Assembly: GCF_000720765.1 (NCBI RefSeq)
Contig: NZ_JODC01000007.1
Span: 186,001 to 250,000, forward strand
Source: Streptomyces sp. NRRL S-646
GTDB taxonomy: Bacteria > Actinomycetota > Actinomycetes > Streptomycetales > Streptomycetaceae
Reading direction: 5' to 3'
Length of the DNA: 64,000 nucleotides
Below are positions 1-64,000 of this stretch, one piece after another. A program made the position numbers and the translations under genes. How positions within the stretch are numbered: position 1 is the stretch's first letter; each line of letters begins with the position of its first letter. The notes beneath the pieces were generated by a model, which did no database searches, was not told the origin of the DNA, and saw nothing but the letters and a program-made list of their open reading frames with translations.

Positions 1-1374
1 CAGCGCCGCGACGGGGAACCAGCTGTACGGCGCGGGCTGGCCGGGCTTGGCCAGGTAGTACAGCGGCACCAGGATCGCGAGCGCGCCGAGGGCGGGCAGC
101 ACCAGGTGGCGGCCGGTGCGGAACTCCTGCGGCCGGTAGCGGCGGTAGTAGAGCGGCAGGGCGATGTTGGACGCGAGATAGACCAGCAGGATGAGGATGG
201 AGCCCAGGCTGGAGGACTCGGTGAAGAAGACGACGGGATTCATCGGGCCGCCGTCGGCGCCGAGCAAATGGCCCAGCCCCCAGCCGCCGATGATCAGCAG
301 GGAGATTGCGGCGAAGGTGACGATCGCGTTGTTCGGCGTACGGCGGGTGGGGTGGACGTAGCCGAAGAACGACGGCAGCAGTCCCTCGCGTCCGGCGTTG
401 AACACCAGGCGGGCCTGGGAGTTGATGCCTGCGATCAGCACACCGAGGGTGGAGGTCAGACCGCCGAGGTAGGCGAGGAACGCGAGCGCGCCGAGGGTGT
501 CGTGGGCGACGTCGATGAACGGGATGCGGGCCTCGCCGAGCCGGGCGACGTCGTAGTCGAAGCCGGTGACCGTGGCGTAGGAGAAGAGGATGTAGCTCAC
601 GGTCATGATCCCGATGGAGGAGAACACGGCGCGGCCGACGTTGCGCCGGGGGTTCTCCGTCTCCTCGGCCAGGGCCGCGGAGTTCTCCCAGCCGATGAAG
701 AGATAGACCGCAAGCGGGAAGCCCGCCGCCAGGCCCCGCAGGCCGTGGTGGATGTGGTCGGGCAGGAACGGCGCGGCGGAGAGGTTGCCGCGGTGTTCGA
801 CGAGGGCGGCGACCGAGACCACGACGAGGACCAGCATCTCGACGCCGAAGAAGTAGCCGGCCCACTTGGTGGAGACCACCACCCCACGCAGCATCAGCAC
901 CACCGACAGTCCGGTCAGCAGCAGCGTCCAGATGATCCAGGGCAGGTCGACGCCGGTGTAGTGGTGCAGGGTGATCTGCACGAAACCGCCGGAGATCGCG
1001 ATGACGGAGGCCATCGCGATGATGTAGCCGAGTACGGCGAGCAGGGCCGTGGTCACCGCGCTGACCGGCCCGAAGGTCTTGCCGACGAAGGTGATGAAGC
1101 TGCCCGCCGAGGGGTGGGCGCGGGAGAACTGGGCGAGCGTGTTGCCCAGCAGGGCGACCGCGATGCCCGCCGCGAGGATGGTCAGCGGGGACGCGACACC
1201 GGCGGTGGTGGACAGGAAGGCGAAGCCGAAGAAGAAGCTCATGGCCGGGCCGACGTTGGCCATGGTGGCGGCGGCGATGTCGGCCATGCCGAGCACGCCG
1301 CCGCGCAGCCGCTGGGGCGTGCCGCCGACGGCGCCCGGCGTCGGCGGCGGACCGACGGCTTTGGGGTCGGGCAT
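1..1374 (-). CDS. APC-family amino acid permease, 3' end beyond the window
   Basis: Integral membrane transporter of the amino acid-polyamine-organocation superfamily, probably importing an amino acid or amine. The product starts MPDPKAVGPPP and runs through at least ten hydrophobic segments. The first helix carries the family's MANVGPAMSFFFGFAF stretch, and a later helix contains YLFIGWENSAALAEET, typical of helix 6 in APC transporters. The last residues lie beyond position 1, so the gene is cut only by the window. It lies 57 bp downstream of a GntR regulator on the same strand, so the two may be co-transcribed. The substrate cannot be read from the sequence. Confidence 0.9.
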   Translation of the reverse strand, partial: MPDPKAVGPPPTPGAVGGTPQRLRGGVLGMADIAAATMANVGPAMSFFFGFAFLSTTAGVASPLTILAAGIAVALLGNTLAQFSRAHPSAGSFITFVGKTFGPVSAVTTALLAVLGYIIAMASVIAISGGFVQITLHHYTGVDLPWIIWTLLLTGLSVVLMLRGVVVSTKWAGYFFGVEMLVLVVVSVAALVEHRGNLSAAPFLPDHIHHGLRGLAAGFPLAVYLFIGWENSAALAEETENPRRNVGRAVFSSIGIMTVSYILFSYATVTGFDYDVARLGEARIPFIDVAHDTLGALAFLAYLGGLTSTLGVLIAGINSQARLVFNAGREGLLPSFFGYVHPTRRTPNNAIVTFAAISLLIIGGWGLGHLLGADGGPMNPVVFFTESSSLGSILILLVYLASNIALPLYYRRYRPQEFRTGRHLVLPALGALAILVPLYYLAKPGQPAPYSWFPVAAL

Positions 1375-1431
1375 GGCGGCGGCTCCTTCTGATCCGGTGC
1401 GTGCGGCGGTGCGAGCGGTGCGCGGGGGATG

Positions 1432-2157
1432 TCAGCCGGGGTGGGTGTGCTGGTGTGCCTTGACCGCCTGAACGGCGGGGTCCAGTGCGCCGCGGCCGAG
1501 TTCGGTGAGCAGGTCGGCGTGGCAGCGGTTGCGTGCCCGTACGACATCGGGGGCCGGAGTGGGCTGCACCAGGCACAGCCGGCCGAGGAGGTCGGCGGTG
1601 AGTTCGCGGACGCCCGCGCCGCCGAGCGCCTCGGCGAGGTCGAGGTGGAAGCGGGTCTCGAGCATGAGCAGTGGTCCGGGGTCGTCGGTCAGGTCCATCT
1701 CGTCGACCAGTGCCTGCAGACCGTCGAGCCGACCGGCCGGCACCTCGCCCGCACCGTGGGCCACGAGGCCGCACTCCAGGAGCAGATGGAAGGCGTTCAG
1801 CGAGGCCGCCTCGCCCTCGTCGTGCAGCGCCGGGACGATCGTGTCCCAGCCCTGGGCGACGAAGGTGCCGCCGGTCCGGCCACGCCGGCGGTCGAGCAGA
1901 CCGTCCTGGCACATGGCCTCCAGCGCCCGCCGCACGGTGATCTCCCCGATGCCCAGCTCTTCGGCCAGGACGCCGGCGTCGGGCAGCCGGTCCCCCGGCG
2001 AGACGGAGGTCAGGCGCACCTGCAGGGCGATCCGTGAGCGGACGAGCTCCGCGCCGGTCTGGCCGCGGCCGGGCAGCACTCGGGCGTCGTGCACACCGGC
2101 CACCGACGCCGGAGCCGGCTGACCGTAGGGCCCGAACTTGCCCGCTGCATTCACCAC
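1432..2157 (-). CDS. GntR/FadR-type transcriptional regulator
   Basis: 241-aa regulator with an N-terminal winged helix (LTSVSPGDRLPDAGVLAEEL, then the recognition helix around IGEITVRRALEAM) and a C-terminal all-helical FCD-like ligand domain. The GTG start at 2157 is preceded by AAGGTGA at a good distance; a second GTG follows directly. It sits upstream of the permease at 1-1374 on the same strand and diverges from the GabP-like permease at 2357, so it probably controls one or both. FadR-type members usually respond to small organic acids or amino acids; the ligand here is unknown. Confidence 0.88.
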   Translation of the reverse strand: MVNAAGKFGPYGQPAPASVAGVHDARVLPGRGQTGAELVRSRIALQVRLTSVSPGDRLPDAGVLAEELGIGEITVRRALEAMCQDGLLDRRRGRTGGTFVAQGWDTIVPALHDEGEAASLNAFHLLLECGLVAHGAGEVPAGRLDGLQALVDEMDLTDDPGPLLMLETRFHLDLAEALGGAGVRELTADLLGRLCLVQPTPAPDVVRARNRCHADLLTELGRGALDPAVQAVKAHQHTHPG

Positions 2158-2254
2158 GACGTCACCTTAACGGCCTGCTGAGCGGGGGTTACGGCGGGCG
2201 GCGGAGCAGTGCCCTGTGCGCGCTCGGATGCATGCTCGGAAAATAGAGCATGGT

Positions 2255-2276
2255 GAACAGTTAAACAAGACTGTTC
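2255..2276. promoter_or_regulatory. Inverted repeat, candidate operator between GntR and GabP-like genes
   Basis: GAACAGT and ACTGTTC form a perfect 7-bp inverted repeat with an 8-bp AT-rich spacer. It lies in an unusually AT-rich pocket of the divergent intergenic region, about 80 bp before the permease start. Placement suits an operator for the adjacent GntR regulator; binding is inferred. Confidence 0.45.
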
Positions 2277-2356
2277 TTTTGGATCGTACTGAACTAATTT
2301 CCCCGGCACGGCGCCCGTCCCCTTCGTCCGCACTCCCTCAAACGAGAGATGTCGAG

Positions 2357-3805
2357 ATGACCACACGTCCCCCTGTTTCCGCTCCGCCCCCGGTGACCAG
2401 CACCGATGGCACTCCGGCAGACTCCGGTCTGCAGGCCGGCCTGAAGAACCGCCACCTGTCGATGATCGCCATCGGTGGTGTCATCGGCGCCGGCCTGTTC
2501 GTCGGCTCCGGCTCCGGCATCGCCGCCGCCGGCCCCGGCATCCTCGTCTCCTACGCCCTCGTCGGCATCCTCGTCGTCCTCGTCATGCGGATGCTGGGCG
2601 AGATGGCCGCGGCCAACCCCACCTCGGGCTCGTTCTCCGCGTACGCCGACCGGGCGCTGGGGCGCTGGGCCGGGTTCACCATCGGCTGGCTGTACTGGTT
2701 CTTCTGGGTCGTGGTGCTCGCGGTCGAAGCGACCGCCGGCGCGAAGATCCTGGCCGGCTGGATACCGGCGGTCCCGCAGTGGGGCTGGGCGCTGATCGTG
2801 ATGGTGGTGCTGACCGTCAGCAACCTCGCCTCGGTCGCCTCCTACGGCGAGTTCGAGTTCTGGTTCGCCGGCATCAAGGTCGTCGCGATCGCCGCGTTCA
2901 TCGTGGTGGGCGGTCTCGCGATCTTCGGTCTGCTGCCCGGCTCCGACCACCCGGCGTCCGGCTTCTCCAACCTGACCGCGCACGGCGGGTTCCTGCCGCA
3001 CGGGCCGGGAGCGATCCTCACCGGCGTGCTGATGGTGGTCTTCTCCTTCATGGGCAGCGAGATCGTCACGCTCGCGGCCGGCGAGTCCGCGGACCCGCAG
3101 GGCGCGGTCACCAAGGCCACCAACAGCGTGATCTGGCGCATCGCCGTCTTCTACCTGGGCTCGATCCTGATCGTGGTGTCGCTGCTGCGCTGGGACGACC
3201 CGGCCATCCTCAAGGACGGCTCCTACGTCGCCGCCCTGAGCTCCATCGGCATCCCGCACGCGAGCCAGATCATGAACGCCATCGTGCTGACCTCGGTGCT
3301 GTCCTGCCTCAACTCCGGCCTGTACACCGCCTCACGCATGGCGTTCTCGCTAGCCAGGCGCAGTGACGCCCCCGCCTCCTTCGGCCGCACCACGCAGCGC
3401 GGTGTGCCGCAGGCGGCCATCCTGGCCTCGGTGGTCTTCGGCTTCGTGGCGGTGGCCTTCAACTACCTGTGGCCGGACACGGTCTTCCAGTTCCTGCTCA
3501 ACTCCTCCGGTGCGATCGCCCTGTTCGTGTGGCTGGTGATCTGCTTCTCGCAGCTGCGGATGCGCAGGATCATCGAGCGGGAGACGCCGGAGAAGCTCGT
3601 CGTGCGGATGTGGCTCTACCCCTACCTGACCTGGGCCACCATCGCCCTGATCACCTTCGTCCTGGGCTACATGCTCACCGACACGGCCGACGGAGGCGGA
3701 CGCGACCAGGTGGTCCTGTCCACCCTGGTGGCCATCGCCGTGGTCGTGTTCGCGCTGGTCCGCGAACGGGTGGGCCGGAAGCGGGAGGCGCTGGTCTCGT
3801 CGTAG
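2357..3805 (+). CDS. GabP/AnsP-type amino acid permease (AAT family)
   Basis: 482-aa, 12-helix amino acid:proton symporter. After a hydrophilic N-terminus the product shows GLKNRHLSMIAIGGVIGAGL, the helix-1 signature of the AAT subgroup (GABA, aromatic, D-Ser/Ala/Gly permeases). GSEIVTLAAGES in helix 6 is also typical. ATG at 2357 is preferred over upstream in-frame starts because homologous sequence begins about 40 residues later and the upstream stretch is promoter-like. A GntR regulator is divergent upstream, and a strong hairpin follows the stop. Substrate (GABA or another amino acid) is a family-level guess. Confidence 0.92.
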   Translation: MTTRPPVSAPPPVTSTDGTPADSGLQAGLKNRHLSMIAIGGVIGAGLFVGSGSGIAAAGPGILVSYALVGILVVLVMRMLGEMAAANPTSGSFSAYADRALGRWAGFTIGWLYWFFWVVVLAVEATAGAKILAGWIPAVPQWGWALIVMVVLTVSNLASVASYGEFEFWFAGIKVVAIAAFIVVGGLAIFGLLPGSDHPASGFSNLTAHGGFLPHGPGAILTGVLMVVFSFMGSEIVTLAAGESADPQGAVTKATNSVIWRIAVFYLGSILIVVSLLRWDDPAILKDGSYVAALSSIGIPHASQIMNAIVLTSVLSCLNSGLYTASRMAFSLARRSDAPASFGRTTQRGVPQAAILASVVFGFVAVAFNYLWPDTVFQFLLNSSGAIALFVWLVICFSQLRMRRIIERETPEKLVVRMWLYPYLTWATIALITFVLGYMLTDTADGGGRDQVVLSTLVAIAVVVFALVRERVGRKREALVSS

Positions 3806-3827
3806 GACCCGGGCCTGCTGGGTGACA

Positions 3828-3859
3828 GTGGTGGTGCGGCCCGTGTGCCGCACCACCAC
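3828..3859. terminator. Bidirectional hairpin terminator
   Basis: GTGGTGGTGCGGC and GCCGCACCACCAC form a perfect 13-bp stem with a 6-base loop. It lies between the convergent permease (ends 3805) and ArsR gene (ends 3893) and can stop transcription from both sides. Confidence 0.85.
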
Positions 3860-3892
3860 CGCGTCGTTGCCGCTACGGCGCACACCCCCGGA

Positions 3893-4237
3893 TCAGGCCT
3901 CGCTGCCGCCCTCCGCCAGCTCCCTGATCGCCTCGAGGCGCTGCTCCCACCGGTCGGCGAGCACGTCGAGCCACCGTGTGGCCTGCCTGAGCGGCCGCAG
4001 CTCGGCCTCGTAGTGGACCTCGCGTCCGGCCCGGCGGGAGCGGACGAGGCCCGCCCGATCGAGGACGGCCAGATGCTTGGCCACCGCCTGCCGGGTGACG
4101 GGGAGGACGGCAGCCAGGGATGTCGGTGTCGCGCCGCCGGTACGAGCGAGGGCCGCGAGGATCTCCCTGCGGACCGGATCTGCCATGGCCGTCAGTACGT
4201 CCTCAGGGGCCGGCACGGCCTCTGCGGTGCCGGTCAT
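3893..4237 (-). CDS. ArsR-family winged-helix regulator
   Basis: 114-aa ArsR/SmtB-type repressor. It has the typical ADPVRREILAALA first helix, a TPTSLAAVLPVTRQAVAKHL helix-turn-helix, and a wing at LVRSRRAGREVHYE. No metal-binding Cys pair is visible, which fits the PadR/ArsR-like group usually paired with SRPBCC proteins. The start at 4237 overlaps the SRPBCC stop as ATGA, so the two are translationally coupled; an ATG at 4255 is the alternative. Two tandem palindromes upstream of the pair (4721-4779) are the likely operators, implying autoregulation. Confidence 0.9.
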   Translation of the reverse strand: MTGTAEAVPAPEDVLTAMADPVRREILAALARTGGATPTSLAAVLPVTRQAVAKHLAVLDRAGLVRSRRAGREVHYEAELRPLRQATRWLDVLADRWEQRLEAIRELAEGGSEA

Positions 4238-4692
4238 GCTGCGGCCTGTTCGCATTCCGTGCGCAGTTGGTCGAGTTTGGCGGGCCAGTTCCCTGCGTTG
4301 GCGCGGTGGCGGTCGGCGGCCTCGTCGTCCGGCAGTCCCAGGCGGCCGAAACCGCTCTCGACCATCGTGAGCCGGGTGCGGTCCGCGGAGTCGTCCCGGG
4401 TGAGGGTGAACTCGACCCGGGTGGCGTTGCTGTCGTCCGGCTCCTCACCGGCGGCACCCTGGGACCAGCGCCAGGCAAGGACGCGGGGCGGATCGACTGT
4501 CTCGATGCGGGCCGGGATGACTCCATGCACTCCATGCTCGAAGACCAGCAGGCCGCCCGGGCGAAGGTCGATCTTGACCGGTCCGCCATTGCCGAACCAG
4601 CGGCCGAGGAAGGCGGGTTCGGTCAACACGGTCCACACCCTCTCCGGCGAGGCGTTGATCAGTACGGAGCGTTCGATCGCGTCGGGAATCAT
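4234..4692 (-). CDS. SRPBCC/AHSA1-family protein
   Basis: 152-aa helix-grip protein of the AHSA1 (Hsp90 ATPase activator homolog 1-like) group. It opens with IERSVLINASPERVWTVLTE and contains the family's FLGRWFG region. Such proteins bind hydrophobic ligands; no catalytic role is known for most. The start at 4692 is chosen because upstream codons cover the operator repeats and do not look coding. It is coupled to the ArsR gene by ATGA. Confidence 0.88.
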   Translation of the reverse strand: MIPDAIERSVLINASPERVWTVLTEPAFLGRWFGNGGPVKIDLRPGGLLVFEHGVHGVIPARIETVDPPRVLAWRWSQGAAGEEPDDSNATRVEFTLTRDDSADRTRLTMVESGFGRLGLPDDEAADRHRANAGNWPAKLDQLRTECEQAAA

Positions 4693-4720
4693 GGCGGCCC
4701 AGTCTCCTTCGAACCATCGG

Positions 4721-4779
4721 GATGCGCAACCCAACGGTTGCACATCCCGGTCCGATGCGCAACCAGATGGTTGCGCATG
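4721..4779. promoter_or_regulatory. Two tandem 26-bp palindromes, candidate ArsR operators
   Basis: Site 1 (4721-4746) is GATGCGCAACC, 4-bp spacer, GGTTGCACATC. Site 2 (4754-4779) is GATGCGCAACC, 4-bp spacer, GGTTGCGCATG. Each has one arm mismatch and the starts are 33 bp apart, about three helical turns. They lie just upstream of the SRPBCC-ArsR pair and directly after the ABC exporter's stop codon. Confidence 0.75.
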
Positions 4780-4783
4780 GGCG

Positions 4784-6685
4784 CTATGCCACCGCCTCGA
4801 CGTCCGGCGCGCCACCCTCCCGGTCGCGCTCCTCGAACTGCGTCCGGTACAGCTCCGCATACCGCCCGCCGGCCACCAGCAGTTCCTCGTGCGTCCCCCG
4901 CTCCACGATCAGACCGCCCTCGATCACCAGGATCACGTCCGCCGCCCGCACCGTGGACAGCCGGTGGGCGATCACGACCGCGGTGCGGCCCTCCAGCGCC
5001 TCCGCCAGCGCCTCCTGGACGGCGGCCTCCGAGGTGTTGTCGAGGTGGGCGGTGGCCTCGTCGAGGATGACCACGCGCTGGCGGGCCAGCAGCAGCCGGG
5101 CGATGGTCATGCGCTGGCGTTCACCGCCGGAGAGACGGTAACCGCGCTCGCCGACCACCGTGTCGAGACCGTCGGGCAGGGACCGTACGAGATCGTCGAG
5201 GCGAGAGCGGCGCAGGGCGTCCCACAGTTCGTCCTCGGTGGCCGTGGGGGCGGCCAGCAGGAGGTTGGCGCGGACCGAGTCGTGGAAGAGGTGGCCGTCC
5301 TGGGTGACCATGCCGAGGGTGGCGCGCAGGGACCGTGCGGTCAGGTCGCGGACGTCGCTCCCGCCTACGCGCACGGCGCCCCCGTCGACGTCGTACAGGC
5401 GCGGAAGCAGTCCGGCGATCGTCGACTTGCCCGCACCGGACGAGCCGACGAGTGCCACGGTCTGGCCCGGTTCGGCCCGGAAGGAGACGCCGTGCAGGAC
5501 CTCGGCGCCGCCCCGGGTGTCCAGACTCGCCACCTCCTCCAGGGAGGCCAGGGAGACCTTGTCGGCGGACGGGTAGGCGAAGCGCACGTCGTCGAACTCG
5601 ACGGCGACCGGGCCGTCGGGCACCGCGTGCGCGTCCGGCTTCTCCTCGATGAGGGGCTTGAGGTCGAGCACCTCGAAGACCCGCTCGAAGCTGACCAGGG
5701 CGCTCATCACCTCGACGCGCGCCCCGGCGAGCGAGGTGAGCGGGGCGTACATGCGGGTCAGCAGGAGCGCCAGCGACACGACCGCGCCCGGCTCCAGGCT
5801 GCCGCGCAGCGCGAACCAGCCGCCGAGGCCGTAGACCAGGGCGAGGGCCAGGGAGGAGACCAGGGTCAGGGCGGTGATGAACACCGACTGAGCAGTGGCT
5901 GTGCGCACGCCGATCTCCGCGACCCGGCGGGCGCGGGCCGCGAACTCCATCGACTCCTCCTCCGGCCGCCCGAAGAGCTTGACGAGCGTGGCTCCCGGAG
6001 CGGAGAACCGCTCGGTCATCCGGGTGCCCATCGCCGCGTTGAGCGTCGCCGCCTCCCGCTGCATACGGGCCATGCGGCTGCCCATGCGCCGGGCGGGGAT
6101 CACGAACACCGGCAGCAGCACCAGCGCGAGCAGGGTGATCTGCCAGGACAGCGTCAGCATGACGGCAAGGGTGAGCAGGAGGGTGACCAGGTTGCTGACC
6201 ACTCCGGACAGTGTGTTGCTGAACGCACGCTGGGCGCCGATCACGTCGTTGTTGAGACGGGAGACCAGCGCTCCCGTACGTGTGCGTGTGAAGAACGCGA
6301 CCGGCATCCGCTGCACATGATCGAACACAGCCGTGCGCAGATCGAGGATGAGTCCCTCCCCGAGCGTCGCAGAAAGTCTCCTGCCGAGGATGCCGAGGGC
6401 CGCCTCCGCGACCGCGATGAGCGCGATGAGCAGGGCCAGGCGTACGACCTTGGCCTCGTCGCCGCCCGACACGATCGCGTTCACGACACGCCCGGCCAGT
6501 ACGGGGGTCGCGACGGCGAGCAGTGCGGTCACCACCCCGAGCACCACGAACTGCACCATGCGGGCGCGGTGCGGGCGGGCGAAGGCGGCGATACGGCGCA
6601 GCGTGGCGCGCGCCAGAGGGCGCCGTTCCTGCTCGGCGTTCATGACACTGTGCAGCTGCATCCAGGCTGTGGTCTCCATGCTCAT
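4784..6685 (-). CDS. ABC multidrug exporter, fused TM and ATPase domains
   Basis: 633-aa half-size exporter expected to work as a homodimer. Six membrane segments fill roughly residues 35-330. The nucleotide-binding domain follows, with Walker A GSSGAGKST, signature LSGGERQRM, Walker B VVILDEAT and the H-loop VIAHRLST. A short insertion (SLASLEEVASLDTRGG) lies just before the ATPase domain. ATG at 6685 has no ribosome binding site; the promoter at 6693-6723 would start transcription at the A of the ATG, so the mRNA is probably leaderless. The SoxR-box-like promoter suggests a redox-cycling drug substrate. Confidence 0.93.
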   Translation of the reverse strand: MSMETTAWMQLHSVMNAEQERRPLARATLRRIAAFARPHRARMVQFVVLGVVTALLAVATPVLAGRVVNAIVSGGDEAKVVRLALLIALIAVAEAALGILGRRLSATLGEGLILDLRTAVFDHVQRMPVAFFTRTRTGALVSRLNNDVIGAQRAFSNTLSGVVSNLVTLLLTLAVMLTLSWQITLLALVLLPVFVIPARRMGSRMARMQREAATLNAAMGTRMTERFSAPGATLVKLFGRPEEESMEFAARARRVAEIGVRTATAQSVFITALTLVSSLALALVYGLGGWFALRGSLEPGAVVSLALLLTRMYAPLTSLAGARVEVMSALVSFERVFEVLDLKPLIEEKPDAHAVPDGPVAVEFDDVRFAYPSADKVSLASLEEVASLDTRGGAEVLHGVSFRAEPGQTVALVGSSGAGKSTIAGLLPRLYDVDGGAVRVGGSDVRDLTARSLRATLGMVTQDGHLFHDSVRANLLLAAPTATEDELWDALRRSRLDDLVRSLPDGLDTVVGERGYRLSGGERQRMTIARLLLARQRVVILDEATAHLDNTSEAAVQEALAEALEGRTAVVIAHRLSTVRAADVILVIEGGLIVERGTHEELLVAGGRYAELYRTQFEERDREGGAPDVEAVA

Positions 6686-6692
6686 GAGAGAG

Positions 6693-6723
6693 ACCGTAGG
6701 ACCTCAAGCGACATTGAGGTCAA
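6693..6723 (-). promoter_or_regulatory. SoxR-box-like MerR-type promoter
   Basis: On the minus strand, -35 TTGACC (6718-6723) and -10 TACGGT (6693-6698) are 19 bp apart, the long spacing typical of MerR-family promoters. The spacer region carries the 18-bp dyad CCTCAATGTCGCTTGAGG (6702-6719), whose arms equal those of the E. coli SoxR box. Start of transcription would fall at about 6686, next to the exporter's ATG. Confidence 0.7.
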
Positions 6724-6754
6724 TGTTTTCCTGACGTCCCCCGCGAAGGACCCG

Positions 6755-7834
6755 ATGACCGTACGCAAGCCGCTGTCCCCGCTTCAGCCGCTGTCCCCGC
6801 TTCCGCAACCCGCCGTTGGCACGGCCTGGAAACCCTCTCCGGATGTGACTGCGGTACACCTTCCCCAAGGGCCACTGCCCCCAGGACGATTCCCCCGACG
6901 CGTCCCGGCCCGCGTGCTCCGGCAGATCCTGTGCCTGCTGCCGCTGCTGCTCGTGTCCGTCGTGGCCGTGCAGCACCGCTCGGTCCTCGTCGAGGGCTTC
7001 GGTCATCTACGGGCCGCCGAGTGGCCCTGGCTGCTGGCGGCGGCCGGCGCCACCTGTCTGACCTGGGTGGCGGCCGCCTTCACCCGGCAGGGCGCGGTTG
7101 TCGACCGGCTGCCCAAGCGGCGGCTGCTCGCCACCCAGTTCGCGGCGGGCTCGGCCAACCACCTGCTGCCGACCGGCCTCGGCGCGGGCGCGGTCAACCT
7201 GCGGTTCATGACCGTGTGCGGGATTCCGCTCGCCCGCTCCTCGGCCGCGCTCGCCCTGTATCTGCTGGCTGAGACGGTCGCCCGGCTGAGCCTGCTGGCC
7301 GGGCTGCTGCTCGCCTTCCCGGGCGCGCTGCACCTCGGCACGCTGCTGCCCGACGGTGCGGTGGGCCCGCTGCTGTTCGCCGTCGCCGGGGCCGTGGTCG
7401 TGGCCGCGGCCGTCCTGGTTCTCGTACGACGGCTGCGCACGGCCGTCGTGTCCTTCCTGCGCACGGCGCTGTGCGAGCTGCGCTCGGTGCACACCCGCCC
7501 GTCCCGCGCGCTCGCGCTGTGGGGCGGTTCGCTCGCCTTCCCCGCGCTGCAGGCGGCCGGGCTGGTCCTGGTCGGCATGTCGCTGGGGCTGCCGGTGCCG
7601 CCCGTGCACATGGCGGTCGCGTATCTGGCGGCGACGGTCGCCGTCGCGCTGGTGCCGACGCCGGGCGGGCTCGGCTCGGTGGAGGCGGCGCTGGTCGTGG
7701 CGTTGGTGGCGGCGGGCGGTCCGGTGGCCGTGGCGACGGCGGTGGTGCTCGCCTACCGGATCATCACGGTGTGGCTGCCGCTGCTGCCGGGCGCACTGAC
7801 GCTGGGCGCGCTGGTACGGCTGAAGGTCATCTGA
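6755..7834 (+). CDS. UPF0104/AglD2-type lysylphosphatidylglycerol-synthase-like membrane protein
   Basis: 359-aa polytopic membrane protein (PF03706-like). A proline-rich cytoplasmic N-terminus of about 60 residues precedes eight or so hydrophobic helices. The family hallmark PTPGGLGSVEAAL lies near residue 300. Related domains flip or transfer lipid-linked groups, but stand-alone members are mostly uncharacterised. The start at 6755 has GAAGGA four bases upstream. It diverges from the ABC exporter across the SoxR-box-like promoter. Confidence 0.85.
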   Translation: MTVRKPLSPLQPLSPLPQPAVGTAWKPSPDVTAVHLPQGPLPPGRFPRRVPARVLRQILCLLPLLLVSVVAVQHRSVLVEGFGHLRAAEWPWLLAAAGATCLTWVAAAFTRQGAVVDRLPKRRLLATQFAAGSANHLLPTGLGAGAVNLRFMTVCGIPLARSSAALALYLLAETVARLSLLAGLLLAFPGALHLGTLLPDGAVGPLLFAVAGAVVVAAAVLVLVRRLRTAVVSFLRTALCELRSVHTRPSRALALWGGSLAFPALQAAGLVLVGMSLGLPVPPVHMAVAYLAATVAVALVPTPGGLGSVEAALVVALVAAGGPVAVATAVVLAYRIITVWLPLLPGALTLGALVRLKVI

Positions 7835-7849
7835 GCCGCCTCCCCGGTG

Positions 7850-8566
7850 TCACCACGGCACCGGCTTGCCGTCCCGGAAGAAGCCGCCGGTCGGCCCGTT
7901 GTCGGGCAGCGTGGCCGCCCACACGATCCCGGCGGCTCCTTCAGCGACGGGACGTCCGCCACCGCCGCCCATGTCGGTGGCGACCCAGCCGGGACAGATC
8001 GCGTTGACAAGAACGCGATGCCGGCGCAACTCACCGGCCAGCAGGCAGGTCAGGGCGTTCAGCGCGGCCTTGGAGACGCTGTAGGCAGGGGTTCCGCCGC
8101 TCATCGACTGCAGCGAACCGCCCTCGCTGCTCACCATGACCACCCGCGGGTGCGGGCTGCGCTGCAGCAGCGGGAGCAGCGCCTGGGTGACCCGCCAAGC
8201 ACCGAACAGATTGGTGTCCAAGGCCCTTTGGACCTCGCCGAGATCGGCCGACCGTGCCTGCGCCCAGGTGTCGTACAGGATCGCCGCGTTGTTGACGACC
8301 ACGTCCACACGCCCCAGGTTCCCGCCCACCCAGTCGGCCATGGCGGCCACGCTCGCCGCGTCGGAGACGTCGAGCTGTACCGCACTCACCCGCTCGCCAC
8401 CCGGGTCGATACGCGCGGCGGCGGCACGCCCCTTGGCGAGGTCGCGGGAGCCGAGCACCACGTGGTGGCCGCGGGCGGCGAGCTGCCGCACGACCTCGTA
8501 CCCGATACCGCGGTTGGCGCCGGTCACGACGGCGACCGGCGGCGCGCCCGCAGGTGCAGCTGCCAT
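7850..8566 (-). CDS. Short-chain dehydrogenase/reductase
   Basis: 238-aa NAD(P)H-dependent oxidoreductase of the classical SDR type, close in layout to carbonyl reductases. It has the nucleotide motif TGANRGIG near residue 16, NNAAI around residue 90, catalytic Ser in VMVSSEGG and the active-site YSVSKAAL. The start at 8566 is preceded by GAGGAG. It converges on the UPF0104 gene with a 15-bp gap and diverges from a crotonase gene. Substrate unknown. Confidence 0.92.
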   Translation of the reverse strand: MAAAPAGAPPVAVVTGANRGIGYEVVRQLAARGHHVVLGSRDLAKGRAAAARIDPGGERVSAVQLDVSDAASVAAMADWVGGNLGRVDVVVNNAAILYDTWAQARSADLGEVQRALDTNLFGAWRVTQALLPLLQRSPHPRVVMVSSEGGSLQSMSGGTPAYSVSKAALNALTCLLAGELRRHRVLVNAICPGWVATDMGGGGGRPVAEGAAGIVWAATLPDNGPTGGFFRDGKPVPW

Positions 8567-8669
8567 CAGGAACACTCCTCTGTACGGTGTTCCAGCCTCG
8601 CACAGCCGTTCCACGATCGCCCCGCCGGTCACCGACCGCACCGGCACTGTCGGAGAAAGGGGCCGCCCC

Positions 8670-9434
8670 ATGCCGGTCCGTACCGAACGCCAGGGACACG
8701 TCACCACCGTCGTCCTCTCCCGCCCCGAGGCCCGCAACGCGGTGGACGGTCCGACGGCCGCCGAACTCGTAGCCGCCTTCCGGGCGTTCGAGGCGGACGA
8801 CGAGGCGCGGGTGGCGGTGCTGTGGGGCGAGGGCGGCACGTTCTGCGCGGGCGCCGACCTCAAGGCGATCGGCACCGAGCGCGGCAACCGGGTCGCGCAG
8901 GACGGGGACGGCCCGATGGGGCCGACGCGGCTTCGGCTGTCCAAGCCGGTGATCGCCGCGGTCGCGGGGCATGCCGTGGCCGGCGGGCTCGAGCTGGCGC
9001 TCTGGTGTGATCTGCGGGTCGCCGAGGAGGATGCCGTCTTCGGCGTGTTCTGCCGCCGCTGGGGCGTCCCGCTGATCGACGGCGGCACGGTACGGCTGCC
9101 CCGGCTGATCGGGCAGAGCCGCGCACTGGACATGATCCTCACCGGGCGGGCGGTGCCGGCGCGGGAGGCATACGAGATGGGCCTCGCCAACCGGCTCGTC
9201 CCCACCGGCACGGCACGCACCGAGGCGGAGGCGCTGGCCGCCGAGATCGCCCGCTTCCCACAGGCCTGTCTGCGGGGCGACCGGGCGTCGGTGCTGGAGC
9301 AGGACGGGCTGGAAGAGGAGGAGGCCATGCGGGGCGAACTCCGCTATGGCAGGGGGGCGTTGGCGGAGAGCCTGGAGGGGGCGGCACGCTTCGCTGCCGG
9401 TGCGGGACGACACGGGTCGTTCACGGACGGGTGA
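8670..9434 (+). CDS. Crotonase-fold protein (enoyl-CoA hydratase/isomerase family)
   Basis: 254-aa member of the crotonase superfamily, acting on an acyl-CoA thioester. The oxyanion-hole segments ADLKAIG and GHAVAGGLELALWCD are present, with the first catalytic-type glutamate in GGLELA. The second glutamate of classical hydratases (20 residues later) is a cysteine here, so simple enoyl-CoA hydration is doubtful. ATG at 8670 follows a GAGAAAGGGG site. The last 14 bases overlap the convergent gene at 9421. Confidence 0.88.
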   Translation: MPVRTERQGHVTTVVLSRPEARNAVDGPTAAELVAAFRAFEADDEARVAVLWGEGGTFCAGADLKAIGTERGNRVAQDGDGPMGPTRLRLSKPVIAAVAGHAVAGGLELALWCDLRVAEEDAVFGVFCRRWGVPLIDGGTVRLPRLIGQSRALDMILTGRAVPAREAYEMGLANRLVPTGTARTEAEALAAEIARFPQACLRGDRASVLEQDGLEEEEAMRGELRYGRGALAESLEGAARFAAGAGRHGSFTDG

Positions 9435-9921
9435 CGGATGCGCCTCCGGCCGGGGGCGCGACATGCGGCTTCGAAGAGGTGACAAAGGCGTACAGCAACG
9501 TCCGTGAGGTCGTGCGTTCCTGGTCGAGCTCCGCCCGGGTCCCGGCGCGGTTGATCCGGTCGATCGACTCCAGTGCCTGCCGGCCGGCCTCGACCGGACC
9601 CGGCTCCTCCGTCAGCAGCTCCACCCGGAACATCGCCTCCAACGCGGCCGCCCGCAGGGCCTGTTCCTCTCTGCGCAAGTCACGCAGCTCGGATTCGGGC
9701 AACCGGTCACGTCTTGCGAACCAGAGGTCCATCTGGCCGCGGCGGTAGTTCGCGAGCGCGCCGGCGAAAGCACAGTAGGCCTCGATGCGTTCCTGCCGCA
9801 GCCGCTCGTTCCTGGTGAACTGCTGGGCCCGGTCGGCCGTGCGCCGCTGGAACACGTAGGTCAGCGCGGAGCCCAGCAGCGTGCCGAACACGGCTATGAC
9901 GCTCGTCGCAACAACTTCCAT
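9421..9921 (-). CDS. Small membrane-anchored coiled-coil protein, function unknown
   Basis: 166-aa product. One N-terminal membrane helix (about residues 4-24) is followed by a long charged helical region rich in Arg and Glu, which probably forms a cytoplasmic coiled coil. No catalytic motif is seen. Its 3' end overlaps the convergent crotonase gene by 14 bp. Not assigned to a named family. Confidence 0.75.
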   Translation of the reverse strand: MEVVATSVIAVFGTLLGSALTYVFQRRTADRAQQFTRNERLRQERIEAYCAFAGALANYRRGQMDLWFARRDRLPESELRDLRREEQALRAAALEAMFRVELLTEEPGPVEAGRQALESIDRINRAGTRAELDQERTTSRTLLYAFVTSSKPHVAPPAGGASVTRP

Positions 9922-10084
9922 GCCCTAGAGATATCTTGCGCCCCTGTCTCTTGGCTCGCCCGGTCGAAGCTCCCGGACCTCCGCCCGCACCGGCCCGCCC
10001 TTCGGATCAACGCGGCGCGCCCAGCCGGCGGCGAGGCGCAGGGGGTCACCCCGGTGCGGACGACTGCTCCGGTGCGTACGGCCG

Positions 10085-10590
10085 CGTCGGCGTCCGTGAC
10101 GTTGGCGCCGGTGAGGCGGTGGATCAGCCAGGCGTCGCTGGTGGTGACGACGCCCTCGTGGGTGCGGTGCCGTCGTATCCAGGACATCTTGGGCGCGGCG
10201 AAGTACGGGTCGAGGGGCAGGCCGGTCAGCTGCCGTAACTCGTCGGCCTGCGGGGCGAGTTCGGTGCAGACGGGCTCGGCTCGGCGGTCCTGCCGGACCA
10301 GGGCGTCGGTCAGCGGGCGGCCGGTTGCCGGGTCCCGGGCGAGTACGTTCTCGCCCTGGTTGGCAAGGCCCAGTGGGACAACGGGTTCGCGGGCCTCGGA
10401 CCCGGGCCCGGCGGCCCGCGTCGAGCACCGAGCGGTACAGCTCCTCCGGGTCGACCTCCATCAGGCCGCCGGGAAGATGGCGGGGGTGCACCTCGGCGAA
10501 CCCGGTGCCGACGACGCCGCGCTCGGGGCAGACGACCAGCGCCTTGGTGCCGGACGTGCCCTGGTCGACCGCGAGGACCGCACCCGTCAT
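10085..10590 (-). pseudogene. FGGY carbohydrate kinase remnant, frameshifted and truncated
   Basis: The first 60 codons encode a clean FGGY kinase N-terminus (AVLAVDQGTSGTKALV, then LMEVDPEELYRSVLDAGR). Near position 10410 the frame shifts by one base. Homology continues in another frame as EPVVPLGLANQGENVLARD and DALVRQDRRAEPVC, through LTGLPLDPYFAAPKMSW and AWLIHRLTGANVTDAD, then is lost near 10090. About 165 of the usual ~480 residues remain and the ATPase C-domain is missing, so no active kinase is expected. A TTA codon occurs in the decayed part. Glycerol or xylulose kinase ancestry cannot be separated. Confidence 0.85.
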
Positions 10591-10787
10591 CGCGCCTCTC
10601 CCCCTTCGAAGCCCTCGCCGCTCCGGCGCCCTGGACGCCGTCGGCGATCACTGCGCGCCGGCCTGCCGCCGTCCCCGGGCGCAGGACGTCGTCCGAAACC
10701 GCACCGTCCGGGCGGCCACCAGGTACGAACTCCTGTGCGGAATAGGGCAGGATGAGCGGCTGCACATCCTGAACTTGGAGGTAACCG

Positions 10788-11894
10788 GTGAACCGAGCGC
10801 TCACCGTGGACGACCTGGTCATCGCCTCAGTCGCGCTGGCGGCGGGCCTGTTGGCCGCGTTCCTGCTGCGCATGCTGCTGCGCTGGCTGGGCAAGCACGC
10901 CGACCGCACCCGCTGGAGCGGCGACGACGTCATCGTCGACGCGCTGCGCACGGTGGTGCCGTGGGCGGCGATCGTGGGCGGAGCGGCCTCCGCGGGAGCG
11001 GTGCTGCCGCTGACCAGAACGGTCCAGAACCACGTCAACCAGGTGCTGACGGTGGTGCTCATCTTCGTCGTCACGGTGACGGCGGCCCGGGTGATCGCCG
11101 GTCTGGTACGGGCGGTCACCACCTCCCGCTCCGGGGTCGCCGGGTCGGCCACGATCTTCGTGAACATCACCCGGGTCCTGGTCCTGGCGATCGGCTTCCT
11201 GGTGGTGCTGCAGACGCTGGGCATCTCGATCGCCCCGATGCTCACCGCCCTGGGCGTGGGCGGTCTGGCCGTCGCGCTGGCGCTGCAGGACACCCTCGCC
11301 AACCTCTTCGCGGGCATCCACATCCTGGCCTCGAAGACCGTGCAGCCCGGCGACTACATCCGGCTGAGCAGCGGCGAGGAGGGCTACGTCGAGGACATCA
11401 ACTGGCGTCAGACGACCGTGCGCGCGCTCTCCAACAACCTGGTCGTCATCCCCAACGGGCAGCTGGCGAAGACGAACATGACCAACTTCATGCGCCCGGA
11501 GCAGCGGTTGACCATCCTGGTCCAGGTCGGAGTCGCCTACGACAGCGACCTGGAGCAGGTCGAGCGCGTGACCATGGAGGTCATCGCCGAGGTGATGACC
11601 GGGTGCAGCGGCGCGGTCCCGGACCACGAGCCGGCGATCCGCTTCCACACCTTCGGCGACTCCCGGATCGGCTTCACCGTCATTCTGGGCGTGGGCGAGT
11701 TCAGCGACCAGTTCCGGATCAAGCACGAGTTCATCAAGGCACTGCACAAGCGCTACCGCGACGAGGGCATCCGCATCCCGGCGCCCGCGCGGACGGTGGC
11801 GCTGCAGCAGGGTTCGGTCAGCATCCCGCAGCAGCGCGGCCCGCAGGAGGCGATCGTCGAGGCGGGCGAGGTGTCCCCCGCCCGCCTCGACTGA
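10788..11894 (+). CDS. MscS-family mechanosensitive ion channel
   Basis: 368-aa channel that would open under membrane tension to release osmolytes. Three to four N-terminal helices precede the pore helix, seen as ALGVGGLAVALALQDTLANLFAG, a Gly/Ala-rich TM3. The beta domain follows (VQPGDYIRLSSGEEGYVEDI, VVIPNG), then an alpha/beta C-domain. The GTG start has GGAGG about nine bases upstream. A ~30-residue acidic tail extends beyond the usual MscS end. It stands alone between a pseudogene and a convergent peptidase. Confidence 0.93.
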   Translation: MNRALTVDDLVIASVALAAGLLAAFLLRMLLRWLGKHADRTRWSGDDVIVDALRTVVPWAAIVGGAASAGAVLPLTRTVQNHVNQVLTVVLIFVVTVTAARVIAGLVRAVTTSRSGVAGSATIFVNITRVLVLAIGFLVVLQTLGISIAPMLTALGVGGLAVALALQDTLANLFAGIHILASKTVQPGDYIRLSSGEEGYVEDINWRQTTVRALSNNLVVIPNGQLAKTNMTNFMRPEQRLTILVQVGVAYDSDLEQVERVTMEVIAEVMTGCSGAVPDHEPAIRFHTFGDSRIGFTVILGVGEFSDQFRIKHEFIKALHKRYRDEGIRIPAPARTVALQQGSVSIPQQRGPQEAIVEAGEVSPARLD

Positions 11895-11915
11895 GAGCCT
11901 GAGGGCTCGGCGAGG

Positions 11916-16329
<4,414 letters not shown>

Positions 16330-16358
16330 CGCGCCAGGCCTCGACGGCCCGTTCCTGA

Positions 16359-16396
16359 CTCCGCCCCGGTCGGCACACTGCCCGGCCGGGGCGGAG
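16359..16396 (+). terminator. icd terminator hairpin
   Basis: CTCCGCCCCGG (16359-16369) pairs perfectly with CCGGGGCGGAG (16386-16396), and the loop can pair further. It lies 30 bp after the icd stop. Confidence 0.8.
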
Positions 16397-16485
16397 CCGT
16401 GTCACGAACGGCCTACCACGGCAGGTGACCGCTGTCCCAGCTCGGTGTACTGGTCAGGGGGAACCGGACAGAGGAGGCAAGTCAT

Positions 16486-16788
16486 ATGGCTGTTGTGTTG
16501 TCCTTGACCTGGCCAGGGGTCTCGCCCCAGCAGTACGACACCGTGCGGCAACTGGTCGACTGGGAGCAGGACCAACCGGACGGCGCCGTCATGCACGTGG
16601 CCTGGTTCGACGGGGGCGCGCTGCATGTCACCGACGTGTGGAACGCCCAGTCCGACTTCGAGCGGTTCTTCGCCGGCCGGCTGGCACCCGCCGTCAAGGA
16701 AGCCGGCATCACCGGCGAGCCGGAGTCCACGTTCACGCCGCTGCACCGGCGTTTCGTGGCCTCGGGAGTCAGCGGCGGCGGCAGCTGA
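16486..16788 (+). CDS. Small hypothetical protein, ferredoxin-like fold
   Basis: 100-aa protein with strand-helix alternation (MAVVLSLTWPGVSPQQYD, MHVAWFDGGALHVTDVW, then SDFERFFAGRLAPAVKEAG) of the dimeric alpha-beta barrel type. No catalytic residues are apparent. The ATG at 16486 is preceded by an excellent AGAGGAGG site. It follows the icd terminator and converges on the AlkX-like gene. Confidence 0.82.
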   Translation: MAVVLSLTWPGVSPQQYDTVRQLVDWEQDQPDGAVMHVAWFDGGALHVTDVWNAQSDFERFFAGRLAPAVKEAGITGEPESTFTPLHRRFVASGVSGGGS

Positions 16789-16807
16789 CGACAGGCCGGT
16801 CGAGCCG

Positions 16808-17914
16808 TCACAGGCCGGGCCGTACGAGCTCAAGCTGGAGCCAGCGGGCCAGGTCCTCGATCTCCCGGCCGATCTCCGCCGCCATGGCCGGGGTGAACGG
16901 GACGTCCTCATGGACGGCGCCGACCCGCAGCACTCCGGCCCTGCGGTCCGCGGTGGCATCGAGTTTCCCGACCAGCCGGTCCCCGTACAGGACCGGCAGC
17001 GCGAAGTAGCCCCAGCGGCGCTTGGCGGCGGGCTTGTACATCTCCAGCTGGTATTCGTACTCGAACAGCTCGGCGGTGCGTCTGCGGTCGTGGACGAGGC
17101 GGTCGAAGGGTGACAGCAGTGCCGCCCGCCCCTCGAAGGGCAGGCCCAACTGGGCAGGATCCACCCGCCACTTGCCCCGCACACCGTCCACGACCGCGGG
17201 CTCACCCGCCTCCCCCACGTCCGCCGGCTCCACCTGGCACTCCGGGCCGCGGGCGCGGGCGATGCCGAGGGCGCGCAGTCGCCGCTCGTCGCGGACGCGC
17301 AGCGCCTCCTCCACCGGGATCGGCGGGAGGTCGGGGTAGACCCTCCCGGCCAGGTCCCACAGCCGCTCCCCGCCGCTGCGCCCGGCGACGGCGACCTCAC
17401 CGCGCTGCACCATCAGTTCCAGCAGCTTGGTGACATTGCGGTTGTTGGTCCAGCCGCTCGACTTCCACGGTGTGGCGCAGGTGTCCGGGAGGGCGCGGGA
17501 GGGCAGTGGCCCTTCGGCGCCGAGCCGGTCGAGGATGTCCCGGCGGCAGGCGTCGTTCGCCGCCACCCACGACCGGTGATACTCACGCCACGACGAGGGC
17601 GTCCCCCGCTCCGGCCATTCGGCCATCTCGGCGCGGTACAGGGCGAGATCCTCGGCGGGCCGGATCATCGCCTGCAGCTCCAGCAGCCTGCGCTTCTCCC
17701 GTTCAGCGCTCAACTGTTCTGGCGCGTACGGCGATCCGAGCCGGCTCCACGCCACCAGGTCGGCGTTGGGCGCGACGGCGGCGGTCGGGTCGATCTGCAG
17801 CAGCGTCAGCCCGCGCACCACGTCGAGCAGCCCGGCCGGCCGTACGGCGTCCAGGAGTTGGGCGCGTACGGCGATGCGGCGGGCGTCGATGCGCGAGAGC
17901 TCATGGACGGTCAT
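16808..17914 (-). CDS. AlkZ/YcaQ-like winged-helix DNA glycosylase (HTH_42 family)
   Basis: 368-aa protein of the HTH_42 superfamily, which includes streptomycete AlkZ and E. coli YcaQ (AlkX) interstrand-crosslink glycosylases. The catalytic QxQ/QxD position is seen in LTLLQIDPTAAVAPNADLV as QID, the AlkX-type QxD form. Three winged-helix modules follow, with LPFEGRAALLSPFDRLVHDR typical of the family. The ATG has no Shine-Dalgarno; TACCGT lies just upstream, so a leaderless message is possible. No biosynthetic cluster flanks it, which fits a general repair role rather than self-resistance. Confidence 0.82.
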   Translation of the reverse strand: MTVHELSRIDARRIAVRAQLLDAVRPAGLLDVVRGLTLLQIDPTAAVAPNADLVAWSRLGSPYAPEQLSAEREKRRLLELQAMIRPAEDLALYRAEMAEWPERGTPSSWREYHRSWVAANDACRRDILDRLGAEGPLPSRALPDTCATPWKSSGWTNNRNVTKLLELMVQRGEVAVAGRSGGERLWDLAGRVYPDLPPIPVEEALRVRDERRLRALGIARARGPECQVEPADVGEAGEPAVVDGVRGKWRVDPAQLGLPFEGRAALLSPFDRLVHDRRRTAELFEYEYQLEMYKPAAKRRWGYFALPVLYGDRLVGKLDATADRRAGVLRVGAVHEDVPFTPAMAAEIGREIEDLARWLQLELVRPGL

Positions 17915-17980
17915 GATCCGACGGTAGGCGACGGCACTGACGACGGCCCGCCGCTCCTCCGGAGTGACATCGCCGACGGC

Positions 17981-18157
17981 TCACCACTCCCGGGTGGCGA
18001 TCAGCTTCTCCGCGTCCGCGTCCTCGAAGCCGTCGGCCTGGGAGATGAACCAGAAGTCGCCGCCGATCTCCTCCCGCGCCACGGTCTCGATCTCACTGCC
18101 CGCCGCGTCGAACTCGGCCTCCAGGGCGTTGAACTCCTCCGCGGCCGCCTGCGTCAC
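17981..18157 (-). CDS. Small acidic hypothetical protein
   Basis: 58-aa frame starting at GTG with acidic, coding-like composition (VTQAAAEEFNALEAEFDAAG, ending LIATREW). No convincing ribosome binding site is seen, and the frame stays open upstream of the GTG, so the true start is uncertain. It lies divergent from the YCII gene. It could be the C-terminal remnant of a longer gene. Confidence 0.4.
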   Translation of the reverse strand: MTQAAAEEFNALEAEFDAAGSEIETVAREEIGGDFWFISQADGFEDADAEKLIATREW

Positions 18158-18266
18158 GCTGCACCCGCACCTGTGCCCGTCGAACGAAGGTGGGCCACAC
18201 CGTAAGGCCTTGGGGGCGCACGGATATCACGCGGCGACTCATGGCGGGTGCTGGCAGGCTGTGGCC

Positions 18267-18815
18267 ATGGAGTTCTTCTGTTACCACCGTGACCGGCCCG
18301 GATCCGTCCCTTTGCGCGAGAAGCTGGCCGAGGAGCACTGGTCCTACATGGACCGGTACGCGGCCGAGCTGATCGCCCGGGGGCCGACCTTCGCCGGCGA
18401 CGATGAGACGCCCTCCGGCAGTGTGCACATCGTCGATCTGCCGGATCCCGCGGCGGCCCGCGCGTTCGCCTTCGACGAGCCCAACTACCAGGCCGGCGTG
18501 TACCGCGACGTGCTGCTGCGGCGGTGGCGGAATCTGCTGGGGCGCACGATGTGGGACTTCCCGGGTGGCGCGACCGGCGGCAACCGCTACCTGGTGCTCG
18601 GCTTCGGCTCGGGGCAGGCCGCCGATCTCGACATACCGCCCGACCGGGACGAGCTGATCGCGTACGGGCCGCTGCTGTCGGACGACGGCTCCGCCTGGCT
18701 CGGCACCGCGGCGCTGGTCCGGGCCCCGGACACGGCCAAGGCGCGCGCCGTCCTGATCGCGGAGCGGTACGCCGACATCGAGGTCCACGCCTGGGAGTTC
18801 GGCGGGCGGCGATGA
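18267..18815 (+). CDS. Tandem YCII-domain protein
   Basis: 182-aa protein. The first half is a YCII-type ferredoxin-like domain (EEHWSYMDRYAAELIARGPT, PNYQAGVYRDVLLRRW) and the second half repeats the pattern more loosely (LIAYGPLLSDDGSAWLGTAA, ERYADIEVHAWE). YCII proteins are small enzymes or ligand binders of mostly unknown function. The stop overlaps the next start as ATGA, so it is coupled to the amidohydrolase. Confidence 0.82.
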   Translation: MEFFCYHRDRPGSVPLREKLAEEHWSYMDRYAAELIARGPTFAGDDETPSGSVHIVDLPDPAAARAFAFDEPNYQAGVYRDVLLRRWRNLLGRTMWDFPGGATGGNRYLVLGFGSGQAADLDIPPDRDELIAYGPLLSDDGSAWLGTAALVRAPDTAKARAVLIAERYADIEVHAWEFGGRR

Positions 18816-19612
18816 CCACCTCCGCCGTCCCGTCCTTCGAGCTCCTGCCGGGCGCGGACGACTCCCCCGTAATCCTGCATGTGCCGCACTCCGCGCGGGA
18901 GATTCCGAACCACGTGCGCTCCCAGATGGTGCTGGACGACGCCGCCCTGGAGCGGGAGTTGGACCACATCACGGACGCGCACACGGCGGAACTGGCCGAG
19001 GCAGCGGCCCCGTTGTCGAGGGTGGCTCCGTGGCGGTTCGTCAACCGGTTCTCGCGACTGGTGGTCGATCCGGAGCGGTTTCCCGACGAGCGGGAGGAGA
19101 TGCTCGCCGTCGGGATGGGTGCCGTGTACACGCGGACCACGCACCGGGAGGTGCTGCGGGGCGACGACACCGACCCCGCGCCGCTGATCGAGCGGTATTT
19201 CCGGCCGTACGCGCAGGCCATGACGGACGCCGTGGCCGGTCGGCTGGCCGCCGCCGGGCGGGCCGTGATCGTCGACGTCCACTCGTACCCGACCGCCCCG
19301 CTGCCCTACGAGCTGCACGGCGAGGGCCCGCGGCCGCCCGTCTGCCTGGGCACCGACTCCTTCCACACACCGCCAAAGCTGCTGGCAGCGGCGCGGGAGG
19401 CGTTCGCGGTGTGCGGAGAGACGGGGCTGGACAGCCCGTTCAGTGGGACGTACGTGCCGCTCGACTTCTATGGCCGGGATCCGCGAGTGAGCGCGCTGAT
19501 GGTGGAGATCCGCCGGGACACGTACATGAGGGAGCCGGGCGGGCCCGTCGGCCCGGGGCTCGACCGACTGGCGTCGGCGCTGGCCGTACTCGTCGATGCC
19601 GTGACGGGCTGA
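18812..19612 (+). CDS. N-formylglutamate amidohydrolase family protein
   Basis: 266-aa zinc-dependent hydrolase of the HutG/N-formylglutamate amidohydrolase family, which splits N-formyl-L-glutamate in histidine degradation. The family opening ILHVPHSAREIP is at residues 20-31. NRFSRLVVDPERF and IVDVHSYPT supply probable metal and substrate contacts, and SPFSGTYVPLDFYG is near the C-terminus. Coupled to the YCII gene by ATGA. No other histidine-degradation gene is nearby, so the physiological substrate is open. Confidence 0.88.
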   Translation: MTTSAVPSFELLPGADDSPVILHVPHSAREIPNHVRSQMVLDDAALERELDHITDAHTAELAEAAAPLSRVAPWRFVNRFSRLVVDPERFPDEREEMLAVGMGAVYTRTTHREVLRGDDTDPAPLIERYFRPYAQAMTDAVAGRLAAAGRAVIVDVHSYPTAPLPYELHGEGPRPPVCLGTDSFHTPPKLLAAAREAFAVCGETGLDSPFSGTYVPLDFYGRDPRVSALMVEIRRDTYMREPGGPVGPGLDRLASALAVLVDAVTG

Positions 19613-19663
19613 GTGCCTGCGTCACGTCCCCGGTCGGATCAGCGCGCGTCGTACGGGGGGGTC

Positions 19664-19693
19664 CCCTCGCTCGGGCGAGGCCGAGAGCGAGGG
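19664..19693. repeat. Intergenic hairpin of a common streptomycete repeat type
   Basis: CCCTCGCTC (19664-19672) and GAGCGAGGG (19685-19693) form a perfect 9-bp stem around a 12-base loop. It lies in the 235-bp gap between the amidohydrolase and P450 genes and may act as a terminator. Similar GC hairpins are scattered through streptomycete intergenic DNA. Confidence 0.6.
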
Positions 19694-19847
19694 AGGAGAC
19701 ACGGGGGGCGGTTCGGCGACGCGGCGGCGTGCCCGGACGGCGGGCGCCCGGCCGGGGAGGTTACGCCGGCTCTGCGGTGCGGTCCCTGACCTCCGGCTGG
19801 AGCACTCCCGCGCGACAGGCGCCCGGGCCGCGGTGAGGGTGGAGGGC

Positions 19848-21068
19848 ATGACTGAGGAGACCACCACGCTGACGGAGCAGGTCCCGCCCCCGGTACGGGA
19901 GTGGCCCGCGCACGACCTGACCGGGACGGAGTTCGACCCGGTGCTCGCGGACCTCATGCGCGAGGGCCCGCTCACCCGCATCCGGCTGCCGCACGGCGAG
20001 GGCTGGGCGTGGCTGGCCACCCGCTACGACGACGTGAAGCTGATCACCAACGATCCGCGGTTCAGCCGCACGGAGGTCACCCGCCGTCAGGTGACCCGGC
20101 TCGCCCCGAACTTCGCGCCCCGCCCGGGTTCGCTCGCCTGGGCCGACCAGCCCGACCACAACCGGCTGCGCAAGCCGGTCGCCGGCGCCTTCACCGTGGG
20201 CGCCATGAAGCGGCTGCGGCCCCGCGCGCAGCAGATCCTCGACGAGCTGCTCGACGGGGTCGTGCGCGACGGGCCGCCGGCCGATCTCGTCGAGCGGGTC
20301 CTGGAGCCGTTCCCGATCACCGTGGTCAGCGAGGTGATGGGGGTGCCCGCCGAGGACCGGGAGCAGGTGCATGCCTGGACGCGGCAGATCATCTCCACCT
20401 CCGGCGGGTCCGAGGCCGCCGACCGTGCCAAGAACGGCATGTACGGATGGATCAGCGACACCATCCGCGCCCGGGCCCACAGCAGGGACGAGGACGTGTA
20501 CGCGCTGCTCGGTGCAGCTGTGGGCCGCGGCGAGATCAGCGAGGAGGAGGCCGTGGGCCTCGCCGGGCCGCTGCAGATCGGTGGCGAGGCCGTCACCCAC
20601 AACTGCGGGCAGATGCTGTTCCTGCTGCTCACCCGGTCGGAGTTGAGGGAGCGGATGCGGGAGCCGCACGCGCGCGGGCGGGTGCTGGACGAGCTGCTGC
20701 GCTACATCCCGCACCGCACCTCGGTCGGTCTGGCCCGCATCGCCCTGGAGGACGTGGAGCTGCACGGCCACCGCATCAGCGCCGGCGAGCCGGTGTACGT
20801 CTCCTACCTGGCCGCCAACCGGGACCCGGACGTCTTCCCCGAACCGGACCGGATCGACCCCGACCGCGACCCCAACCCGCATGTGGCGTTCGGCAACGGC
20901 GCGCACTACTGCACCGGCGCCGTGCTCGCCCGTCTGCAGACCGAACTCCTCGTCGACACGGTGCTGGAGCAACTGCCGGGCCTGCGCCTCGCGGTCCCCG
21001 CCGACCAGGTCGTCTGGCGCCGCAAGACCATGATCCGCGGGCCGCAGACCCTGCCCGTCACCTGGTGA
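19848..21068 (+). CDS. Cytochrome P450
   Basis: 406-aa soluble bacterial P450. The heme loop FGNGAHYCTG places the thiolate Cys at residue 355. The ELLR K-helix (ExxR) is near residue 281 and WADQPDHNRLRKPVAGAF covers the C-helix. The I-helix reads IGGEAVTHN, where most P450s have AGxET/DT, so the usual acid-alcohol pair is replaced by Ala-Val. ATG at 19848 has GTGGAGG upstream and is preferred to 19833. No ferredoxin gene lies beside it, so electrons must come from elsewhere. Substrate unknown. Confidence 0.93.
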   Translation: MTEETTTLTEQVPPPVREWPAHDLTGTEFDPVLADLMREGPLTRIRLPHGEGWAWLATRYDDVKLITNDPRFSRTEVTRRQVTRLAPNFAPRPGSLAWADQPDHNRLRKPVAGAFTVGAMKRLRPRAQQILDELLDGVVRDGPPADLVERVLEPFPITVVSEVMGVPAEDREQVHAWTRQIISTSGGSEAADRAKNGMYGWISDTIRARAHSRDEDVYALLGAAVGRGEISEEEAVGLAGPLQIGGEAVTHNCGQMLFLLLTRSELRERMREPHARGRVLDELLRYIPHRTSVGLARIALEDVELHGHRISAGEPVYVSYLAANRDPDVFPEPDRIDPDRDPNPHVAFGNGAHYCTGAVLARLQTELLVDTVLEQLPGLRLAVPADQVVWRRKTMIRGPQTLPVTW

Positions 21069-21083
21069 GGGCAGGGCCTCGCG

Positions 21084-21599
21084 TCAGGCCGTCACCCAGT
21101 CCGTGACGAGCACTCCCTCGCCGGTCCGCAGCCGCAGCGCGAAGGGGCCGGCGGGGGGTTCGTCATAGGTGAAGCGACCCATGTCGTCGGTGGTCAGCGG
21201 CGAGCCGGCCTGCGGGCCGCTGAGCACCTCGATGCCGGCCGACTGCGGCGGCAGCACCTGACCCATCAGCCCCTGTGCGGTCAGTTCGACGTCGACCGTC
21301 ACCCCGCCCACGTGGAACGTGAGCATCCGCGGCACATCCGTCGCTCCCCTGACGGGGATGGCGTCGACCACCGAGTCGAAGGTCAGCTCGGCGATGCGGG
21401 CGTCGAGGTCGTGCAGTGCGAAGGCCTCGACGGCGATCTGCCGCAGCCCGGCCGGCACCGGGTCCAGGATGGCCGCGGCCCGCCGGAGCTCCTCCTCCAC
21501 CAGGTCGTACGCCATCTCGTCGATGCCGTTGATGTCGTCCAGCTCGTTGATGTCGTCGTTGTGGTCGGCGTTGTTGTTGGCGTTGTTCATGTCGGTCAC
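21084..21599 (-). CDS. Third gene of protease-sigma operon: possible sigma partner
   Basis: 171-aa protein with no recognised family. An Asn/Asp-rich N-terminus of about 25 residues precedes a helical segment (MAYDLVEEELRRAAAILDPV, ALHDLDARIAELTFDSVVD). The C-terminus is beta-rich, ending in DDMGRFTYDEPPAGPFALRL, a pattern like transthyretin-like (CarboxypepD_reg) domains. The GTG at 21599 overlaps the sigma-factor stop as GTGA, so the two proteins are made together. That coupling suggests it binds or regulates the sigma factor or is a protease substrate; this is inference. ATG at 21590 is the alternative start. Confidence 0.8.
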   Translation of the reverse strand: MTDMNNANNNADHNDDINELDDINGIDEMAYDLVEEELRRAAAILDPVPAGLRQIAVEAFALHDLDARIAELTFDSVVDAIPVRGATDVPRMLTFHVGGVTVDVELTAQGLMGQVLPPQSAGIEVLSGPQAGSPLTTDDMGRFTYDEPPAGPFALRLRTGEGVLVTDWVTA

Positions 21600-22234
21600 A
21601 CCGCTCCCCGTGCTTCCAGTCGTGCCCGCAGGCGCCGCAGACAGCGCTGGCGGAGCGGTCCGATGCTGCCCACGGCGATGCCGAGGGCCGCGGACACCTC
21701 CTGGTAGCTGGGCGGCGGCGAGGCCATCAGGACGCGCAGCAACTGCCTGCAGCGATCGCCGAGTTCCTCGAACTCCTGCCACAGGTGCCGGATGCGCTCG
21801 GTCTCGGCGGCCGCCTCCTCCAGGTCGAGGAACGACTGCTCGGGCGTACGGTCCTCACTGACCCGGTCCAGCAGTTGCGGATCGTCCGTCGGGGTCAGCC
21901 GCCTTAAGCTCTTGAGGACCTTCAGGGACTCGTGGCGCGCGGTGCTCGCCAGCCACGAGCCGGCCTTGTCGGGTTCGCGGATGCGCCCCAGGTGCTGGGC
22001 GAAGCGGAACCATACCGTCTGGTACACCTCGTGCGCGTCGGCGTCGGAGAGCCGGTGCGCGCGCACGACGGACCACACCAGTGGGCTCAGCCCCTCCACG
22101 AGCGCCTTCCAGGCCGCCGCGTCGCCGTCGACGGCAGACTGGACCAGCGCGCCGACATCTGCTCGGTCCACGGCCCCACCCCTCGTGTACGGCAAGTCAT
22201 CGTACGCCGTGGAGGGGACCGTTCCGGACGTCAT
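21596..22234 (-). CDS. ECF-type RNA polymerase sigma factor
   Basis: 212-aa sigma-70-family protein with only regions 2 and 4. Region 2 is seen around ADAHEVYQTVWFRFAQHL and SWLASTARHESLKVLK. Region 4 helix-turn-helix is around PSYQEVSAALGIAVGSIGPL followed by RQRCLRRLRARL. Its start overlaps the subtilase stop as ATGA, and its stop overlaps the next start as GTGA. No membrane anti-sigma factor is adjacent, so control may run through the proteases or the 171-aa protein. Confidence 0.92.
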   Translation of the reverse strand: MTSGTVPSTAYDDLPYTRGGAVDRADVGALVQSAVDGDAAAWKALVEGLSPLVWSVVRAHRLSDADAHEVYQTVWFRFAQHLGRIREPDKAGSWLASTARHESLKVLKSLRRLTPTDDPQLLDRVSEDRTPEQSFLDLEEAAAETERIRHLWQEFEELGDRCRQLLRVLMASPPPSYQEVSAALGIAVGSIGPLRQRCLRRLRARLEARGAV

Positions 22235-23667
22235 GCGGGAGGTGCCAGCTGCGTGACGGGCGTGGGGCGCCAAGTCGGCGGGCGCAGCGCCGGCACATGC
22301 GCCCCGCGCACCTCCGCGTACGCCCCGGTCTCCGCCAGGAGCTTCTTGCGGGCGGCGCGCGCATCGCTCAGTTTGTTGGCGGTCATGTAGGCGACGACCA
22401 TGCCCGCGGCGACCGGCGCGGCGAACGAGGTGCCGCTCCAGTGCGCGTAGCCCTCGAACATCACCTGGTCCGCCTTGCCGGCCGTGGGGGTGCCCGCCGT
22501 GCTCAGCACGCCGGTGTGCCGCGGGTACTGGCAGGTGCACGCGTATGTGAAGTGGTACCGGCACTCGTCGTAGGTGGAGTGCTGGTAGAGGTACGGCACG
22601 GGTGCGTCGAAGCCGGTCAGCGTGCTGGTCAGCCGCTCTCCGGGAGCGTAGGCCTTCACCCAGGAGCCGTAGTTGGAGAAACAGGCGCCGAACTCGCCAT
22701 CGCTGCGCAGGGCTCCGACCGACAGCACGGCGTCCTCGTAGTCGGGCAGATCGGCGTAGGCGGCGGGCCAGAACTTCGACGCGCTGGAGTTGTTGCCGGC
22801 CGCCGCGACCAGCAGGGTGCGCTGCCTGCGCAGTTCCTGCATGAAGCTCTGCACGCCGAGCAGGCCGTCGTCGCGGCCGTTGGCGGTGCCGGCGGAGAGG
22901 CTGATGACATCCGGCCAGCCGTGCTCGTCGACGGCGTCGAAGAGCCGCTGCCCGAACTGGTCCTCCAGGATCGCGCCGGCGTCGTTGAGGGTGCTGCGAA
23001 CGGTGATGTTCGTGTTGGGTGCGACGGCCGCCAGCAGGCCCGCGATGAAGGTGCCGTGGCCGACGTACTGCAGGAGGTTGCCCTGCGCATCGGTCTCGGT
23101 ACCGTGCAGGTCGCCCTGGACATGGGCGAGCAGCGGCACCGTCCGGTAGTCGTGGGTGAGGCCGTTGTCGATGACGAGGACGCCCACGGCGGTGTCCGCG
23201 TCGTAACCGGCCTCGGCGGCGGCCGGGTTGGTGCCCTGGGTGAGCGGGGCGGGCACGGGCTCGTCGCCGGGACAGGAGTTGACCGCGATCGACACCACGT
23301 GGTTGCGGCTGACCAGCCTGCGCCGGGCGCGTCCCTCGTGCTCGCGCATGGCCCGCAGGGCGTGCGCGACCGCCCGGTCGCCGCGCCGGTCGCCGTGGCC
23401 GGGGTCACCGACCTGGATACGGGTGATGCCGGATCGGTTGGTCTCCGGGCTCACCCGCTGCACGTGGTCGGCGGTCAGTCCGGTCGCCTCGGTGAAGTGG
23501 CCGCGCACGGTGTCCTCGACGAGCCGAGCCTCCTCACCGTCACGGGCCAGGACCACGCCCTTCTCGTAGATGAACTCGGCCGCGTCGTCGGGCCCCATCG
23601 CCAGGGAGACGTCCGGCATCGAACGCTGGATCTGGTCGAACTGTTCGTGGAATCGCTGAGGTGCCAT
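22231..23667 (-). CDS. Cytoplasmic S8 subtilisin-like serine protease
   Basis: 478-aa subtilase with the full triad: Asp167 (VLVIDNGL), His204 (YVGHGTFIAG), Ser414 (WSGTSFAAP), and oxyanion Asn292 (AAAGNNSS). There is no signal peptide or membrane helix, so it should stay in the cytoplasm, unlike most streptomycete subtilases. The first ~150 residues form an unassigned N-terminal domain. A Cys cluster (Cys369, Cys377, Cys379) sits in a loop before the serine. It is first in a coupled operon with an ECF sigma factor and diverges from the TPR-CHAT gene. GGGGGAGGA precedes the ATG. Confidence 0.92.
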   Translation of the reverse strand: MAPQRFHEQFDQIQRSMPDVSLAMGPDDAAEFIYEKGVVLARDGEEARLVEDTVRGHFTEATGLTADHVQRVSPETNRSGITRIQVGDPGHGDRRGDRAVAHALRAMREHEGRARRRLVSRNHVVSIAVNSCPGDEPVPAPLTQGTNPAAAEAGYDADTAVGVLVIDNGLTHDYRTVPLLAHVQGDLHGTETDAQGNLLQYVGHGTFIAGLLAAVAPNTNITVRSTLNDAGAILEDQFGQRLFDAVDEHGWPDVISLSAGTANGRDDGLLGVQSFMQELRRQRTLLVAAAGNNSSASKFWPAAYADLPDYEDAVLSVGALRSDGEFGACFSNYGSWVKAYAPGERLTSTLTGFDAPVPYLYQHSTYDECRYHFTYACTCQYPRHTGVLSTAGTPTAGKADQVMFEGYAHWSGTSFAAPVAAGMVVAYMTANKLSDARAARKKLLAETGAYAEVRGAHVPALRPPTWRPTPVTQLAPPA

Positions 23668-23777
23668 GGCGTGTCCTCCCCCTTGAGGCGACTGTCGTCA
23701 ATCAGAGTCGCGCAGCCGTCGATTGATACAGCGCCAAACCGGTGTGGGGCGCAACCACGGCCACTACCATCCTTTGA

Positions 23778-26381
23778 GTGACAGCGGGAAGCGACTCGGT
23801 TCTCGAACTGCTGCCGATGGTGTTCGCCGACCCGGGCGAGGCCCGGGCGCGGGCGCAGGGCGTGCTGGACTCCGATCCCACGCCCTGGCGCGCCTCCGTC
23901 GCGCACCAGGTGATCGGCATCTGGCAGCGGGACTGGGGCGACATGCGGATCGCGCTGCACCATCTGCGCCGCGCCCGCGATCTGGCGGCCCGCGCCCAGA
24001 CACCCGACCGGGAGGCGGACGTACTGGCCACGCTCGGCGTGGCGCTCGTGCACGCGGGCCGCACCCGCCAGGGCCTGGAGGCACTGCAGCGGGGTGTCGC
24101 GGTGAGCAGCGGGCACACCCGCGCGCGGGTCCTGTTCCGGCGGGCCTACGCCTCCTGGGTGCTGGGCCGTCACCGGGAGGCGCTGGAGGACGTACGCCGG
24201 GCGATTCCGGTGCTGCGGCAGGCGGACGACGTCATCTGGACGGCGCGGGCGCTGACCCTGCGGGCCACGGTGCATCTGGCGCTCGGCGCGGTGGACCGGG
24301 CGGAGGCGGACTTCACCGCCGCGCACGCGCAGTGGGACACCACCGGCCAGGAGCACGACAAGGCGGACGTGGTGGAGAGCCGGGGGCTTGCCGCGTTCCG
24401 GTCGGGCGACATCCCGGTGGCGCTGCGGCTGCTGGACGAGGCCGAGGAGCGCTACGCCAAGCTCGGCACGCCGTCGTTCATGCTCTACATCCGGCGCTGC
24501 GAGGTGCTGATGGCCGCCGGGCTCGCCCGGGAGGCGCTCGCCGAGGCGGACACCGCCACAGGGGCGCTCGACGGCATCGGCGGGCAGTCCACCCGCAAGG
24601 CGGAGCTGCTGCTGGTCGCGGCCCGCGCGGCGCGTCTGGCGGGCGATCCGCACACCGCGATCGCGCGCGCGGCACTGGCCGTTCGGCTGTTCGCCGGGCA
24701 GCGGCGCACCTGGTGGGAGACGCACGCCCGGCTGGTGCTGATCGAGGCGCGGGTGGCCGCAGGGCGCGGCTCGGGTCGTCTGGTCGCGGACGCGGCGGCG
24801 GTGGCCGAACGGCTCGCCTCGTTCGGCGCGCCGGCCGCCCCGGAGGCCTCGCTGCTCGCGGGCCGGATCGCGCTCTCCCTGGGCTGGACGGCGGACGCGG
24901 AGCGGCATCTGGCCGTCGCCGCCCGCAGCCGGCACAGCGGGCCGCCGCTGGCGCGGATGACAGGCTGGGCCGCGCAGGCGCTGCGCGCCCGGGCCGCAGG
25001 CTCCGGCCGGGGTGTCCTGGAGGCGTGCCGGCGCGGCCTCGACGTGCTCGACGACCACCGGATGACTCTGGGCGCCTCCGAGTTGCGGGCCCGCGCCACC
25101 GAACAGGGCGCGGAGCTGGCCGCGTTGGCCCAGCAGGCCAGCCTCGACTCGGGCAGTCCGCGCCGGCTGCTGATGTGGAGCGAACGCTGGCGGGCCACCG
25201 TCCTGTCCACGCCTCCCACCCGGCCGCCCGCCGATCCGGTCCTGCTCGGCAACCTGACCGCGTTCCGGGAGATCGCCGCCCGCGCCGAGGAGGCCCGCAG
25301 CGACGGCCGCCCGATCCCCACCCTGGAGCGTGAACAGCGGCGTCTGGAGCGGGAGATCCGCTCCCGGACGCTGCACATGCGCGGCGACGCGCCCGGTGCC
25401 GAGGACCGCTTCGACCCCGGGCGGCTGCTGGAGCGGCTGGGCGAGGTGCGGCTGGTGGAGCTCGCCGTGCTCGACGGGCGGGTCCAGGTGCTGCTGTGCG
25501 GGCAGGGGCGGGTGCGGCGGTTCGAGGCGGGGCTGCTCGCCGACGCCGAGACCGAGGCCGAGCATGTGCAGGCCGGGCTGCGCCGGCTGGCCCACCCGGG
25601 GGCGGAGGCACGCCTTCCGGTGGTCGAGGCGATGGGCCGCCGTCTGGAGGAGCTGCTGCTCGGCCCGGCCGCCGCGCAGCTCGGCTGCGGCCCGGTGGTG
25701 GTCGTACCGCCCAGCCGGCTGCACCGCGTGCCGTGGGCGCTGCTGCCGTCGCTGCGGGAGCGGGTGCTCAGCGTGTCGCCGTCGGCGAGCAGCTGGCTGC
25801 GCGCCCACGGGACCGAGCCGCCGCCCGGTGGCCGCCACGTCCTGGTCCGCGGGCCGGGGCTCGCCACCGGCGGCGCGGAAGTGCCCGAACTCGCCGACCG
25901 CTACGGCAGACCGACCCTCCTGGAACACGACGATGCGCGCGTGCCGCGCGTTCTGGAGGAACTCGACGGCGCCGCGCTCGCCCACATCGCCGCGCACGGC
26001 ACCTTTCGCGCCGACAGCCCCCTGTTCTCCGCCCTGCGAATGGCCGACGGCCCGCTCATCGTGCACGACTTCGAACGCCTGGACCGCAGCCCGTACCGGA
26101 TCATCCTGTCCAGCTGCGACACCGCCCGCCTCGCCTCGGTCGGCGCGGACGAACTCCTCGGCCTGGTCACCGCCCTGCTGCCGCTGGGTACGGCGGGGGT
26201 GCTGGCCAGCAGCGCACCCGTCAACGACCATGCCGTGGTGCCGCTGATGCTGGCCCTGCACAAGGGCCTGAGCGCGGGCCTGTCCCTGGCCGAGGCCCTG
26301 CGCGACGCGCGGGCATCACTGCCGGGGGATGCCGTGCACCAGGCCACGGGGTGGGCGTTCACGGCGTTCGGGGCGGCCTGA
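23778..26381 (+). CDS. TPR-CHAT caspase-like protease
   Basis: 867-aa protein. Residues ~1-480 are helical repeats of TPR character (for example AREALAEADTATGALDGIG and AARAARLAGDPHTAIARAAL). A CHAT domain occupies the C-terminal ~300 residues. The caspase-like dyad is His740 in HIAAHGTF and Cys780 in LSSCDTAR, followed by GADELLGLVTALLPLGTAG, typical of CHAT. It starts at GTG 23778 and is divergent from the subtilase-sigma operon with 110 bp between. TPR-CHAT proteins act as sensor-triggered proteases in bacterial conflict and stress systems, including Csx29 of type III-E CRISPR. Confidence 0.93.
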   Translation: MTAGSDSVLELLPMVFADPGEARARAQGVLDSDPTPWRASVAHQVIGIWQRDWGDMRIALHHLRRARDLAARAQTPDREADVLATLGVALVHAGRTRQGLEALQRGVAVSSGHTRARVLFRRAYASWVLGRHREALEDVRRAIPVLRQADDVIWTARALTLRATVHLALGAVDRAEADFTAAHAQWDTTGQEHDKADVVESRGLAAFRSGDIPVALRLLDEAEERYAKLGTPSFMLYIRRCEVLMAAGLAREALAEADTATGALDGIGGQSTRKAELLLVAARAARLAGDPHTAIARAALAVRLFAGQRRTWWETHARLVLIEARVAAGRGSGRLVADAAAVAERLASFGAPAAPEASLLAGRIALSLGWTADAERHLAVAARSRHSGPPLARMTGWAAQALRARAAGSGRGVLEACRRGLDVLDDHRMTLGASELRARATEQGAELAALAQQASLDSGSPRRLLMWSERWRATVLSTPPTRPPADPVLLGNLTAFREIAARAEEARSDGRPIPTLEREQRRLEREIRSRTLHMRGDAPGAEDRFDPGRLLERLGEVRLVELAVLDGRVQVLLCGQGRVRRFEAGLLADAETEAEHVQAGLRRLAHPGAEARLPVVEAMGRRLEELLLGPAAAQLGCGPVVVVPPSRLHRVPWALLPSLRERVLSVSPSASSWLRAHGTEPPPGGRHVLVRGPGLATGGAEVPELADRYGRPTLLEHDDARVPRVLEELDGAALAHIAAHGTFRADSPLFSALRMADGPLIVHDFERLDRSPYRIILSSCDTARLASVGADELLGLVTALLPLGTAGVLASSAPVNDHAVVPLMLALHKGLSAGLSLAEALRDARASLPGDAVHQATGWAFTAFGAA

Positions 26382-26473
26382 GAAGCCACCGAGCCTTACC
26401 GATCACGACTTGGTCACCCGCCCCATACATCCTGTGCAGCGGGCGAAGGTCGGGTGGGCGCGGTGCCGGCGGT

Positions 26474-26932
26474 ATGGGTGCGGTGTACGGGTTGGTCATC
26501 GCGTGGCGCAAGCGTGTGTGGCCGGGCGGCGCCGGTCTGCTCCTCGGGGGCGTGCTCATCGGCGCCACGGGGAACACAGGGCAGCAGCTCGTCGAGACCA
26601 AGGTCAAACCGGCGACGACCATCACCGCGACCGTCACGGCCACGCCCCGACCCGGCCCCACGGTCACCGAAACCGTCGAGGTCAAGGCCAAGCCGACCCC
26701 CACGGTCACCGTCACCAGAACCGCCGCCGCCAAAGCCGCAAGCAGCGGCTGCGGGGGCAGCAGCAGCCATAACAGCGTCGGCACCTGCTCGATCAAGTCC
26801 AACGCGGGCAACTGCTACTCGGCGGGCCGGTTCTGCCGCAACAGCGACCACGGCGCCGTCACGACCACCGCGGGCGGCACACCGATCAAGTGCACGTACA
26901 GCTCGAACGCGTGGCGCTGGAAATACGCCTGA
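26474..26932 (+). CDS. Membrane-anchored Thr-rich stalk protein with Cys-rich tail
   Basis: 152-aa product. One N-terminal membrane helix (WPGGAGLLLGGVLIGATG) is followed by a Thr/Pro/Val stalk with repeated TVT and PxPTVT units. The C-terminus has four or more Cys (SNAGNCYSAGRFCRNSDHG, then IKCTYSSNAWRWKYA), likely a small disulfide-bonded extracellular module. It lies 92 bp after the TPR-CHAT gene on the same strand and could be part of that unit. No function is recognised. Confidence 0.72.
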   Translation: MGAVYGLVIAWRKRVWPGGAGLLLGGVLIGATGNTGQQLVETKVKPATTITATVTATPRPGPTVTETVEVKAKPTPTVTVTRTAAAKAASSGCGGSSSHNSVGTCSIKSNAGNCYSAGRFCRNSDHGAVTTTAGGTPIKCTYSSNAWRWKYA

Positions 26933-26964
26933 CACGCCCGGCGCTCCGGGCAGGGGTCGGCGGC

Positions 26965-26994
26965 CTGACCCCTCCCCCGAATACTGGGGGTCAG
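26965..26994. terminator. Hairpin terminator
   Basis: CTGACCCC (26965-26972) pairs with GGGGTCAG (26987-26994), and flanking GGCGG/CCGCC can extend the stem. It lies between the convergent stalk-protein and LuxR-type genes. Confidence 0.65.
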
Positions 26995-27016
26995 ACCGCC
27001 GGTTCATGGGCGCGGC

Positions 27017-28969
27017 TCAGGCCGGCTGCGCGTCCGGCAGCTCCACGAGCCACGGCAGGGAACCCCGGTCGCTCGCGCCGAGCCGGGCGTAGGCGCTGTA
27101 GAGGTGGTTGCCGACGGTGCGGATGGACAGCGTCAGCTGTTCCGCGATCTGCCGGTTGCTCAGGCCCGCCGCCGCCAGGGTGACGATCTGCCGCTGGCGG
27201 GCGGTCAGTTCACCCAGGACCAGCCCCGACAGGGCCGGGGTGCGGGCGCCCTGGCAGCGGCGGGCCAGGGCGACGGCACGTGTGCGTGAGGTGCGTGCGG
27301 CGCGCGGGTCGCGGTGCGCGCGTACGGCCTGCGCGTGCGCCTCGGCCGCGAACAGCAGGAACCCACGCCCCTCCAGCGCCTCCGCGGCCCGGTCCAGGGC
27401 CGGTCCGTCCCCACGGGCCAGCGCCTCGGCATGCTGAGCGAACACTCCGTCGGCCGGGAGGCGTTCGGCGACCTTCTCGGGCACCCCGAGGCGTACGGCG
27501 TCGTAGAGGATGAACGCGCTGTCGGTGCCGGCGATTTCGGACGTCGCGGTGGCCGTGCGAGGGGATTCGGCGGTCATACGGTCGCTGCCGTCGCCGTACC
27601 GCTGCACCATGCCGTCGGTGGCCTCGCCGATCGCCGCGAGCGCCCCGTCCATGTCTCCGCGGGCCGCGATCAGCCATGCGGACGGCTCATCCAGGTCCGG
27701 GCAGCCCGCCACGGCCTCCTGGGCGGTCGCCGCATCCCCCGACTGCGCGGCGGCCAGGGCGAGTTCGGTGCGGCAGGGCACGTCGTCCACAGCGCCCCGC
27801 AGTCCTTCCCGCGCCCAGGCCGCCGCCTCCCGCAGCTCCCCCCGAAGCCGCGAGAACCGTGCCCGTACGGCCGCGTACCCGGCGGGCACCGGTGCGCCCT
27901 CCTGCGCGAACCACTCCCCCACAGGCGTCGGCAGCGGCCGTACGTCCGCCTGCTCGATCCGGCGGGTCAGCGCGGCCGACTCGACGGCGAGGGCCGCGGC
28001 ACACTGGGCGGGTGTGCGGGCCAGCCGCCGGGCCCTGAGCCTGCCCGCCGCGGCGCGCAGCACCGGGCCGTGCAGGGGGTGGGCGAGGCGGACAGTGCCC
28101 TGGTCGTCCCGGTCGCCCTGGTCGTCGATGCGGATCAGCCCGTCGGCCTCCAGGTCCTCCAGGATCCGCAGGTCGAAGTCGTCCACATGCAGGGCCAGGG
28201 GCTCTGCGAAGGCGAGGCGTTCGAGCGTATTGCTCTCCTCGGGGCCGGAGCGTTCGAGGAGCTCGGCGGTGCGCCGGCGGACGGTCGCCGTCACCGGCAC
28301 CGGGCCCCGCCACGCCCATTCCCCCGCGTCCGGGAAGAGGCGGGTCAGCAGGCCCCGCTCGCGCACCGCGTCCACCAGTTCGCGCAGCAGCCTCAAGTCT
28401 CCCTGGCACAGGTGGTGGAGGCGGTTCAGGGTGAGCGGCTCCAGGTGACCGCCGACGCCCGCCGCGAGGAGCTGTTCGGTGTCCTCGTGCGGCAGCGGCT
28501 GCAGGGCGAGACGCGGCAGCAGCTCACCGGTCCACAGCCGGGAGATCGCGCCGGGGTACGGGCCCCCGTCGGCGGCGACGACGATCAGGCGGGTGCGGCC
28601 GTGCACGGCCAGCTGGTGCACGAGGGCGGCCGAGGCGTCGTCGAGCAGATGCGCGTCGTCGACCACCAGCAGCCGTACCCCGGACAGGAGTTGGACCGCA
28701 CGGTGCAGAGTGACCGCCTCAGGCAGCAGGTGGGCGAACGCGGCGAAGGGGATGTGCCGGGTCTCGGGTGTCCCGGCCGCGCGGGCGCGGTCGCTGCCCC
28801 GCACGGCCTCGGTGACGAGCCGGGTCTTGCCGCAGCCGGCCGGTCCGGTCACCACGATGCCGTGCCGGCCTGCGGTCAGGGAGCGGCGGATCAGCTCGAG
28901 CTCTTCCTCACGTCCGGTGAACTGCCAGGGCAGCTCAAGGGTCTTCGCGTCGCGTTCGAAAGTCGTCAC
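27017..28969 (-). CDS. Large ATP-binding LuxR-family (LAL/STAND) regulator
   Basis: About 650-aa transcription factor. The N-terminal ATPase has Walker A TGPAGCGKT near residue 50 and Walker B LLVVDDAHLLDD. A long helical middle region follows. The C-terminal LuxR helix-turn-helix reads [20 protein letters not shown], then IAEQLTLSIRTVGNHLYSAY. Such regulators bind DNA after ATP- and ligand-driven assembly. GTG 28969 is chosen; an in-frame TTG at 28993 would fall inside the operator-like palindrome. The metalloprotease gene is divergent and is a probable target. Confidence 0.87.
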   Translation of the reverse strand: MTTFERDAKTLELPWQFTGREEELELIRRSLTAGRHGIVVTGPAGCGKTRLVTEAVRGSDRARAAGTPETRHIPFAAFAHLLPEAVTLHRAVQLLSGVRLLVVDDAHLLDDASAALVHQLAVHGRTRLIVVAADGGPYPGAISRLWTGELLPRLALQPLPHEDTEQLLAAGVGGHLEPLTLNRLHHLCQGDLRLLRELVDAVRERGLLTRLFPDAGEWAWRGPVPVTATVRRRTAELLERSGPEESNTLERLAFAEPLALHVDDFDLRILEDLEADGLIRIDDQGDRDDQGTVRLAHPLHGPVLRAAAGRLRARRLARTPAQCAAALAVESAALTRRIEQADVRPLPTPVGEWFAQEGAPVPAGYAAVRARFSRLRGELREAAAWAREGLRGAVDDVPCRTELALAAAQSGDAATAQEAVAGCPDLDEPSAWLIAARGDMDGALAAIGEATDGMVQRYGDGSDRMTAESPRTATATSEIAGTDSAFILYDAVRLGVPEKVAERLPADGVFAQHAEALARGDGPALDRAAEALEGRGFLLFAAEAHAQAVRAHRDPRAARTSRTRAVALARRCQGARTPALSGLVLGELTARQRQIVTLAAAGLSNRQIAEQLTLSIRTVGNHLYSAYARLGASDRGSLPWLVELPDAQPA

Positions 28970-28986
28970 GGGAGTATGAGCGCGAG

Positions 28987-29017
28987 TACTCAACCCTGAT
29001 ACAGGGTGACTTGAGTA
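28987..29017. promoter_or_regulatory. Nested inverted repeats between LuxR-type and metalloprotease genes
   Basis: Outer arms TACTCAA and TTGAGTA (7/7 match, 17-bp spacer) enclose a second perfect repeat, ACCCTG-ATA-CAGGGT (28993-29007). The pair occupies the middle of the short divergent intergenic region and is a good candidate operator. Confidence 0.6.
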
Positions 29018-29064
29018 GCCCCCGACTCAGGCGCCTGTGTCCCTGCCCACGGCAACCTGTGCGC

Positions 29065-30150
29065 ATGACCGGACGCTACTGCTCCCTCGCGCAGCAGTCG
29101 GCCCCCGCTTTCACACCGGGGCTGACCGCCGAGCGGCTCAGTGCGCTCATCGGCGGACGGTCGATGTGGGTCAACGGCACCGTGCTGCACTACTGGTTCT
29201 TCGACGGCGACACCGACGGGTCGGTCATTCCCGTACCGGGAACCGGGCAGTCCCGCCGGGTGTCGTGGGTCGGCGCCAAGGAGCAGCGGGACGTGGTGCG
29301 CGAGTGCTTCGAGGAGTGGCAGGGCCTCGGCATCGGTGTGTCCTTCGTCGAGGTCGGCGACCGCTCGGAGGCCGAGCTGCGCATCGGGTTCCAGCTCGGT
29401 GACGGCTCCTGGTCGATGGTGGGCAAGGACTGCCTGCAGGCCGGGCAGAACGAACGGACCATGAACTTCGGCTGGGACCTGACCGCGCCCGGGGAGCGCG
29501 GGACGGCCCTGCACGAGATCGGGCATGCGCTCGGCATGCTGCACGAGCACCAGAGCCCGTTCGCCGGCATCCACTGGGACGACGAGGCCGTCTACGCCGA
29601 GCTGGCGGGCCCGCCGAACTTCTGGAGCCGGGACAGGACGTACTTCAACATCCTGCGCAAGCTCGACCCGGACGAGGTCAACGGCTCCGTCTGGGACCCG
29701 CAGTCGATCATGGAGTATCCGTTCTCGGACGGGCTGATCCTGGAGCCGGAGCAGTTCCGTGGGGGCCTGAACCCGCCCGGCACGCTCTCTCCCGCCGACA
29801 AGGAGTTCGTGCTGCGCTGGTACCCGCCGGCCGACGTGCCGCGGCCGCCCGCGCTGGTGCCCTTCCGCTCCGCGCCGCTCGGTCTGGGCCCCGGAGAGCA
29901 GGCCGACTTCACCGTCGATCCGCCGGAGACCCGCGAGTACACGATCGGCACCTTCGGTGCGAGCGACTGCGTCGTCGTGGTCTTCGAGGAGCGGGACGGG
30001 GAGCCCCGCTACCTCGCAGGACGGGACGACGGCGGAGCACCGCACAACGCCACCATCAAGGCCCGGCTCGTCAAGGGCCGCAGCTACTTCGTCCGAGTAC
30101 GTCTGTACTCCGCGTGGGGTCCGGGGGAAACAGCGGTCATGTGCTGGTGA
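29065..30150 (+). CDS. Astacin-like (M12A/metzincin) zinc metalloprotease
   Basis: 361-aa protease. The zinc-binding motif HEIGHALGMLHEHQSP has ligands His150, His154 and His160. The Met-turn SIMEYPF follows about 70 residues later, with a Tyr as in astacins. A C-terminal ~100-residue beta-rich domain ends GPGETAVMCW. No classical signal peptide is visible from ATG 29065, so export is unclear. It faces a large LuxR-type regulator across a palindromic region that may control both. Confidence 0.88.
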   Translation: MTGRYCSLAQQSAPAFTPGLTAERLSALIGGRSMWVNGTVLHYWFFDGDTDGSVIPVPGTGQSRRVSWVGAKEQRDVVRECFEEWQGLGIGVSFVEVGDRSEAELRIGFQLGDGSWSMVGKDCLQAGQNERTMNFGWDLTAPGERGTALHEIGHALGMLHEHQSPFAGIHWDDEAVYAELAGPPNFWSRDRTYFNILRKLDPDEVNGSVWDPQSIMEYPFSDGLILEPEQFRGGLNPPGTLSPADKEFVLRWYPPADVPRPPALVPFRSAPLGLGPGEQADFTVDPPETREYTIGTFGASDCVVVVFEERDGEPRYLAGRDDGGAPHNATIKARLVKGRSYFVRVRLYSAWGPGETAVMCW

Positions 30151-30208
30151 CAGCACAGACCCGCGCCCACGCGGTCAGCCGGCCCACAGTCCGGCGCCGG
30201 GGGAGCGG

Positions 30209-30248
30209 TCGGGGAACGGTACCTTCGGGGGAGGGAACCGTTCCCCGA
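30209..30248. repeat. 12-bp perfect inverted repeat
   Basis: TCGGGGAACGGT (30209-30220) and ACCGTTCCCCGA (30237-30248) flank a 16-base G-rich loop. It lies 58 bp after the metalloprotease stop and 71 bp before the next start. It may be the protease terminator or an operator. Confidence 0.65.
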
Positions 30249-30319
30249 CCCATGTCCGGGGTCGGGGACGTGAGCGGCCGTTCCGGGGTGATGTCAGTGG
30301 CGGCCGATAGCTTCGAGGC

Positions 30320-30703
30320 ATGAGTCGATCACACATCAGTGGATACGTCATCGGCGAGAGTCTCCGGCCCGGAGCGGTCTTCCAGCCTGCTGGGCTGCGT
30401 CTGCGCAACGTCACCCGCCTCGACGTCTCGGCAAGCGTGAGCGCGGCGCAGCCCGGGCTGTGGACGCTCGTCGAGTGGGAGACCGACAGCGACGACGTGA
30501 GCGGCCTCGCGGAGGCGCTTGCCGAAGCGCTGAAGCCGGAGAACGGCTGGTACGCGGACTTCACCGCGGGGGACGAGCGCGTGGTCGTCTTCGCCGGGAA
30601 GGTGTTCAGGTATCGGCGTGGCGATGCGGCGGGGCGCGCCGAAGCGATTGCGTACGGGCGGTCGGTGGGGACGCCCGAGCATCAGCTCGACTGGAAGGAG
30701 TGA
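30320..30703 (+). CDS. Hypothetical protein
   Basis: 127-aa soluble protein of unknown family. Visible features are an N-terminal beta-like segment (SGYVIGESLRPGAVF), a central SASVSAAQPGLWTLVEWE strand and a helix SGLAEALAEALKPENGW. The composition is coding-like. It stands alone between the 12-bp inverted repeat and the convergent TetR gene. No function can be assigned. Confidence 0.75.
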   Translation: MSRSHISGYVIGESLRPGAVFQPAGLRLRNVTRLDVSASVSAAQPGLWTLVEWETDSDDVSGLAEALAEALKPENGWYADFTAGDERVVVFAGKVFRYRRGDAAGRAEAIAYGRSVGTPEHQLDWKE

Positions 30704-30715
30704 GCCGGGCAGGGG

Positions 30716-31324
30716 TCAGGCGCTGCCCTTGTTCACCGCCGCGTCGAGGACAGGGCCCAGTTCCTGCACCACTGCCGTCAGGGCGCGGACGCTCTGCTCG
30801 GCGCGGGCGATGAGGAGCGCCCCCTCCAGGGCTCCGATCATGAGCGTGGCGAGCGCCCCGGCCCGTTCCTCGGGTGCGCCCATGTCCGTCAGGGCCCGGG
30901 CGACCGAGCCGGTCCAGGTGGCGAACGCGGCAGCCGCGGCCTCCCGTGTCGACACCGTGGACTCGGCGCAGTCCACCGTGGCGGCCGCCACCGGGCAGCC
31001 ACCCGCAAATCCGGCGGTCTCGTACTCGTCGGTCCACTGGCGCACCATCTCGGCGAACAGCCCGCTGGGCGTCGGCGTGGGCAGCGCGGCGAGGAAGCGG
31101 TCGATGCGGTTGCCGGCGTATCTCCCGGCCCAGCCCACCGCCTCGTTGACGAGCTGCTCCTTGCCGCCGGGGAAGTAGTGCTGGAGGGAACCGCGTGGCG
31201 CCTGCGCGTACGCGGCGACGTCCCGCATCCCCGTGGCGGCCACCCCGTCGCGCCGGATGAGCTGGGCCGCACCGAAGACCATCCGCTCCCGTGGTCCAGG
31301 CCGCGGCGCCTCTGCCGCCGTCAT
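30716..31324 (-). CDS. TetR-family regulator, LmrA/YxaF type
   Basis: 202-aa repressor. The N-terminal helix-turn-helix reads RDGVAATGMRDVAAYAQAPR then GSLQHYFPGGKEQL, and the C-terminal ligand domain includes GFAGGCPVAAATVDCA, the pattern of the LmrA/YxaF-like group. GGGAGGAG precedes ATG 31324. It is divergent from an NAD(P)-dependent reductase with two near-identical palindromes between them, so it very likely represses that gene and itself. Ligand unknown. Confidence 0.92.
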   Translation of the reverse strand: MTAAEAPRPGPRERMVFGAAQLIRRDGVAATGMRDVAAYAQAPRGSLQHYFPGGKEQLVNEAVGWAGRYAGNRIDRFLAALPTPTPSGLFAEMVRQWTDEYETAGFAGGCPVAAATVDCAESTVSTREAAAAAFATWTGSVARALTDMGAPEERAGALATLMIGALEGALLIARAEQSVRALTAVVQELGPVLDAAVNKGSA

Positions 31325-31373
31325 TCTCGGTCTCCTCCCACCGCTCCGTGCGCTGACGAACCTCCCCTGCACT

Positions 31374-31419
31374 CTATGACCGCCGTCATAGTGCGGGCTA
31401 CTATGACCGCTGTCATAGT
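31374..31419. promoter_or_regulatory. Two tandem TetR-type operators
   Basis: CTATGAC-CGCC-GTCATAG (31374-31391) and ACTATGAC-CGCT-GTCATAGT (31400-31419) are perfect palindromes with centres 27 bp apart. They lie between the TetR gene and the divergent reductase. Confidence 0.88.
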
Positions 31420-31469
31420 CGGGCGCAGGGACAGCTCGGACCCCGCGTGAGCCAGGACGGTGGTACATC

Positions 31470-32405
31470 GTGTACGTGGGTTTCGTCGGCCTCGGGGTCA
31501 TGGGTCGGCCCATGGCGCTCAACCTCGCCCGCGCCGGGACACGTCTGGTCGTCTTCAACCGCACCCCGGCCCGGTGCGAACCCCTCCGGGCCGCCGGAGC
31601 CGAGGTCGCGGCGAGCGCCGGCGAGGTCTTCGACCGGGCGGAGACGGTGATCCTGATGCTGGCCGACGAGAGCGCCGTCGACGCGGTCCTGGGGCGCGGC
31701 GGCCCGGACTTCGCCGTGCGGGTCGCCGGGCACACCGTGGTCCACATGGGCACGACCTCGCCGGAGTACTCGGCCGCCCTGCAGGACGACATCCGAGCCG
31801 CCGGTGGGTGTTACGTCGAAGCCCCGGTCTCCGGGTCCCGAGTCCCTGCGGAGGAGGGGCAGTTGGTGGCGATGCTGGCGGGGGACGACGACGCCGTGGA
31901 GGCCGTACGGCCCCTGCTGGCCCCCATGTGCCGGGAGACGTTCGGCTGCGGCTCCGTGCCGGGCGCGCTGCTGATGAAGTTCTCGGTGAACCTGTTCCTG
32001 ATCACGCTTGTCACCGGACTGACGGAGGCCTTCCACTTCGCCGACCGGCAAGGGCTCGACCCGCGGCTGCTGCGGGATGTCCTGGACGCGGGGCCGATGG
32101 CCAGCGCCGTCTCCCGGATGAAGGCGTCCAAACTGCTGGACCGTGACTTCAGCGTTCAGGCAGCGGCTGCGGACGTCCTGAAGAACAACCGGCTGATCGC
32201 CGAGACAGCCCGCAAGGCGGGTCTCGCCTCCCCTCTGCTCGACGTCTGCCATGCCCTGTTCGGCGAAGCGGTGGCGCAGGGCCATGGAGGCGAGGACATG
32301 GCGGCTGTCCTGCGGGCACTGGAGGCACGCTCCGACGGCACCGCCGCATCCGCCCGCCCCACGCCTGCTGCGTCAGATGTTTCGGCAGGGTTTCAGGTGC
32401 ACTGA
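31470..32405 (+). CDS. NAD(P)-dependent beta-hydroxyacid dehydrogenase family reductase
   Basis: 311-aa enzyme of the 6-phosphogluconate/3-hydroxyisobutyrate dehydrogenase superfamily. The Rossmann motif [20 protein letters not shown] opens the protein, [14 protein letters not shown] is the substrate loop, and the catalytic Lys lies in MKFSVNLFL. The all-helical C-domain is complete. A ~25-residue Ala/Pro-rich tail follows. It starts at GTG 31470 and faces a TetR repressor across two palindromes. It could act on a small hydroxyacid or as an imine reductase-like enzyme; the sequence does not decide. Confidence 0.9.
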
Positions 32406-32515
32406 GGTGCCCCCTCGATGGTCAAGACTTGTACAGGAACGCTTGTGCGGTTGTGCAGCGGCGCAGATCATGGCCGGATCGCACCCGCTTACCCCGCGCG
32501 CACGCAGGAGCCCCA

Positions 32516-34037
32516 GTGACCGTTGGCCAGATAGCGTCCGAGCCGGCAACGGCCCAGACGGAGCGGCAGAAGCTGCGCAAGCACTTCGGCCGCTTCGACA
32601 TCCTCTTCTTCCTCCTGTGCACCATCGTCGGCGTGGACACCATCGGCACGGTGGCCTCGTCCGGTGCCGAGGCGTTCACCTGGCTCATCGTGCTGGCCGT
32701 CGTGTTCTTCGTGCCCTCCGCGCTGCTGACCGCGGAGCTCGGGGCCGCGTTCCCCGAAGAGGGCGGTCCCTACATCTGGACCAGCCGGGCCTTCGGCCGC
32801 CTCGCGGGCGCCGTCAACAACTTCCTTTACTGGATCACCAACCCGGTGTGGCTGGGCGGCACGCTCTCGGTCTCCGCCGTCACGGCCTTCACCACCTTCT
32901 TCAACGACGGCAAGGACCTGAGCACACCGGCCTTCTACGTCTTCACCCTGGTGTTCGTCTGGGTCGGCGTACTCGCCGCGATCCTCTCCTTCGACGTCGG
33001 CAAGTGGATTCCCACCATCGGCGCCTGGAGCCGTTTCGTCCTCCTCGGCCTGTTCACCGTCACCGTCGTGATCTACGGGATCAAGCACGGCCTGCACGGC
33101 TTCGGAGCCGGCGACTTCTCGCCGACGTACGCGGGCTTCGTCGCTCTGGTGCCGGTCCTGATGTTCAACTACGTCGGCTTCGAACTGCCCAACACCGCCG
33201 GCGACGAGATGACCGACGCCCAGAAGGACGTGCCCTTCGCCATCTTCCGCAGCCAGCGCTGCCCTCTCCGTTGCGCTGTACGCACTGCCGATCCTCGGCA
33301 TTCTGCTGGTCCTTCCGGTCAAGGCCGTCACCGGTCTCGGCGGGTTCATCGACGCGATCCGCCAGGTCTTCACCGTCTACGGCGGCCACGTCGCCGCCGA
33401 CGGCACGGCCACGCTCAGCGGTGCCGGCAGCCTGCTCGGGCATCTCGCCGCGATCATGTTCATCCTCACCGTGCTGTCCTCCGGAGTCACCTGGATCATG
33501 GGCTCCGACCGCGCGCTCGCCGTCTCCGGCTACGACGGTGCCGCGCCCCGCTTCCTCGGCGTCATCTCCAGCCGCTTCGGCACCCCGGTGCGGGTCAACA
33601 TCCTCAGCGGCCTGGTCTCCACCGTCGTCCTGGTCCTGGCCCACGAACTGACCCACGGCAGCGCGGCCAAGCTCTTCGGAGCGGTCCTGGGTCTCGCCGT
33701 CTCCACCACCCTCGTCAGCTACCTGGGCATCTTCCCCGCGCTCGCGGTACTGCGCCGCAAGGCCCCGGACGTTCCCCGCCCGTACAAGGCGCCCCTCCCC
33801 CGCACCATCAGCGTCGTCCTCACCGCGCTCATCCTGTTCGCCAGCGTGCAGCTGGTCGCCCCCGGGCTCGGCGACCACTGGTTCGGATCCGCCTACGCGC
33901 CGGACGGCTGGAGTCACGCCGAGCGCTGGAAGTACCTGCTGACGGAGGCCGTCCCGCTCCTCGGGTTCATGCTCCTGGGCGTGCTCTTCTGGGCGCTGGG
34001 CAGGCCGACCCGCGCGTCACTCGCCGCCAAGAAATGA
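32516..34037 (+). pseudogene. APC amino acid permease/antiporter interrupted by a one-base frameshift
   Basis: From GTG 32516 (GGAG upstream) the frame encodes a normal transporter start: RFDILFFLLCTIVGVDTIGT, then EEGGPYIWTSRAFGRLAGAV, through NTAGDEMTDAQKDVPFAIFR. Near 33255-33270 homology jumps to the next frame (ALSVALYALPILGILLVLPV) and continues to 34037, ending in PTRASLAAKK. The total span is 3n+1, consistent with a single inserted base. The rejoined product would be about 506 aa, full length for the family. Either the gene is recently inactivated or the base is a sequencing error. Confidence 0.88.
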
Positions 34038-34152
34038 CCTGATCCGCTCCCCCTCGGACTGCACGTCCCACCACCGCAACTCGCCGATCATCACCCGGCG
34101 TCTCAATTCGCCGAGACGGCCGTGGAATCGGCGGCGTGGGCCGGCGCACCGG

Positions 34153-35118
34153 TCACTGCTGCCGGATGCGCCGGGCGATCTCGCTGTTCTCGGTCTCCCA
34201 CCACGGGCGTACGAGGTCGGGGGACTCGGTCTGCCCCTGCGCAGGCGTGGCCGGGATCAGTTCGGTTGCCAGGCGGCTGTCCAGCGCGGCGGTCGTCGCG
34301 CGTTCCGTGCGGGCCCACTGGACGAGGATGGCGAGGAGGAAGGGCAGGGCCACCAGCTCGGCGATGCCGACCATCGCGCCGCCGCCGAGCTGCTGGTCGT
34401 GGTGCACGTCCGGTGACCAGGGCGGGGCGTGGTGCAGATACCAGGCGCCGGCGATCAGCGTGCCGTGGGTCATGACGACGATGCCGGGGACGGCGTCGAC
34501 GATGCCGTCGAGGAACACCAGCGCCGCCCGCACGGGGTGGGTGCACCAGGCGGGCAGTGCCTCCTCGCGGGTGAGCACCGGCACCACGAACAGGCAGCCG
34601 GCCAGCAGCAGGTGCAGATACATCAGCTGGTGCAGCCAGCCGTGGCGCAGGGCCGTCTCGAAGTACGGGGTGAAGTACACGGTCAGTTCGGTCGCCAGCA
34701 CCAGGGCCGTGCTGACCAGCGGGAAGGTGAGCAGGCGTACCAGGCGTGCGGTCATCGCCCGTTGGACGCGCCCGGCGGCCCGTTCGGGAAGGGCGCGGAC
34801 GGCCAGTCCCAGGGGGTCGCCCAGCGCCAGGCCGAGCGGTGCGACGAGGTCGAGCAGGATGTTCTGCACCGCGGCCGGCCAGAACAGCACACGGTCGTAG
34901 ACGGCGAGGGCCGACATGGTGGCCACGACCAGCGTGCCGAGGCCGAGCACCGCGAATGCGGCGATGCGGGATGCGGGCCAGCGTTCGCCCCGGCGCCGCA
35001 GCCGCAGCACGCCCCATCCGTACAGGGCACCCAGCAGCAGGACGAGCAGCAGCGCGGGCAGGTCCGGTTGCCATGAGGACAGCAGCCGCCCCATGGTGAG
35101 TTCCGGCGGACTGGCCAT
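34153..35118 (-). CDS. CtaG/caa3-type cytochrome c oxidase assembly-like membrane protein
   Basis: 321-aa protein with about seven membrane helices (DUF1404/CtaG_Bacillus family). Typical stretches are LAVYDRVLFWPAAVQNILLD with LVAPLGLALGDPL, and the His-containing helix LRHGWLHQLMYLHLLLAGCL. GIVVMTHGTLIAGAWYLHH adds further conserved His residues, which may bind copper. The start at 35118 has GGAGGGAG upstream. No oxidase or copper genes flank it. Confidence 0.87.
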   Translation of the reverse strand: MASPPELTMGRLLSSWQPDLPALLLVLLLGALYGWGVLRLRRRGERWPASRIAAFAVLGLGTLVVATMSALAVYDRVLFWPAAVQNILLDLVAPLGLALGDPLGLAVRALPERAAGRVQRAMTARLVRLLTFPLVSTALVLATELTVYFTPYFETALRHGWLHQLMYLHLLLAGCLFVVPVLTREEALPAWCTHPVRAALVFLDGIVDAVPGIVVMTHGTLIAGAWYLHHAPPWSPDVHHDQQLGGGAMVGIAELVALPFLLAILVQWARTERATTAALDSRLATELIPATPAQGQTESPDLVRPWWETENSEIARRIRQQ

Positions 35119-35320
35119 CGCGCGCTCCCTCCACGGCATGCCGGGCCACCCGACCGGACCCGGCCAGGCACTTTACGCCGCCCCCGACCGGCCGGACCGC
35201 GCTGTGCCGGGCGATCGGCGCCCGTCATACCGATCTCATGCCGAACCCTTACCGAGATCTCCGGGCCGATCATTTTCGGCCAGGGATCGGCTACGCTGGC
35301 CGCCGACCTCAGGGGGAGAC

Positions 35321-35836
35321 ATGTTCATGACGCGTCGGCTGCTGGCGGCCGGGGTGGCGGCCGTTCTGATGGCCGGGCTCGGCGCATGTGCGAGCGGCGG
35401 GACCGACGACGGCACGCAGGACGGCGTCGCCGGGTACACCCGGCCCAGCCCGGAAACCGTCTCCGGGCTCCGGGACGCCGTCCGGCACCTCTCCCGGAAG
35501 ACGGTCACGGACACGCGGGCGCACCTGGTCAGAAAGTGCACATCCGCCACCAAGCAGGTCCGGCACACCTCGCGTTCGGGCTCCGGCACCCGGAAGACGA
35601 CCCGCGTCTGGTACACCACCGAGCACTACCGGAGCTGCAGGAAGGTCCGTCAGGGTACGGAGATGTACCGGCGGGTCGTCCGGCCGGAGCGGTGGTGCGT
35701 GAGCGTCGACGACGTGAACGGCGTCAAAGCCGAGGACGACGTCTGGTACCAGGTCACCCGCGAGATCTACGACCGGGCACAGGCGGCGGACCGGCACACC
35801 CGTATGGTGTTCGCCCCGACCGGTTCCGGCTGCTGA
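35321..35836 (+). CDS. Small lipoprotein
   Basis: 171-aa exported lipoprotein. The signal peptide MFMTRRLLAAGVAAVLMAGL ends in the lipobox LGAC, so Cys23 should be lipid-modified. The mature part is basic, with Cys residues (VRKCTSA, YRSCRK, ERWCVSV, GSGC) that may form disulfides. AGGGGGAG precedes the ATG. This pattern is common among streptomycete lipoproteins of unknown role. Confidence 0.85.
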   Translation: MFMTRRLLAAGVAAVLMAGLGACASGGTDDGTQDGVAGYTRPSPETVSGLRDAVRHLSRKTVTDTRAHLVRKCTSATKQVRHTSRSGSGTRKTTRVWYTTEHYRSCRKVRQGTEMYRRVVRPERWCVSVDDVNGVKAEDDVWYQVTREIYDRAQAADRHTRMVFAPTGSGC

Positions 35837-35839
35837 GGG

Positions 35840-36387
35840 TCACCGCCGCTTCCGCTCCTGCGCCGGCAGCTCGTACGACACCCGGTCCGCGTCGGCCACC
35901 CGGCCCGGGGAGCCGACGAACCGGGTGTCGAGGCGGTCCTGGACGAGGACGCGGTCCTCGTCGGTCCAGGTGTGGGCGCGTGCCTCCTGCGGCGTCGGGA
36001 ACTCGATCGCGCCGTCGGCGATGCGGATGCTGCGCACCCACGGACCGTAGCCGGTGGCTGGTTCGCGGGCCGTCTCGTCGTCCTCGGCGACCACGACGTC
36101 CGCGGAGACGCTGACGTACGGCTTGTCGAGGTCGTCGGAGGGCTGGAAGAAGGGACCTGCGATTCGGCGCGCGCCGTGCCAGACCCCGGAGCGGCTGCTG
36201 TTAGGGGCGCGGCCACACCTCCGTCTCCTCCAGCTCGGGGCGGAAGCGGGTCGCCGGGGTGACCCTTGTGCTGCCGCCAGAGCTGCCGGAAGTCCTCGTC
36301 GCTCTCGGCGTTGCGGTTCCACTGGTCCTCGGGCGTGGCGTGGAACAGGTCGCGCTGGGCAGCGCCGTTACCCTTGCCGGTGATCAA
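35840..36387 (-). pseudogene. Broken hypothetical gene with coding signal in several frames
   Basis: An N-terminal piece (MITGKGNGAAQRDLFHATPE, then EDFRQLWRQHKG) begins at 36387. Coding character then appears in another frame (TPATRFRPELEETEVWPRP, followed by a TAA near 36200). A third frame carries a good protein-like stretch (GPFFQPSDDLDKPYVSVSAD, ending VSYELPAQERKRR at 35840) without a clear start. This suggests one or two genes damaged by frameshifts. No family is recognised. The adjacent LLM gene starts a different unit. Confidence 0.5.
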
Positions 36388-36441
36388 CTCGCAACGGCTG
36401 CTCGTGCCGCTCCCCCACGCCGAAGCCGTCGCAGCCCAGCT

Positions 36442-37818
36442 TCACGACGCCGCCCGCCGGTCGGCGGCCACCTCGTCCGGGTGGGCGAGGCCCAGGTGGT
36501 GGCGGAGGGTCGGGCCCTCGTACTCCGTGCGGAACACGCCCTGTTCCTGGAGCAGCGGGACGACCTGGTCGGCGAAGACGTCGAGGCCGCTGGGTGTGAT
36601 GTGCGGGACGAGGATGAAGCCGTCACTGGCGTCGGCCTGGACGTAGTCGTTGATGGTCTTGGCGACGGTGGCCGGGGAGCCGATGAAGTTCTGGCGGTTG
36701 CCGGTCTCGATGACGAGGTCGCGGATGGACCAGTTGTTGGCGGCGGCCAGTTCGCGCCACTCGCGGGCGGTGGCCAGCGGGTCGCGGTACATGCGCACCT
36801 GGGCCCGGCCCTTGGAGATGTGGTTGTCGCTGACGTCCGGGTCGATGTCGGGCAGTGGACCCTCCGGGTCGTAGGAGGACAGGTCCCGGTTCCAGACGAA
36901 CTCCAGGTGCTTGATGGCGGTGGCCCCGCTGACCTGCTGGCGGCGCACCTCCTTGGCCAGTTCCTCGGCCTCCGCGTCGGTGTCGGCGAGGATGAAGCTC
37001 GCGGCGGGCAGGATGAGCAACTGGTCCGAGCGGCGGCCGTACTTGGCGAGGCGGTTCTTGACGTCCTTGTAGAAGCTCTGGCCCGCCTCCAGGGTGGCGT
37101 ACCGGCTGAAGATCGCGTCGGCGGAGGACGCGGCGAACTCGCGGCCCTCGTCGGAGTCTCCGGCCTGGAAGATGACCGGGCGGCCCTGCGGGGACCGCGG
37201 GACGTTGAACTGACCGTGGATGTCGAAGTGTTGGCCGGAGTGGACGAAGGAGCCGGCTTTCGCGTCCCGCAGGAAGGTCCCGGACGCCTGGTCGGCCACG
37301 ATCTCGTCGCCGTGCCAGGAGTCGAAGAGTTCGTGCGCGGTGGCCAGGAACTCCCTGGCACGGGAGTAGCGCTCGTCCTGCGGGAGGAAGCCGCCCCGGC
37401 GGAAGTTCTCGCCGGTGAAGGCATCCCAGGAGGTGACGACGTTCCAGGCGGAACGGCCGCCGGAGAGGTGGTCGAGGCTGGCGAACTGGCGGGCCACCTC
37501 GTAGGGCTCGTTGAAGGTGGAGTTGATGGTGCCGGTCAGGCCAAGGTGTTCGGTGACTGCGGCGAGCGCGGCCAGGATGGTGAAGGTGTCGGGGCGGCCG
37601 ACGACGTCCAGGTCGTAGATCTTTCCGCCCTGTTCGCGGAGCCTGAGCCCCTCGGCGAGGAAGAGGAAGTCGAACTTGGCGCGTTCGGCGGTCTGCGCGA
37701 AGTGGACGAAGGAGCTGAACTCGATGTGGCTGCCGGCCTTCGGGTCGCTCCACACGGTGGTGTTGTTGACGCCCGGGAAGTGCGCGGCCAGATGGATCTG
37801 CTTCAGCGGCTTGGTCAT
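36442..37818 (-). CDS. LLM-class FMN-dependent monooxygenase, NtaA/SnaA/DszA type
   Basis: 458-aa TIM-barrel flavin monooxygenase of the NtaA/SnaA/SoxA/DszA group, using FMNH2 from a separate reductase to cleave C-S or C-N bonds. It opens with IHLAAHFPGVNNTTVW and shows the group signatures TINSTFNEPYEVARQFASLD, GGRSAWNVVTSWD and PQGRPVIFQAGDSDEGREFA. It is 20 bp downstream of a second LLM enzyme and shares its cysteine-type leader. With the transporter upstream, a role in releasing sulfur from organosulfur compounds is likely. Confidence 0.92.
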   Translation of the reverse strand: MTKPLKQIHLAAHFPGVNNTTVWSDPKAGSHIEFSSFVHFAQTAERAKFDFLFLAEGLRLREQGGKIYDLDVVGRPDTFTILAALAAVTEHLGLTGTINSTFNEPYEVARQFASLDHLSGGRSAWNVVTSWDAFTGENFRRGGFLPQDERYSRAREFLATAHELFDSWHGDEIVADQASGTFLRDAKAGSFVHSGQHFDIHGQFNVPRSPQGRPVIFQAGDSDEGREFAASSADAIFSRYATLEAGQSFYKDVKNRLAKYGRRSDQLLILPAASFILADTDAEAEELAKEVRRQQVSGATAIKHLEFVWNRDLSSYDPEGPLPDIDPDVSDNHISKGRAQVRMYRDPLATAREWRELAAANNWSIRDLVIETGNRQNFIGSPATVAKTINDYVQADASDGFILVPHITPSGLDVFADQVVPLLQEQGVFRTEYEGPTLRHHLGLAHPDEVAADRRAAS

Positions 37819-37838
37819 GTCGGTGCGGTCCTTCCGGC

Positions 37839-39056
37839 TCAGGCGGTGGCGGCTGCGGCGTAGCGGTTGGCGGGGCGGGGCAGGCCCAGCAGGCCGCGCA
37901 GGGTGTCGGCCTCGTAGGCGGTGCGGAAGGCGCCCCGGCGCTGGAGTTCGGGGACCAGGCCCCGGGTGATGGCGGGCAGGTCGTGTCCGGCCACGGCGGG
38001 CCGCAGCCGGAATCCGGTCAGTCCCGCCTCCCCGAACTCCTGGAGCAGATCGGCGAGTTGGGCAGGCGTACCGGCGAAGATGCGTGCGTCGCTGGTGTAC
38101 GGCTCTGCCGCGAGGGCGTCGAGGCGGGCGCGGCGGTCCTCGGCGGCGGCCTGGTCGTCGTCGAGAAGGACCACCAAGTCACCGAAGACATGGAGGAGTT
38201 CGTCACCGCGTCCGGCTGCCTCCTGCTCCGCGCGGATCTCGGCGACGATGGCACGCGCCTGGTCGGTGTCGTGCGGGGTGACGTAGCCGACGTCCGTCTG
38301 GCGCGCCACCAGGCGGTAGGGGACGGTCTGGTGGGCGAGGGAGGTGACGAGGGGCTGGCCCTGCGGCGGGCGCGGAGTGATGGAGGGGCCCTTGATGCTG
38401 AAGTGCCTGCCCTCGAAGTCGATGTAGTGCAGTTTGTTGCGGTCGACGAAGCGGCCGGTGGCGACGTCGCGGATCTCGGCGTCGTCCTCCCAGCTGTCCC
38501 AGAGCCGGCGCACGACCTCGATGTAGTCGGCGGCCTCGTCGAACAGGTCGGTGAGCCGTTCCTGTCCGGCCGGGCTCCGGAGTTCCTCCAGGTTGACCGG
38601 CGGGAAGGTGCGGCGGCCGAAGTGGTCGGCCTCGTGCGGGCGGGCGGTGATCTGCACCCGTAGGCCGGCGCGGCCGGTGCTGACGTAGTCGAGGGTGGCG
38701 ATCGCCTTGGAGATGTGGAACGGCTCCGTATGGGTGGCGATCACGGTCGGCACCAGGCCGATGTGCCGGCTGAGGGGCGCGATGCGGGACGCGATCAGTA
38801 CGGCGTCGAGGCGGCCGCGTACCTCGTCGGTGCGGCCGTCCGGCTCGCCGTAGTCCGAGGACTGCAGGCCTAGGCCGTCTTCGAGGGTGACGAAGTCGAG
38901 CAGTCCGCGCTCGGCCTCGGCGACCTGATCGGCCCAGTATCCGGCGGTGAACAGCTCCCGGGGGCGGGCCACTTGCTCGCGCCAGGAGGCGGGGTGCCAG
39001 CCGGTGCCCTCAAGGGCGACGGCAAGGTGCAGAGGGGAAACGGGAGTTGAGGACAC
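37839..39056 (-). CDS. LLM-class flavin-dependent oxidoreductase
   Basis: 405-aa luciferase-like monooxygenase, shorter than its neighbour. Recognisable parts are LHLAVALEGTGWHPASWREQ at the N-terminus, IASRIAPLSRHIGLVPT, ATLDYVSTGRAGLRVQ and PRPPQGQPLVTSLAHQTVPY. GTG 39056 has AGGAAGG upstream. The leader peptide at 39137-39205 ends 80 bp before it, so expression probably depends on cysteine supply. Substrate unknown. Confidence 0.9.
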   Translation of the reverse strand: MSSTPVSPLHLAVALEGTGWHPASWREQVARPRELFTAGYWADQVAEAERGLLDFVTLEDGLGLQSSDYGEPDGRTDEVRGRLDAVLIASRIAPLSRHIGLVPTVIATHTEPFHISKAIATLDYVSTGRAGLRVQITARPHEADHFGRRTFPPVNLEELRSPAGQERLTDLFDEAADYIEVVRRLWDSWEDDAEIRDVATGRFVDRNKLHYIDFEGRHFSIKGPSITPRPPQGQPLVTSLAHQTVPYRLVARQTDVGYVTPHDTDQARAIVAEIRAEQEAAGRGDELLHVFGDLVVLLDDDQAAAEDRRARLDALAAEPYTSDARIFAGTPAQLADLLQEFGEAGLTGFRLRPAVAGHDLPAITRGLVPELQRRGAFRTAYEADTLRGLLGLPRPANRYAAAATA

Positions 39057-39136
39057 GTGGGTGCCTTCCTGGATGTCCGTACGAGATCGCCGGCCCGGGC
39101 ATCACGCACTCAGGGCACGGCGGCGGGGAAACGGGG

Positions 39137-39205
39137 TCAGGGGCGACAGAGAGCGCCGGCGACACGCTGGAGGTCGATGTGCAGGCGCTGGTAGGGGGTA
39201 CACAC
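39137..39205 (-). CDS. Cysteine-type leader peptide before the LLM pair
   Basis: 22-aa peptide MCTPYQRLHIDLQRVAGALC plus RP, from GTG 39205, preceded by GGGAGG. It carries the HIDLQRVAGALC motif of actinobacterial 'putative leader peptides' found before sulfur-metabolism genes, with Cys codons at positions 2 and 20. Ribosome stalling at Cys codons would couple translation of the leader to expression of the LLM genes 80 bp downstream. The mechanism is inferred from family context. Confidence 0.88.
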   Translation of the reverse strand: MCTPYQRLHIDLQRVAGALCRP

Positions 39206-39246
39206 GTCCCTGCCTCCCGCTTTCTCGGCGCGTGCCTCGTCCTGGA

Positions 39247-40023
39247 TCACAACGCCCCCGCCACGGCATCTGTTCCTGGTGTACGCACCTGGAGGATGGT
39301 CGTCCGGCGGCGCAGGGTGAAACCGATCGACTCGTACAAGCGGATCGCCCGCGCGTTGTGCGCGGCGGCGTGCAGGAACGGGGTCTCCCCACGCTCCCTG
39401 ATGCCCGCCGCGACGGCACGCACCAGCCGGGTCCCCAGACCACGGCCGCGGTGTTGCGGGTCGGTGCAGACGGCGCTGATCTCCCTCCAGCCGGGCAGGT
39501 GAAGCCGTTCACCCGCCATGGCGATCAGCCGGCCGCGGTGCCGGATGCCGAGATAGGTGCCGAGGCGGACGGTGCGGGGCAGGAAGGGTCCCGGTCGGGT
39601 GCGGGCGACGAGATCCAGGATCTCCGGTACGTCCTCGGGGCCCAGGCGTACGGCCTCCGGGGCGGGCTCGGCTCGCAGCCGGGTGTCGATCAGCTGGACG
39701 CCCTGGCCGCTGCCGACGACGACCCACCCTTCCGGGACGTCGTCGACTCCCTTGAGCCGGACAGTGGTTGCCGGGCCGAGCAGGGCGTGCAGGTCGGCCC
39801 AGGCGGCCGGGTCCGCCGGGTCGGCGAGCGCGGCGAACGCGTACACGTCCGCCGGGTAGCGCGCCGCCCGGCCGACCCTCCCCCGGCCTTCGGCCGGCGG
39901 TGCCCCCATCTCGCGGCGCTCGGCGAAGACCGCATGCGGGCCGTCCAGTGCCGCCCAGACGGGGTTGTCGAGCGGATGGGTGCCGAGGGATCCGCCGCCG
40001 CGGACGTCGATCTGTTGGAACAC
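39247..40023 (-). CDS. GNAT-family N-acetyltransferase
   Basis: 258-aa protein. The C-terminal half is a GNAT domain with the acetyl-CoA motif ISAVCTDPQHRGRGLGTRLV and the later AHNARAIRLYESIGFTLRRR (FR47-like subgroup). The N-terminal half is a second, degenerate domain. A palindromic streptomycete repeat is inserted in frame in the N-terminal half, adding GAPPAEGRGRVG. GTG 40023 has GGAGGGG upstream. It follows the substrate-binding protein by 41 bp and may modify an imported sulfur amino acid or analogue. Confidence 0.87.
   Translation of the reverse strand: MFQQIDVRGGGSLGTHPLDNPVWAALDGPHAVFAERREMGAPPAEGRGRVGRAARYPADVYAFAALADPADPAAWADLHALLGPATTVRLKGVDDVPEGWVVVGSGQGVQLIDTRLRAEPAPEAVRLGPEDVPEILDLVARTRPGPFLPRTVRLGTYLGIRHRGRLIAMAGERLHLPGWREISAVCTDPQHRGRGLGTRLVRAVAAGIRERGETPFLHAAAHNARAIRLYESIGFTLRRRTTILQVRTPGTDAVAGAL
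39875..39907. repeat. Palindromic streptomycete repeat inside the GNAT gene
   Basis: CCGGCC-TTC-GGCCGG lies at the centre of a C/G-rich element (ACCCTCCCCCGGCC... to ...GGCGGTGCCCCC) of a type frequent between streptomycete genes. Here it is inside a coding region and keeps the frame. Confidence 0.6.
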
Positions 40024-40064
40024 GGTGACGAAGTCCCCTCCGGATACAGGTCGATGACGGATAG

Positions 40065-41087
40065 TCAGGAGTTGTCGAGCGGCAGGCCGGGCGGGTTGAC
40101 CTCGGACTTGGCGACGGCCTCGTTGGAGAGGTTCCAGGCCTTCAGCCACTTGGCGTACTGGCCATTCTTGATCAGGTAGTTGATGGCGTCGGCGAGCGGC
40201 TTGGCGAGGCCGCTGTCCTTCTTGGCGGTGGCGGCGATCAGGCCCTGCAGCGAGGCACCGGCGCCGGAGTAGGTGCCCGCGTTGCGGGTCGGGTTGGGCG
40301 TGCTCGCGGACTGGGTGATGTGGTACGCGATGCCGGGGTTGGGGCCGAAGAAGGAGTCGATCTTGCCGCTGTTCAGGGCCAGGTACGTGCCGTTGCGGTC
40401 CGGGTAGTACTTGACGGTGAGCTTCTTGCCCTCGCTCTCCAGCTTCTTCTTCCACTCCAGGAGGAGCTTCTCCTGGTTGGTGCCGGCGCCGACGGAGACG
40501 GTCTTGCCGGCGAGGTTCTCGTAGTTGCCGTCGAAGTTCCACTTACTGGACTTGAGCACCTCGAAGCCGAGGTTGTCCTTGCGGTAGGAGGCGAACTCGT
40601 ACTTCTTCTTGCGCTCCTCGGTGTCGGTGACGTTCGAGAAGGCCACGTTCACCTTGCCGCTGTCGATGCCGACGAAGAGGTTCTCCCAGGTGAAGTTCTT
40701 CAGCTCGGGCTTGAGGCCGAGGACCGCGGCGACCAGGCGGCCGAAGTCGGGCTCGGCGCCGGTGAGGGTCCTCTGGTCGCTGCCGACGTAGGCCAGCGGC
40801 GCGAAACCGGCAGGCAGCGCGCCGATGCCGATCTCCAGCTTGCCGCTGCTCTTCACGGACTTGGGCAGTTCCGCGCTGATCGACTTCACCTCGGAGACCT
40901 TGAGGCCGGTCTGCTCGGCGGCGCCGTTGGAGAGCTGACCGACGGTCACGCTGCCGGAGGCGGCGCCGGTCGTGGTGGCGGCGTCGCTGTCCCCACCGCA
41001 GGCGGCGAGCCCGGTGGCGAGGGAGGCGACCGCGGTCGCCGCGGTGATGCCGCGTATCAGGCTGCGTCGGGTGAAGTGGACAGACAT
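40065..41087 (-). CDS. ABC transporter substrate-binding lipoprotein (family 3)
   Basis: 340-aa lipoprotein. The N-terminus FTRRSLIRGITAATAVASLA has a twin-arginine motif and leads to the lipobox GLAAC. The mature part is a periplasmic-binding-protein fold with GKLEIGIGALPAGFAPLAY, NVAFSNVTDTEERKKKYEFA and LAGKTVSVGAGTNQEKLL. This is the polar amino acid-binding type (SBP_bac_3), suited to cystine or a related compound. It follows permease and ATPase genes, and the leader peptide at 43076 heads the unit. Confidence 0.92.
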   Translation of the reverse strand: MSVHFTRRSLIRGITAATAVASLATGLAACGGDSDAATTTGAASGSVTVGQLSNGAAEQTGLKVSEVKSISAELPKSVKSSGKLEIGIGALPAGFAPLAYVGSDQRTLTGAEPDFGRLVAAVLGLKPELKNFTWENLFVGIDSGKVNVAFSNVTDTEERKKKYEFASYRKDNLGFEVLKSSKWNFDGNYENLAGKTVSVGAGTNQEKLLLEWKKKLESEGKKLTVKYYPDRNGTYLALNSGKIDSFFGPNPGIAYHITQSASTPNPTRNAGTYSGAGASLQGLIAATAKKDSGLAKPLADAINYLIKNGQYAKWLKAWNLSNEAVAKSEVNPPGLPLDNS

Positions 41088-41139
41088 GGCCGTTCCTTGT
41101 CGCTGAGAGGGAGAAGGTGATGAGGGAGAAGCGGTGCGG

Positions 41140-41937
41140 TCAGAGGACCTTGCTGAGGAAGTCCCTGGTCCGCTCGTGCCGGGGCTTGTCGAGGACCTCG
41201 GAGGGCGGGCCCTGTTCGATGATCTTTCCGCCGTCGATGAAGACGACCCGGTCGGCGATCTCGCGGGCGAAGCCGATCTCGTGGGTGACGATGACGAGAG
41301 TGGTGCCGCTGGTCGCCAGGTCCTTGATGACGGCGAGGACTTCGCCGACGAGTTCCGGGTCGAGGGCGGAGGTGGGCTCGTCGAAGAGGATGACGCCGGG
41401 GCGCAGGGCGAGGGCGCGGGCGATGGCGACGCGCTGCTGCTGGCCGCCGGAGAGCCGGCGCGGGTAGGCGCCGGTCTTGTCGGCGAGACCGACCCGGCCG
41501 AGCAACTCACGGGCCAGTTCCTGCGCTTCGGGCTTGCTGAGCCTGCCGGTGGCGACGGGGGCGGCGGCGACATTGTCCAGGACCGTCAGGTGCGGGAACA
41601 GGTTGAAGTTCTGGAAGACGAAGCCGATGCGGCCGCGCTGGGTGAGGATGGCCCGCTCGCTCAGCTCCTTCAGCCGGTCGCCGTGCCGCTTCACGCCGAT
41701 CAGCTCGCCGTTGATGCTGACGTGGCCGATCTCCGGCTTCTCCAGGTGGTTGATGACCCGCAGCAGGGTGGACTTGCCGGAGCCGGACGGGCCGAGGATC
41801 ACGGTCACCTCGCCCGGGCGCACCGTCAGGTCGACGCCGTTGAGCACACGGTGGGCGCCGTACCACTTGTGCACGTCGTGCACCTCGACGGTGGCGGCCT
41901 CGACGTCGGCCAGGGGCTTGAGGGTCTGGGCGCTCAT
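41140..41937 (-). CDS. Polar amino acid ABC transporter ATP-binding protein
   Basis: 265-aa ATPase of the GlnQ/TcyC type. Walker A GPSGSGKST, Q-loop FVFQNFNLFPHLTVLDNV, signature LSGGQQQRV, Walker B VILFDEPTSALDPE and the H-loop IVTHEIGFAREIAD are all intact. The start at 41937 overlaps the permease stop as ATGA. With the permease and binding protein it forms an importer placed among sulfur genes. Confidence 0.95.
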   Translation of the reverse strand: MSAQTLKPLADVEAATVEVHDVHKWYGAHRVLNGVDLTVRPGEVTVILGPSGSGKSTLLRVINHLEKPEIGHVSINGELIGVKRHGDRLKELSERAILTQRGRIGFVFQNFNLFPHLTVLDNVAAAPVATGRLSKPEAQELARELLGRVGLADKTGAYPRRLSGGQQQRVAIARALALRPGVILFDEPTSALDPELVGEVLAVIKDLATSGTTLVIVTHEIGFAREIADRVVFIDGGKIIEQGPPSEVLDKPRHERTRDFLSKVL

Positions 41938-42914
41938 ACGGCGGCCTCCCTGCGGATGCGGGCTCGCAGATCGCTGAGACCGGCGCGGAGCTTCTGCAAC
42001 GGCGTCGGCGGCAGGCTGCGGGTGGCGCCCCTGGCGAAGTACCGCTCGACGTAGAACTGGATGACGGAGACGATGCTGGTCAGGATCAGGTACCAGACGG
42101 TTGCGACCAACAGCAGCGGCACGATGTCGCCGGGGTAGGTGGCGCCCATGGACTGCGCGGTGCCGAACAGGTCCAGCAGCGACACGTAGAAGACCAGCGA
42201 GGTGCTCTTGATCAGACCGATGAGCTGGTTGACGTAGTTCGGGGTGATCGAGCGCAGCGCCTGCGGGAAGACGATCCTCGTGAACTGGTAGCTCTTCGGC
42301 AGGCCGAGGGCCGCCGCTGCCTCGTGCTGGCCCTGGTCGACGGAGAGGATGCCGCCGCGGACGACCTCGGCCGCGTACGCCGCCTCGTTGAGGCTGAGGC
42401 CGATGACGGCGACGACCATGTCGGTGGCGAGCCTGGACTCGTCGAAGGAGACGAAGGCCGGTCCGAAGGGGACGCCGACGCTCAACGTCTTGTACAGGGC
42501 GCTGAAGTTGTAGAGGAAGAGCAGGACCACGATGAGCGGGATGGAGCGCAGCGCCCAGATGTAGGTCCAGCTGACGGCGCGCAGCACCGGGCTCTTGGAG
42601 AGCCGGGCCAGGGCGAGGACGATGCCGCCGGCCAGGCCCAACACCGCGCTGTAGGCGGCGACTTCGAGGGTGATGAGCAGTCCGTCGAGGATGTTGGGCC
42701 GCAGGAACCAGTACCCGAAGCGGTCCCACTGGTAGAACGGGTTGGTCGTCAGGCCGTGCACGAACTGGGCGGCGAGGACCAGGACGACGGCGGTGGCGAT
42801 CCAGCGTCCCGGCCTGCGCAGCGGCAGAACTCGCTGGGCGGCCAGGGGTTTTGACGGTTCGTCGGCGGGCGGCGCCTCGGCGAGGGCGACGGCCGCGCCA
42901 GGGGGTTCACTCAT
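41934..42914 (-). CDS. Polar amino acid ABC transporter permease
   Basis: 326-aa permease of the HisMQ/TcyB type. An Ala/Pro-rich N-terminus of about 45 residues precedes the helices. The His/Glu/Gln permease signature region GLLITLEVAAYSAVLGLAGG and the EAA loop QHEAAAALGLPKSYQFTRIV are clear. ATG 42914 has GGAG six bases upstream. The leader peptide at 43076-43234 lies about 160 bp upstream, so the importer is expected to respond to cysteine supply. Confidence 0.94.
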   Translation of the reverse strand: MSEPPGAAVALAEAPPADEPSKPLAAQRVLPLRRPGRWIATAVVLVLAAQFVHGLTTNPFYQWDRFGYWFLRPNILDGLLITLEVAAYSAVLGLAGGIVLALARLSKSPVLRAVSWTYIWALRSIPLIVVLLFLYNFSALYKTLSVGVPFGPAFVSFDESRLATDMVVAVIGLSLNEAAYAAEVVRGGILSVDQGQHEAAAALGLPKSYQFTRIVFPQALRSITPNYVNQLIGLIKSTSLVFYVSLLDLFGTAQSMGATYPGDIVPLLLVATVWYLILTSIVSVIQFYVERYFARGATRSLPPTPLQKLRAGLSDLRARIRREAAV

Positions 42915-43075
42915 GGTGGGCTCCGGCGGAGTCGGACACCCCCGCAGGCCGCGGCAGCCGTGCGCGGGAGCGGATTGCTCAGCGCACGGGTGTGCAGGGG
43001 CACCGGGGGTGGGGAGGACAACGGCACACCGCACGGGCGGTGTTCGTCAGGGAGTGCGGGGGCTGCGGGGAGGTG

Positions 43076-43234
43076 TCAGCCCCGGCAGCGGGCACAGCCC
43101 GGTGCGGTACACAGTGCGCTGCTCACGCGGAGCAGATCGACGGCCCGGTTGGCGGCGAACAGGTTCAGCAGGTTCGCGTACGGCTGTACGCAGCCCTGAG
43201 GGCGGCGGGCGGCCGTCCTGGGAGCTGCGTACAT
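43076..43234 (-). CDS. Cysteine-type leader peptide before the ABC importer
   Basis: A 52-aa frame from ATG 43234. Its C-terminal part reads ANRAVDLLRVSSALCTAPGC then ARCRG, matching the (H/A)VDLxRVxSALC core of actinobacterial leader peptides. Four Cys codons (15, 42, 47, 50) make it a good cysteine sensor. It is longer than usual and the His of the motif is Ala. A shorter internal start is possible. It ends about 160 bp before the permease. Confidence 0.75.
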   Translation of the reverse strand: MYAAPRTAARRPQGCVQPYANLLNLFAANRAVDLLRVSSALCTAPGCARCRG

Positions 43235-43345
43235 GGCGTCACCATCACTGTTCCGGCCCTTGTGGGCCTCGCACTTACCGAAAGGTGGGCAAAGTTAAGA
43301 CAGTTGCCGGAGGGAATGTCAACGCCGGTCCACCGAGTGGAACGG

Positions 43346-44209
43346 CTAGCGGGCGGCGTGGGCCGTCCAGTCCAGGATCTGGACGGCGGCTCCGGCCGCC
43401 TCCAGGCCCTGGCAGCGGGCGTGGTGGCGCCGGGCGATGCCGTCCAGGTCGAGGTGGGTGCCGAAGGCCGGGTGGGCGGCCAGACGGCGGGCGTAGGCCC
43501 ACAGGGTGGGATGGTCGGCGATCTGTTGGACGGCACAGGCGTCCAGGTGATTGCGGTGCACGGTGTCGAGTTGGACCAGCGCGACCCACAACTCGACGTC
43601 CGCGGCGGTGACTTCGTCACGGATCATGTACGTCCGCCCCACCAGCCACCGCTCCAGTGCACCGAGGGTTTCGAGCAGCGTCCCGAGCGCCGCCGCGCGC
43701 TCCGACTCCTCACCGCCGGCCGATCCGGCGCGCTGCGCGGCGTCCTCGATGCCCTGCGCGCACATCCGCTCGACAGCCTCGATCTCCGACTCCGCGCCGC
43801 ACGGGTAAGGCGAGGGTCGGTCGCTGCCGAAGCGGCGGGCGAGGTCGCGCATGATGTCCGGGGCGTGCGTGCTGACGATCCGTCCGGACCAGTCGTCGCT
43901 GAGCACGGGTGCGACGGCCGGGCCGGTGTAGTGGTGGGCGCTCGCCTCGTACAGCGGGCGCAGGGCGCGGTGGCTGCCTTCGGGGGTGTCGGGGACGGCG
44001 GGCAGGAAGGTCGCCGGACAGACGGTGTCCAGGCCGAGCAGGCTGTGGGTGACGGCGATGCGCAGGCCGTCGGGACACGCGGTCGACAGATGGAGGCGGT
44101 AGCGGCCCGGTACGGCGTAGTGGCCGCTGCGGGCGTCGCTGCCGATCCGGCCGCGGAAGGCGGGCGCGGGCTGGGCGAAGGTGTGGGCGGCCAGAGGCGT
44201 GACGGACAT
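43346..44209 (-). CDS. Glutathionyl-hydroquinone-reductase/GST-like protein
   Basis: 287-aa thioredoxin-fold plus GST C-terminal protein of the ECM4/YqjG (Xi-class) type. RYRLHLSTACPDGLRIAVTH supplies the catalytic Cys (family CPWAHR, here CPDGLR). Further signatures are SDDWSGRIVSTHAPDIMRDL and RTYMIRDEVTAADVELWVAL. Actinomycetes use mycothiol rather than glutathione, so the true thiol partner is uncertain. A leader peptide at 44266-44376 lies 56 bp upstream, placing it under the same presumed sulfur control as the importer and LLM genes. Confidence 0.88.
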   Translation of the reverse strand: MSVTPLAAHTFAQPAPAFRGRIGSDARSGHYAVPGRYRLHLSTACPDGLRIAVTHSLLGLDTVCPATFLPAVPDTPEGSHRALRPLYEASAHHYTGPAVAPVLSDDWSGRIVSTHAPDIMRDLARRFGSDRPSPYPCGAESEIEAVERMCAQGIEDAAQRAGSAGGEESERAAALGTLLETLGALERWLVGRTYMIRDEVTAADVELWVALVQLDTVHRNHLDACAVQQIADHPTLWAYARRLAAHPAFGTHLDLDGIARRHHARCQGLEAAGAAVQILDWTAHAAR

Positions 44210-44265
44210 GGATCTCCCCGGGAGAGGGCGCGGACGTACGCGCGGCGGAAGCGACGTCGGGCAAC

Positions 44266-44376
44266 TCAGCCCTGGGGGCTGATCGCACTGCAGACACGCT
44301 GCAGATCGATGTGACGGCGGCAGGTGAGGAGAGGCGAACGGATCACTCGGACGGTGACCGGCTCAAGGCGCCCCAT
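44266..44376 (-). CDS. Cysteine-type leader peptide before the GST-like gene
   Basis: 36-aa peptide from ATG 44376 (GGGAAACGC upstream), ending SPLLTCRRHIDLQRVCSAIS then PQG. It contains the canonical CRRHIDLQRV core of actinobacterial sulfur leader peptides with Cys codons flanking the motif. A GTG at 44346 would give a 26-aa form. It ends 56 bp before the GST-like start. Confidence 0.87.
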   Translation of the reverse strand: MGRLEPVTVRVIRSPLLTCRRHIDLQRVCSAISPQG

Positions 44377-44617
44377 GCGTTTCCCTACCCATTCACTAGG
44401 ATTCTCCTCTGGAGTGTCGTTCCGGCTCGCAGCCACGTCAAGAGGGCCGTCCCGCAATGCGGACAGCGCGGTGGACACACCCCACCCCCTGGCGTCACCG
44501 CCGCATCGCCGACCCCGGTGCAACCATTAGCCGCCCACGCATGTCTCCTGTGGGTGAACTGGCGTTACCGCGCGGTTCGTTCGTCCGTCGCCGATGCTTC
44601 ACCCAGAGGACCCCCAC

Positions 44618-45886
44618 ATGCTGCACCGCTCCCCCCGCCTGCGCCCGCTCCGACAGACCGCCGGCGTCCTCGGCGCCGTCGCCCTGATCGCACTGGGTGC
44701 CGCGCCGGCCGTCGCGGACGACGACTCCGGAGCCGTGCTGACGCTGGGAGTCATCGACCCGATCGACGGGGTGAAGCCGGGCAGCACGGTCGCGGTGCCC
44801 GCCACGTTCACCAACAGCGGCAGCGCCGCCATCGACAAGGTCTATCTGTCGTACTCCGTCACCCGCGGCCTCAGCCACACCGAGCTGCCCTCCAACTGCC
44901 TACGCTACGAGGTGGCTTCGTTCGACGAGGAGCCGAGCAAATCCGTTGCGGTCTGTGAGTTCGACCAGACGGTGAAGACCGGCGTCGTCTACGCGCCCGA
45001 GAAGCCGTTGACGCTGAAGGCCCAGGACCACGCCCTGTACGACAGGCTGCGCGTGACCGTCGACACCGACGACCCCGCCCCCGGTGACGGCGCCTCCGCA
45101 CCCGTCCGCGGCACGGCCCCCGCGGTCAGGCTGGCCGAGCAGCCCGGCGCCACTGCGGCCCGTCCCGGCTACCGGCCGCACCCGAGCTGGGACGCGGAGG
45201 ACGCCAAGGTGACCTCCGACAACACCGCCGACTTCCAGGTGACGGGAGCCCGGCTCAAGGGCAAGGTCGGGGACACGGTCGGGCTGACGGTGAAGTTCAC
45301 CAACGCCGGGCCCGGCTGGGTGCTGCGGGACGGGGACATCCCGGTCACCAAGGTCAGGATCAAGGTGCCGGCCGGTACGACGGTGACCAAGGCCCACGAC
45401 TACTGCGACAAGGTGGCCACCGGAAGCTACGAGTGCGGCACCAGCGAGTCCTGGGAGGACGAGGGCGAGGGAGAGACGTACACCTTCAAACTGAAGATCG
45501 ACAAGGCCGTGCCGGGCGCCAAGGGCTCGGTGGCGCTCGCCGGTGCCTCCCGGCCGTTCGACAAGCACAAGGCGAACGACACGGCCGACATCGCGCTCGA
45601 CGCCACCGGCAGCAGCGCCTCGACGGGCGGTACCGGCTCGACCACGTCCACCGGGGGCAGCGGCACGGCGTCCACGGGCGGCTCCGGTTCCAGCGGTAAC
45701 TCCACCTCCACCGGGGGCGGCTCGTCCACCGGCGGCACCTCCACTGTCTCCTCCTCCGACAGCGGCGACCTGGCGAGCACCGGCTCCGGCGCGACCCTGC
45801 CGATCGCGGGCGCGGCGGCAGCGGCCCTCGCCGTCGGCACGGGAGCCGTCGTCGTGGCACGCCGCAGCCGCGTCGCCCGGCGGTAG
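44618..45886 (+). CDS. LAxTG sortase-anchored secreted surface protein
   Basis: 422-aa exported protein. A signal peptide (TAGVLGAVALIALGAAPAVA) is followed by two beta-sandwich domains, each starting near VLTLGVIDPIDGVKPGSTVA and TADFQVTGARLKGKVGDTVG, of the kind seen in cell-wall DUF11-like repeats. A Ser/Thr/Gly stalk of about 70 residues leads to the sorting signal LASTG, a membrane helix and ARRSRVARR. LAxTG is the motif used by class E sortases. ATG 44618 is preferred over 44594. Confidence 0.9.
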   Translation: MLHRSPRLRPLRQTAGVLGAVALIALGAAPAVADDDSGAVLTLGVIDPIDGVKPGSTVAVPATFTNSGSAAIDKVYLSYSVTRGLSHTELPSNCLRYEVASFDEEPSKSVAVCEFDQTVKTGVVYAPEKPLTLKAQDHALYDRLRVTVDTDDPAPGDGASAPVRGTAPAVRLAEQPGATAARPGYRPHPSWDAEDAKVTSDNTADFQVTGARLKGKVGDTVGLTVKFTNAGPGWVLRDGDIPVTKVRIKVPAGTTVTKAHDYCDKVATGSYECGTSESWEDEGEGETYTFKLKIDKAVPGAKGSVALAGASRPFDKHKANDTADIALDATGSSASTGGTGSTTSTGGSGTASTGGSGSSGNSTSTGGGSSTGGTSTVSSSDSGDLASTGSGATLPIAGAAAAALAVGTGAVVVARRSRVARR

Positions 45887-45911
45887 GCCCGACGGCGAGA
45901 CGCACCCGGGA

Positions 45912-47195
45912 TCAGCGCAGCCGGTCCTTCGCCTTGTAGTACGCCCCACCGAACGGCAGGAACCAAGCGGTGCCGTTGTAGAAGGGGACCGGGACCTTGG
46001 GGAAGCCGAGGCCGCGCAGTGGGTTGGCCTCCGGGCGGCCGTCCATCATCTCTGCGACCGCCCGGCCCATGTACGTGGCCATCTGGACGCCGTGGCCGCA
46101 GTACCCCATGGAGTAGTACAGGCCGTTCGCCTCGCCCGCGTGCGGGAGGCGGTCCCAGGAGAAGCCGACCATGCCGCCCCAGACGTAGTCGATCCGCACG
46201 TCGGAAAGCTGCGGGAAGATCTCCGCCATCTCCCGCTTCAGGATGTCTCCGCTCTTGATGTCGGAGTCGGGGTTGGAGGGGGCGAAGCGGGCCCGGCCGC
46301 CGAAGGCGAGGCGGTTGTCGGGGGTGAGGCGGATGTAGTGGCCGATGTTCTTGGAGTCGACCACCAGGCGGGCGTTCGGGATCAGCTCCTTGGCCCGGGC
46401 CTCCCCCAGCGGCTCGGTGACGACGATGAAGCTGCCGACGTTGATGAGCCGTTTGCGGAACCAGGGCAGCGCCTTGTCGGTGTAGGCGTCCGTGGCCGCC
46501 ATGACCTGCTTGGCGCGGATGGTGCCGTGCAGGGTCTCCACCAGGAAGCCGCCGGCCGGGAGGCGGGTCAGGCCCGTGGCCGCGTTGCGTTCGTGGATCT
46601 CGGCGCCGGCGCGTTCGGCGGCCTCGGCGAGGCCGTGGACGTACTTGCCCACGTGCAGTCCGGCGCTGAGGGGGTCGAGCAGGGCGCCGTGGTAGTAGTC
46701 CGAGCCCAGCTCCGACCTCAGTTCGCTGCGGGTGAGCAGCCTGGTCTCGTGGCCGAAGTTGTCGGCCAGGTCGCGCTGGGTGGCCTGCATCGACTCGAAG
46801 TGCTGCGGTTTGAAGGCGACTCCGAGGCGTCCCGAGCGGTGGAAGTCGCAGTCGATCTGCTCCTTCTGCGTCAGCTCCTCGACGACGTCCACGGCGTCGC
46901 GGAAGGAGTCGTACAGCTCGCGGGCCCGCTGCTGGCCGTAGCGCTTGCGGGCCTCGCCGACACCGATGGTGATGCCCTGGGTGCACATGCTGCCGTTGCG
47001 GCCGGAGGCGCCCGAGCCGACCTTGTCCTTCTCGACGAGGACGACCCCGGCTCCCTTGCCGGCGGCGTGGTAGGCGGTGGACAGGCCGGTGAGGCCGCCG
47101 CCGACGACCACCACGTCCGCCTCCTCGGGCAGGCCCTTTCCGGAACGGTCGGGCAGGGCGGGGGCGGTGTCGAGCCAGTAGGGGATCTGTTTCAT
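45912..47195 (-). CDS. FAD-dependent amine/amino-acid oxidoreductase (PuuB/DadA-like)
   Basis: 427-aa DAO-family flavoprotein. The dinucleotide motif DVVVVGGGLTGLSTAYHAAG is near residue 27, followed by GASGRNGSMCTQG, the pattern of gamma-glutamylputrescine oxidase and glycine oxidases. C-terminal RIDYVWGGMVGFSWDRLPHA and GYCGHGVQMATYMGRA complete the FAD site. ATG 47195 is preferred to GTG 47210. It is the last gene of the 13-kb operon and probably oxidises an amine released from the imported substrate. Confidence 0.9.
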   Translation of the reverse strand: MKQIPYWLDTAPALPDRSGKGLPEEADVVVVGGGLTGLSTAYHAAGKGAGVVLVEKDKVGSGASGRNGSMCTQGITIGVGEARKRYGQQRARELYDSFRDAVDVVEELTQKEQIDCDFHRSGRLGVAFKPQHFESMQATQRDLADNFGHETRLLTRSELRSELGSDYYHGALLDPLSAGLHVGKYVHGLAEAAERAGAEIHERNAATGLTRLPAGGFLVETLHGTIRAKQVMAATDAYTDKALPWFRKRLINVGSFIVVTEPLGEARAKELIPNARLVVDSKNIGHYIRLTPDNRLAFGGRARFAPSNPDSDIKSGDILKREMAEIFPQLSDVRIDYVWGGMVGFSWDRLPHAGEANGLYYSMGYCGHGVQMATYMGRAVAEMMDGRPEANPLRGLGFPKVPVPFYNGTAWFLPFGGAYYKAKDRLR

Positions 47196-47235
47196 GCCGT
47201 GCGTCCTCACATCCGTCTCACATCCGTACGAAGGT

Positions 47236-47901
47236 TCAGCAGCCGAGCAGCGCCGGCAGGCCCGACAGGTCGCGCAGCTCGTCGTACGGCTGGTAGTCGG
47301 TGCTGCCGGGGCGGCCGTAGCGGTTGATCCACACCCGGCGCTTCAGGCCGAGGTCGCGGGTGGGGATGAGGTCGTACTCCCAGCCCTGGGCGGTGTGGAT
47401 GACCTGGGAGGCGTCGACACCCATGGTCTTGTACGCGTGCTCGAAGGTCTGCCGGTCCGGCTTGTAGGCGCTCGCTTGCTGGGCCGTGATGACGTGGTCG
47501 AACTCGACGCCGATGTTGGCGACGTTCTGCGCGATGAGGTTGTCGTCGGTGTTGGAGATGATGGCGATCTCGTACCTGCTCTTCAACGCGCGCAGGGCGT
47601 CCGGGACTTCGGGGAAGGGGCCGAAGGTGGGCACGGCCTCGACGAGGGCGTCGCCGTCGGACGTGCGGTACTCCAGGCCGTGCAGGCGCATGGCGTTCCG
47701 CAGGCTGGAGTGCAGGACCTCGTGGTAGGGCCGGTACGCCTCCAGGACGGCCTGGAAGCGCATGACGCGGAAGTCGTCGAGGAACTCGTCGACGTCCAGG
47801 CCGTCCAGATCGAGCCGGTCGGCGAGGACCTTCAGGGTGGTGGGGGCGAGCTGGAAGTCGATCAGCGTGCCGTAGGCGTCGAAGGTGACGATCTCTCGCA
47901 T
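47236..47901 (-). CDS. HAD-superfamily hydrolase, haloacid dehalogenase type II
   Basis: 221-aa hydrolase. Motif I FDAYGTLID holds the nucleophile Asp near residue 8; motif II is IAIISNTDDN; the Lys is in SAYKPDRQTF; acidic residues are in GWEYDLIPTRDLG. The cap domain is of the L-2-haloacid dehalogenase type, but such genes are often phosphatases or of unknown role. It sits 47 bp after the AKR gene and 40 bp before the FAD oxidoreductase in the amine catabolic operon. Confidence 0.9.
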   Translation of the reverse strand: MREIVTFDAYGTLIDFQLAPTTLKVLADRLDLDGLDVDEFLDDFRVMRFQAVLEAYRPYHEVLHSSLRNAMRLHGLEYRTSDGDALVEAVPTFGPFPEVPDALRALKSRYEIAIISNTDDNLIAQNVANIGVEFDHVITAQQASAYKPDRQTFEHAYKTMGVDASQVIHTAQGWEYDLIPTRDLGLKRRVWINRYGRPGSTDYQPYDELRDLSGLPALLGC

Positions 47902-47948
47902 GGTGCGGTCAGCCTCAATTCGCTTGGTTTGTAGGGGAGTTGACTGCT

Positions 47949-48887
47949 TCAGACGATGCGTTCGCCGGGGGCGACGATCGCGTCGAGTGCGGTCAGGTCG
48001 GCCGCGTCGGGGATCCAGTCGGCCGCCGCCGCGTTGGTGGTGATCTGCTCGGGGGTCATCGCGCCGCAGATGACCGAGCCGACGGCGGGCAGTGCCGCGA
48101 GTGAGCCGACGGCGACCTGGAGGAGGGTGAGGCCGCGTGCGGCGCCGTACGCCTTGAGGGCCTCGACCAGGTCGAGGGCCGCGTCGGTGAGCCAGCCCTG
48201 CCGCCAGGACAGGCGGCTGCCGGGAGGCGGCTGTTCGCCGCGCCGGTACTTGCCGCTGAGGAGGCCGTTCGCGAGGGGGTAGTAGGGCAGCAGGCCCACA
48301 CCGTGGTGCAGACAGGCAGGGATCAGGTCGATCTCGGCGCTGCGGTCGAGCAGGTGGTAGCGGGCCTGGGTGGAGACGAAGGCGTCGGTGAGTTGCCCGG
48401 CCGGAAGGTTGGAGCAGCCGAAGTACTGGATCTTGCCCTCGCCGACCAGTTCCCGGAGCGCGGCCACCGTCTCGTCGAGCGGGGTGACGCCGTCCGGCTC
48501 GTGGTACTGGAACAGGTCGATCCGGTCGGTGCCCAGGCGGTGGAGGGATGCCTCGACGGCGTGCCGGATGTAGGGGCGGGCGCCGCGCGGGCCGTACCGG
48601 TCGGCGTCCGGACCCATCTCCATGCCGAACTTGGTGGCCAGTACGACCTGGTCGCGGTGGCCCTTGAGGGCGGCGCCGAGGAGTCGTTCGCCGTCACCCC
48701 GCGCGCCGCCGCGGTCGCCGGATCCGCCGTACATGTCGGCCGTGTCGAACAGGGTGATCCCGGCGTCGAGGGCCGCGTGGACGACGGCCCTGGTGCCCTC
48801 CTCGTCCAGACGGGAGCCGAAGTTGTTGCCGCCGACGCCGACCACGGAGACGGCCGGGCCGCGGTCGCCCAGCGGGCGGTATCTCAT
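47949..48887 (-). CDS. Aldo/keto reductase
   Basis: 312-aa (beta/alpha)8 NADPH-dependent reductase. The catalytic tetrad is visible: Asp and Tyr in FDTADMYGG, Lys in VLATKFGMEMG, His in FQYHEPDGV. C-terminal cofactor-binding segment VGSVICGAMTPEQI is present. It follows the aldehyde dehydrogenase by 22 bp, so both may process the same aldehyde in opposite directions. Confidence 0.93.
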   Translation of the reverse strand: MRYRPLGDRGPAVSVVGVGGNNFGSRLDEEGTRAVVHAALDAGITLFDTADMYGGSGDRGGARGDGERLLGAALKGHRDQVVLATKFGMEMGPDADRYGPRGARPYIRHAVEASLHRLGTDRIDLFQYHEPDGVTPLDETVAALRELVGEGKIQYFGCSNLPAGQLTDAFVSTQARYHLLDRSAEIDLIPACLHHGVGLLPYYPLANGLLSGKYRRGEQPPPGSRLSWRQGWLTDAALDLVEALKAYGAARGLTLLQVAVGSLAALPAVGSVICGAMTPEQITTNAAAADWIPDAADLTALDAIVAPGERIV

Positions 48888-48909
48888 GGCCGGGCCTCTC
48901 TCTCGGCGG

Positions 48910-50355
48910 TCATGTCCGGTCTCCGAAGCCGATGCAGACGTTCTTGGTCTGTGTGTAGCTCGCCAGTGCTTCGAGGCCCTTCTCCCGGCCCCAGCCGCTG
49001 TGCTTGTAGCCGCCGAAGGGGAGTTCCACGCCGGTGCCGACGCCGGTGGCGTTGACGAAGACCTGGCCGGCCCGGATGCCTTCGGCCAGGCTCATCGCCT
49101 GGTCGAGGTCGCGGGTCCAGACGTAGGAGGACAGGCCGTAGGGGCTGTCGTTGGCGATCTGCAGGGCCTGGTCGGCGTCGTCGAATTCGATGACCGTGAC
49201 GACGGGGCCGAAGATCTCCTCGCGGGCGAGTCGGGACTGGTTCGTCAGGCCGGTGAGGACGGTCGGCTCGATGTAGTAGCCGCCGGCCAGTTCGGGGGCG
49301 GACGGGGCGCCGCCGCCGACGCGGACCGTCGCGCCCTCCTGCCGGGCCAGGTCCAGATAGCCCAGCACCCGGTCGCGCTGCCGGGCGGCGACCAGGGGGC
49401 CGATGTCGGGGTCCGTCAGGCCGGGACCGACGCGCAGGGCGGCGATCTTCTCCACCAGTCGGTCCAGGAAGTCCTCGGCACCTCGCTGGAGCAGCAGCCG
49501 CGTCCCGGCCGAGCACATCTGTCCGGCGTTGCTGAAGGAGGCGCCCATGATGGCGGTCAGTGCCAGGTCGAAGTCGGCGTCGGCGAAGACGACGAACGGC
49601 GACTTGCCGCCCAACTCCGTCACGGCAGGTACGACGTTGGCGGCGGCCGCCTGGGCGACCTTGATGCCGGTGGGCACCGAGCCGGTGAAGGTGACCTGGT
49701 CGATGCCGGGGTGTCCGGCGAGGGCGGCGCCCGTCTCGCCGTCGCCGGGGACGACGTTCAGAACCCCGGGTGGCAGGCCGCATTCGAGGGCGATCCTGCC
49801 GATCTCCAGCGGGGTGAGCGGCGCCTCCGGCGACGGCTTGAGCACCACCGTGCAGCCTGCGGCCAGCGCCGGGGCGGAGCCCCGGGCGGTGTTCTGGAGT
49901 GGGTAGTTGAAGGGGATGATCTGCCCGGAGACACCGATCGGCTCGCGGACGGTGTAGTCGATCAGGCCGGGGCCGAGGGGGATCGTGGAGCCGCTGAGCT
50001 TGTCGGCGAAGCCGGCGTAGAACTCGAAGTAGCGGGCGGCGGCCTCGACATCGGCCTCGGCCTGGCTGAGGGGTTTGCCGACGTCCTGGCTCTCCATCCG
50101 GGCCAGGTGTTCGCCCTCGGCTCGGATCGCATCCGCGATGCGGTGCAGCAGCCGGCCCCGGTCGGCTGCGCGCATCTTGGCCCACTCGGGTGCGGTGAAG
50201 GCCGCGCGGGCCGCCGCCACCGCCTGGTCCACGTCCGCCGGACCGGCCTGCGCCACCCGGGCGATGGTCGTGCCGTCGGACGGGTCGAGGACGGTGAAGG
50301 TCCGTCCGTCGGCCGCGGGGGCTTCCTTGCCGTCGACGAGTAGCAGCCGGGTCAT
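48910..50355 (-). CDS. Aldehyde dehydrogenase
   Basis: 481-aa NAD(P)-dependent dehydrogenase. Oxyanion Asn in IIPFNYPLQNTARG, general-base Glu in TELGGKSPFVVF and nucleophile Cys in FSNAGQMCSAGTRL are all present. Start ATG 50355 overlaps the deacylase stop as ATGA. Its position after an aminotransferase suggests it oxidises the semialdehyde produced by transamination, as DoeC does in ectoine degradation. Confidence 0.95.
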   Translation of the reverse strand: MTRLLLVDGKEAPAADGRTFTVLDPSDGTTIARVAQAGPADVDQAVAAARAAFTAPEWAKMRAADRGRLLHRIADAIRAEGEHLARMESQDVGKPLSQAEADVEAAARYFEFYAGFADKLSGSTIPLGPGLIDYTVREPIGVSGQIIPFNYPLQNTARGSAPALAAGCTVVLKPSPEAPLTPLEIGRIALECGLPPGVLNVVPGDGETGAALAGHPGIDQVTFTGSVPTGIKVAQAAAANVVPAVTELGGKSPFVVFADADFDLALTAIMGASFSNAGQMCSAGTRLLLQRGAEDFLDRLVEKIAALRVGPGLTDPDIGPLVAARQRDRVLGYLDLARQEGATVRVGGGAPSAPELAGGYYIEPTVLTGLTNQSRLAREEIFGPVVTVIEFDDADQALQIANDSPYGLSSYVWTRDLDQAMSLAEGIRAGQVFVNATGVGTGVELPFGGYKHSGWGREKGLEALASYTQTKNVCIGFGDRT

Positions 50356-51305
50356 GGCCGGATCTCCCCCTGCACCTCGCCGAAGATGACGACCTCGTCG
50401 CCGGGCCGGACCGTGCGGATGCGGCGCACCCACAGGATGATGCCGTCCTGCGGGGCGCGGACCTCCTCCAGCGTGTTGCCGTAGTGGTCGACGATGTGGG
50501 CGATCAGATCGCCTTCCTTGCAGCTCTCCCCCGGCTCGGCGTGTCCGACGAAGAAGCCGCCGGCGGCGGCGCGGGCGAAGGTGCCGGAGACCGTGGTGTA
50601 GGTGTCGCGGAGCTTCGACTCGCCCTCAGTCATGTCGAGTTGGCGCATGATGTTGCGGATCGAGTCGATGTGCAGTTCGACGGTCTGCTCGCGATAGGTC
50701 CCGCCGCCCGCCTCGATGGTGATCGCGGGCTTGCCCGCCGCGAGGGTGGGGTGGCGGACCGTGCCGCCCCACTTCCCACCCTTCCAGACCAGTTCGTGCC
50801 CGGCGGCGAGGGCGAGGTCCGTGGCCAGGTCCTCGTATCCGCCCTGGAGGATGACGAGCGGGGCGATCTCGCCGAAGGTGCCGCCGGTGTGCAGGTCGAC
50901 CAGGGCGTCGATGGCGGGGACGACCTGCTCGACGAAGGTGGCGGCCAGCCGCAGGGAGTACGAGCCGTCCGCGTCGCCGGGGAAGATGCGGTTGAGGTTG
51001 AGGTGGTCCAGGCCGCCGGCGCGGGCGGCGGCCTCGAAGGCGGGGGTGTTCATGCAGGGGATGCCGACGACGGTGCCTCGCAGCGTGGACGGGTCGATCT
51101 CGGCGAGCACGCGGCGGACGGCCTCCTGGCCGTCGTACTCGTCGCCGTGCACACCCGCGTCCACGCACAGCACGGGGCCGTCCTGGGCACCGTTGACGAC
51201 GATCAGCGGGATGCCGAGTTCCACACCGTAGGTGCTGGTGCCGACCGGGATGAGGCCCTGGGCGCGCTCGCCGGGGGCGACGGTCAGCGGACCGATGGAA
51301 TACAT
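50352..51305 (-). CDS. AstE/aspartoacylase-like deacylase (DoeB-like), copy 2
   Basis: 317-aa zinc carboxypeptidase-fold amidohydrolase of the succinylglutamate desuccinylase/aspartoacylase family. Zn ligands are in DAGVHGDEYDG (His and Glu) and VDLHTGG (second His); LNRIFPGDADGS is the family's substrate loop. A beta-barrel C-terminal domain follows. GTG 51335, overlapping the aminotransferase stop, is an alternative start. Family members remove acyl groups from N-acyl amino acids or diamines, for example N-acetyl-diaminobutyrate. Confidence 0.9.
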   Translation of the reverse strand: MYSIGPLTVAPGERAQGLIPVGTSTYGVELGIPLIVVNGAQDGPVLCVDAGVHGDEYDGQEAVRRVLAEIDPSTLRGTVVGIPCMNTPAFEAAARAGGLDHLNLNRIFPGDADGSYSLRLAATFVEQVVPAIDALVDLHTGGTFGEIAPLVILQGGYEDLATDLALAAGHELVWKGGKWGGTVRHPTLAAGKPAITIEAGGGTYREQTVELHIDSIRNIMRQLDMTEGESKLRDTYTTVSGTFARAAAGGFFVGHAEPGESCKEGDLIAHIVDHYGNTLEEVRAPQDGIILWVRRIRTVRPGDEVVIFGEVQGEIRP

Positions 51306-51331
51306 GAGGTGCTGCCTTTCGAGTGCGGGGG

Positions 51332-52723
51332 TCACAGGCGGGCGGACGCCTCGTCGAGGGTGTCCGCGATGATCTCGGCGATACGGTCGAGGAGCCCGCG
51401 GTCGCTGATCAGCGGGGGCGCGATCTGGACCAGCGGGGCGGTGCGGTTGTAGACGCGGGCCAGCAGTCCGGCCTCGCGCAGCCGGCGCGGGATCAGGCCG
51501 GCGATCAGGTCGGTGCGGGCGGTGTCGCTGAAGGCGCCGTCGTCGAGGTCTCCGGCGAGTTGGAGGGCGTAGAAGAATCCGGCGCCGCGGACGTCGCCGA
51601 CGATCGGCAGGTCGGCGAGGGAGGCCATGCGCTGCGCGAGGTGGTCCTGGTGGCCGCGGACGTTGTCCAGGATCCGGTCGCGCTCCATGATCTCCAGGCT
51701 GCGCAGGGCGATCGCGGCGCTGAGCGGGTGACCGGCGAAGGTGTAGCCGTGGTTGAGGACCGCGCCGGGTTGATTGATGACCTCAACTACGCGGTTGCTG
51801 ACCAGAGTTGCGCCCATGGGGGCGTATCCGGCGGTGATGCCCTTGGCGACGGTGACGATGTCCGGGCGGGCGTCGTAGCGGTCGCCGCCGAACCACTCCC
51901 CCAGTCGCCCGAACGCGGTGATGACCTCGTCGGCGACGAGCAGGAAGCCGTAGCGGTCGGCGAGTCGGCGCAGCCCCGGCCAGTAGCCCTCGGGCGGGGT
52001 GATGCAGCCGCCGCGGTTCTGCACCGGTTCGGCGATCAGCATCGCAATGGTCTCCGGGCCCTCGGCCAGGACCGCGGCCTCCAGCTCGGCGAGCAGCCGG
52101 GCGGTGTATGTCTCGTCGTCGACGTATTCGGGCGCGAGGCCGAAGCGGTTGGTGTGGGACACGAACCGGGTCTCGATCGCGCCGGGGCCGTAGGGCTCGC
52201 GCAGCCCGGGGTCGTCGGTGAGGGAGAGGGCGCCGATGGTCAGGCCGTGGTAGGCGCCGCGCCGTGCGATGGCCTTCACCCGGCCGGTCTCGCCGCGCAG
52301 GGCGTGGTAGCGGCGGGCGATCTTCCAGGCGGTCTCCACCGCCTCCGCGCCGCCGCCGGAGAAGAAGGTGTGCTCGATGTCGGCCGGGGCGATCCGGGCC
52401 AGCCGTTCGGCGAGTTCGATGGCCGTGGGGTGCGCGGAGGCGGACCACAGCGGGCTGAAGCACAGCTCGCGCAGCTGCTTGTCCGCCGCCTCGGCGAACT
52501 CGGGGGCGTAGGAGTAGCCGAGCTGGCAGCAGTACAGGCCGGAGAGGCCGTCGATGTAGCGGCGGCCGTCCGCGTCGTCGACATACGGTCCCTCGCCGCG
52601 CCGTATGACGAAGAGGTTCTCCCCGTCGGCACCGAGCGAGCCGTTGGGGGTCATGTTGAGCAGGAGGTGTCTGGCCGCGGTGGCGGACAGTTCACCGGCG
52701 GGGGTGCGGGTGCTGGTGGTCAT
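51332..52723 (-). CDS. Class III PLP aminotransferase
   Basis: 463-aa omega-amine/diamine type transaminase. The PLP lysine is in VTVAKGITAGYAPMGA, the cofactor Asp in LLVADEVITAFGR, and FFSGGGAEAVETAWKIARR binds the phosphate. Start ATG 52723 overlaps the permease stop as ATGA. With deacylase and aldehyde dehydrogenase beside it, it probably removes a terminal amino group from a diamine, comparable to DoeD. Confidence 0.94.
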   Translation of the reverse strand: MTTSTRTPAGELSATAARHLLLNMTPNGSLGADGENLFVIRRGEGPYVDDADGRRYIDGLSGLYCCQLGYSYAPEFAEAADKQLRELCFSPLWSASAHPTAIELAERLARIAPADIEHTFFSGGGAEAVETAWKIARRYHALRGETGRVKAIARRGAYHGLTIGALSLTDDPGLREPYGPGAIETRFVSHTNRFGLAPEYVDDETYTARLLAELEAAVLAEGPETIAMLIAEPVQNRGGCITPPEGYWPGLRRLADRYGFLLVADEVITAFGRLGEWFGGDRYDARPDIVTVAKGITAGYAPMGATLVSNRVVEVINQPGAVLNHGYTFAGHPLSAAIALRSLEIMERDRILDNVRGHQDHLAQRMASLADLPIVGDVRGAGFFYALQLAGDLDDGAFSDTARTDLIAGLIPRRLREAGLLARVYNRTAPLVQIAPPLISDRGLLDRIAEIIADTLDEASARL

Positions 52724-53586
52724 GGAGTCTCACTTCCGGCGGGCAGGACCACGGCGGGCTCCGTGGGCAGCAGGCCCTGCTGCCTGCCGGAGCCGCTGAG
52801 CCGGCGGACGACGCCGACCAGGGCGAGGGCCACGACGGCGACCGCGATGAGGATCGCGCTGACGGCGGTCACGGACGGGTCGACGTTGTACTGGAGGACG
52901 TTGAACACCTGGACGGGCAGGGTGACGGTGTCGACGGAGGACAGGAACTGGGAGATGAAGAACTCGTCGAAGCTGGTGATGAAGGAGAAGATCGCGGCGG
53001 CCACCACTCCCGGCATGGCCAGCGGGAAGGTGATGCGGCGGGCGATGGTGAGGCGGCCCGCGCCCATGCTGGCTGCCGCGTCCTCCAGGCGTTCGTCGAT
53101 GCCCTTGAGCGTGGCCATGAGGATCATCACGGCGATCGGTGAGGCGAGCACGGTGTGGCCGAGCGCTATGGCGATCGGGCTGCCGAGCATGGCGGCCGGT
53201 TCGAAGAGCAGGAACAGGCCGAGGGCGATGACGACCTGGGGGATGATCAGCGGGGCGAGGACCAGGCCGTAGACCGCCGAGCGCAGCGGCAGTTCGCTGC
53301 GGACCAGGGCGGTGGCCGCGGTCATGCCCAGGATGAGGGAGAAGACGGTGGTCATGGCCGCCACCAGGGCGCTGAGGGCGAGCGCGGCGGGCCACTTGCT
53401 GCCGTCGGCGAACAGCTGCTGGTACCAGCCGAACGTCCAGGCGCTGGGCGGGAAGTTGCCGAAGGCGTCCTTGCCGAAGGAAGTGACGACGATGACGACG
53501 ATCGGCAGGGCCAGGAACAGCAGGATCAGGGTGGACAGGACGGCCAGGGTGATACGTCCGGCGACGGTGGAGCGAAGCTCGATCAT
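52720..53586 (-). CDS. Polyamine-type ABC transporter permease (PotC-like)
   Basis: 288-aa inner-membrane permease with about six helices. It starts IELRSTVAGRITLAVLSTLI and has the WTFGWYQQLF segment and the EAA-loop sequence EDAAASMGAGRLTIARRITF. Overlaps both neighbours as ATGA. A hydrophilic C-terminal tail (about 20 residues) is extra. Pairs with the PotB-like permease. Confidence 0.94.
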   Translation of the reverse strand: MIELRSTVAGRITLAVLSTLILLFLALPIVVIVVTSFGKDAFGNFPPSAWTFGWYQQLFADGSKWPAALALSALVAAMTTVFSLILGMTAATALVRSELPLRSAVYGLVLAPLIIPQVVIALGLFLLFEPAAMLGSPIAIALGHTVLASPIAVMILMATLKGIDERLEDAAASMGAGRLTIARRITFPLAMPGVVAAAIFSFITSFDEFFISQFLSSVDTVTLPVQVFNVLQYNVDPSVTAVSAILIAVAVVALALVGVVRRLSGSGRQQGLLPTEPAVVLPAGSETP

Positions 53587-54503
53587 GACGTCGTACCCCG
53601 CTTCTTCAGCGCCTCGCCCGCCGATTTCAGCAGCCTGAGCAGCAGCAGTCCGGCGAAGGTGAGCAGCAGCAGGATGATGCCGAGCGCGGAGGCGCCGTTC
53701 CACTGGTTCTGCTTCATCACCTGCTCGTCGATGAGCGAGGCGACCATGGTCTGCTTCTCGCCGCCCATCAGGGCGGGGGTGAGGTAGTAGCCGAGACAGA
53801 GGATGAAGGACAGGACACCGGCGTTGACCAGGCCGGGGGCGACCAGTGGGACGTACACCCGGCGGAAGATGGTGATCCGTCCCGCGCCCATGCCGGCCGC
53901 GGCCGCCATCAGCCGGCGGTCGATGCCCTTCATGACCGCGTACAGCAGCAGGACGGAGTACGGCAGCATCACGGCGGTGGTGCCGATGACGACGCCGGTC
54001 TCGTTGTAGAGCAACTGGAAGGGTGCACCCGGGAAGTGAAGGTCCGTCAGGACGTTGTTCACGACGCCGTTGTCACCGAGCAGGATGATCCAGCCGTAGG
54101 TGCGCACCAGCGCGCTGATGAAATGCGGGACAACGACCACCAGCATCACCAGGCCCGCCCACAGGGGCTTGAGGCGGGAGATCGCGGAGGCCAGCGCGAA
54201 GCCGACGACGAGGGCGAGCAGTGAGGTCTCGACGGAGATCCGCAGGGTGGTGAGGAGGATCTCCAGGTTCGCGCCGCGGAAGGCGTCGGTGTACCAGTGG
54301 AGGGTGAAGCCGCCGTCCGCGCCCTTGAGGCTCAGCATCAGGGTGCTGAAGATCGGATAGACGAAGAGGATCAGCAGGTAGACGACGACCGGGGCGGCAT
54401 TGAGCAGTCCGAAGCGGGTGCGGCGGTCGGACAGCGCGCGGCTCAGCCGTTTCCTGCGGGGCACCGGAGCGGCGGAGCCGGACACGGGAGCGAGTACGGC
54501 CAT
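53583..54503 (-). CDS. Polyamine-type ABC transporter permease (PotB-like)
   Basis: 306-aa permease with about six helices. Conserved parts are LLILFVYPIFSTLMLSL, PHFISALVRTYGWIILLGDN and the EAA loop AAAAGMGAGRITIFRRVYVP. GGAGG lies nine bases before ATG 54503; a GTG at 54512 overlaps the ATPase stop and is a coupled alternative. Confidence 0.94.
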   Translation of the reverse strand: MAVLAPVSGSAAPVPRRKRLSRALSDRRTRFGLLNAAPVVVYLLILFVYPIFSTLMLSLKGADGGFTLHWYTDAFRGANLEILLTTLRISVETSLLALVVGFALASAISRLKPLWAGLVMLVVVVPHFISALVRTYGWIILLGDNGVVNNVLTDLHFPGAPFQLLYNETGVVIGTTAVMLPYSVLLLYAVMKGIDRRLMAAAAGMGAGRITIFRRVYVPLVAPGLVNAGVLSFILCLGYYLTPALMGGEKQTMVASLIDEQVMKQNQWNGASALGIILLLLTFAGLLLLRLLKSAGEALKKRGTTS

Positions 54504-54508
54504 GGCTG

Positions 54509-55642
54509 TCACCCTCCGTGTTCCGCGTCGGAGAAGACGCTGACGTTGGCGGGGTCCGCGGTGAGGCCGACGCGCTCGCCGAGGGCGGGGGCGTGGCCGG
54601 CGGGCAGTTCCAGCCTGACCGGTTCGGTGGCCGCGCCGCCGGCGGGGCGGACGGTGACGCGCACGAGGGTGCCCACGTAGGTCACTGTGTCGACGGTCCC
54701 GGTACAGAACCCGTCGCCCGGCGGACACAGGGCGAGCCGGCCGGGCTGGATCGCCGCACGAACGCGTGCACCGGCGGGGACGTTCTGCGGGCGGGCCGTG
54801 AGCAGGCCGCCGTTGTCCAGCCGTACCCGCGTGTAATCCGCCGTGTGCTCCTCCACCTGCCCCGGAAGGAAGTTGGCGGCGCCGAGGAAGTCGGCGACGA
54901 ACGGAGTGCGAGGACGCTCGAAGAGCTCCTGCGGGGTGTCGAACTGGTCGATCCGCCCGTCCCGCATCACCGCGATCCGGTCGGAGAGGACCAGCGCCTC
55001 CTCCTGATCGTGCGTCACATAGATCACCGTCAGGCCGAGTTCCTGCTGGATGCGCTTGATCTCGGTCTGCAGCTGGTCACGCAGCTTCTTGTCGAGGGCG
55101 CCGAGCGGCTCGTCCATGAGGATCACCGGGGGCCGGTAGACCAGGGCCCGGCACAGGGCGACGCGCTGCTGCTGGCCGCCGGAGAGTTCGCGGGGGCGGC
55201 GCCGCGCCATGGCGGACAGTCCGGCCATCTCCAGGGTCTCGCCGACCCGGCGGCGCAGCTCCGCCTTGGGTGTACCGCGCAGTTGCAGCGGGAAGGCGAC
55301 GTTGTCCCACACCGTCATGTGCGGGAAGAGCAGGTACTGCTGGAAGACGAAGCCCAGGCCGCGCTTCTGCGGGGCCAGGCGGGTGACGTCACGGCCGCCC
55401 ACGACGATGCTGCCGGAGTCGGGCTCGCAGAAGCCGGCGATCATCATCAGGGTGGTGGTCTTGCCGGAGCCGGAGGAGCCGAGAAAGGTGACGAACTCGC
55501 CGGCGGCGATCTCCATGGAGACCTCGTCGACGGCCGTGACGCCGCCGTAGGTCTTGCGAAGTCGCGTCACCGACAAGGGTTTTCCGCTGCCGGTCAGAGT
55601 CTGCGACACGGCTGGTGAAGGCCTCACGTCGGTCTCAGGCAT
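54509..55642 (-). CDS. Polyamine-type ABC transporter ATP-binding protein (PotA-like)
   Basis: 377-aa ATPase with Walker A GSSGSGKTT, Q-loop FVFQQYLLFPHMTVWDNVAF, signature LSGGQQQRV, Walker B VILMDEPLGALDKKL and a C-terminal TOBE-like domain. This is the CUT1-like spermidine/putrescine or iron type. Its start lies inside the last codons of the binding-protein gene. Confidence 0.95.
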   Translation of the reverse strand: MPETDVRPSPAVSQTLTGSGKPLSVTRLRKTYGGVTAVDEVSMEIAAGEFVTFLGSSGSGKTTTLMMIAGFCEPDSGSIVVGGRDVTRLAPQKRGLGFVFQQYLLFPHMTVWDNVAFPLQLRGTPKAELRRRVGETLEMAGLSAMARRRPRELSGGQQQRVALCRALVYRPPVILMDEPLGALDKKLRDQLQTEIKRIQQELGLTVIYVTHDQEEALVLSDRIAVMRDGRIDQFDTPQELFERPRTPFVADFLGAANFLPGQVEEHTADYTRVRLDNGGLLTARPQNVPAGARVRAAIQPGRLALCPPGDGFCTGTVDTVTYVGTLVRVTVRPAGGAATEPVRLELPAGHAPALGERVGLTADPANVSVFSDAEHGG

Positions 55643-56738
55643 GCGACCACTCCTGCCAGCGCTTGGACACCGCGTCCTGGTTCTTGATCCACCACTCGAC
55701 GTTCAGGTCGAAGCCGGAATCCAGGTGCGCGGGCGAACTGCCCAGGTTGGCGGCCGTGGTGGCGGAGAGCTTCTTGTACGCGGCGGGCACGGAGGGTGCC
55801 ATGGGGTAGATCTCGGCGTACGCCGCCTGCACCTCGGGCCGCAGCGAGAAGTCGACGAGCTGGTAGGCGGCGTCGAGGTTGGCTGCGCCCTTGGGGATGC
55901 CGAGGCCGTTGCTCTGCCGGCGGGCGCCGTTCCACTGGTAGGCGAGCGGCGCGCCGCCCTTGATCAGGGCGTCCAGCCGGCCGTGCCAGACGCTGGAGGC
56001 GTCGACCTCCTTGCGGCCCAGCAGGACTCCGGGCAGGGCGCCGGTGTCCCAGAACTTGCGGACGTGGGGCTTGATTTCGCCGAGCAGCTTGAAGGCGCGC
56101 TCCACGTCGAGGGGGTAGAGCTTGTCCAGCGCCACACCGTCCGCGAGGAGCGCGAACTCCAGCTCGGGCAGGTCGGCGTCCAGGGCCTGCAGCGAGCGGT
56201 TGCCGGGGAACGCCCTGGTGTCCCAGAAGTCGGCCCACGAGGCCGGCTTCTTCCCGCCGAAGGCGTCGGTGCGGTACGCCATCACGCTGGCCCAGTAGTT
56301 CTTGCCGACCGCGTTGGAGGTGACGAGGTTCTTGGCGATGCCGGCGCTCTTGAAGTTCTTCAGCCGGTCGTAGTCCAGTTCCTCGGTGGCGCCCTCCTTC
56401 TTGAAGAGCACGAAGTCGGCCATCGAGTCGTCGATCACGTCGAACTGCGGGCGGCCCTGCTTGATCTGGGCGAGCATCTGGGCGTACTCGATGTTCACCA
56501 CCTTGACCTGGATGCCGGTCTCCTTGGTGAACGTGTCGTAGACCGCTTGCTGGTTGGCGTCGCCGTAGGTGCCGCCGCTGTTGCGGACCACGAGGGTCTT
56601 GGAGCTCTTGCCGCCGCTGCCGACGGACCGGCTGGTGCCGGTGCCGCAGGCACTGAGCGAGGTGGCGGCGGCCATGCCTGCGGCAAGGCCGCCGACTCCG
56701 CGAAGGAACGCTCTGCGGTCTGTCCGGACTTCTCTCAC
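55635..56738 (-). CDS. Polyamine-type ABC transporter substrate-binding lipoprotein (PotD-like)
   Basis: 367-aa binding protein. The signal has twin arginines (TDRRAFLRGVGGLAAGMAAA) and a lipobox LSAC, so Tat export and lipidation are likely. The mature domain is SBP_bac_8-like: KTLVVRNSGGTYGDANQQAV, FDVIDDSMADFVLFKKEG, NYWASVMAYRTDAFGGKKPA. GTG 56738 has AGGAGGATC upstream. Ligand is probably an acylated or free polyamine, by family and context. Confidence 0.93.
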   Translation of the reverse strand: MREVRTDRRAFLRGVGGLAAGMAAATSLSACGTGTSRSVGSGGKSSKTLVVRNSGGTYGDANQQAVYDTFTKETGIQVKVVNIEYAQMLAQIKQGRPQFDVIDDSMADFVLFKKEGATEELDYDRLKNFKSAGIAKNLVTSNAVGKNYWASVMAYRTDAFGGKKPASWADFWDTRAFPGNRSLQALDADLPELEFALLADGVALDKLYPLDVERAFKLLGEIKPHVRKFWDTGALPGVLLGRKEVDASSVWHGRLDALIKGGAPLAYQWNGARRQSNGLGIPKGAANLDAAYQLVDFSLRPEVQAAYAEIYPMAPSVPAAYKKLSATTAANLGSSPAHLDSGFDLNVEWWIKNQDAVSKRWQEWSHA

Positions 56739-56790
56739 CGGGATCCTCCTGGTGGTGCGGTACGTGATCAGGGGAGCGTGGGGGGCGGGG

Positions 56791-57762
56791 TCAGTGGGGA
56801 GCGGGGGCTGCGATGGCGGCTAGTTCGGCGCCGGGGGCGACCGTCAGGCCGCGCATGCCGTAGAAGATCCGCCCGCTGGCGGGGGTGTGGACCTTGTGCT
56901 CCTGGCCGTCGACGGGGTCGATGACGTGGCCGATGACCTGGCCCTCCGTCACGTCGTCGCCGACGGTGAATTCGGGGTACCACAGGCCCGTGGCCTCGGC
57001 GGTGACGCCGGCGGCCCAGACCCATGCGCGCACGCTGGGCGTCTCTTTCGGCTCCGTGTCCGTCGCGCCGAGGCGGCTCAGCACGCCGTAGAGGCCGTCG
57101 ACGAGCCGGCGGGCGGTCTCGGGGTCGCGCTCGCCGAGTTGGCCGGTCTCGACGAGGATCGCCGGGACGCCCTGGCGGGAGGCGGCCGCGTGGCTGTTGC
57201 CACCGTCGGCATTCAGGCCGACGATGACGTCCTCGATGCCGACGGAACGGGCCATGTCGGCGGTTGTGGCGTCGAGTTCGGGGTCCTGGGTGAGGCGGTA
57301 TCCGACGAAGTCCGTGAGGCCTTCGTCGATGCCGCCGGAGTGCAGGTCGACGTATGCGTCGGCGCCGTCGAGGAGATGTGCGAAGAGCCAGGCGGCGAGC
57401 CGTTCGGTGGGGCTGCCGTCGGGGTCGCCGGGGAAGACACGGTTGATGTTGATGCCGTCGAGCGGGGAGCTGCCGAGGCGGCCCTGGTAGACGGCCGGCG
57501 GGTTGGCGACCGGGCAGACGATCAACTGGCCGTGCAGCTCGCCCGGTTCGAGCAGGGCCGCGAGCCGGGTGGCCGCGTCGATACCGACGAACTCACCGCC
57601 GTGCACGCCTGCCGTGATGACGACGCGAGGGCCGGGACGGGCACCGTTGACCAGGGTCAGCGGAATGTCCACGGTGAGGCCGCCGAGGTCGACGGGGACG
57701 CTGCCGCGCACCTTGGTACCGGGCTCGGCGCACAAGGCGCCGATGGACAGGGCATCAGTCAT
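56791..57762 (-). CDS. AstE/aspartoacylase-like deacylase, copy 1
   Basis: 323-aa homologue of the deacylase at 50352. Zn ligands are in TAGVHGGEFVG and VDLHSGG; INRVFPGDPDGSPTERLA is the substrate loop. The C-terminal barrel carries GLWYPEFTVGDDVTEGQVIG. Having two divergent deacylases in one operon suggests two acylated substrates or two successive deacylations. The first ~22 codons are duplicated just upstream in the minigene at 57768-57872. Confidence 0.9.
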   Translation of the reverse strand: MTDALSIGALCAEPGTKVRGSVPVDLGGLTVDIPLTLVNGARPGPRVVITAGVHGGEFVGIDAATRLAALLEPGELHGQLIVCPVANPPAVYQGRLGSSPLDGININRVFPGDPDGSPTERLAAWLFAHLLDGADAYVDLHSGGIDEGLTDFVGYRLTQDPELDATTADMARSVGIEDVIVGLNADGGNSHAAASRQGVPAILVETGQLGERDPETARRLVDGLYGVLSRLGATDTEPKETPSVRAWVWAAGVTAEATGLWYPEFTVGDDVTEGQVIGHVIDPVDGQEHKVHTPASGRIFYGMRGLTVAPGAELAAIAAPAPH

Positions 57763-57767
57763 GGTGG

Positions 57768-57872
57768 TCAGGCCTCCGCTCGGCCGAGAAGGCACAGACC
57801 GGCCCGGACACTGCCGCGCACCTTCGCGCAGGGCTCAGCACGCAGAGCGCCGACGGACAGGACGTCAGTCAC
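57768..57872 (-). CDS. 34-codon duplicate of the deacylase 5' end
   Basis: A short frame from GTG 57872 encodes VTDVLSVGALRAEPCAKVRG and then diverges. It matches the start of the downstream deacylase (MTDALSIGALCAEPGTKVRG). It overlaps the oxidase stop and ends six bases before the deacylase ATG. It looks like a partial tandem duplication and may act only to couple translation. Its product may have no function. Confidence 0.6.
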   Translation of the reverse strand: MTDVLSVGALRAEPCAKVRGSVRAGLCLLGRAEA

Positions 57873-58980
57873 GGCGGAAGTCGGTGGGCTGCGGCGAGGT
57901 GCCGTCGAGGGCGAGGTCGGCGGCGATGTCGCCGAAGGCGGGCGAGAGCTTGAAGCCGTGGCCGGAGAATCCGGCGAGCAGGACGACGTTCTCGGCGCCG
58001 GGCAGCGGGCCGACCAGCGGGCGGCTGCTCTCGGTGTAGCCCTCCATGTAGACGGAGAGGCGGATCGGGTCGGGGTCGAGGTCCGGCAGGTAGCGGCCGA
58101 TCAGCTCGGTGAAGATCTCCAGCTCCGCCGGCTCCACCGTCCGGTCCAGCCGGTTCGGGTCACCGGCCGGGCGGTGCAGGGCGCGGGAGAGGCCGAGCTT
58201 CACGGAGACGCCGTCCGGGGAGGGCAGGCCGTAGCAGTGGGTGGGCGCGGTGCGGATGAAGGCCGGGCGCTCCTCGCCGGACCAGGCGTCGACGGTGGGC
58301 ACGTACCAGGCGCTGATCAGCCGTCGGACGTCCACCTCCCACGGCAGGTCCGGCAGCAGGTCGTTGACCCACGGGCCGGGGCTGACCACGGCCGCGTCGA
58401 AGCGCTCGGATCCGGTGTCGGTGCGGATCTCCACGCCGTTCGGGAGAGGGACGATCTCACGGACTGTGGTGTAGCGGTGGATACGCGCGCCCAGTTGCTC
58501 GGCGCGGCGGGCGGCGGTCTGGATCGTCAGCTCGGGTCGGATGAAGCCGGCCCGGCGGTCCAGTACGGCCGCGTCGCCGTCCTCGATGCGGAACTGCGGG
58601 AAGCGCTTCGCCAGGGATTCCGCGTCGAGCACCTCGTGGTCCAGGCCGTGCTCGGCGATGGACTGAAGGACGGTGGCCATCTGCTGGTGTGCGGTCGGGC
58701 CCATCAGCAGGCAGCCGGTCAGGCGGCGCAGTTCGCGGCCGGTCTCCTGCTGGAGCTGTTCCCACAGTCCGTCCGCGTGCTGGAGCAGCGGCACATAGCG
58801 GGAGTCCTCGAAGTGGGCGCTGCGGAAGATCCGGGTCTCGCCGCCGGCGGCGCCGCGGTCGTGGCCCGGGGCGAAGCGGTCGTAGCCGACCACCTCCGCT
58901 CCGCGGGCCGCCAGGCGCCAGGCGGCCTGGCAGCCCATCGTTCCGACGCCGACGACGGCAACGCGCTTGCTGGCTGACAC
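57865..58980 (-). CDS. Monomeric sarcosine oxidase/N-methyltryptophan oxidase-like flavoenzyme
   Basis: 371-aa FAD amine oxidase of the MSOX/SolA family. RVAVVGVGTMGCQAAWRLAA is the FAD-binding motif and LLAGFSGHGFKLSPAFGDIA the conserved C-terminal loop. The Cys that covalently binds FAD in MSOX (QCMY context) is Ser here (LSVY), so flavin is probably not linked at that site. GTG 58980 has GAAAGGA upstream. First gene of the large catabolic operon, facing an IclR regulator. Confidence 0.9.
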   Translation of the reverse strand: MSASKRVAVVGVGTMGCQAAWRLAARGAEVVGYDRFAPGHDRGAAGGETRIFRSAHFEDSRYVPLLQHADGLWEQLQQETGRELRRLTGCLLMGPTAHQQMATVLQSIAEHGLDHEVLDAESLAKRFPQFRIEDGDAAVLDRRAGFIRPELTIQTAARRAEQLGARIHRYTTVREIVPLPNGVEIRTDTGSERFDAAVVSPGPWVNDLLPDLPWEVDVRRLISAWYVPTVDAWSGEERPAFIRTAPTHCYGLPSPDGVSVKLGLSRALHRPAGDPNRLDRTVEPAELEIFTELIGRYLPDLDPDPIRLSVYMEGYTESSRPLVGPLPGAENVVLLAGFSGHGFKLSPAFGDIAADLALDGTSPQPTDFRRD

Positions 58981-59135
58981 GAAGGTTCCTTTCGTACGCC
59001 GGGGGCAGAAGTGCTGAACGCCCGGTATGCGGACTCTTGGCTTCCGGCGGAGGCGGCCGCTGCGGATTCGGCGGCTACGAGGTCGCGTCTGGCGCTGTCC
59101 GGAGCGATGGGCTCAGGTCGCTCTCTTGAAGGACC

Positions 59136-59152
59136 GTGCCACATTGTGGAAC
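59136..59152. promoter_or_regulatory. Candidate IclR operator
   Basis: GTGCCACATTGTGGAAC is a 17-bp near-perfect palindrome (core CCACA-T-TGTGG), followed by TAGAAT (59160-59165), a possible -10. It lies between the divergent oxidase operon and the IclR gene and fits the size of IclR sites. Confidence 0.55.
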
Positions 59153-59246
59153 GCTGTGCTAGAATCTGGCACGAGCTTGACAGTGGCTTTCGGAGGGAGT
59201 CAAGGGGTGTGCGCTAGGGATCCGCAGAGTTAACGGGGGAAATCAG

Positions 59247-60002
59247 ATGGAAATGAAGAGCGTCACGAGGTCACTGCGGATCCTTGAGGCAGTGGCGCAG
59301 CACCAGCCGGTGACCGTGGGGGAACTGACCAAACTCTTCGGGCTGCCCAAGTCGACCGTGCAGCGCACCCTGGTCACGCTCAGCGAGGCGGGATGGCTGC
59401 GCGCGAACCGCAAGGACACGACACGCTGGGAGATCGGCGCCCGGGTGCTCGCCGTCCGGCCTGCGGCACTTCAGGGATCGAGCCTGTTCGCGGCCGCGCG
59501 GGAGCCGATGATCCGGCTGCGGGACGCGGTGAACGAGACCATCCACCTGTCGGTGCCGGACGCCTTGCAGTGCATGGTGGTCGTGGACCGGGTGGACTGC
59601 GATCACGCGGTACGGACCTTCCACACCATCGGCGACACGTCGCCGCTGCACGCCACGGCCACGGGGCGCGCGATTCTCGCGCATCTGCCCCCGGCCGACG
59701 TGGACGAACTCATCTCGCGCGGCCTGGAGAGCTACAGCGAGGACACACCGGCCGACGCGGATGCGCTCCGTGCGGAGCTGCAGCGGGTCCGGGCCGACGG
59801 CTACTCCGTCAACCGCAACCAGTACCGGCCCGACGTCTGCGCCGTGGCCGCGGCGATCCTGGACGACGACGGCACGACGCCGCTTGCCTCGGTGGCCGTG
59901 TCCATGCCGGATTCCCGCTACGAGGCCGAGCACCTGCCGGAGTTGGGCCGGCTGGTGGCGGACACGGCGACGGAGATCGGAGCGCGGCGCCGGGGGGCGT
60001 GA
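59247..60002 (+). CDS. IclR-family transcriptional regulator
   Basis: 251-aa regulator. The N-terminal winged helix (VTVGELTKLFGLPKSTVQRT) and C-terminal ligand domain (SPLHATATGRAILAHLP, GYSVNRNQYRPDVCAVAAAI) are typical. ATG 59247 has GGGGGAA upstream. It faces the 12-gene amine catabolic operon across 266 bp and probably controls it in response to a pathway intermediate. Confidence 0.93.
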   Translation: MEMKSVTRSLRILEAVAQHQPVTVGELTKLFGLPKSTVQRTLVTLSEAGWLRANRKDTTRWEIGARVLAVRPAALQGSSLFAAAREPMIRLRDAVNETIHLSVPDALQCMVVVDRVDCDHAVRTFHTIGDTSPLHATATGRAILAHLPPADVDELISRGLESYSEDTPADADALRAELQRVRADGYSVNRNQYRPDVCAVAAAILDDDGTTPLASVAVSMPDSRYEAEHLPELGRLVADTATEIGARRRGA

Positions 60003-60122
60003 GGGGGCGGTTCGGCCGCACCTCAAAGGGTCGCGGGGCTGCCCTGACATGCGGCTCCGCCGCGCGGGCGCGACCAGCCACAGCGCACCCGCAGACAATT
60101 CACCGCACACCCCGCGGAGCGC

Positions 60123-61679
60123 TCAGCTCTTCTGCAGGGCGCGACTCACGCCCGCGATGACGGCCGTCGTCAGCACCCAGCCGAAGGCGATCAGCAGATA
60201 GGCCAGCCACTGGAGGGTGCCGCTCGTCCAGTACCAGGTGGTGCGCTGGCCCAGACCGCCGATCGGGATCAACAGGTCGAGTGTGTAGACGAGGGGCTGG
60301 AACCGCGGCCCCTCGCCCGCCTGCACGCGTGTGGGAGTGTGAGCGCGGAACGTCAGGGTGCCCAGCAGGGTCAGCACGAGCAGCCAGACACCCGCCAGCC
60401 AGGGGCGGTAGCCGTAGCCGACGGTGGCGTCCAACAGCTGCCCCCAGGCGCGGGCCGCCGGCCGCAGCGTGCGCCGCCGGTGCCGCTGCTTGGCCAGCAG
60501 CACCCGGCGGGCGTCGTCGTCGTGGCCGGCCTTGCGGTACCAGCTCGCCAACTGCTCGTACGGCTGGGGGCTGTAGCCGGGGCTGCGTCGTATCCACCGC
60601 AGACGGTGGGCCACGGAGTCCGGCCGCCCCACCGCCTCCCGCCGTTCGCCCGCCACAGCCACCCTGATGGAGCCGTAGACGAAGCCGTCCAGCTCCACCG
60701 TCTGCGGCCAGCTGTGCTCGCTGTCGTGGAGATACGACACCTGTGCGCCCCGCAGATCCACTGTCCCGGACGGCGGGCGGGCGAGGGTGAGGTCGAAGTC
60801 GACGGCCTGCATGAGCATGCAGAGCAGGGCCGGACCGTCGCCGTCGGGTGGCCCGTTCAGGACGGCGCCCTCGAAGGTCACGTTGTCGGAGACCCGGGTG
60901 CCGCGCAGGCGGACGGTGCCGTTCGCGGTGAACCCCCGGGAGAACTCGAGCGTCGAGGCCACGGCGTTGTCCAGGGCGAGGGCAACACCCCGCGGGCCGG
61001 GGCGCTCCAGCCGCGCGCCCCGCATGAACAGCCCGCCCGGCAGCTGCGCCCCCAGCAGCCGGACTTCACCGTGTGCGACGAAGCCGCCCCCGCAGAAGAC
61101 ACCCCCGTCCGTGACCAGGCCACCGGCCGACAGGGCCCACCCCTCGGGCGCGAGCAGTTCTGCCTTGTTCAGGATCACTCCGCCGGTCACATGAGTGTGC
61201 GTGAGGGAGAGAGCGCTGAGCTCCCGGTGGAAGGCGGAGACCGGGCCGGCCTCCACGGTCGACCGGAGCAGGTCGAGACGTCCTTCGATACGGGCCGACC
61301 CGGCTTCGAGCCCGGGCACCCGGCTGCCGGTGATCGCGACGGTCCGGGTCTCGGCCCCGAAGAGGCTGACGTCCTGCTCGAACCAGCAGTCCTCGAACCA
61401 GAGGGGGTGATCGATCCGTGCGCCGGCCAGGTTGATCCGGCCGGAGATCCGCGCGCCCGCGAGGGTCAGAGCGCCCACCGCGCCGGGCTGCGGGGAGTGC
61501 GCACCGAGCAGCAGCGCGACGATCACCTCGGCCCGGACGGTACGCCCGGGACCCCACTGCCCGCCGCCGGCCACCCGGTCGTCCTCGGCCACACCGGACC
61601 GCAGGTCCACGCGGCGCCCTTCGGGGAACGCGTCCCACAACTCTCGTTCCGGTGGAGTCAGTTCGTCGTATGACAGCAC
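60123..61679 (-). CDS. Membrane-associated beta-helix-like protein
   Basis: 518-aa protein. Most of the length is short repeated strands of bactofilin or pentapeptide-like type (LTLAGARISGRINLAGARID, VRLLGAQLPGGLFMRGARLE), forming a predicted right-handed solenoid. A basic linker precedes two C-terminal membrane helices (LAGVWLLVLTLLGTLTF and WLAYLLIAFGWVLTTAVIAG). Homologues are sometimes labelled 'oxidoreductase', but no cofactor motif is seen. Function unknown. Confidence 0.8.
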   Translation of the reverse strand: MLSYDELTPPERELWDAFPEGRRVDLRSGVAEDDRVAGGGQWGPGRTVRAEVIVALLLGAHSPQPGAVGALTLAGARISGRINLAGARIDHPLWFEDCWFEQDVSLFGAETRTVAITGSRVPGLEAGSARIEGRLDLLRSTVEAGPVSAFHRELSALSLTHTHVTGGVILNKAELLAPEGWALSAGGLVTDGGVFCGGGFVAHGEVRLLGAQLPGGLFMRGARLERPGPRGVALALDNAVASTLEFSRGFTANGTVRLRGTRVSDNVTFEGAVLNGPPDGDGPALLCMLMQAVDFDLTLARPPSGTVDLRGAQVSYLHDSEHSWPQTVELDGFVYGSIRVAVAGERREAVGRPDSVAHRLRWIRRSPGYSPQPYEQLASWYRKAGHDDDARRVLLAKQRHRRRTLRPAARAWGQLLDATVGYGYRPWLAGVWLLVLTLLGTLTFRAHTPTRVQAGEGPRFQPLVYTLDLLIPIGGLGQRTTWYWTSGTLQWLAYLLIAFGWVLTTAVIAGVSRALQKS

Positions 61680-61995
61680 ACGGACAGGGTAGTGATCTTT
61701 CCTCGTCGGCGGCCTGCCCCTGCGCGCTCCCGGCCTGGCTCACCTCACCGGGATCGCGAGGTACTGGTACTACAGGAACTCCTCGGGTGCTCCGGTCCTA
61801 CGAGCGTCCCGGCCGCCGCGCGGCGGCCACAACGCCTGAACTGTCCGGCCGGAGCACCGTGTTCGGACGTTGTGTCAGCCGCGCTGCGCGGCAATGCGCC
61901 GATTCGGGGCGCCCGGACGCGGTCCGGTGCCTCTTGCGCAGGTCAGCGCCGCTTGTCACAGTGTCCAGGCAGGCAGGCCGATGCCCGGAGGCTCC
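61680..61995. other. 316-bp divergent intergenic region with cruciform-like repeats
   Basis: GGTGCTCCGG (61786-61795) and CCGGAGCACC (61849-61858) are inverted copies, and GGCCGCCGCGCGGCGGCC (61811-61828) is a perfect palindrome between them. No further gene is seen. The region must hold the promoters of the beta-helix and PucR genes. Confidence 0.6.
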
Positions 61996-63600
61996 ATGTG
62001 TGAGAACGCCGACACGGCAAGCCGTCCGTTGACGGTCGCCGACGCGCTGGCCCTGCCCGTGCTCGCCGCGGGGCAGCCGCAGGTCGTCACCGGGGTGGAC
62101 CGCCTCGACCGGCGGGTGCGCTGGGTCCACATGACCGAACTGACCGACCCGGCGTCCTTCCTCAAGGGCGGCGAACTCGTCCTGACCACCGGCATGCCCC
62201 TGCCCGAGGAACCGGCCGCGGTGCGGCGGTACGTGGACGAACTCGCCGACGTCGGGGCGGCAGCGCTGGTCATCGAGCTGGTACGGCGCTACCACCGGCC
62301 GCCCGAAGCACTTGTCGACGCCTGCCGGGCCCGCGGTCTCCCCCTCGTCACGCTCGCGGCGGACGTCAACTTCCTGGAGGTCACCCAGGTCGTCCATGCC
62401 CTTCTGCTGGGCAACCAGACGGACGCGATGCGCCGTACCCAGCGCATCCACGAGGCGTTCACCGCGCTGACGCTGCGCGGTGCGGGGCCCGAGGACGTGG
62501 TACGCGCGGCGGCGGAGATGAGCGGCCGTACCGTCGTGCTCGAGAACCTGGTGCACCAGGCGCTGATCTGCGAACCCTCCGGCAGCACGATGGAGGAGGC
62601 GCTCACCGGCTGGGAGCAGCGCTCCCGGGGCGTGCCGTCCCGCGAGCGCACCGAGGTGTGCGGCGGCGAGGGCTGGCTCGTCGCGCCGGTGGAGTACCAG
62701 GGCGAGCGCTGGGGCCGCGCCGTGATGCTCCCGGCCCGCAAGGGGGACTTCGGGGCCGAGGACGTCACCGTGCTGGAGCGGACCGCGATGGCCCTGACCA
62801 TCGCCCGCCTCATCCACGCCACCCCCTGGGAACGCACCGCACACCGCAGCGCCCTGCGCGAGCTGGCCGAACAGCGCCACCACTCCCCCGAGGACGCCCG
62901 CGCCCGCTTCGCCGCGCTGGGCCTGCCCGCCGAGGACTGCGGCTTTCTCGCCGTACTGGTGGGCACGCGCGCGGCGGACGACGCTGCGGAGGGCCGGCTG
63001 TCCGAGGAGCTGCGGGCCGCAGGGGTGCCGGCCCTCGTCGGTGTCCTGGCCGCAGGCCGGCTCGGCATCCTTCTCGCCCTGCGCGCCACCCGGCCGTGGC
63101 GGCCGACGGTCGAGCGGCTGAGCCGCACCGCGTTCGCCCTCGATCCGGAGGCGGTGGTGAGCGTCGGCTCCGAGGTCACGCAACTCGCCGACGCCGCCCG
63201 CTCGTTCCGCGAAGCCGGCCGCGCGGCGGAGGCGGCCCTGCCCGGACTGCCCCTGCCCGAGGGCCGTTCCTACCACGAACTGTCCGACATCGGTCTGCGC
63301 CGCCTGCTGTATGCGCTGCGCGAGGACATCCGCGTCCAGGACTATGCCGAACGACAGCTCGGCCGACTCGTCGACCACGACACCCGGCACGGCACGGACC
63401 TGCTGACGACCCTGCGCCACTACCTCGACTCGGCCGGCAACAAGACCACCGCGGCCCGCCGCGGCGACCTGTCCCGGGAGACCGTCTACCAGCGCCTGCG
63501 CACCATCGAGAGGCTGCTGGAGTGCGACCTGGAATCGGGCGAACAGCGCACCGAACTGCATGTGGCGCTGGCCGCCCTGGACGTCATGCGGGCACGTTGA
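61996..63600 (+). CDS. PucR-family transcriptional regulator
   Basis: 534-aa regulator. The N-terminal PucR domain begins TVADALALPVLAAGQPQVVT and contains TELTDPASFLKGGELVLTTG. The C-terminal helix-turn-helix reads LRHYLDSAGNKTTAARRGDL, then SRETVYQRLRTIERLL. Such proteins control purine, amine or amino-acid catabolism. ATG 61996 has CGGAGG upstream. No obvious target lies next to it; the EamA exporter converges from the other side. Confidence 0.93.
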   Translation: MCENADTASRPLTVADALALPVLAAGQPQVVTGVDRLDRRVRWVHMTELTDPASFLKGGELVLTTGMPLPEEPAAVRRYVDELADVGAAALVIELVRRYHRPPEALVDACRARGLPLVTLAADVNFLEVTQVVHALLLGNQTDAMRRTQRIHEAFTALTLRGAGPEDVVRAAAEMSGRTVVLENLVHQALICEPSGSTMEEALTGWEQRSRGVPSRERTEVCGGEGWLVAPVEYQGERWGRAVMLPARKGDFGAEDVTVLERTAMALTIARLIHATPWERTAHRSALRELAEQRHHSPEDARARFAALGLPAEDCGFLAVLVGTRAADDAAEGRLSEELRAAGVPALVGVLAAGRLGILLALRATRPWRPTVERLSRTAFALDPEAVVSVGSEVTQLADAARSFREAGRAAEAALPGLPLPEGRSYHELSDIGLRRLLYALREDIRVQDYAERQLGRLVDHDTRHGTDLLTTLRHYLDSAGNKTTAARRGDLSRETVYQRLRTIERLLECDLESGEQRTELHVALAALDVMRAR

Positions 63601-63610
63601 CACAGCCCTC

Positions 63611-63800
63611 GCGTGCCGTCCTCGACCATGGTCCGGTGTCCCGCAGCGGCATAGCCCGGCCGTCCGCCTGACAACCCACCCCGCGGGGCGCCTCAGCGGC
63701 CGCCCGTGCCGACCATGGCCCGAAAGCCTTCGCCGATACGACCGCCATGCCGCCGCCCACCTCACAACCCACACCGCGGGGCGCCTCAGCGGTTGCCCGT
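63611..63800. repeat. Degenerate ~93-bp tandem repeat after the PucR gene
   Basis: GACCATGG... followed by ...ACAACCCAC and CCGCGGGGCGCCTCAGCGG occurs twice, with the ACAACCC segments at 63671 and 63764 (93 bp apart). The second copy contains the stop codon of the EamA gene. CCCCGCGGGG within it can fold as a hairpin. Confidence 0.7.
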
Positions 63801-64000
63801 GCGTACCGCGCCCACGCTCGCCGTGACGACCAGCGCGATCGCGGCGCACTGCGGCAGCGACAGCGCCTGGCCCAGCACCAGATAGCCCGCCAGAGCGGCA
63901 AGGGCGGGCGCCAGGCTTGTCAGCACCGCGAACGTCGCCGCGGGCAGTCGGCGCAGGGCGAGCAGTTCGAGGGTGTAGGGCAGTGCCGAGCTCAGCAGGG
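63786..64000 (-). CDS. EamA/RhtA-type transporter, C-terminal part only
   Basis: The last ~71 residues of a drug/metabolite transporter: SSALPYTLELLALRRLPAAT, then FAVLTSLAPALAALAGYLVL and GQALSLPQCAAIALVVTASV. These correspond to the last two or three helices of a 10-helix EamA exporter (RhtA type). The 5' part is beyond the window. The stop lies within the tandem repeat. Confidence 0.85.
   Translation of the reverse strand, partial: LLSSALPYTLELLALRRLPAATFAVLTSLAPALAALAGYLVLGQALSLPQCAAIALVVTASVGAVRTGNR

Follow-up and report, generated by a model that had tools for sequence, protein, structure and literature searches.

A conserved protease and sigma factor cassette of actinomycetes and its predicted link to the antibiotic regulator gene absR2

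Sequence comparison indicates that a four-gene cassette of actinomycetes, encoding a TPR-CHAT caspase-like protease, an S8 subtilase, an ECF-type sigma factor and a small protein termed P171, is conserved, syntenic and catalytically intact, and that one promoter signature precedes its S8-sigma-P171 operon across actinomycetes and the regulator gene absR2 in Streptomyces. In the latter genus, absR2 is the predicted output gene of the cassette. We consider a chromosomal, self-amplifying proteolytic sigma switch to be the best explanation, with about an even chance of being correct.

Architecture and conservation of the cassette

The window analyzed here is a 64,000-nucleotide stretch of the Streptomyces sp. 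NRRL S-646 genome. The S8 subtilase gene (22231-23667, minus strand; 478 aa) is the first gene of an operon in which an ATGA overlap connects it to the ECF-type sigma factor gene (21596-22234, minus strand; 212 aa) and a GTGA overlap connects the latter to the P171 gene (21084-21599, minus strand; GTG start, 171 aa). The TPR-CHAT gene (23778-26381, plus strand; GTG start, 867 aa) is divergent and lies 110 bp from the S8 gene. An earlier note on this DNA had given the same coordinates, overlaps and divergent CHAT gene, and all of them hold. The sigma factor matched Sigma70_r2 of Pfam (37.3 bits; cut-off, 24) and TIGR02937 (66.7 bits; cut-off, 42.9), and Pfam scores above the cut-off were also obtained for Peptidase_S8 in the subtilase (60.3 bits) and for TPR_12 and CHAT in the TPR-CHAT protein (40.6 and 96.8 bits, respectively). 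Kyte-Doolittle analysis in 19-residue windows found no membrane-helix-like hydrophobic stretch in any of the four proteins (peak mean 1.86, in CHAT; 0.47 at the S8 N-terminus), a result consistent with a cytoplasmic location, and no signal peptide was seen on S8.

The catalytic residues, described as intact in the earlier note, were present in both window proteases (His740/Cys780 in CHAT and Asp167/His204/Asn292/Ser414 in S8). In the CHAT alignments, His and Cys were kept in 72/72 and 71/72 Streptomyces sequences (one gap) and in 47/48 and 46/48 sequences from outside the genus, where the remainder were also gaps. The Asp, His and Ser of S8 were kept in all aligned sequences (80 from Streptomyces and 44 others) except for one X at the Ser position, and the Asn was found in 79/80 and 44/44, respectively. 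When compared with the PDB, the CHAT domain profile matched Craspase TPR-CHAT and separase chains (E-values of 7.8e-10 for 8d9f and 3.3e-6 for Csx29, 7y9x). TPR-CHAT is a candidate for the sensor and initiator of the system.

Among 80 Streptomyces S8 loci, the sigma factor gene was found beside 79, P171 beside 78 and CHAT beside 79, the missing ones being accounted for by contig ends; the cassette is syntenic in this genus and adjoins absR1/absR2. It recurs, catalytically intact, in other actinomycete families, where all four genes occurred together in 27 of 40 loci chosen by hand. Because the set recurs both within and outside Streptomyces, its linkage is more than chance. The earlier note had made its proposal dependent on conserved linkage across actinomycetes; such linkage was found, and the proposal is not refuted. 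The same note could not tell whether the gene set had been described, and it proved not to be new: according to the accessible part of a review, ECF54 sigma factors adjoin subtilase, CHAT and carboxypeptidase genes as a conserved context (PMC8999054). The resemblance extends to an ECF sigma factor with regions 2 and 4, the lack of a recognised anti-sigma factor and, possibly, a carboxypeptidase or carboxypeptidase-regulatory gene. However, that part of the review, which suggests a proteolytic mechanism in the form of sigma degradation, gives no promoter, no target such as absR2 and no small-protein inhibitor (PMC8999054). As far as our literature searches reach, what is new is the output of the cassette, that is, the promoter signature and absR2.

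The promoter signature and absR2

The predicted sigma promoter of the S8-sigma-P171 operon (23704..23730, minus strand) reads TGTATCA-N16-CTCT. The signature TGTATCA-N16-CTC precedes the S8 operon, and its TGTATC element was kept in 79/79 intergenic regions (78 loci and the window). On the opposite side, a conserved block in the intergenic alignment contains a candidate −10 element of the CHAT gene (TACCAT; 23765..23770, plus strand) 7 nt before the GTG, from which the CHAT mRNA would be leaderless. A scan of the genome itself placed a predicted second sigma promoter (28978..29003, minus strand) at absR2; its TGTATC begins 34 nt upstream of 28969, the probable GTG start. absR2 (27017..28969, minus strand) encodes a LuxR-family (LAL) regulator that matched the NCBIfam AbsR2 model with 1015 bits.

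The motif matrix was trained exclusively on Streptomyces sites, with a spacer of 16 in 139/140 of them. When it was applied to 52 distant loci, 33 had their best site in the 900 bp preceding a cassette gene, compared with 4.7 expected; four of these 33 scored 7 bits or less, and the other 19 loci had no top site before a cassette gene. Of the 29 distant-locus sites with at least 10 bits, 23 fell within this 900-bp interval. The exact motif was present in 26/27 cassette genomes versus 8/74 without the cassette. No genome-wide excess was observed in Streptomyces sp. NRRL S-646 (5 sites versus 8 for the reversed pattern), nor was there an off-locus excess across 101 genomes (16 sites versus 25 reversed controls). 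The motif was commoner where the sigma factor was closer to that of Streptomyces (28 versus 23 loci; Mann-Whitney p 7.5e-4, relatedness uncorrected). We infer that the cassette sigma factor reads the TGTATCA-N16-CTC promoter.

At absR2, the signature was found in 59/64 Streptomyces loci, and the remaining five had no absR2 site within the searched interval. Exactly two signature sites were present on the cassette strand in 54/64 loci, versus none on the opposite strand in 64/64. AbsR2 occurred in 24/27 cassette genomes and 1/74 others, so that 24 of 25 AbsR2 genomes have the cassette. The lone AbsR2 genome without it is 79% complete. According to the accessible part of one report, AbsR2 of S. 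coelicolor (SCO6993) acts as a repressor of the antibiotic activators actII-ORF4 and redD and also binds to the promoter of its own gene (PMC9628970); in that of another, extra SCO6993 alone caused little change in antibiotics (PMC9705864). SCO6995, which by synteny would be the S8 of the cassette, is described as an intracellular serine protease whose expression inhibited antibiotic production, an effect mentioned there as 'data not shown' and likewise for SCO5446 (PMC2936110, as far as its text was available).

P171 and related systems

The P171 of the window had no Pfam match at E<=0.01. Among its relatives, 21/28 showed a weak CarboxypepD_reg match at E<=0.05 (best, 5.5e-5), and several carry database names reading 'carboxypeptidase regulatory-like'; the 'carboxypeptidase' gene of the ECF54 review may correspond to P171. 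The structural model (pLDDT 82.8) contains two predicted helices and an Ig-like sandwich in the C-terminal half, the N-terminal helices being left uncovered by the fold comparison. A search of the PDB with the P171 profile gave no chain at E<=5. As in canonical ECF/anti-sigma pairs, P171 directly follows the sigma factor gene on the same strand in 47/52 loci (12/12 same-order loci and 35/40 others); unlike in such pairs, no anti-sigma domain was recognised by Pfam or NCBIfam in P171 or its relatives. We propose that P171 is a sigma inhibitor or adaptor. P171 is present in two to four copies in some genomes, and only one plasmid record contains it, a Nonomuraea replicon of 11.85 Mb.

A worked precedent is offered by Csx30, which inhibits sigma and is cleaved by a TPR-CHAT protease. 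In the available text on this type III-E CASP/Craspase system (Csx29-Csx30-CASP-sigma), a TPR-CHAT protease with a His/Cys dyad is likewise combined with an ECF-type sigma factor, a partner proposed to hold sigma and sigma sites in the system's own locus (PMC10028731). In contrast, the present cassette has a second, S8-type protease, its P171 has 171 aa versus 565 aa in Csx30, and it is widespread in Actinomycetota chromosomes. The Cas7-11/gRAMP effector, like RAMP proteins in general (PF03787), was absent from the whole genome of Streptomyces sp. NRRL S-646, with a positive control in 4/14 genomes, which agrees with the description of the cassette as CRISPR-free in the earlier note. In the CalpL-CalpT-CalpS type III CRISPR pathway, a protease cuts a sigma partner and frees an ECF-like sigma factor, as proposed for the cassette, but the protease is of Lon type and the pathway uses a SAVED sensor and cyclic nucleotides. 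EACC2-caspase systems also combine a caspase and an ECF sigma factor in one neighbourhood with a proposed transcriptional output, although their domain set, as described in the accessible text, is different (EACC2, TRADD-N, DUF1822) (PMC8195603).

Proposed mechanism and alternative explanations

In the mechanism that we propose, P171, encoded directly after sigma, would keep sigma inactive in the resting cell via its N-terminal helices. Once the TPR repeats detect a signal, CHAT would become active and would in turn activate S8 or nick P171, and removal of P171 by S8 would free sigma. Free sigma would transcribe its own operon, giving more protease and sigma as well as fresh P171 for reset, and would also transcribe absR2, whose product would turn antibiotic activators down. 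Sigma autoregulation and the absR2 output are probable; that P171 is an inhibitor removed by proteolysis falls slightly short of an even chance, and the order of CHAT then S8 is tentative. More broadly, the cassette might be a CRISPR-free, phylum-wide relative of Craspase in logic, in which CHAT and a subtilase in sequence destroy a new class of soluble sigma inhibitor (a helical hairpin plus an Ig-like domain), and the sigma factor thus freed boosts its own proteases and additionally, within Streptomyces, lowers antibiotics via absR2; this full statement is possible but rather doubtful. If this is true, a bacterial caspase would have a housekeeping function outside immunity, and the co-occurrence of the cassette with absR2, for which only antibiotic repression is known, would be accounted for. 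Because the promoter is kept across families and has a single linked target, the pathway could be tested with two reporters in one strain.

The suggestion published for ECF54 is that the neighbouring proteases degrade sigma and keep the system off until a signal stops proteolysis; P171 would then act as an adaptor or have an unrelated effector function. The one worked case in the accessible part of the review is ClpXP degradation of AntA (PMC8999054). Destruction of sigma by S8, however, predicts less AbsR2 and more antibiotics, whereas SCO6995 expression reportedly inhibited them ('data not shown'; available text of PMC2936110), and S8 as an activator of sigma fits the sign of this effect. 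The protease would also depend for its expression on the sigma factor it degrades, an arrangement conceivable as negative feedback. We regard sigma degradation as unlikely, and think it equally unlikely that P171 acts as a co-activator, or as a docking protein delivering sigma or a different client to the proteases. The Ig-like sandwich predicted in its C-terminal half is typical of binding modules, and sigma-P171 pairs without S8 and CHAT at several loci (e.g. L166, L168, L171 and L193) favor such a role, but a sigma gene followed by a partner whose frame overlaps or lies close is how sigma/anti-sigma genes are usually arranged.

The earlier note had called the cassette a signalling or defence cassette. 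Its stand-alone signalling part is upheld by the recurring gene set, but a defence role is not supported. An anti-phage conflict or abortive-infection cassette, whose activated proteases kill or arrest the infected cell, could draw on the multiple P171 copies in some genomes and on the use of TPR-CHAT with sigma in type III-E CRISPR (PMC10028731, in the text available), but it is improbable: the copies in Streptomyces occupy a common chromosomal position next to absR1/absR2, and the conserved output, as predicted, is an antibiotic regulator. In addition, PADLOC gave no system, S8 being the sole cassette protein matched (generic subtilase model, 2.4e-7; IetS, a weak 0.022), with matches in 0/28 P171 relatives. 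Because the promoter signature also precedes absR2, a signalling switch seems a better description of the cassette than a system against viruses. It is equally improbable that TGTATCA-N16-CTC is bound by another sigma factor or regulator common to both promoters while the cassette sigma acts elsewhere. The link between motif and sigma is genetic only, but the motif tracks the cassette across genomes and, with relatedness uncorrected, becomes commoner as the sigma factor approaches that of Streptomyces.

Composition and conservation of the cassette

The four cassette genes lie where the earlier note had placed them. Genes for an S8 subtilase (22231-23667), an ECF-type sigma factor (21596-22234) and a 171-aa protein, P171 (21084-21599), follow one another on the reverse strand with ATGA (S8-sigma) and GTGA (sigma-P171) overlaps, and the TPR-CHAT gene (23778-26381, forward strand) diverges from them 110 bp away. 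The S8, sigma, TPR and CHAT assignments scored above the Pfam and NCBIfam cut-offs; P171 of the window matched no model in either collection. Beyond CHAT, NCBIfam models identified absR2 (27017-28969, reverse strand), which encodes a LuxR-family regulator, and absR1 (ORF 29011-30150, forward strand). A small ORF between CHAT and absR2 (26474-26932, forward strand) would encode a membrane-anchored protein that is rich in Thr and Pro and contains Cys. A cytochrome P450 gene (19833-21068, forward strand) converges with P171, a linkage seen in many, not all, Streptomyces loci.

When one genome per species was scanned with the S8 protein, the best 80 of 91 relatives were kept, all from Streptomyces. 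Of these 80 loci, 79 contain sigma, 78 contain P171 and 79 contain CHAT, and the four missing genes all fall at contig ends (L054, L069 twice, L070). The far side of CHAT was usually occupied by absR2 and absR1. The gene set is already known as the context of ECF54 sigma factors; proteolytic control of this group has been proposed on the grounds that its conserved context includes carboxypeptidase, subtilase and CHAT proteins (PMC8999054). Judged by gene order and published annotations, the S. coelicolor counterparts would be SCO6994 (CHAT), SCO6995 (S8), SCO6996 (sigma) and SCO6997 (P171).

A promoter signature before the S8 operon and absR2

S8-CHAT intergenic regions were usable in 78 of the 80 loci, giving 79 with the window. 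TGTATC occurred in all 79, nearly always followed at a fixed distance by CTC or CTCT, and this predicted promoter signature usually lay about 62 nt upstream of the S8 start. In a matrix trained on Streptomyces sites only, the spacing from TGTATCA to CTCT was 16 in 139 of 140 sites. We applied it to both strands of 52 distant loci, a non-random sample hand-picked for diversity (12 from the same order outside Streptomyces, 40 from other families). In 33 of them the best site of the locus was upstream of a cassette gene by no more than 900 bp, versus 4.7 expected from the area so defined; four of the 33 scored 7 bits or less, and among best sites of at least 10 bits the proportion was 23/29. Of 56 loci, a set that includes four from Streptomyces, 31 had an exact TGTATCA-N15-17-CTC match no more than 1200 bp upstream of a cassette gene. 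Sites were more frequent where sigma was nearer to the Streptomyces sigma (Spearman 0.50; Mann-Whitney p 7.5e-4, uncorrected for relatedness). Of the two cassettes in genome G249 (L176 and L177), only the Streptomyces-like one carried the TGTATCA motif, which suggests separate sigma specificities.

The signature recurs before absR2. In the window's genome, TGTATCA-N15-17-CTC occurred five times versus eight for the reversed pattern: once at the S8 operon, once facing absR2 (28978-29003) and three times elsewhere. A site was found at absR2 in 59 of the 64 Streptomyces loci where the gene could be placed. The five misses were L029, close to a contig end, L030, and L065, L074 and L082, which have two sites on the strand but beyond the interval searched. 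Exactly two sites lay on the cassette strand in 54 of the 64 loci, and none on the opposite strand in any. Across 101 Streptomyces genomes, the strict form TGTATCA-N16-CTCT gave 45 sites (24 at S8, 5 at absR2, 16 elsewhere) versus 25 for the reversed control, and with this form no further conserved target emerged. The motif matched in 26 of 27 genomes with S8, not always at S8 itself (e.g. G001, G573), versus 8 of 74 without. AbsR2 (E<=1e-60) was present in 25 of the 101 genomes, 24 of which also have S8 (Fisher p 7e-19, uncorrected for shared ancestry); the single exception, G551, is 79% complete, and S8 occurred without AbsR2 in G001, G573 and G615. In open-licence papers we found no description of the signature or of its link to absR2; the ECF classification work may hold a predicted ECF54 motif.

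The longest absR2 ORF (27017-28993) begins at a TTG at 28993, within the predicted promoter. Judged by the conserved motif and by the relatives, the start is more likely the GTG at 28969; TGTATC begins only 34 nt upstream of this probable codon, suggesting a leaderless message. The absR2 promoter spacer (28978-29003 and upstream) holds a conserved TGAGTA block, in the window a GAGTACTC palindrome, with no counterpart in the S8 promoter; it is possibly an AbsR2 autoregulatory site. AbsR2/SCO6993 binds its own promoter and represses actII-ORF4 and redD (PMC9628970).

Proteases and a proposed order of action

Both proteases appear catalytically intact throughout. The CHAT His aligned in 72/72 Streptomyces and 47/48 other sequences and the Cys in 71/72 and 46/48, all exceptions being gaps in the alignment; four Streptomyces loci and one unrelated CHAT protein from the window's genome are counted among the 48. 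The S8 Asp and His were each present in 80/80 Streptomyces and 44/44 others, and Ser (one X) and Asn each in 79/80 and 44/44. Against the PDB, a CHAT-domain profile of 34 sequences matched 8rot (E 5.4e-12), the Craspase TPR-CHAT (E about 1e-9), Csx29 (E 3.3e-6) and separase (E about 1e-3). The window's genome contains no RAMP protein, so a Cas7-11 is not expected. The genome encodes another CHAT protein (L130, G000:C10, about 265361-266296; open frame 1426 aa), with no cassette sigma, S8 or P171 detected in the 19 kb fetched there.

Three observations fit one line: more S8 (SCO6995) lowers antibiotic production (PMC2936110, "data not shown" there), loss of AbsR2 raises it, and absR2 is preceded by the cassette signature. 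Destruction of sigma itself by S8 should give the effect of S8 on antibiotics the opposite sign. We therefore favour S8 removing an inhibitor of sigma, for which gene order would make P171 the natural candidate. The TPR repeats of CHAT and the promoter that it has to itself in Streptomyces, together with the precedent set by Csx29 (PMC10028731), suggest that it may act ahead of S8 as the sensor. According to PMC9705864, SCO6992 stimulates antibiotics, and extra SCO6993 had no significant effect alone and damped that of SCO6992. SCO6996 has been detected, at higher abundance in phosphate sufficiency (PMC9739823).

Distribution beyond Streptomyces

Within the order, 84 of 197 genomes had P171. 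A P171 profile found relatives in 122 of 394 genomes at class level (55 of 137 genera) and in 13 of 149 drawn across the phylum, nine of these 13 lying outside the class by P171 match alone. Among the distant loci, all four genes lay within 8 kb in 11 of 12 from the same order, the twelfth reaching a contig end, and in 27 of 40 from other families, where sigma was present in 39, CHAT in 32 (a distant fragment in L188) and S8 in 29. Sigma stood directly upstream of P171 in 12/12 and 35/40, respectively. Gene order varied: S8-sigma-P171-CHAT in one direction was common, and a divergent CHAT as in Streptomyces was seen again, e.g. in L176 and Nonomuraea L240. Sigma and P171 were the sole cassette genes in L166, L168, L171 and L193. 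In family f21 (L166, L171, L188, L193), sigma-P171 without S8 adjoins a conserved block that includes a putative sepH. Putative sepH and its neighbours were close by in 17 of the 40 other-family loci (one only a weak match), which points to an old chromosomal site.

Two records carry unexpected labels. L240 (NZ_LT559118.1), with a divergent cassette and the motif, is an 11.85-Mb Nonomuraea replicon filed among plasmids. L239 (MT838002.1), a GenBank "bacteriophage" from human faeces with S8, sigma, P171 and CHAT at 74% GC, is probably a mislabelled actinobacterial contig.
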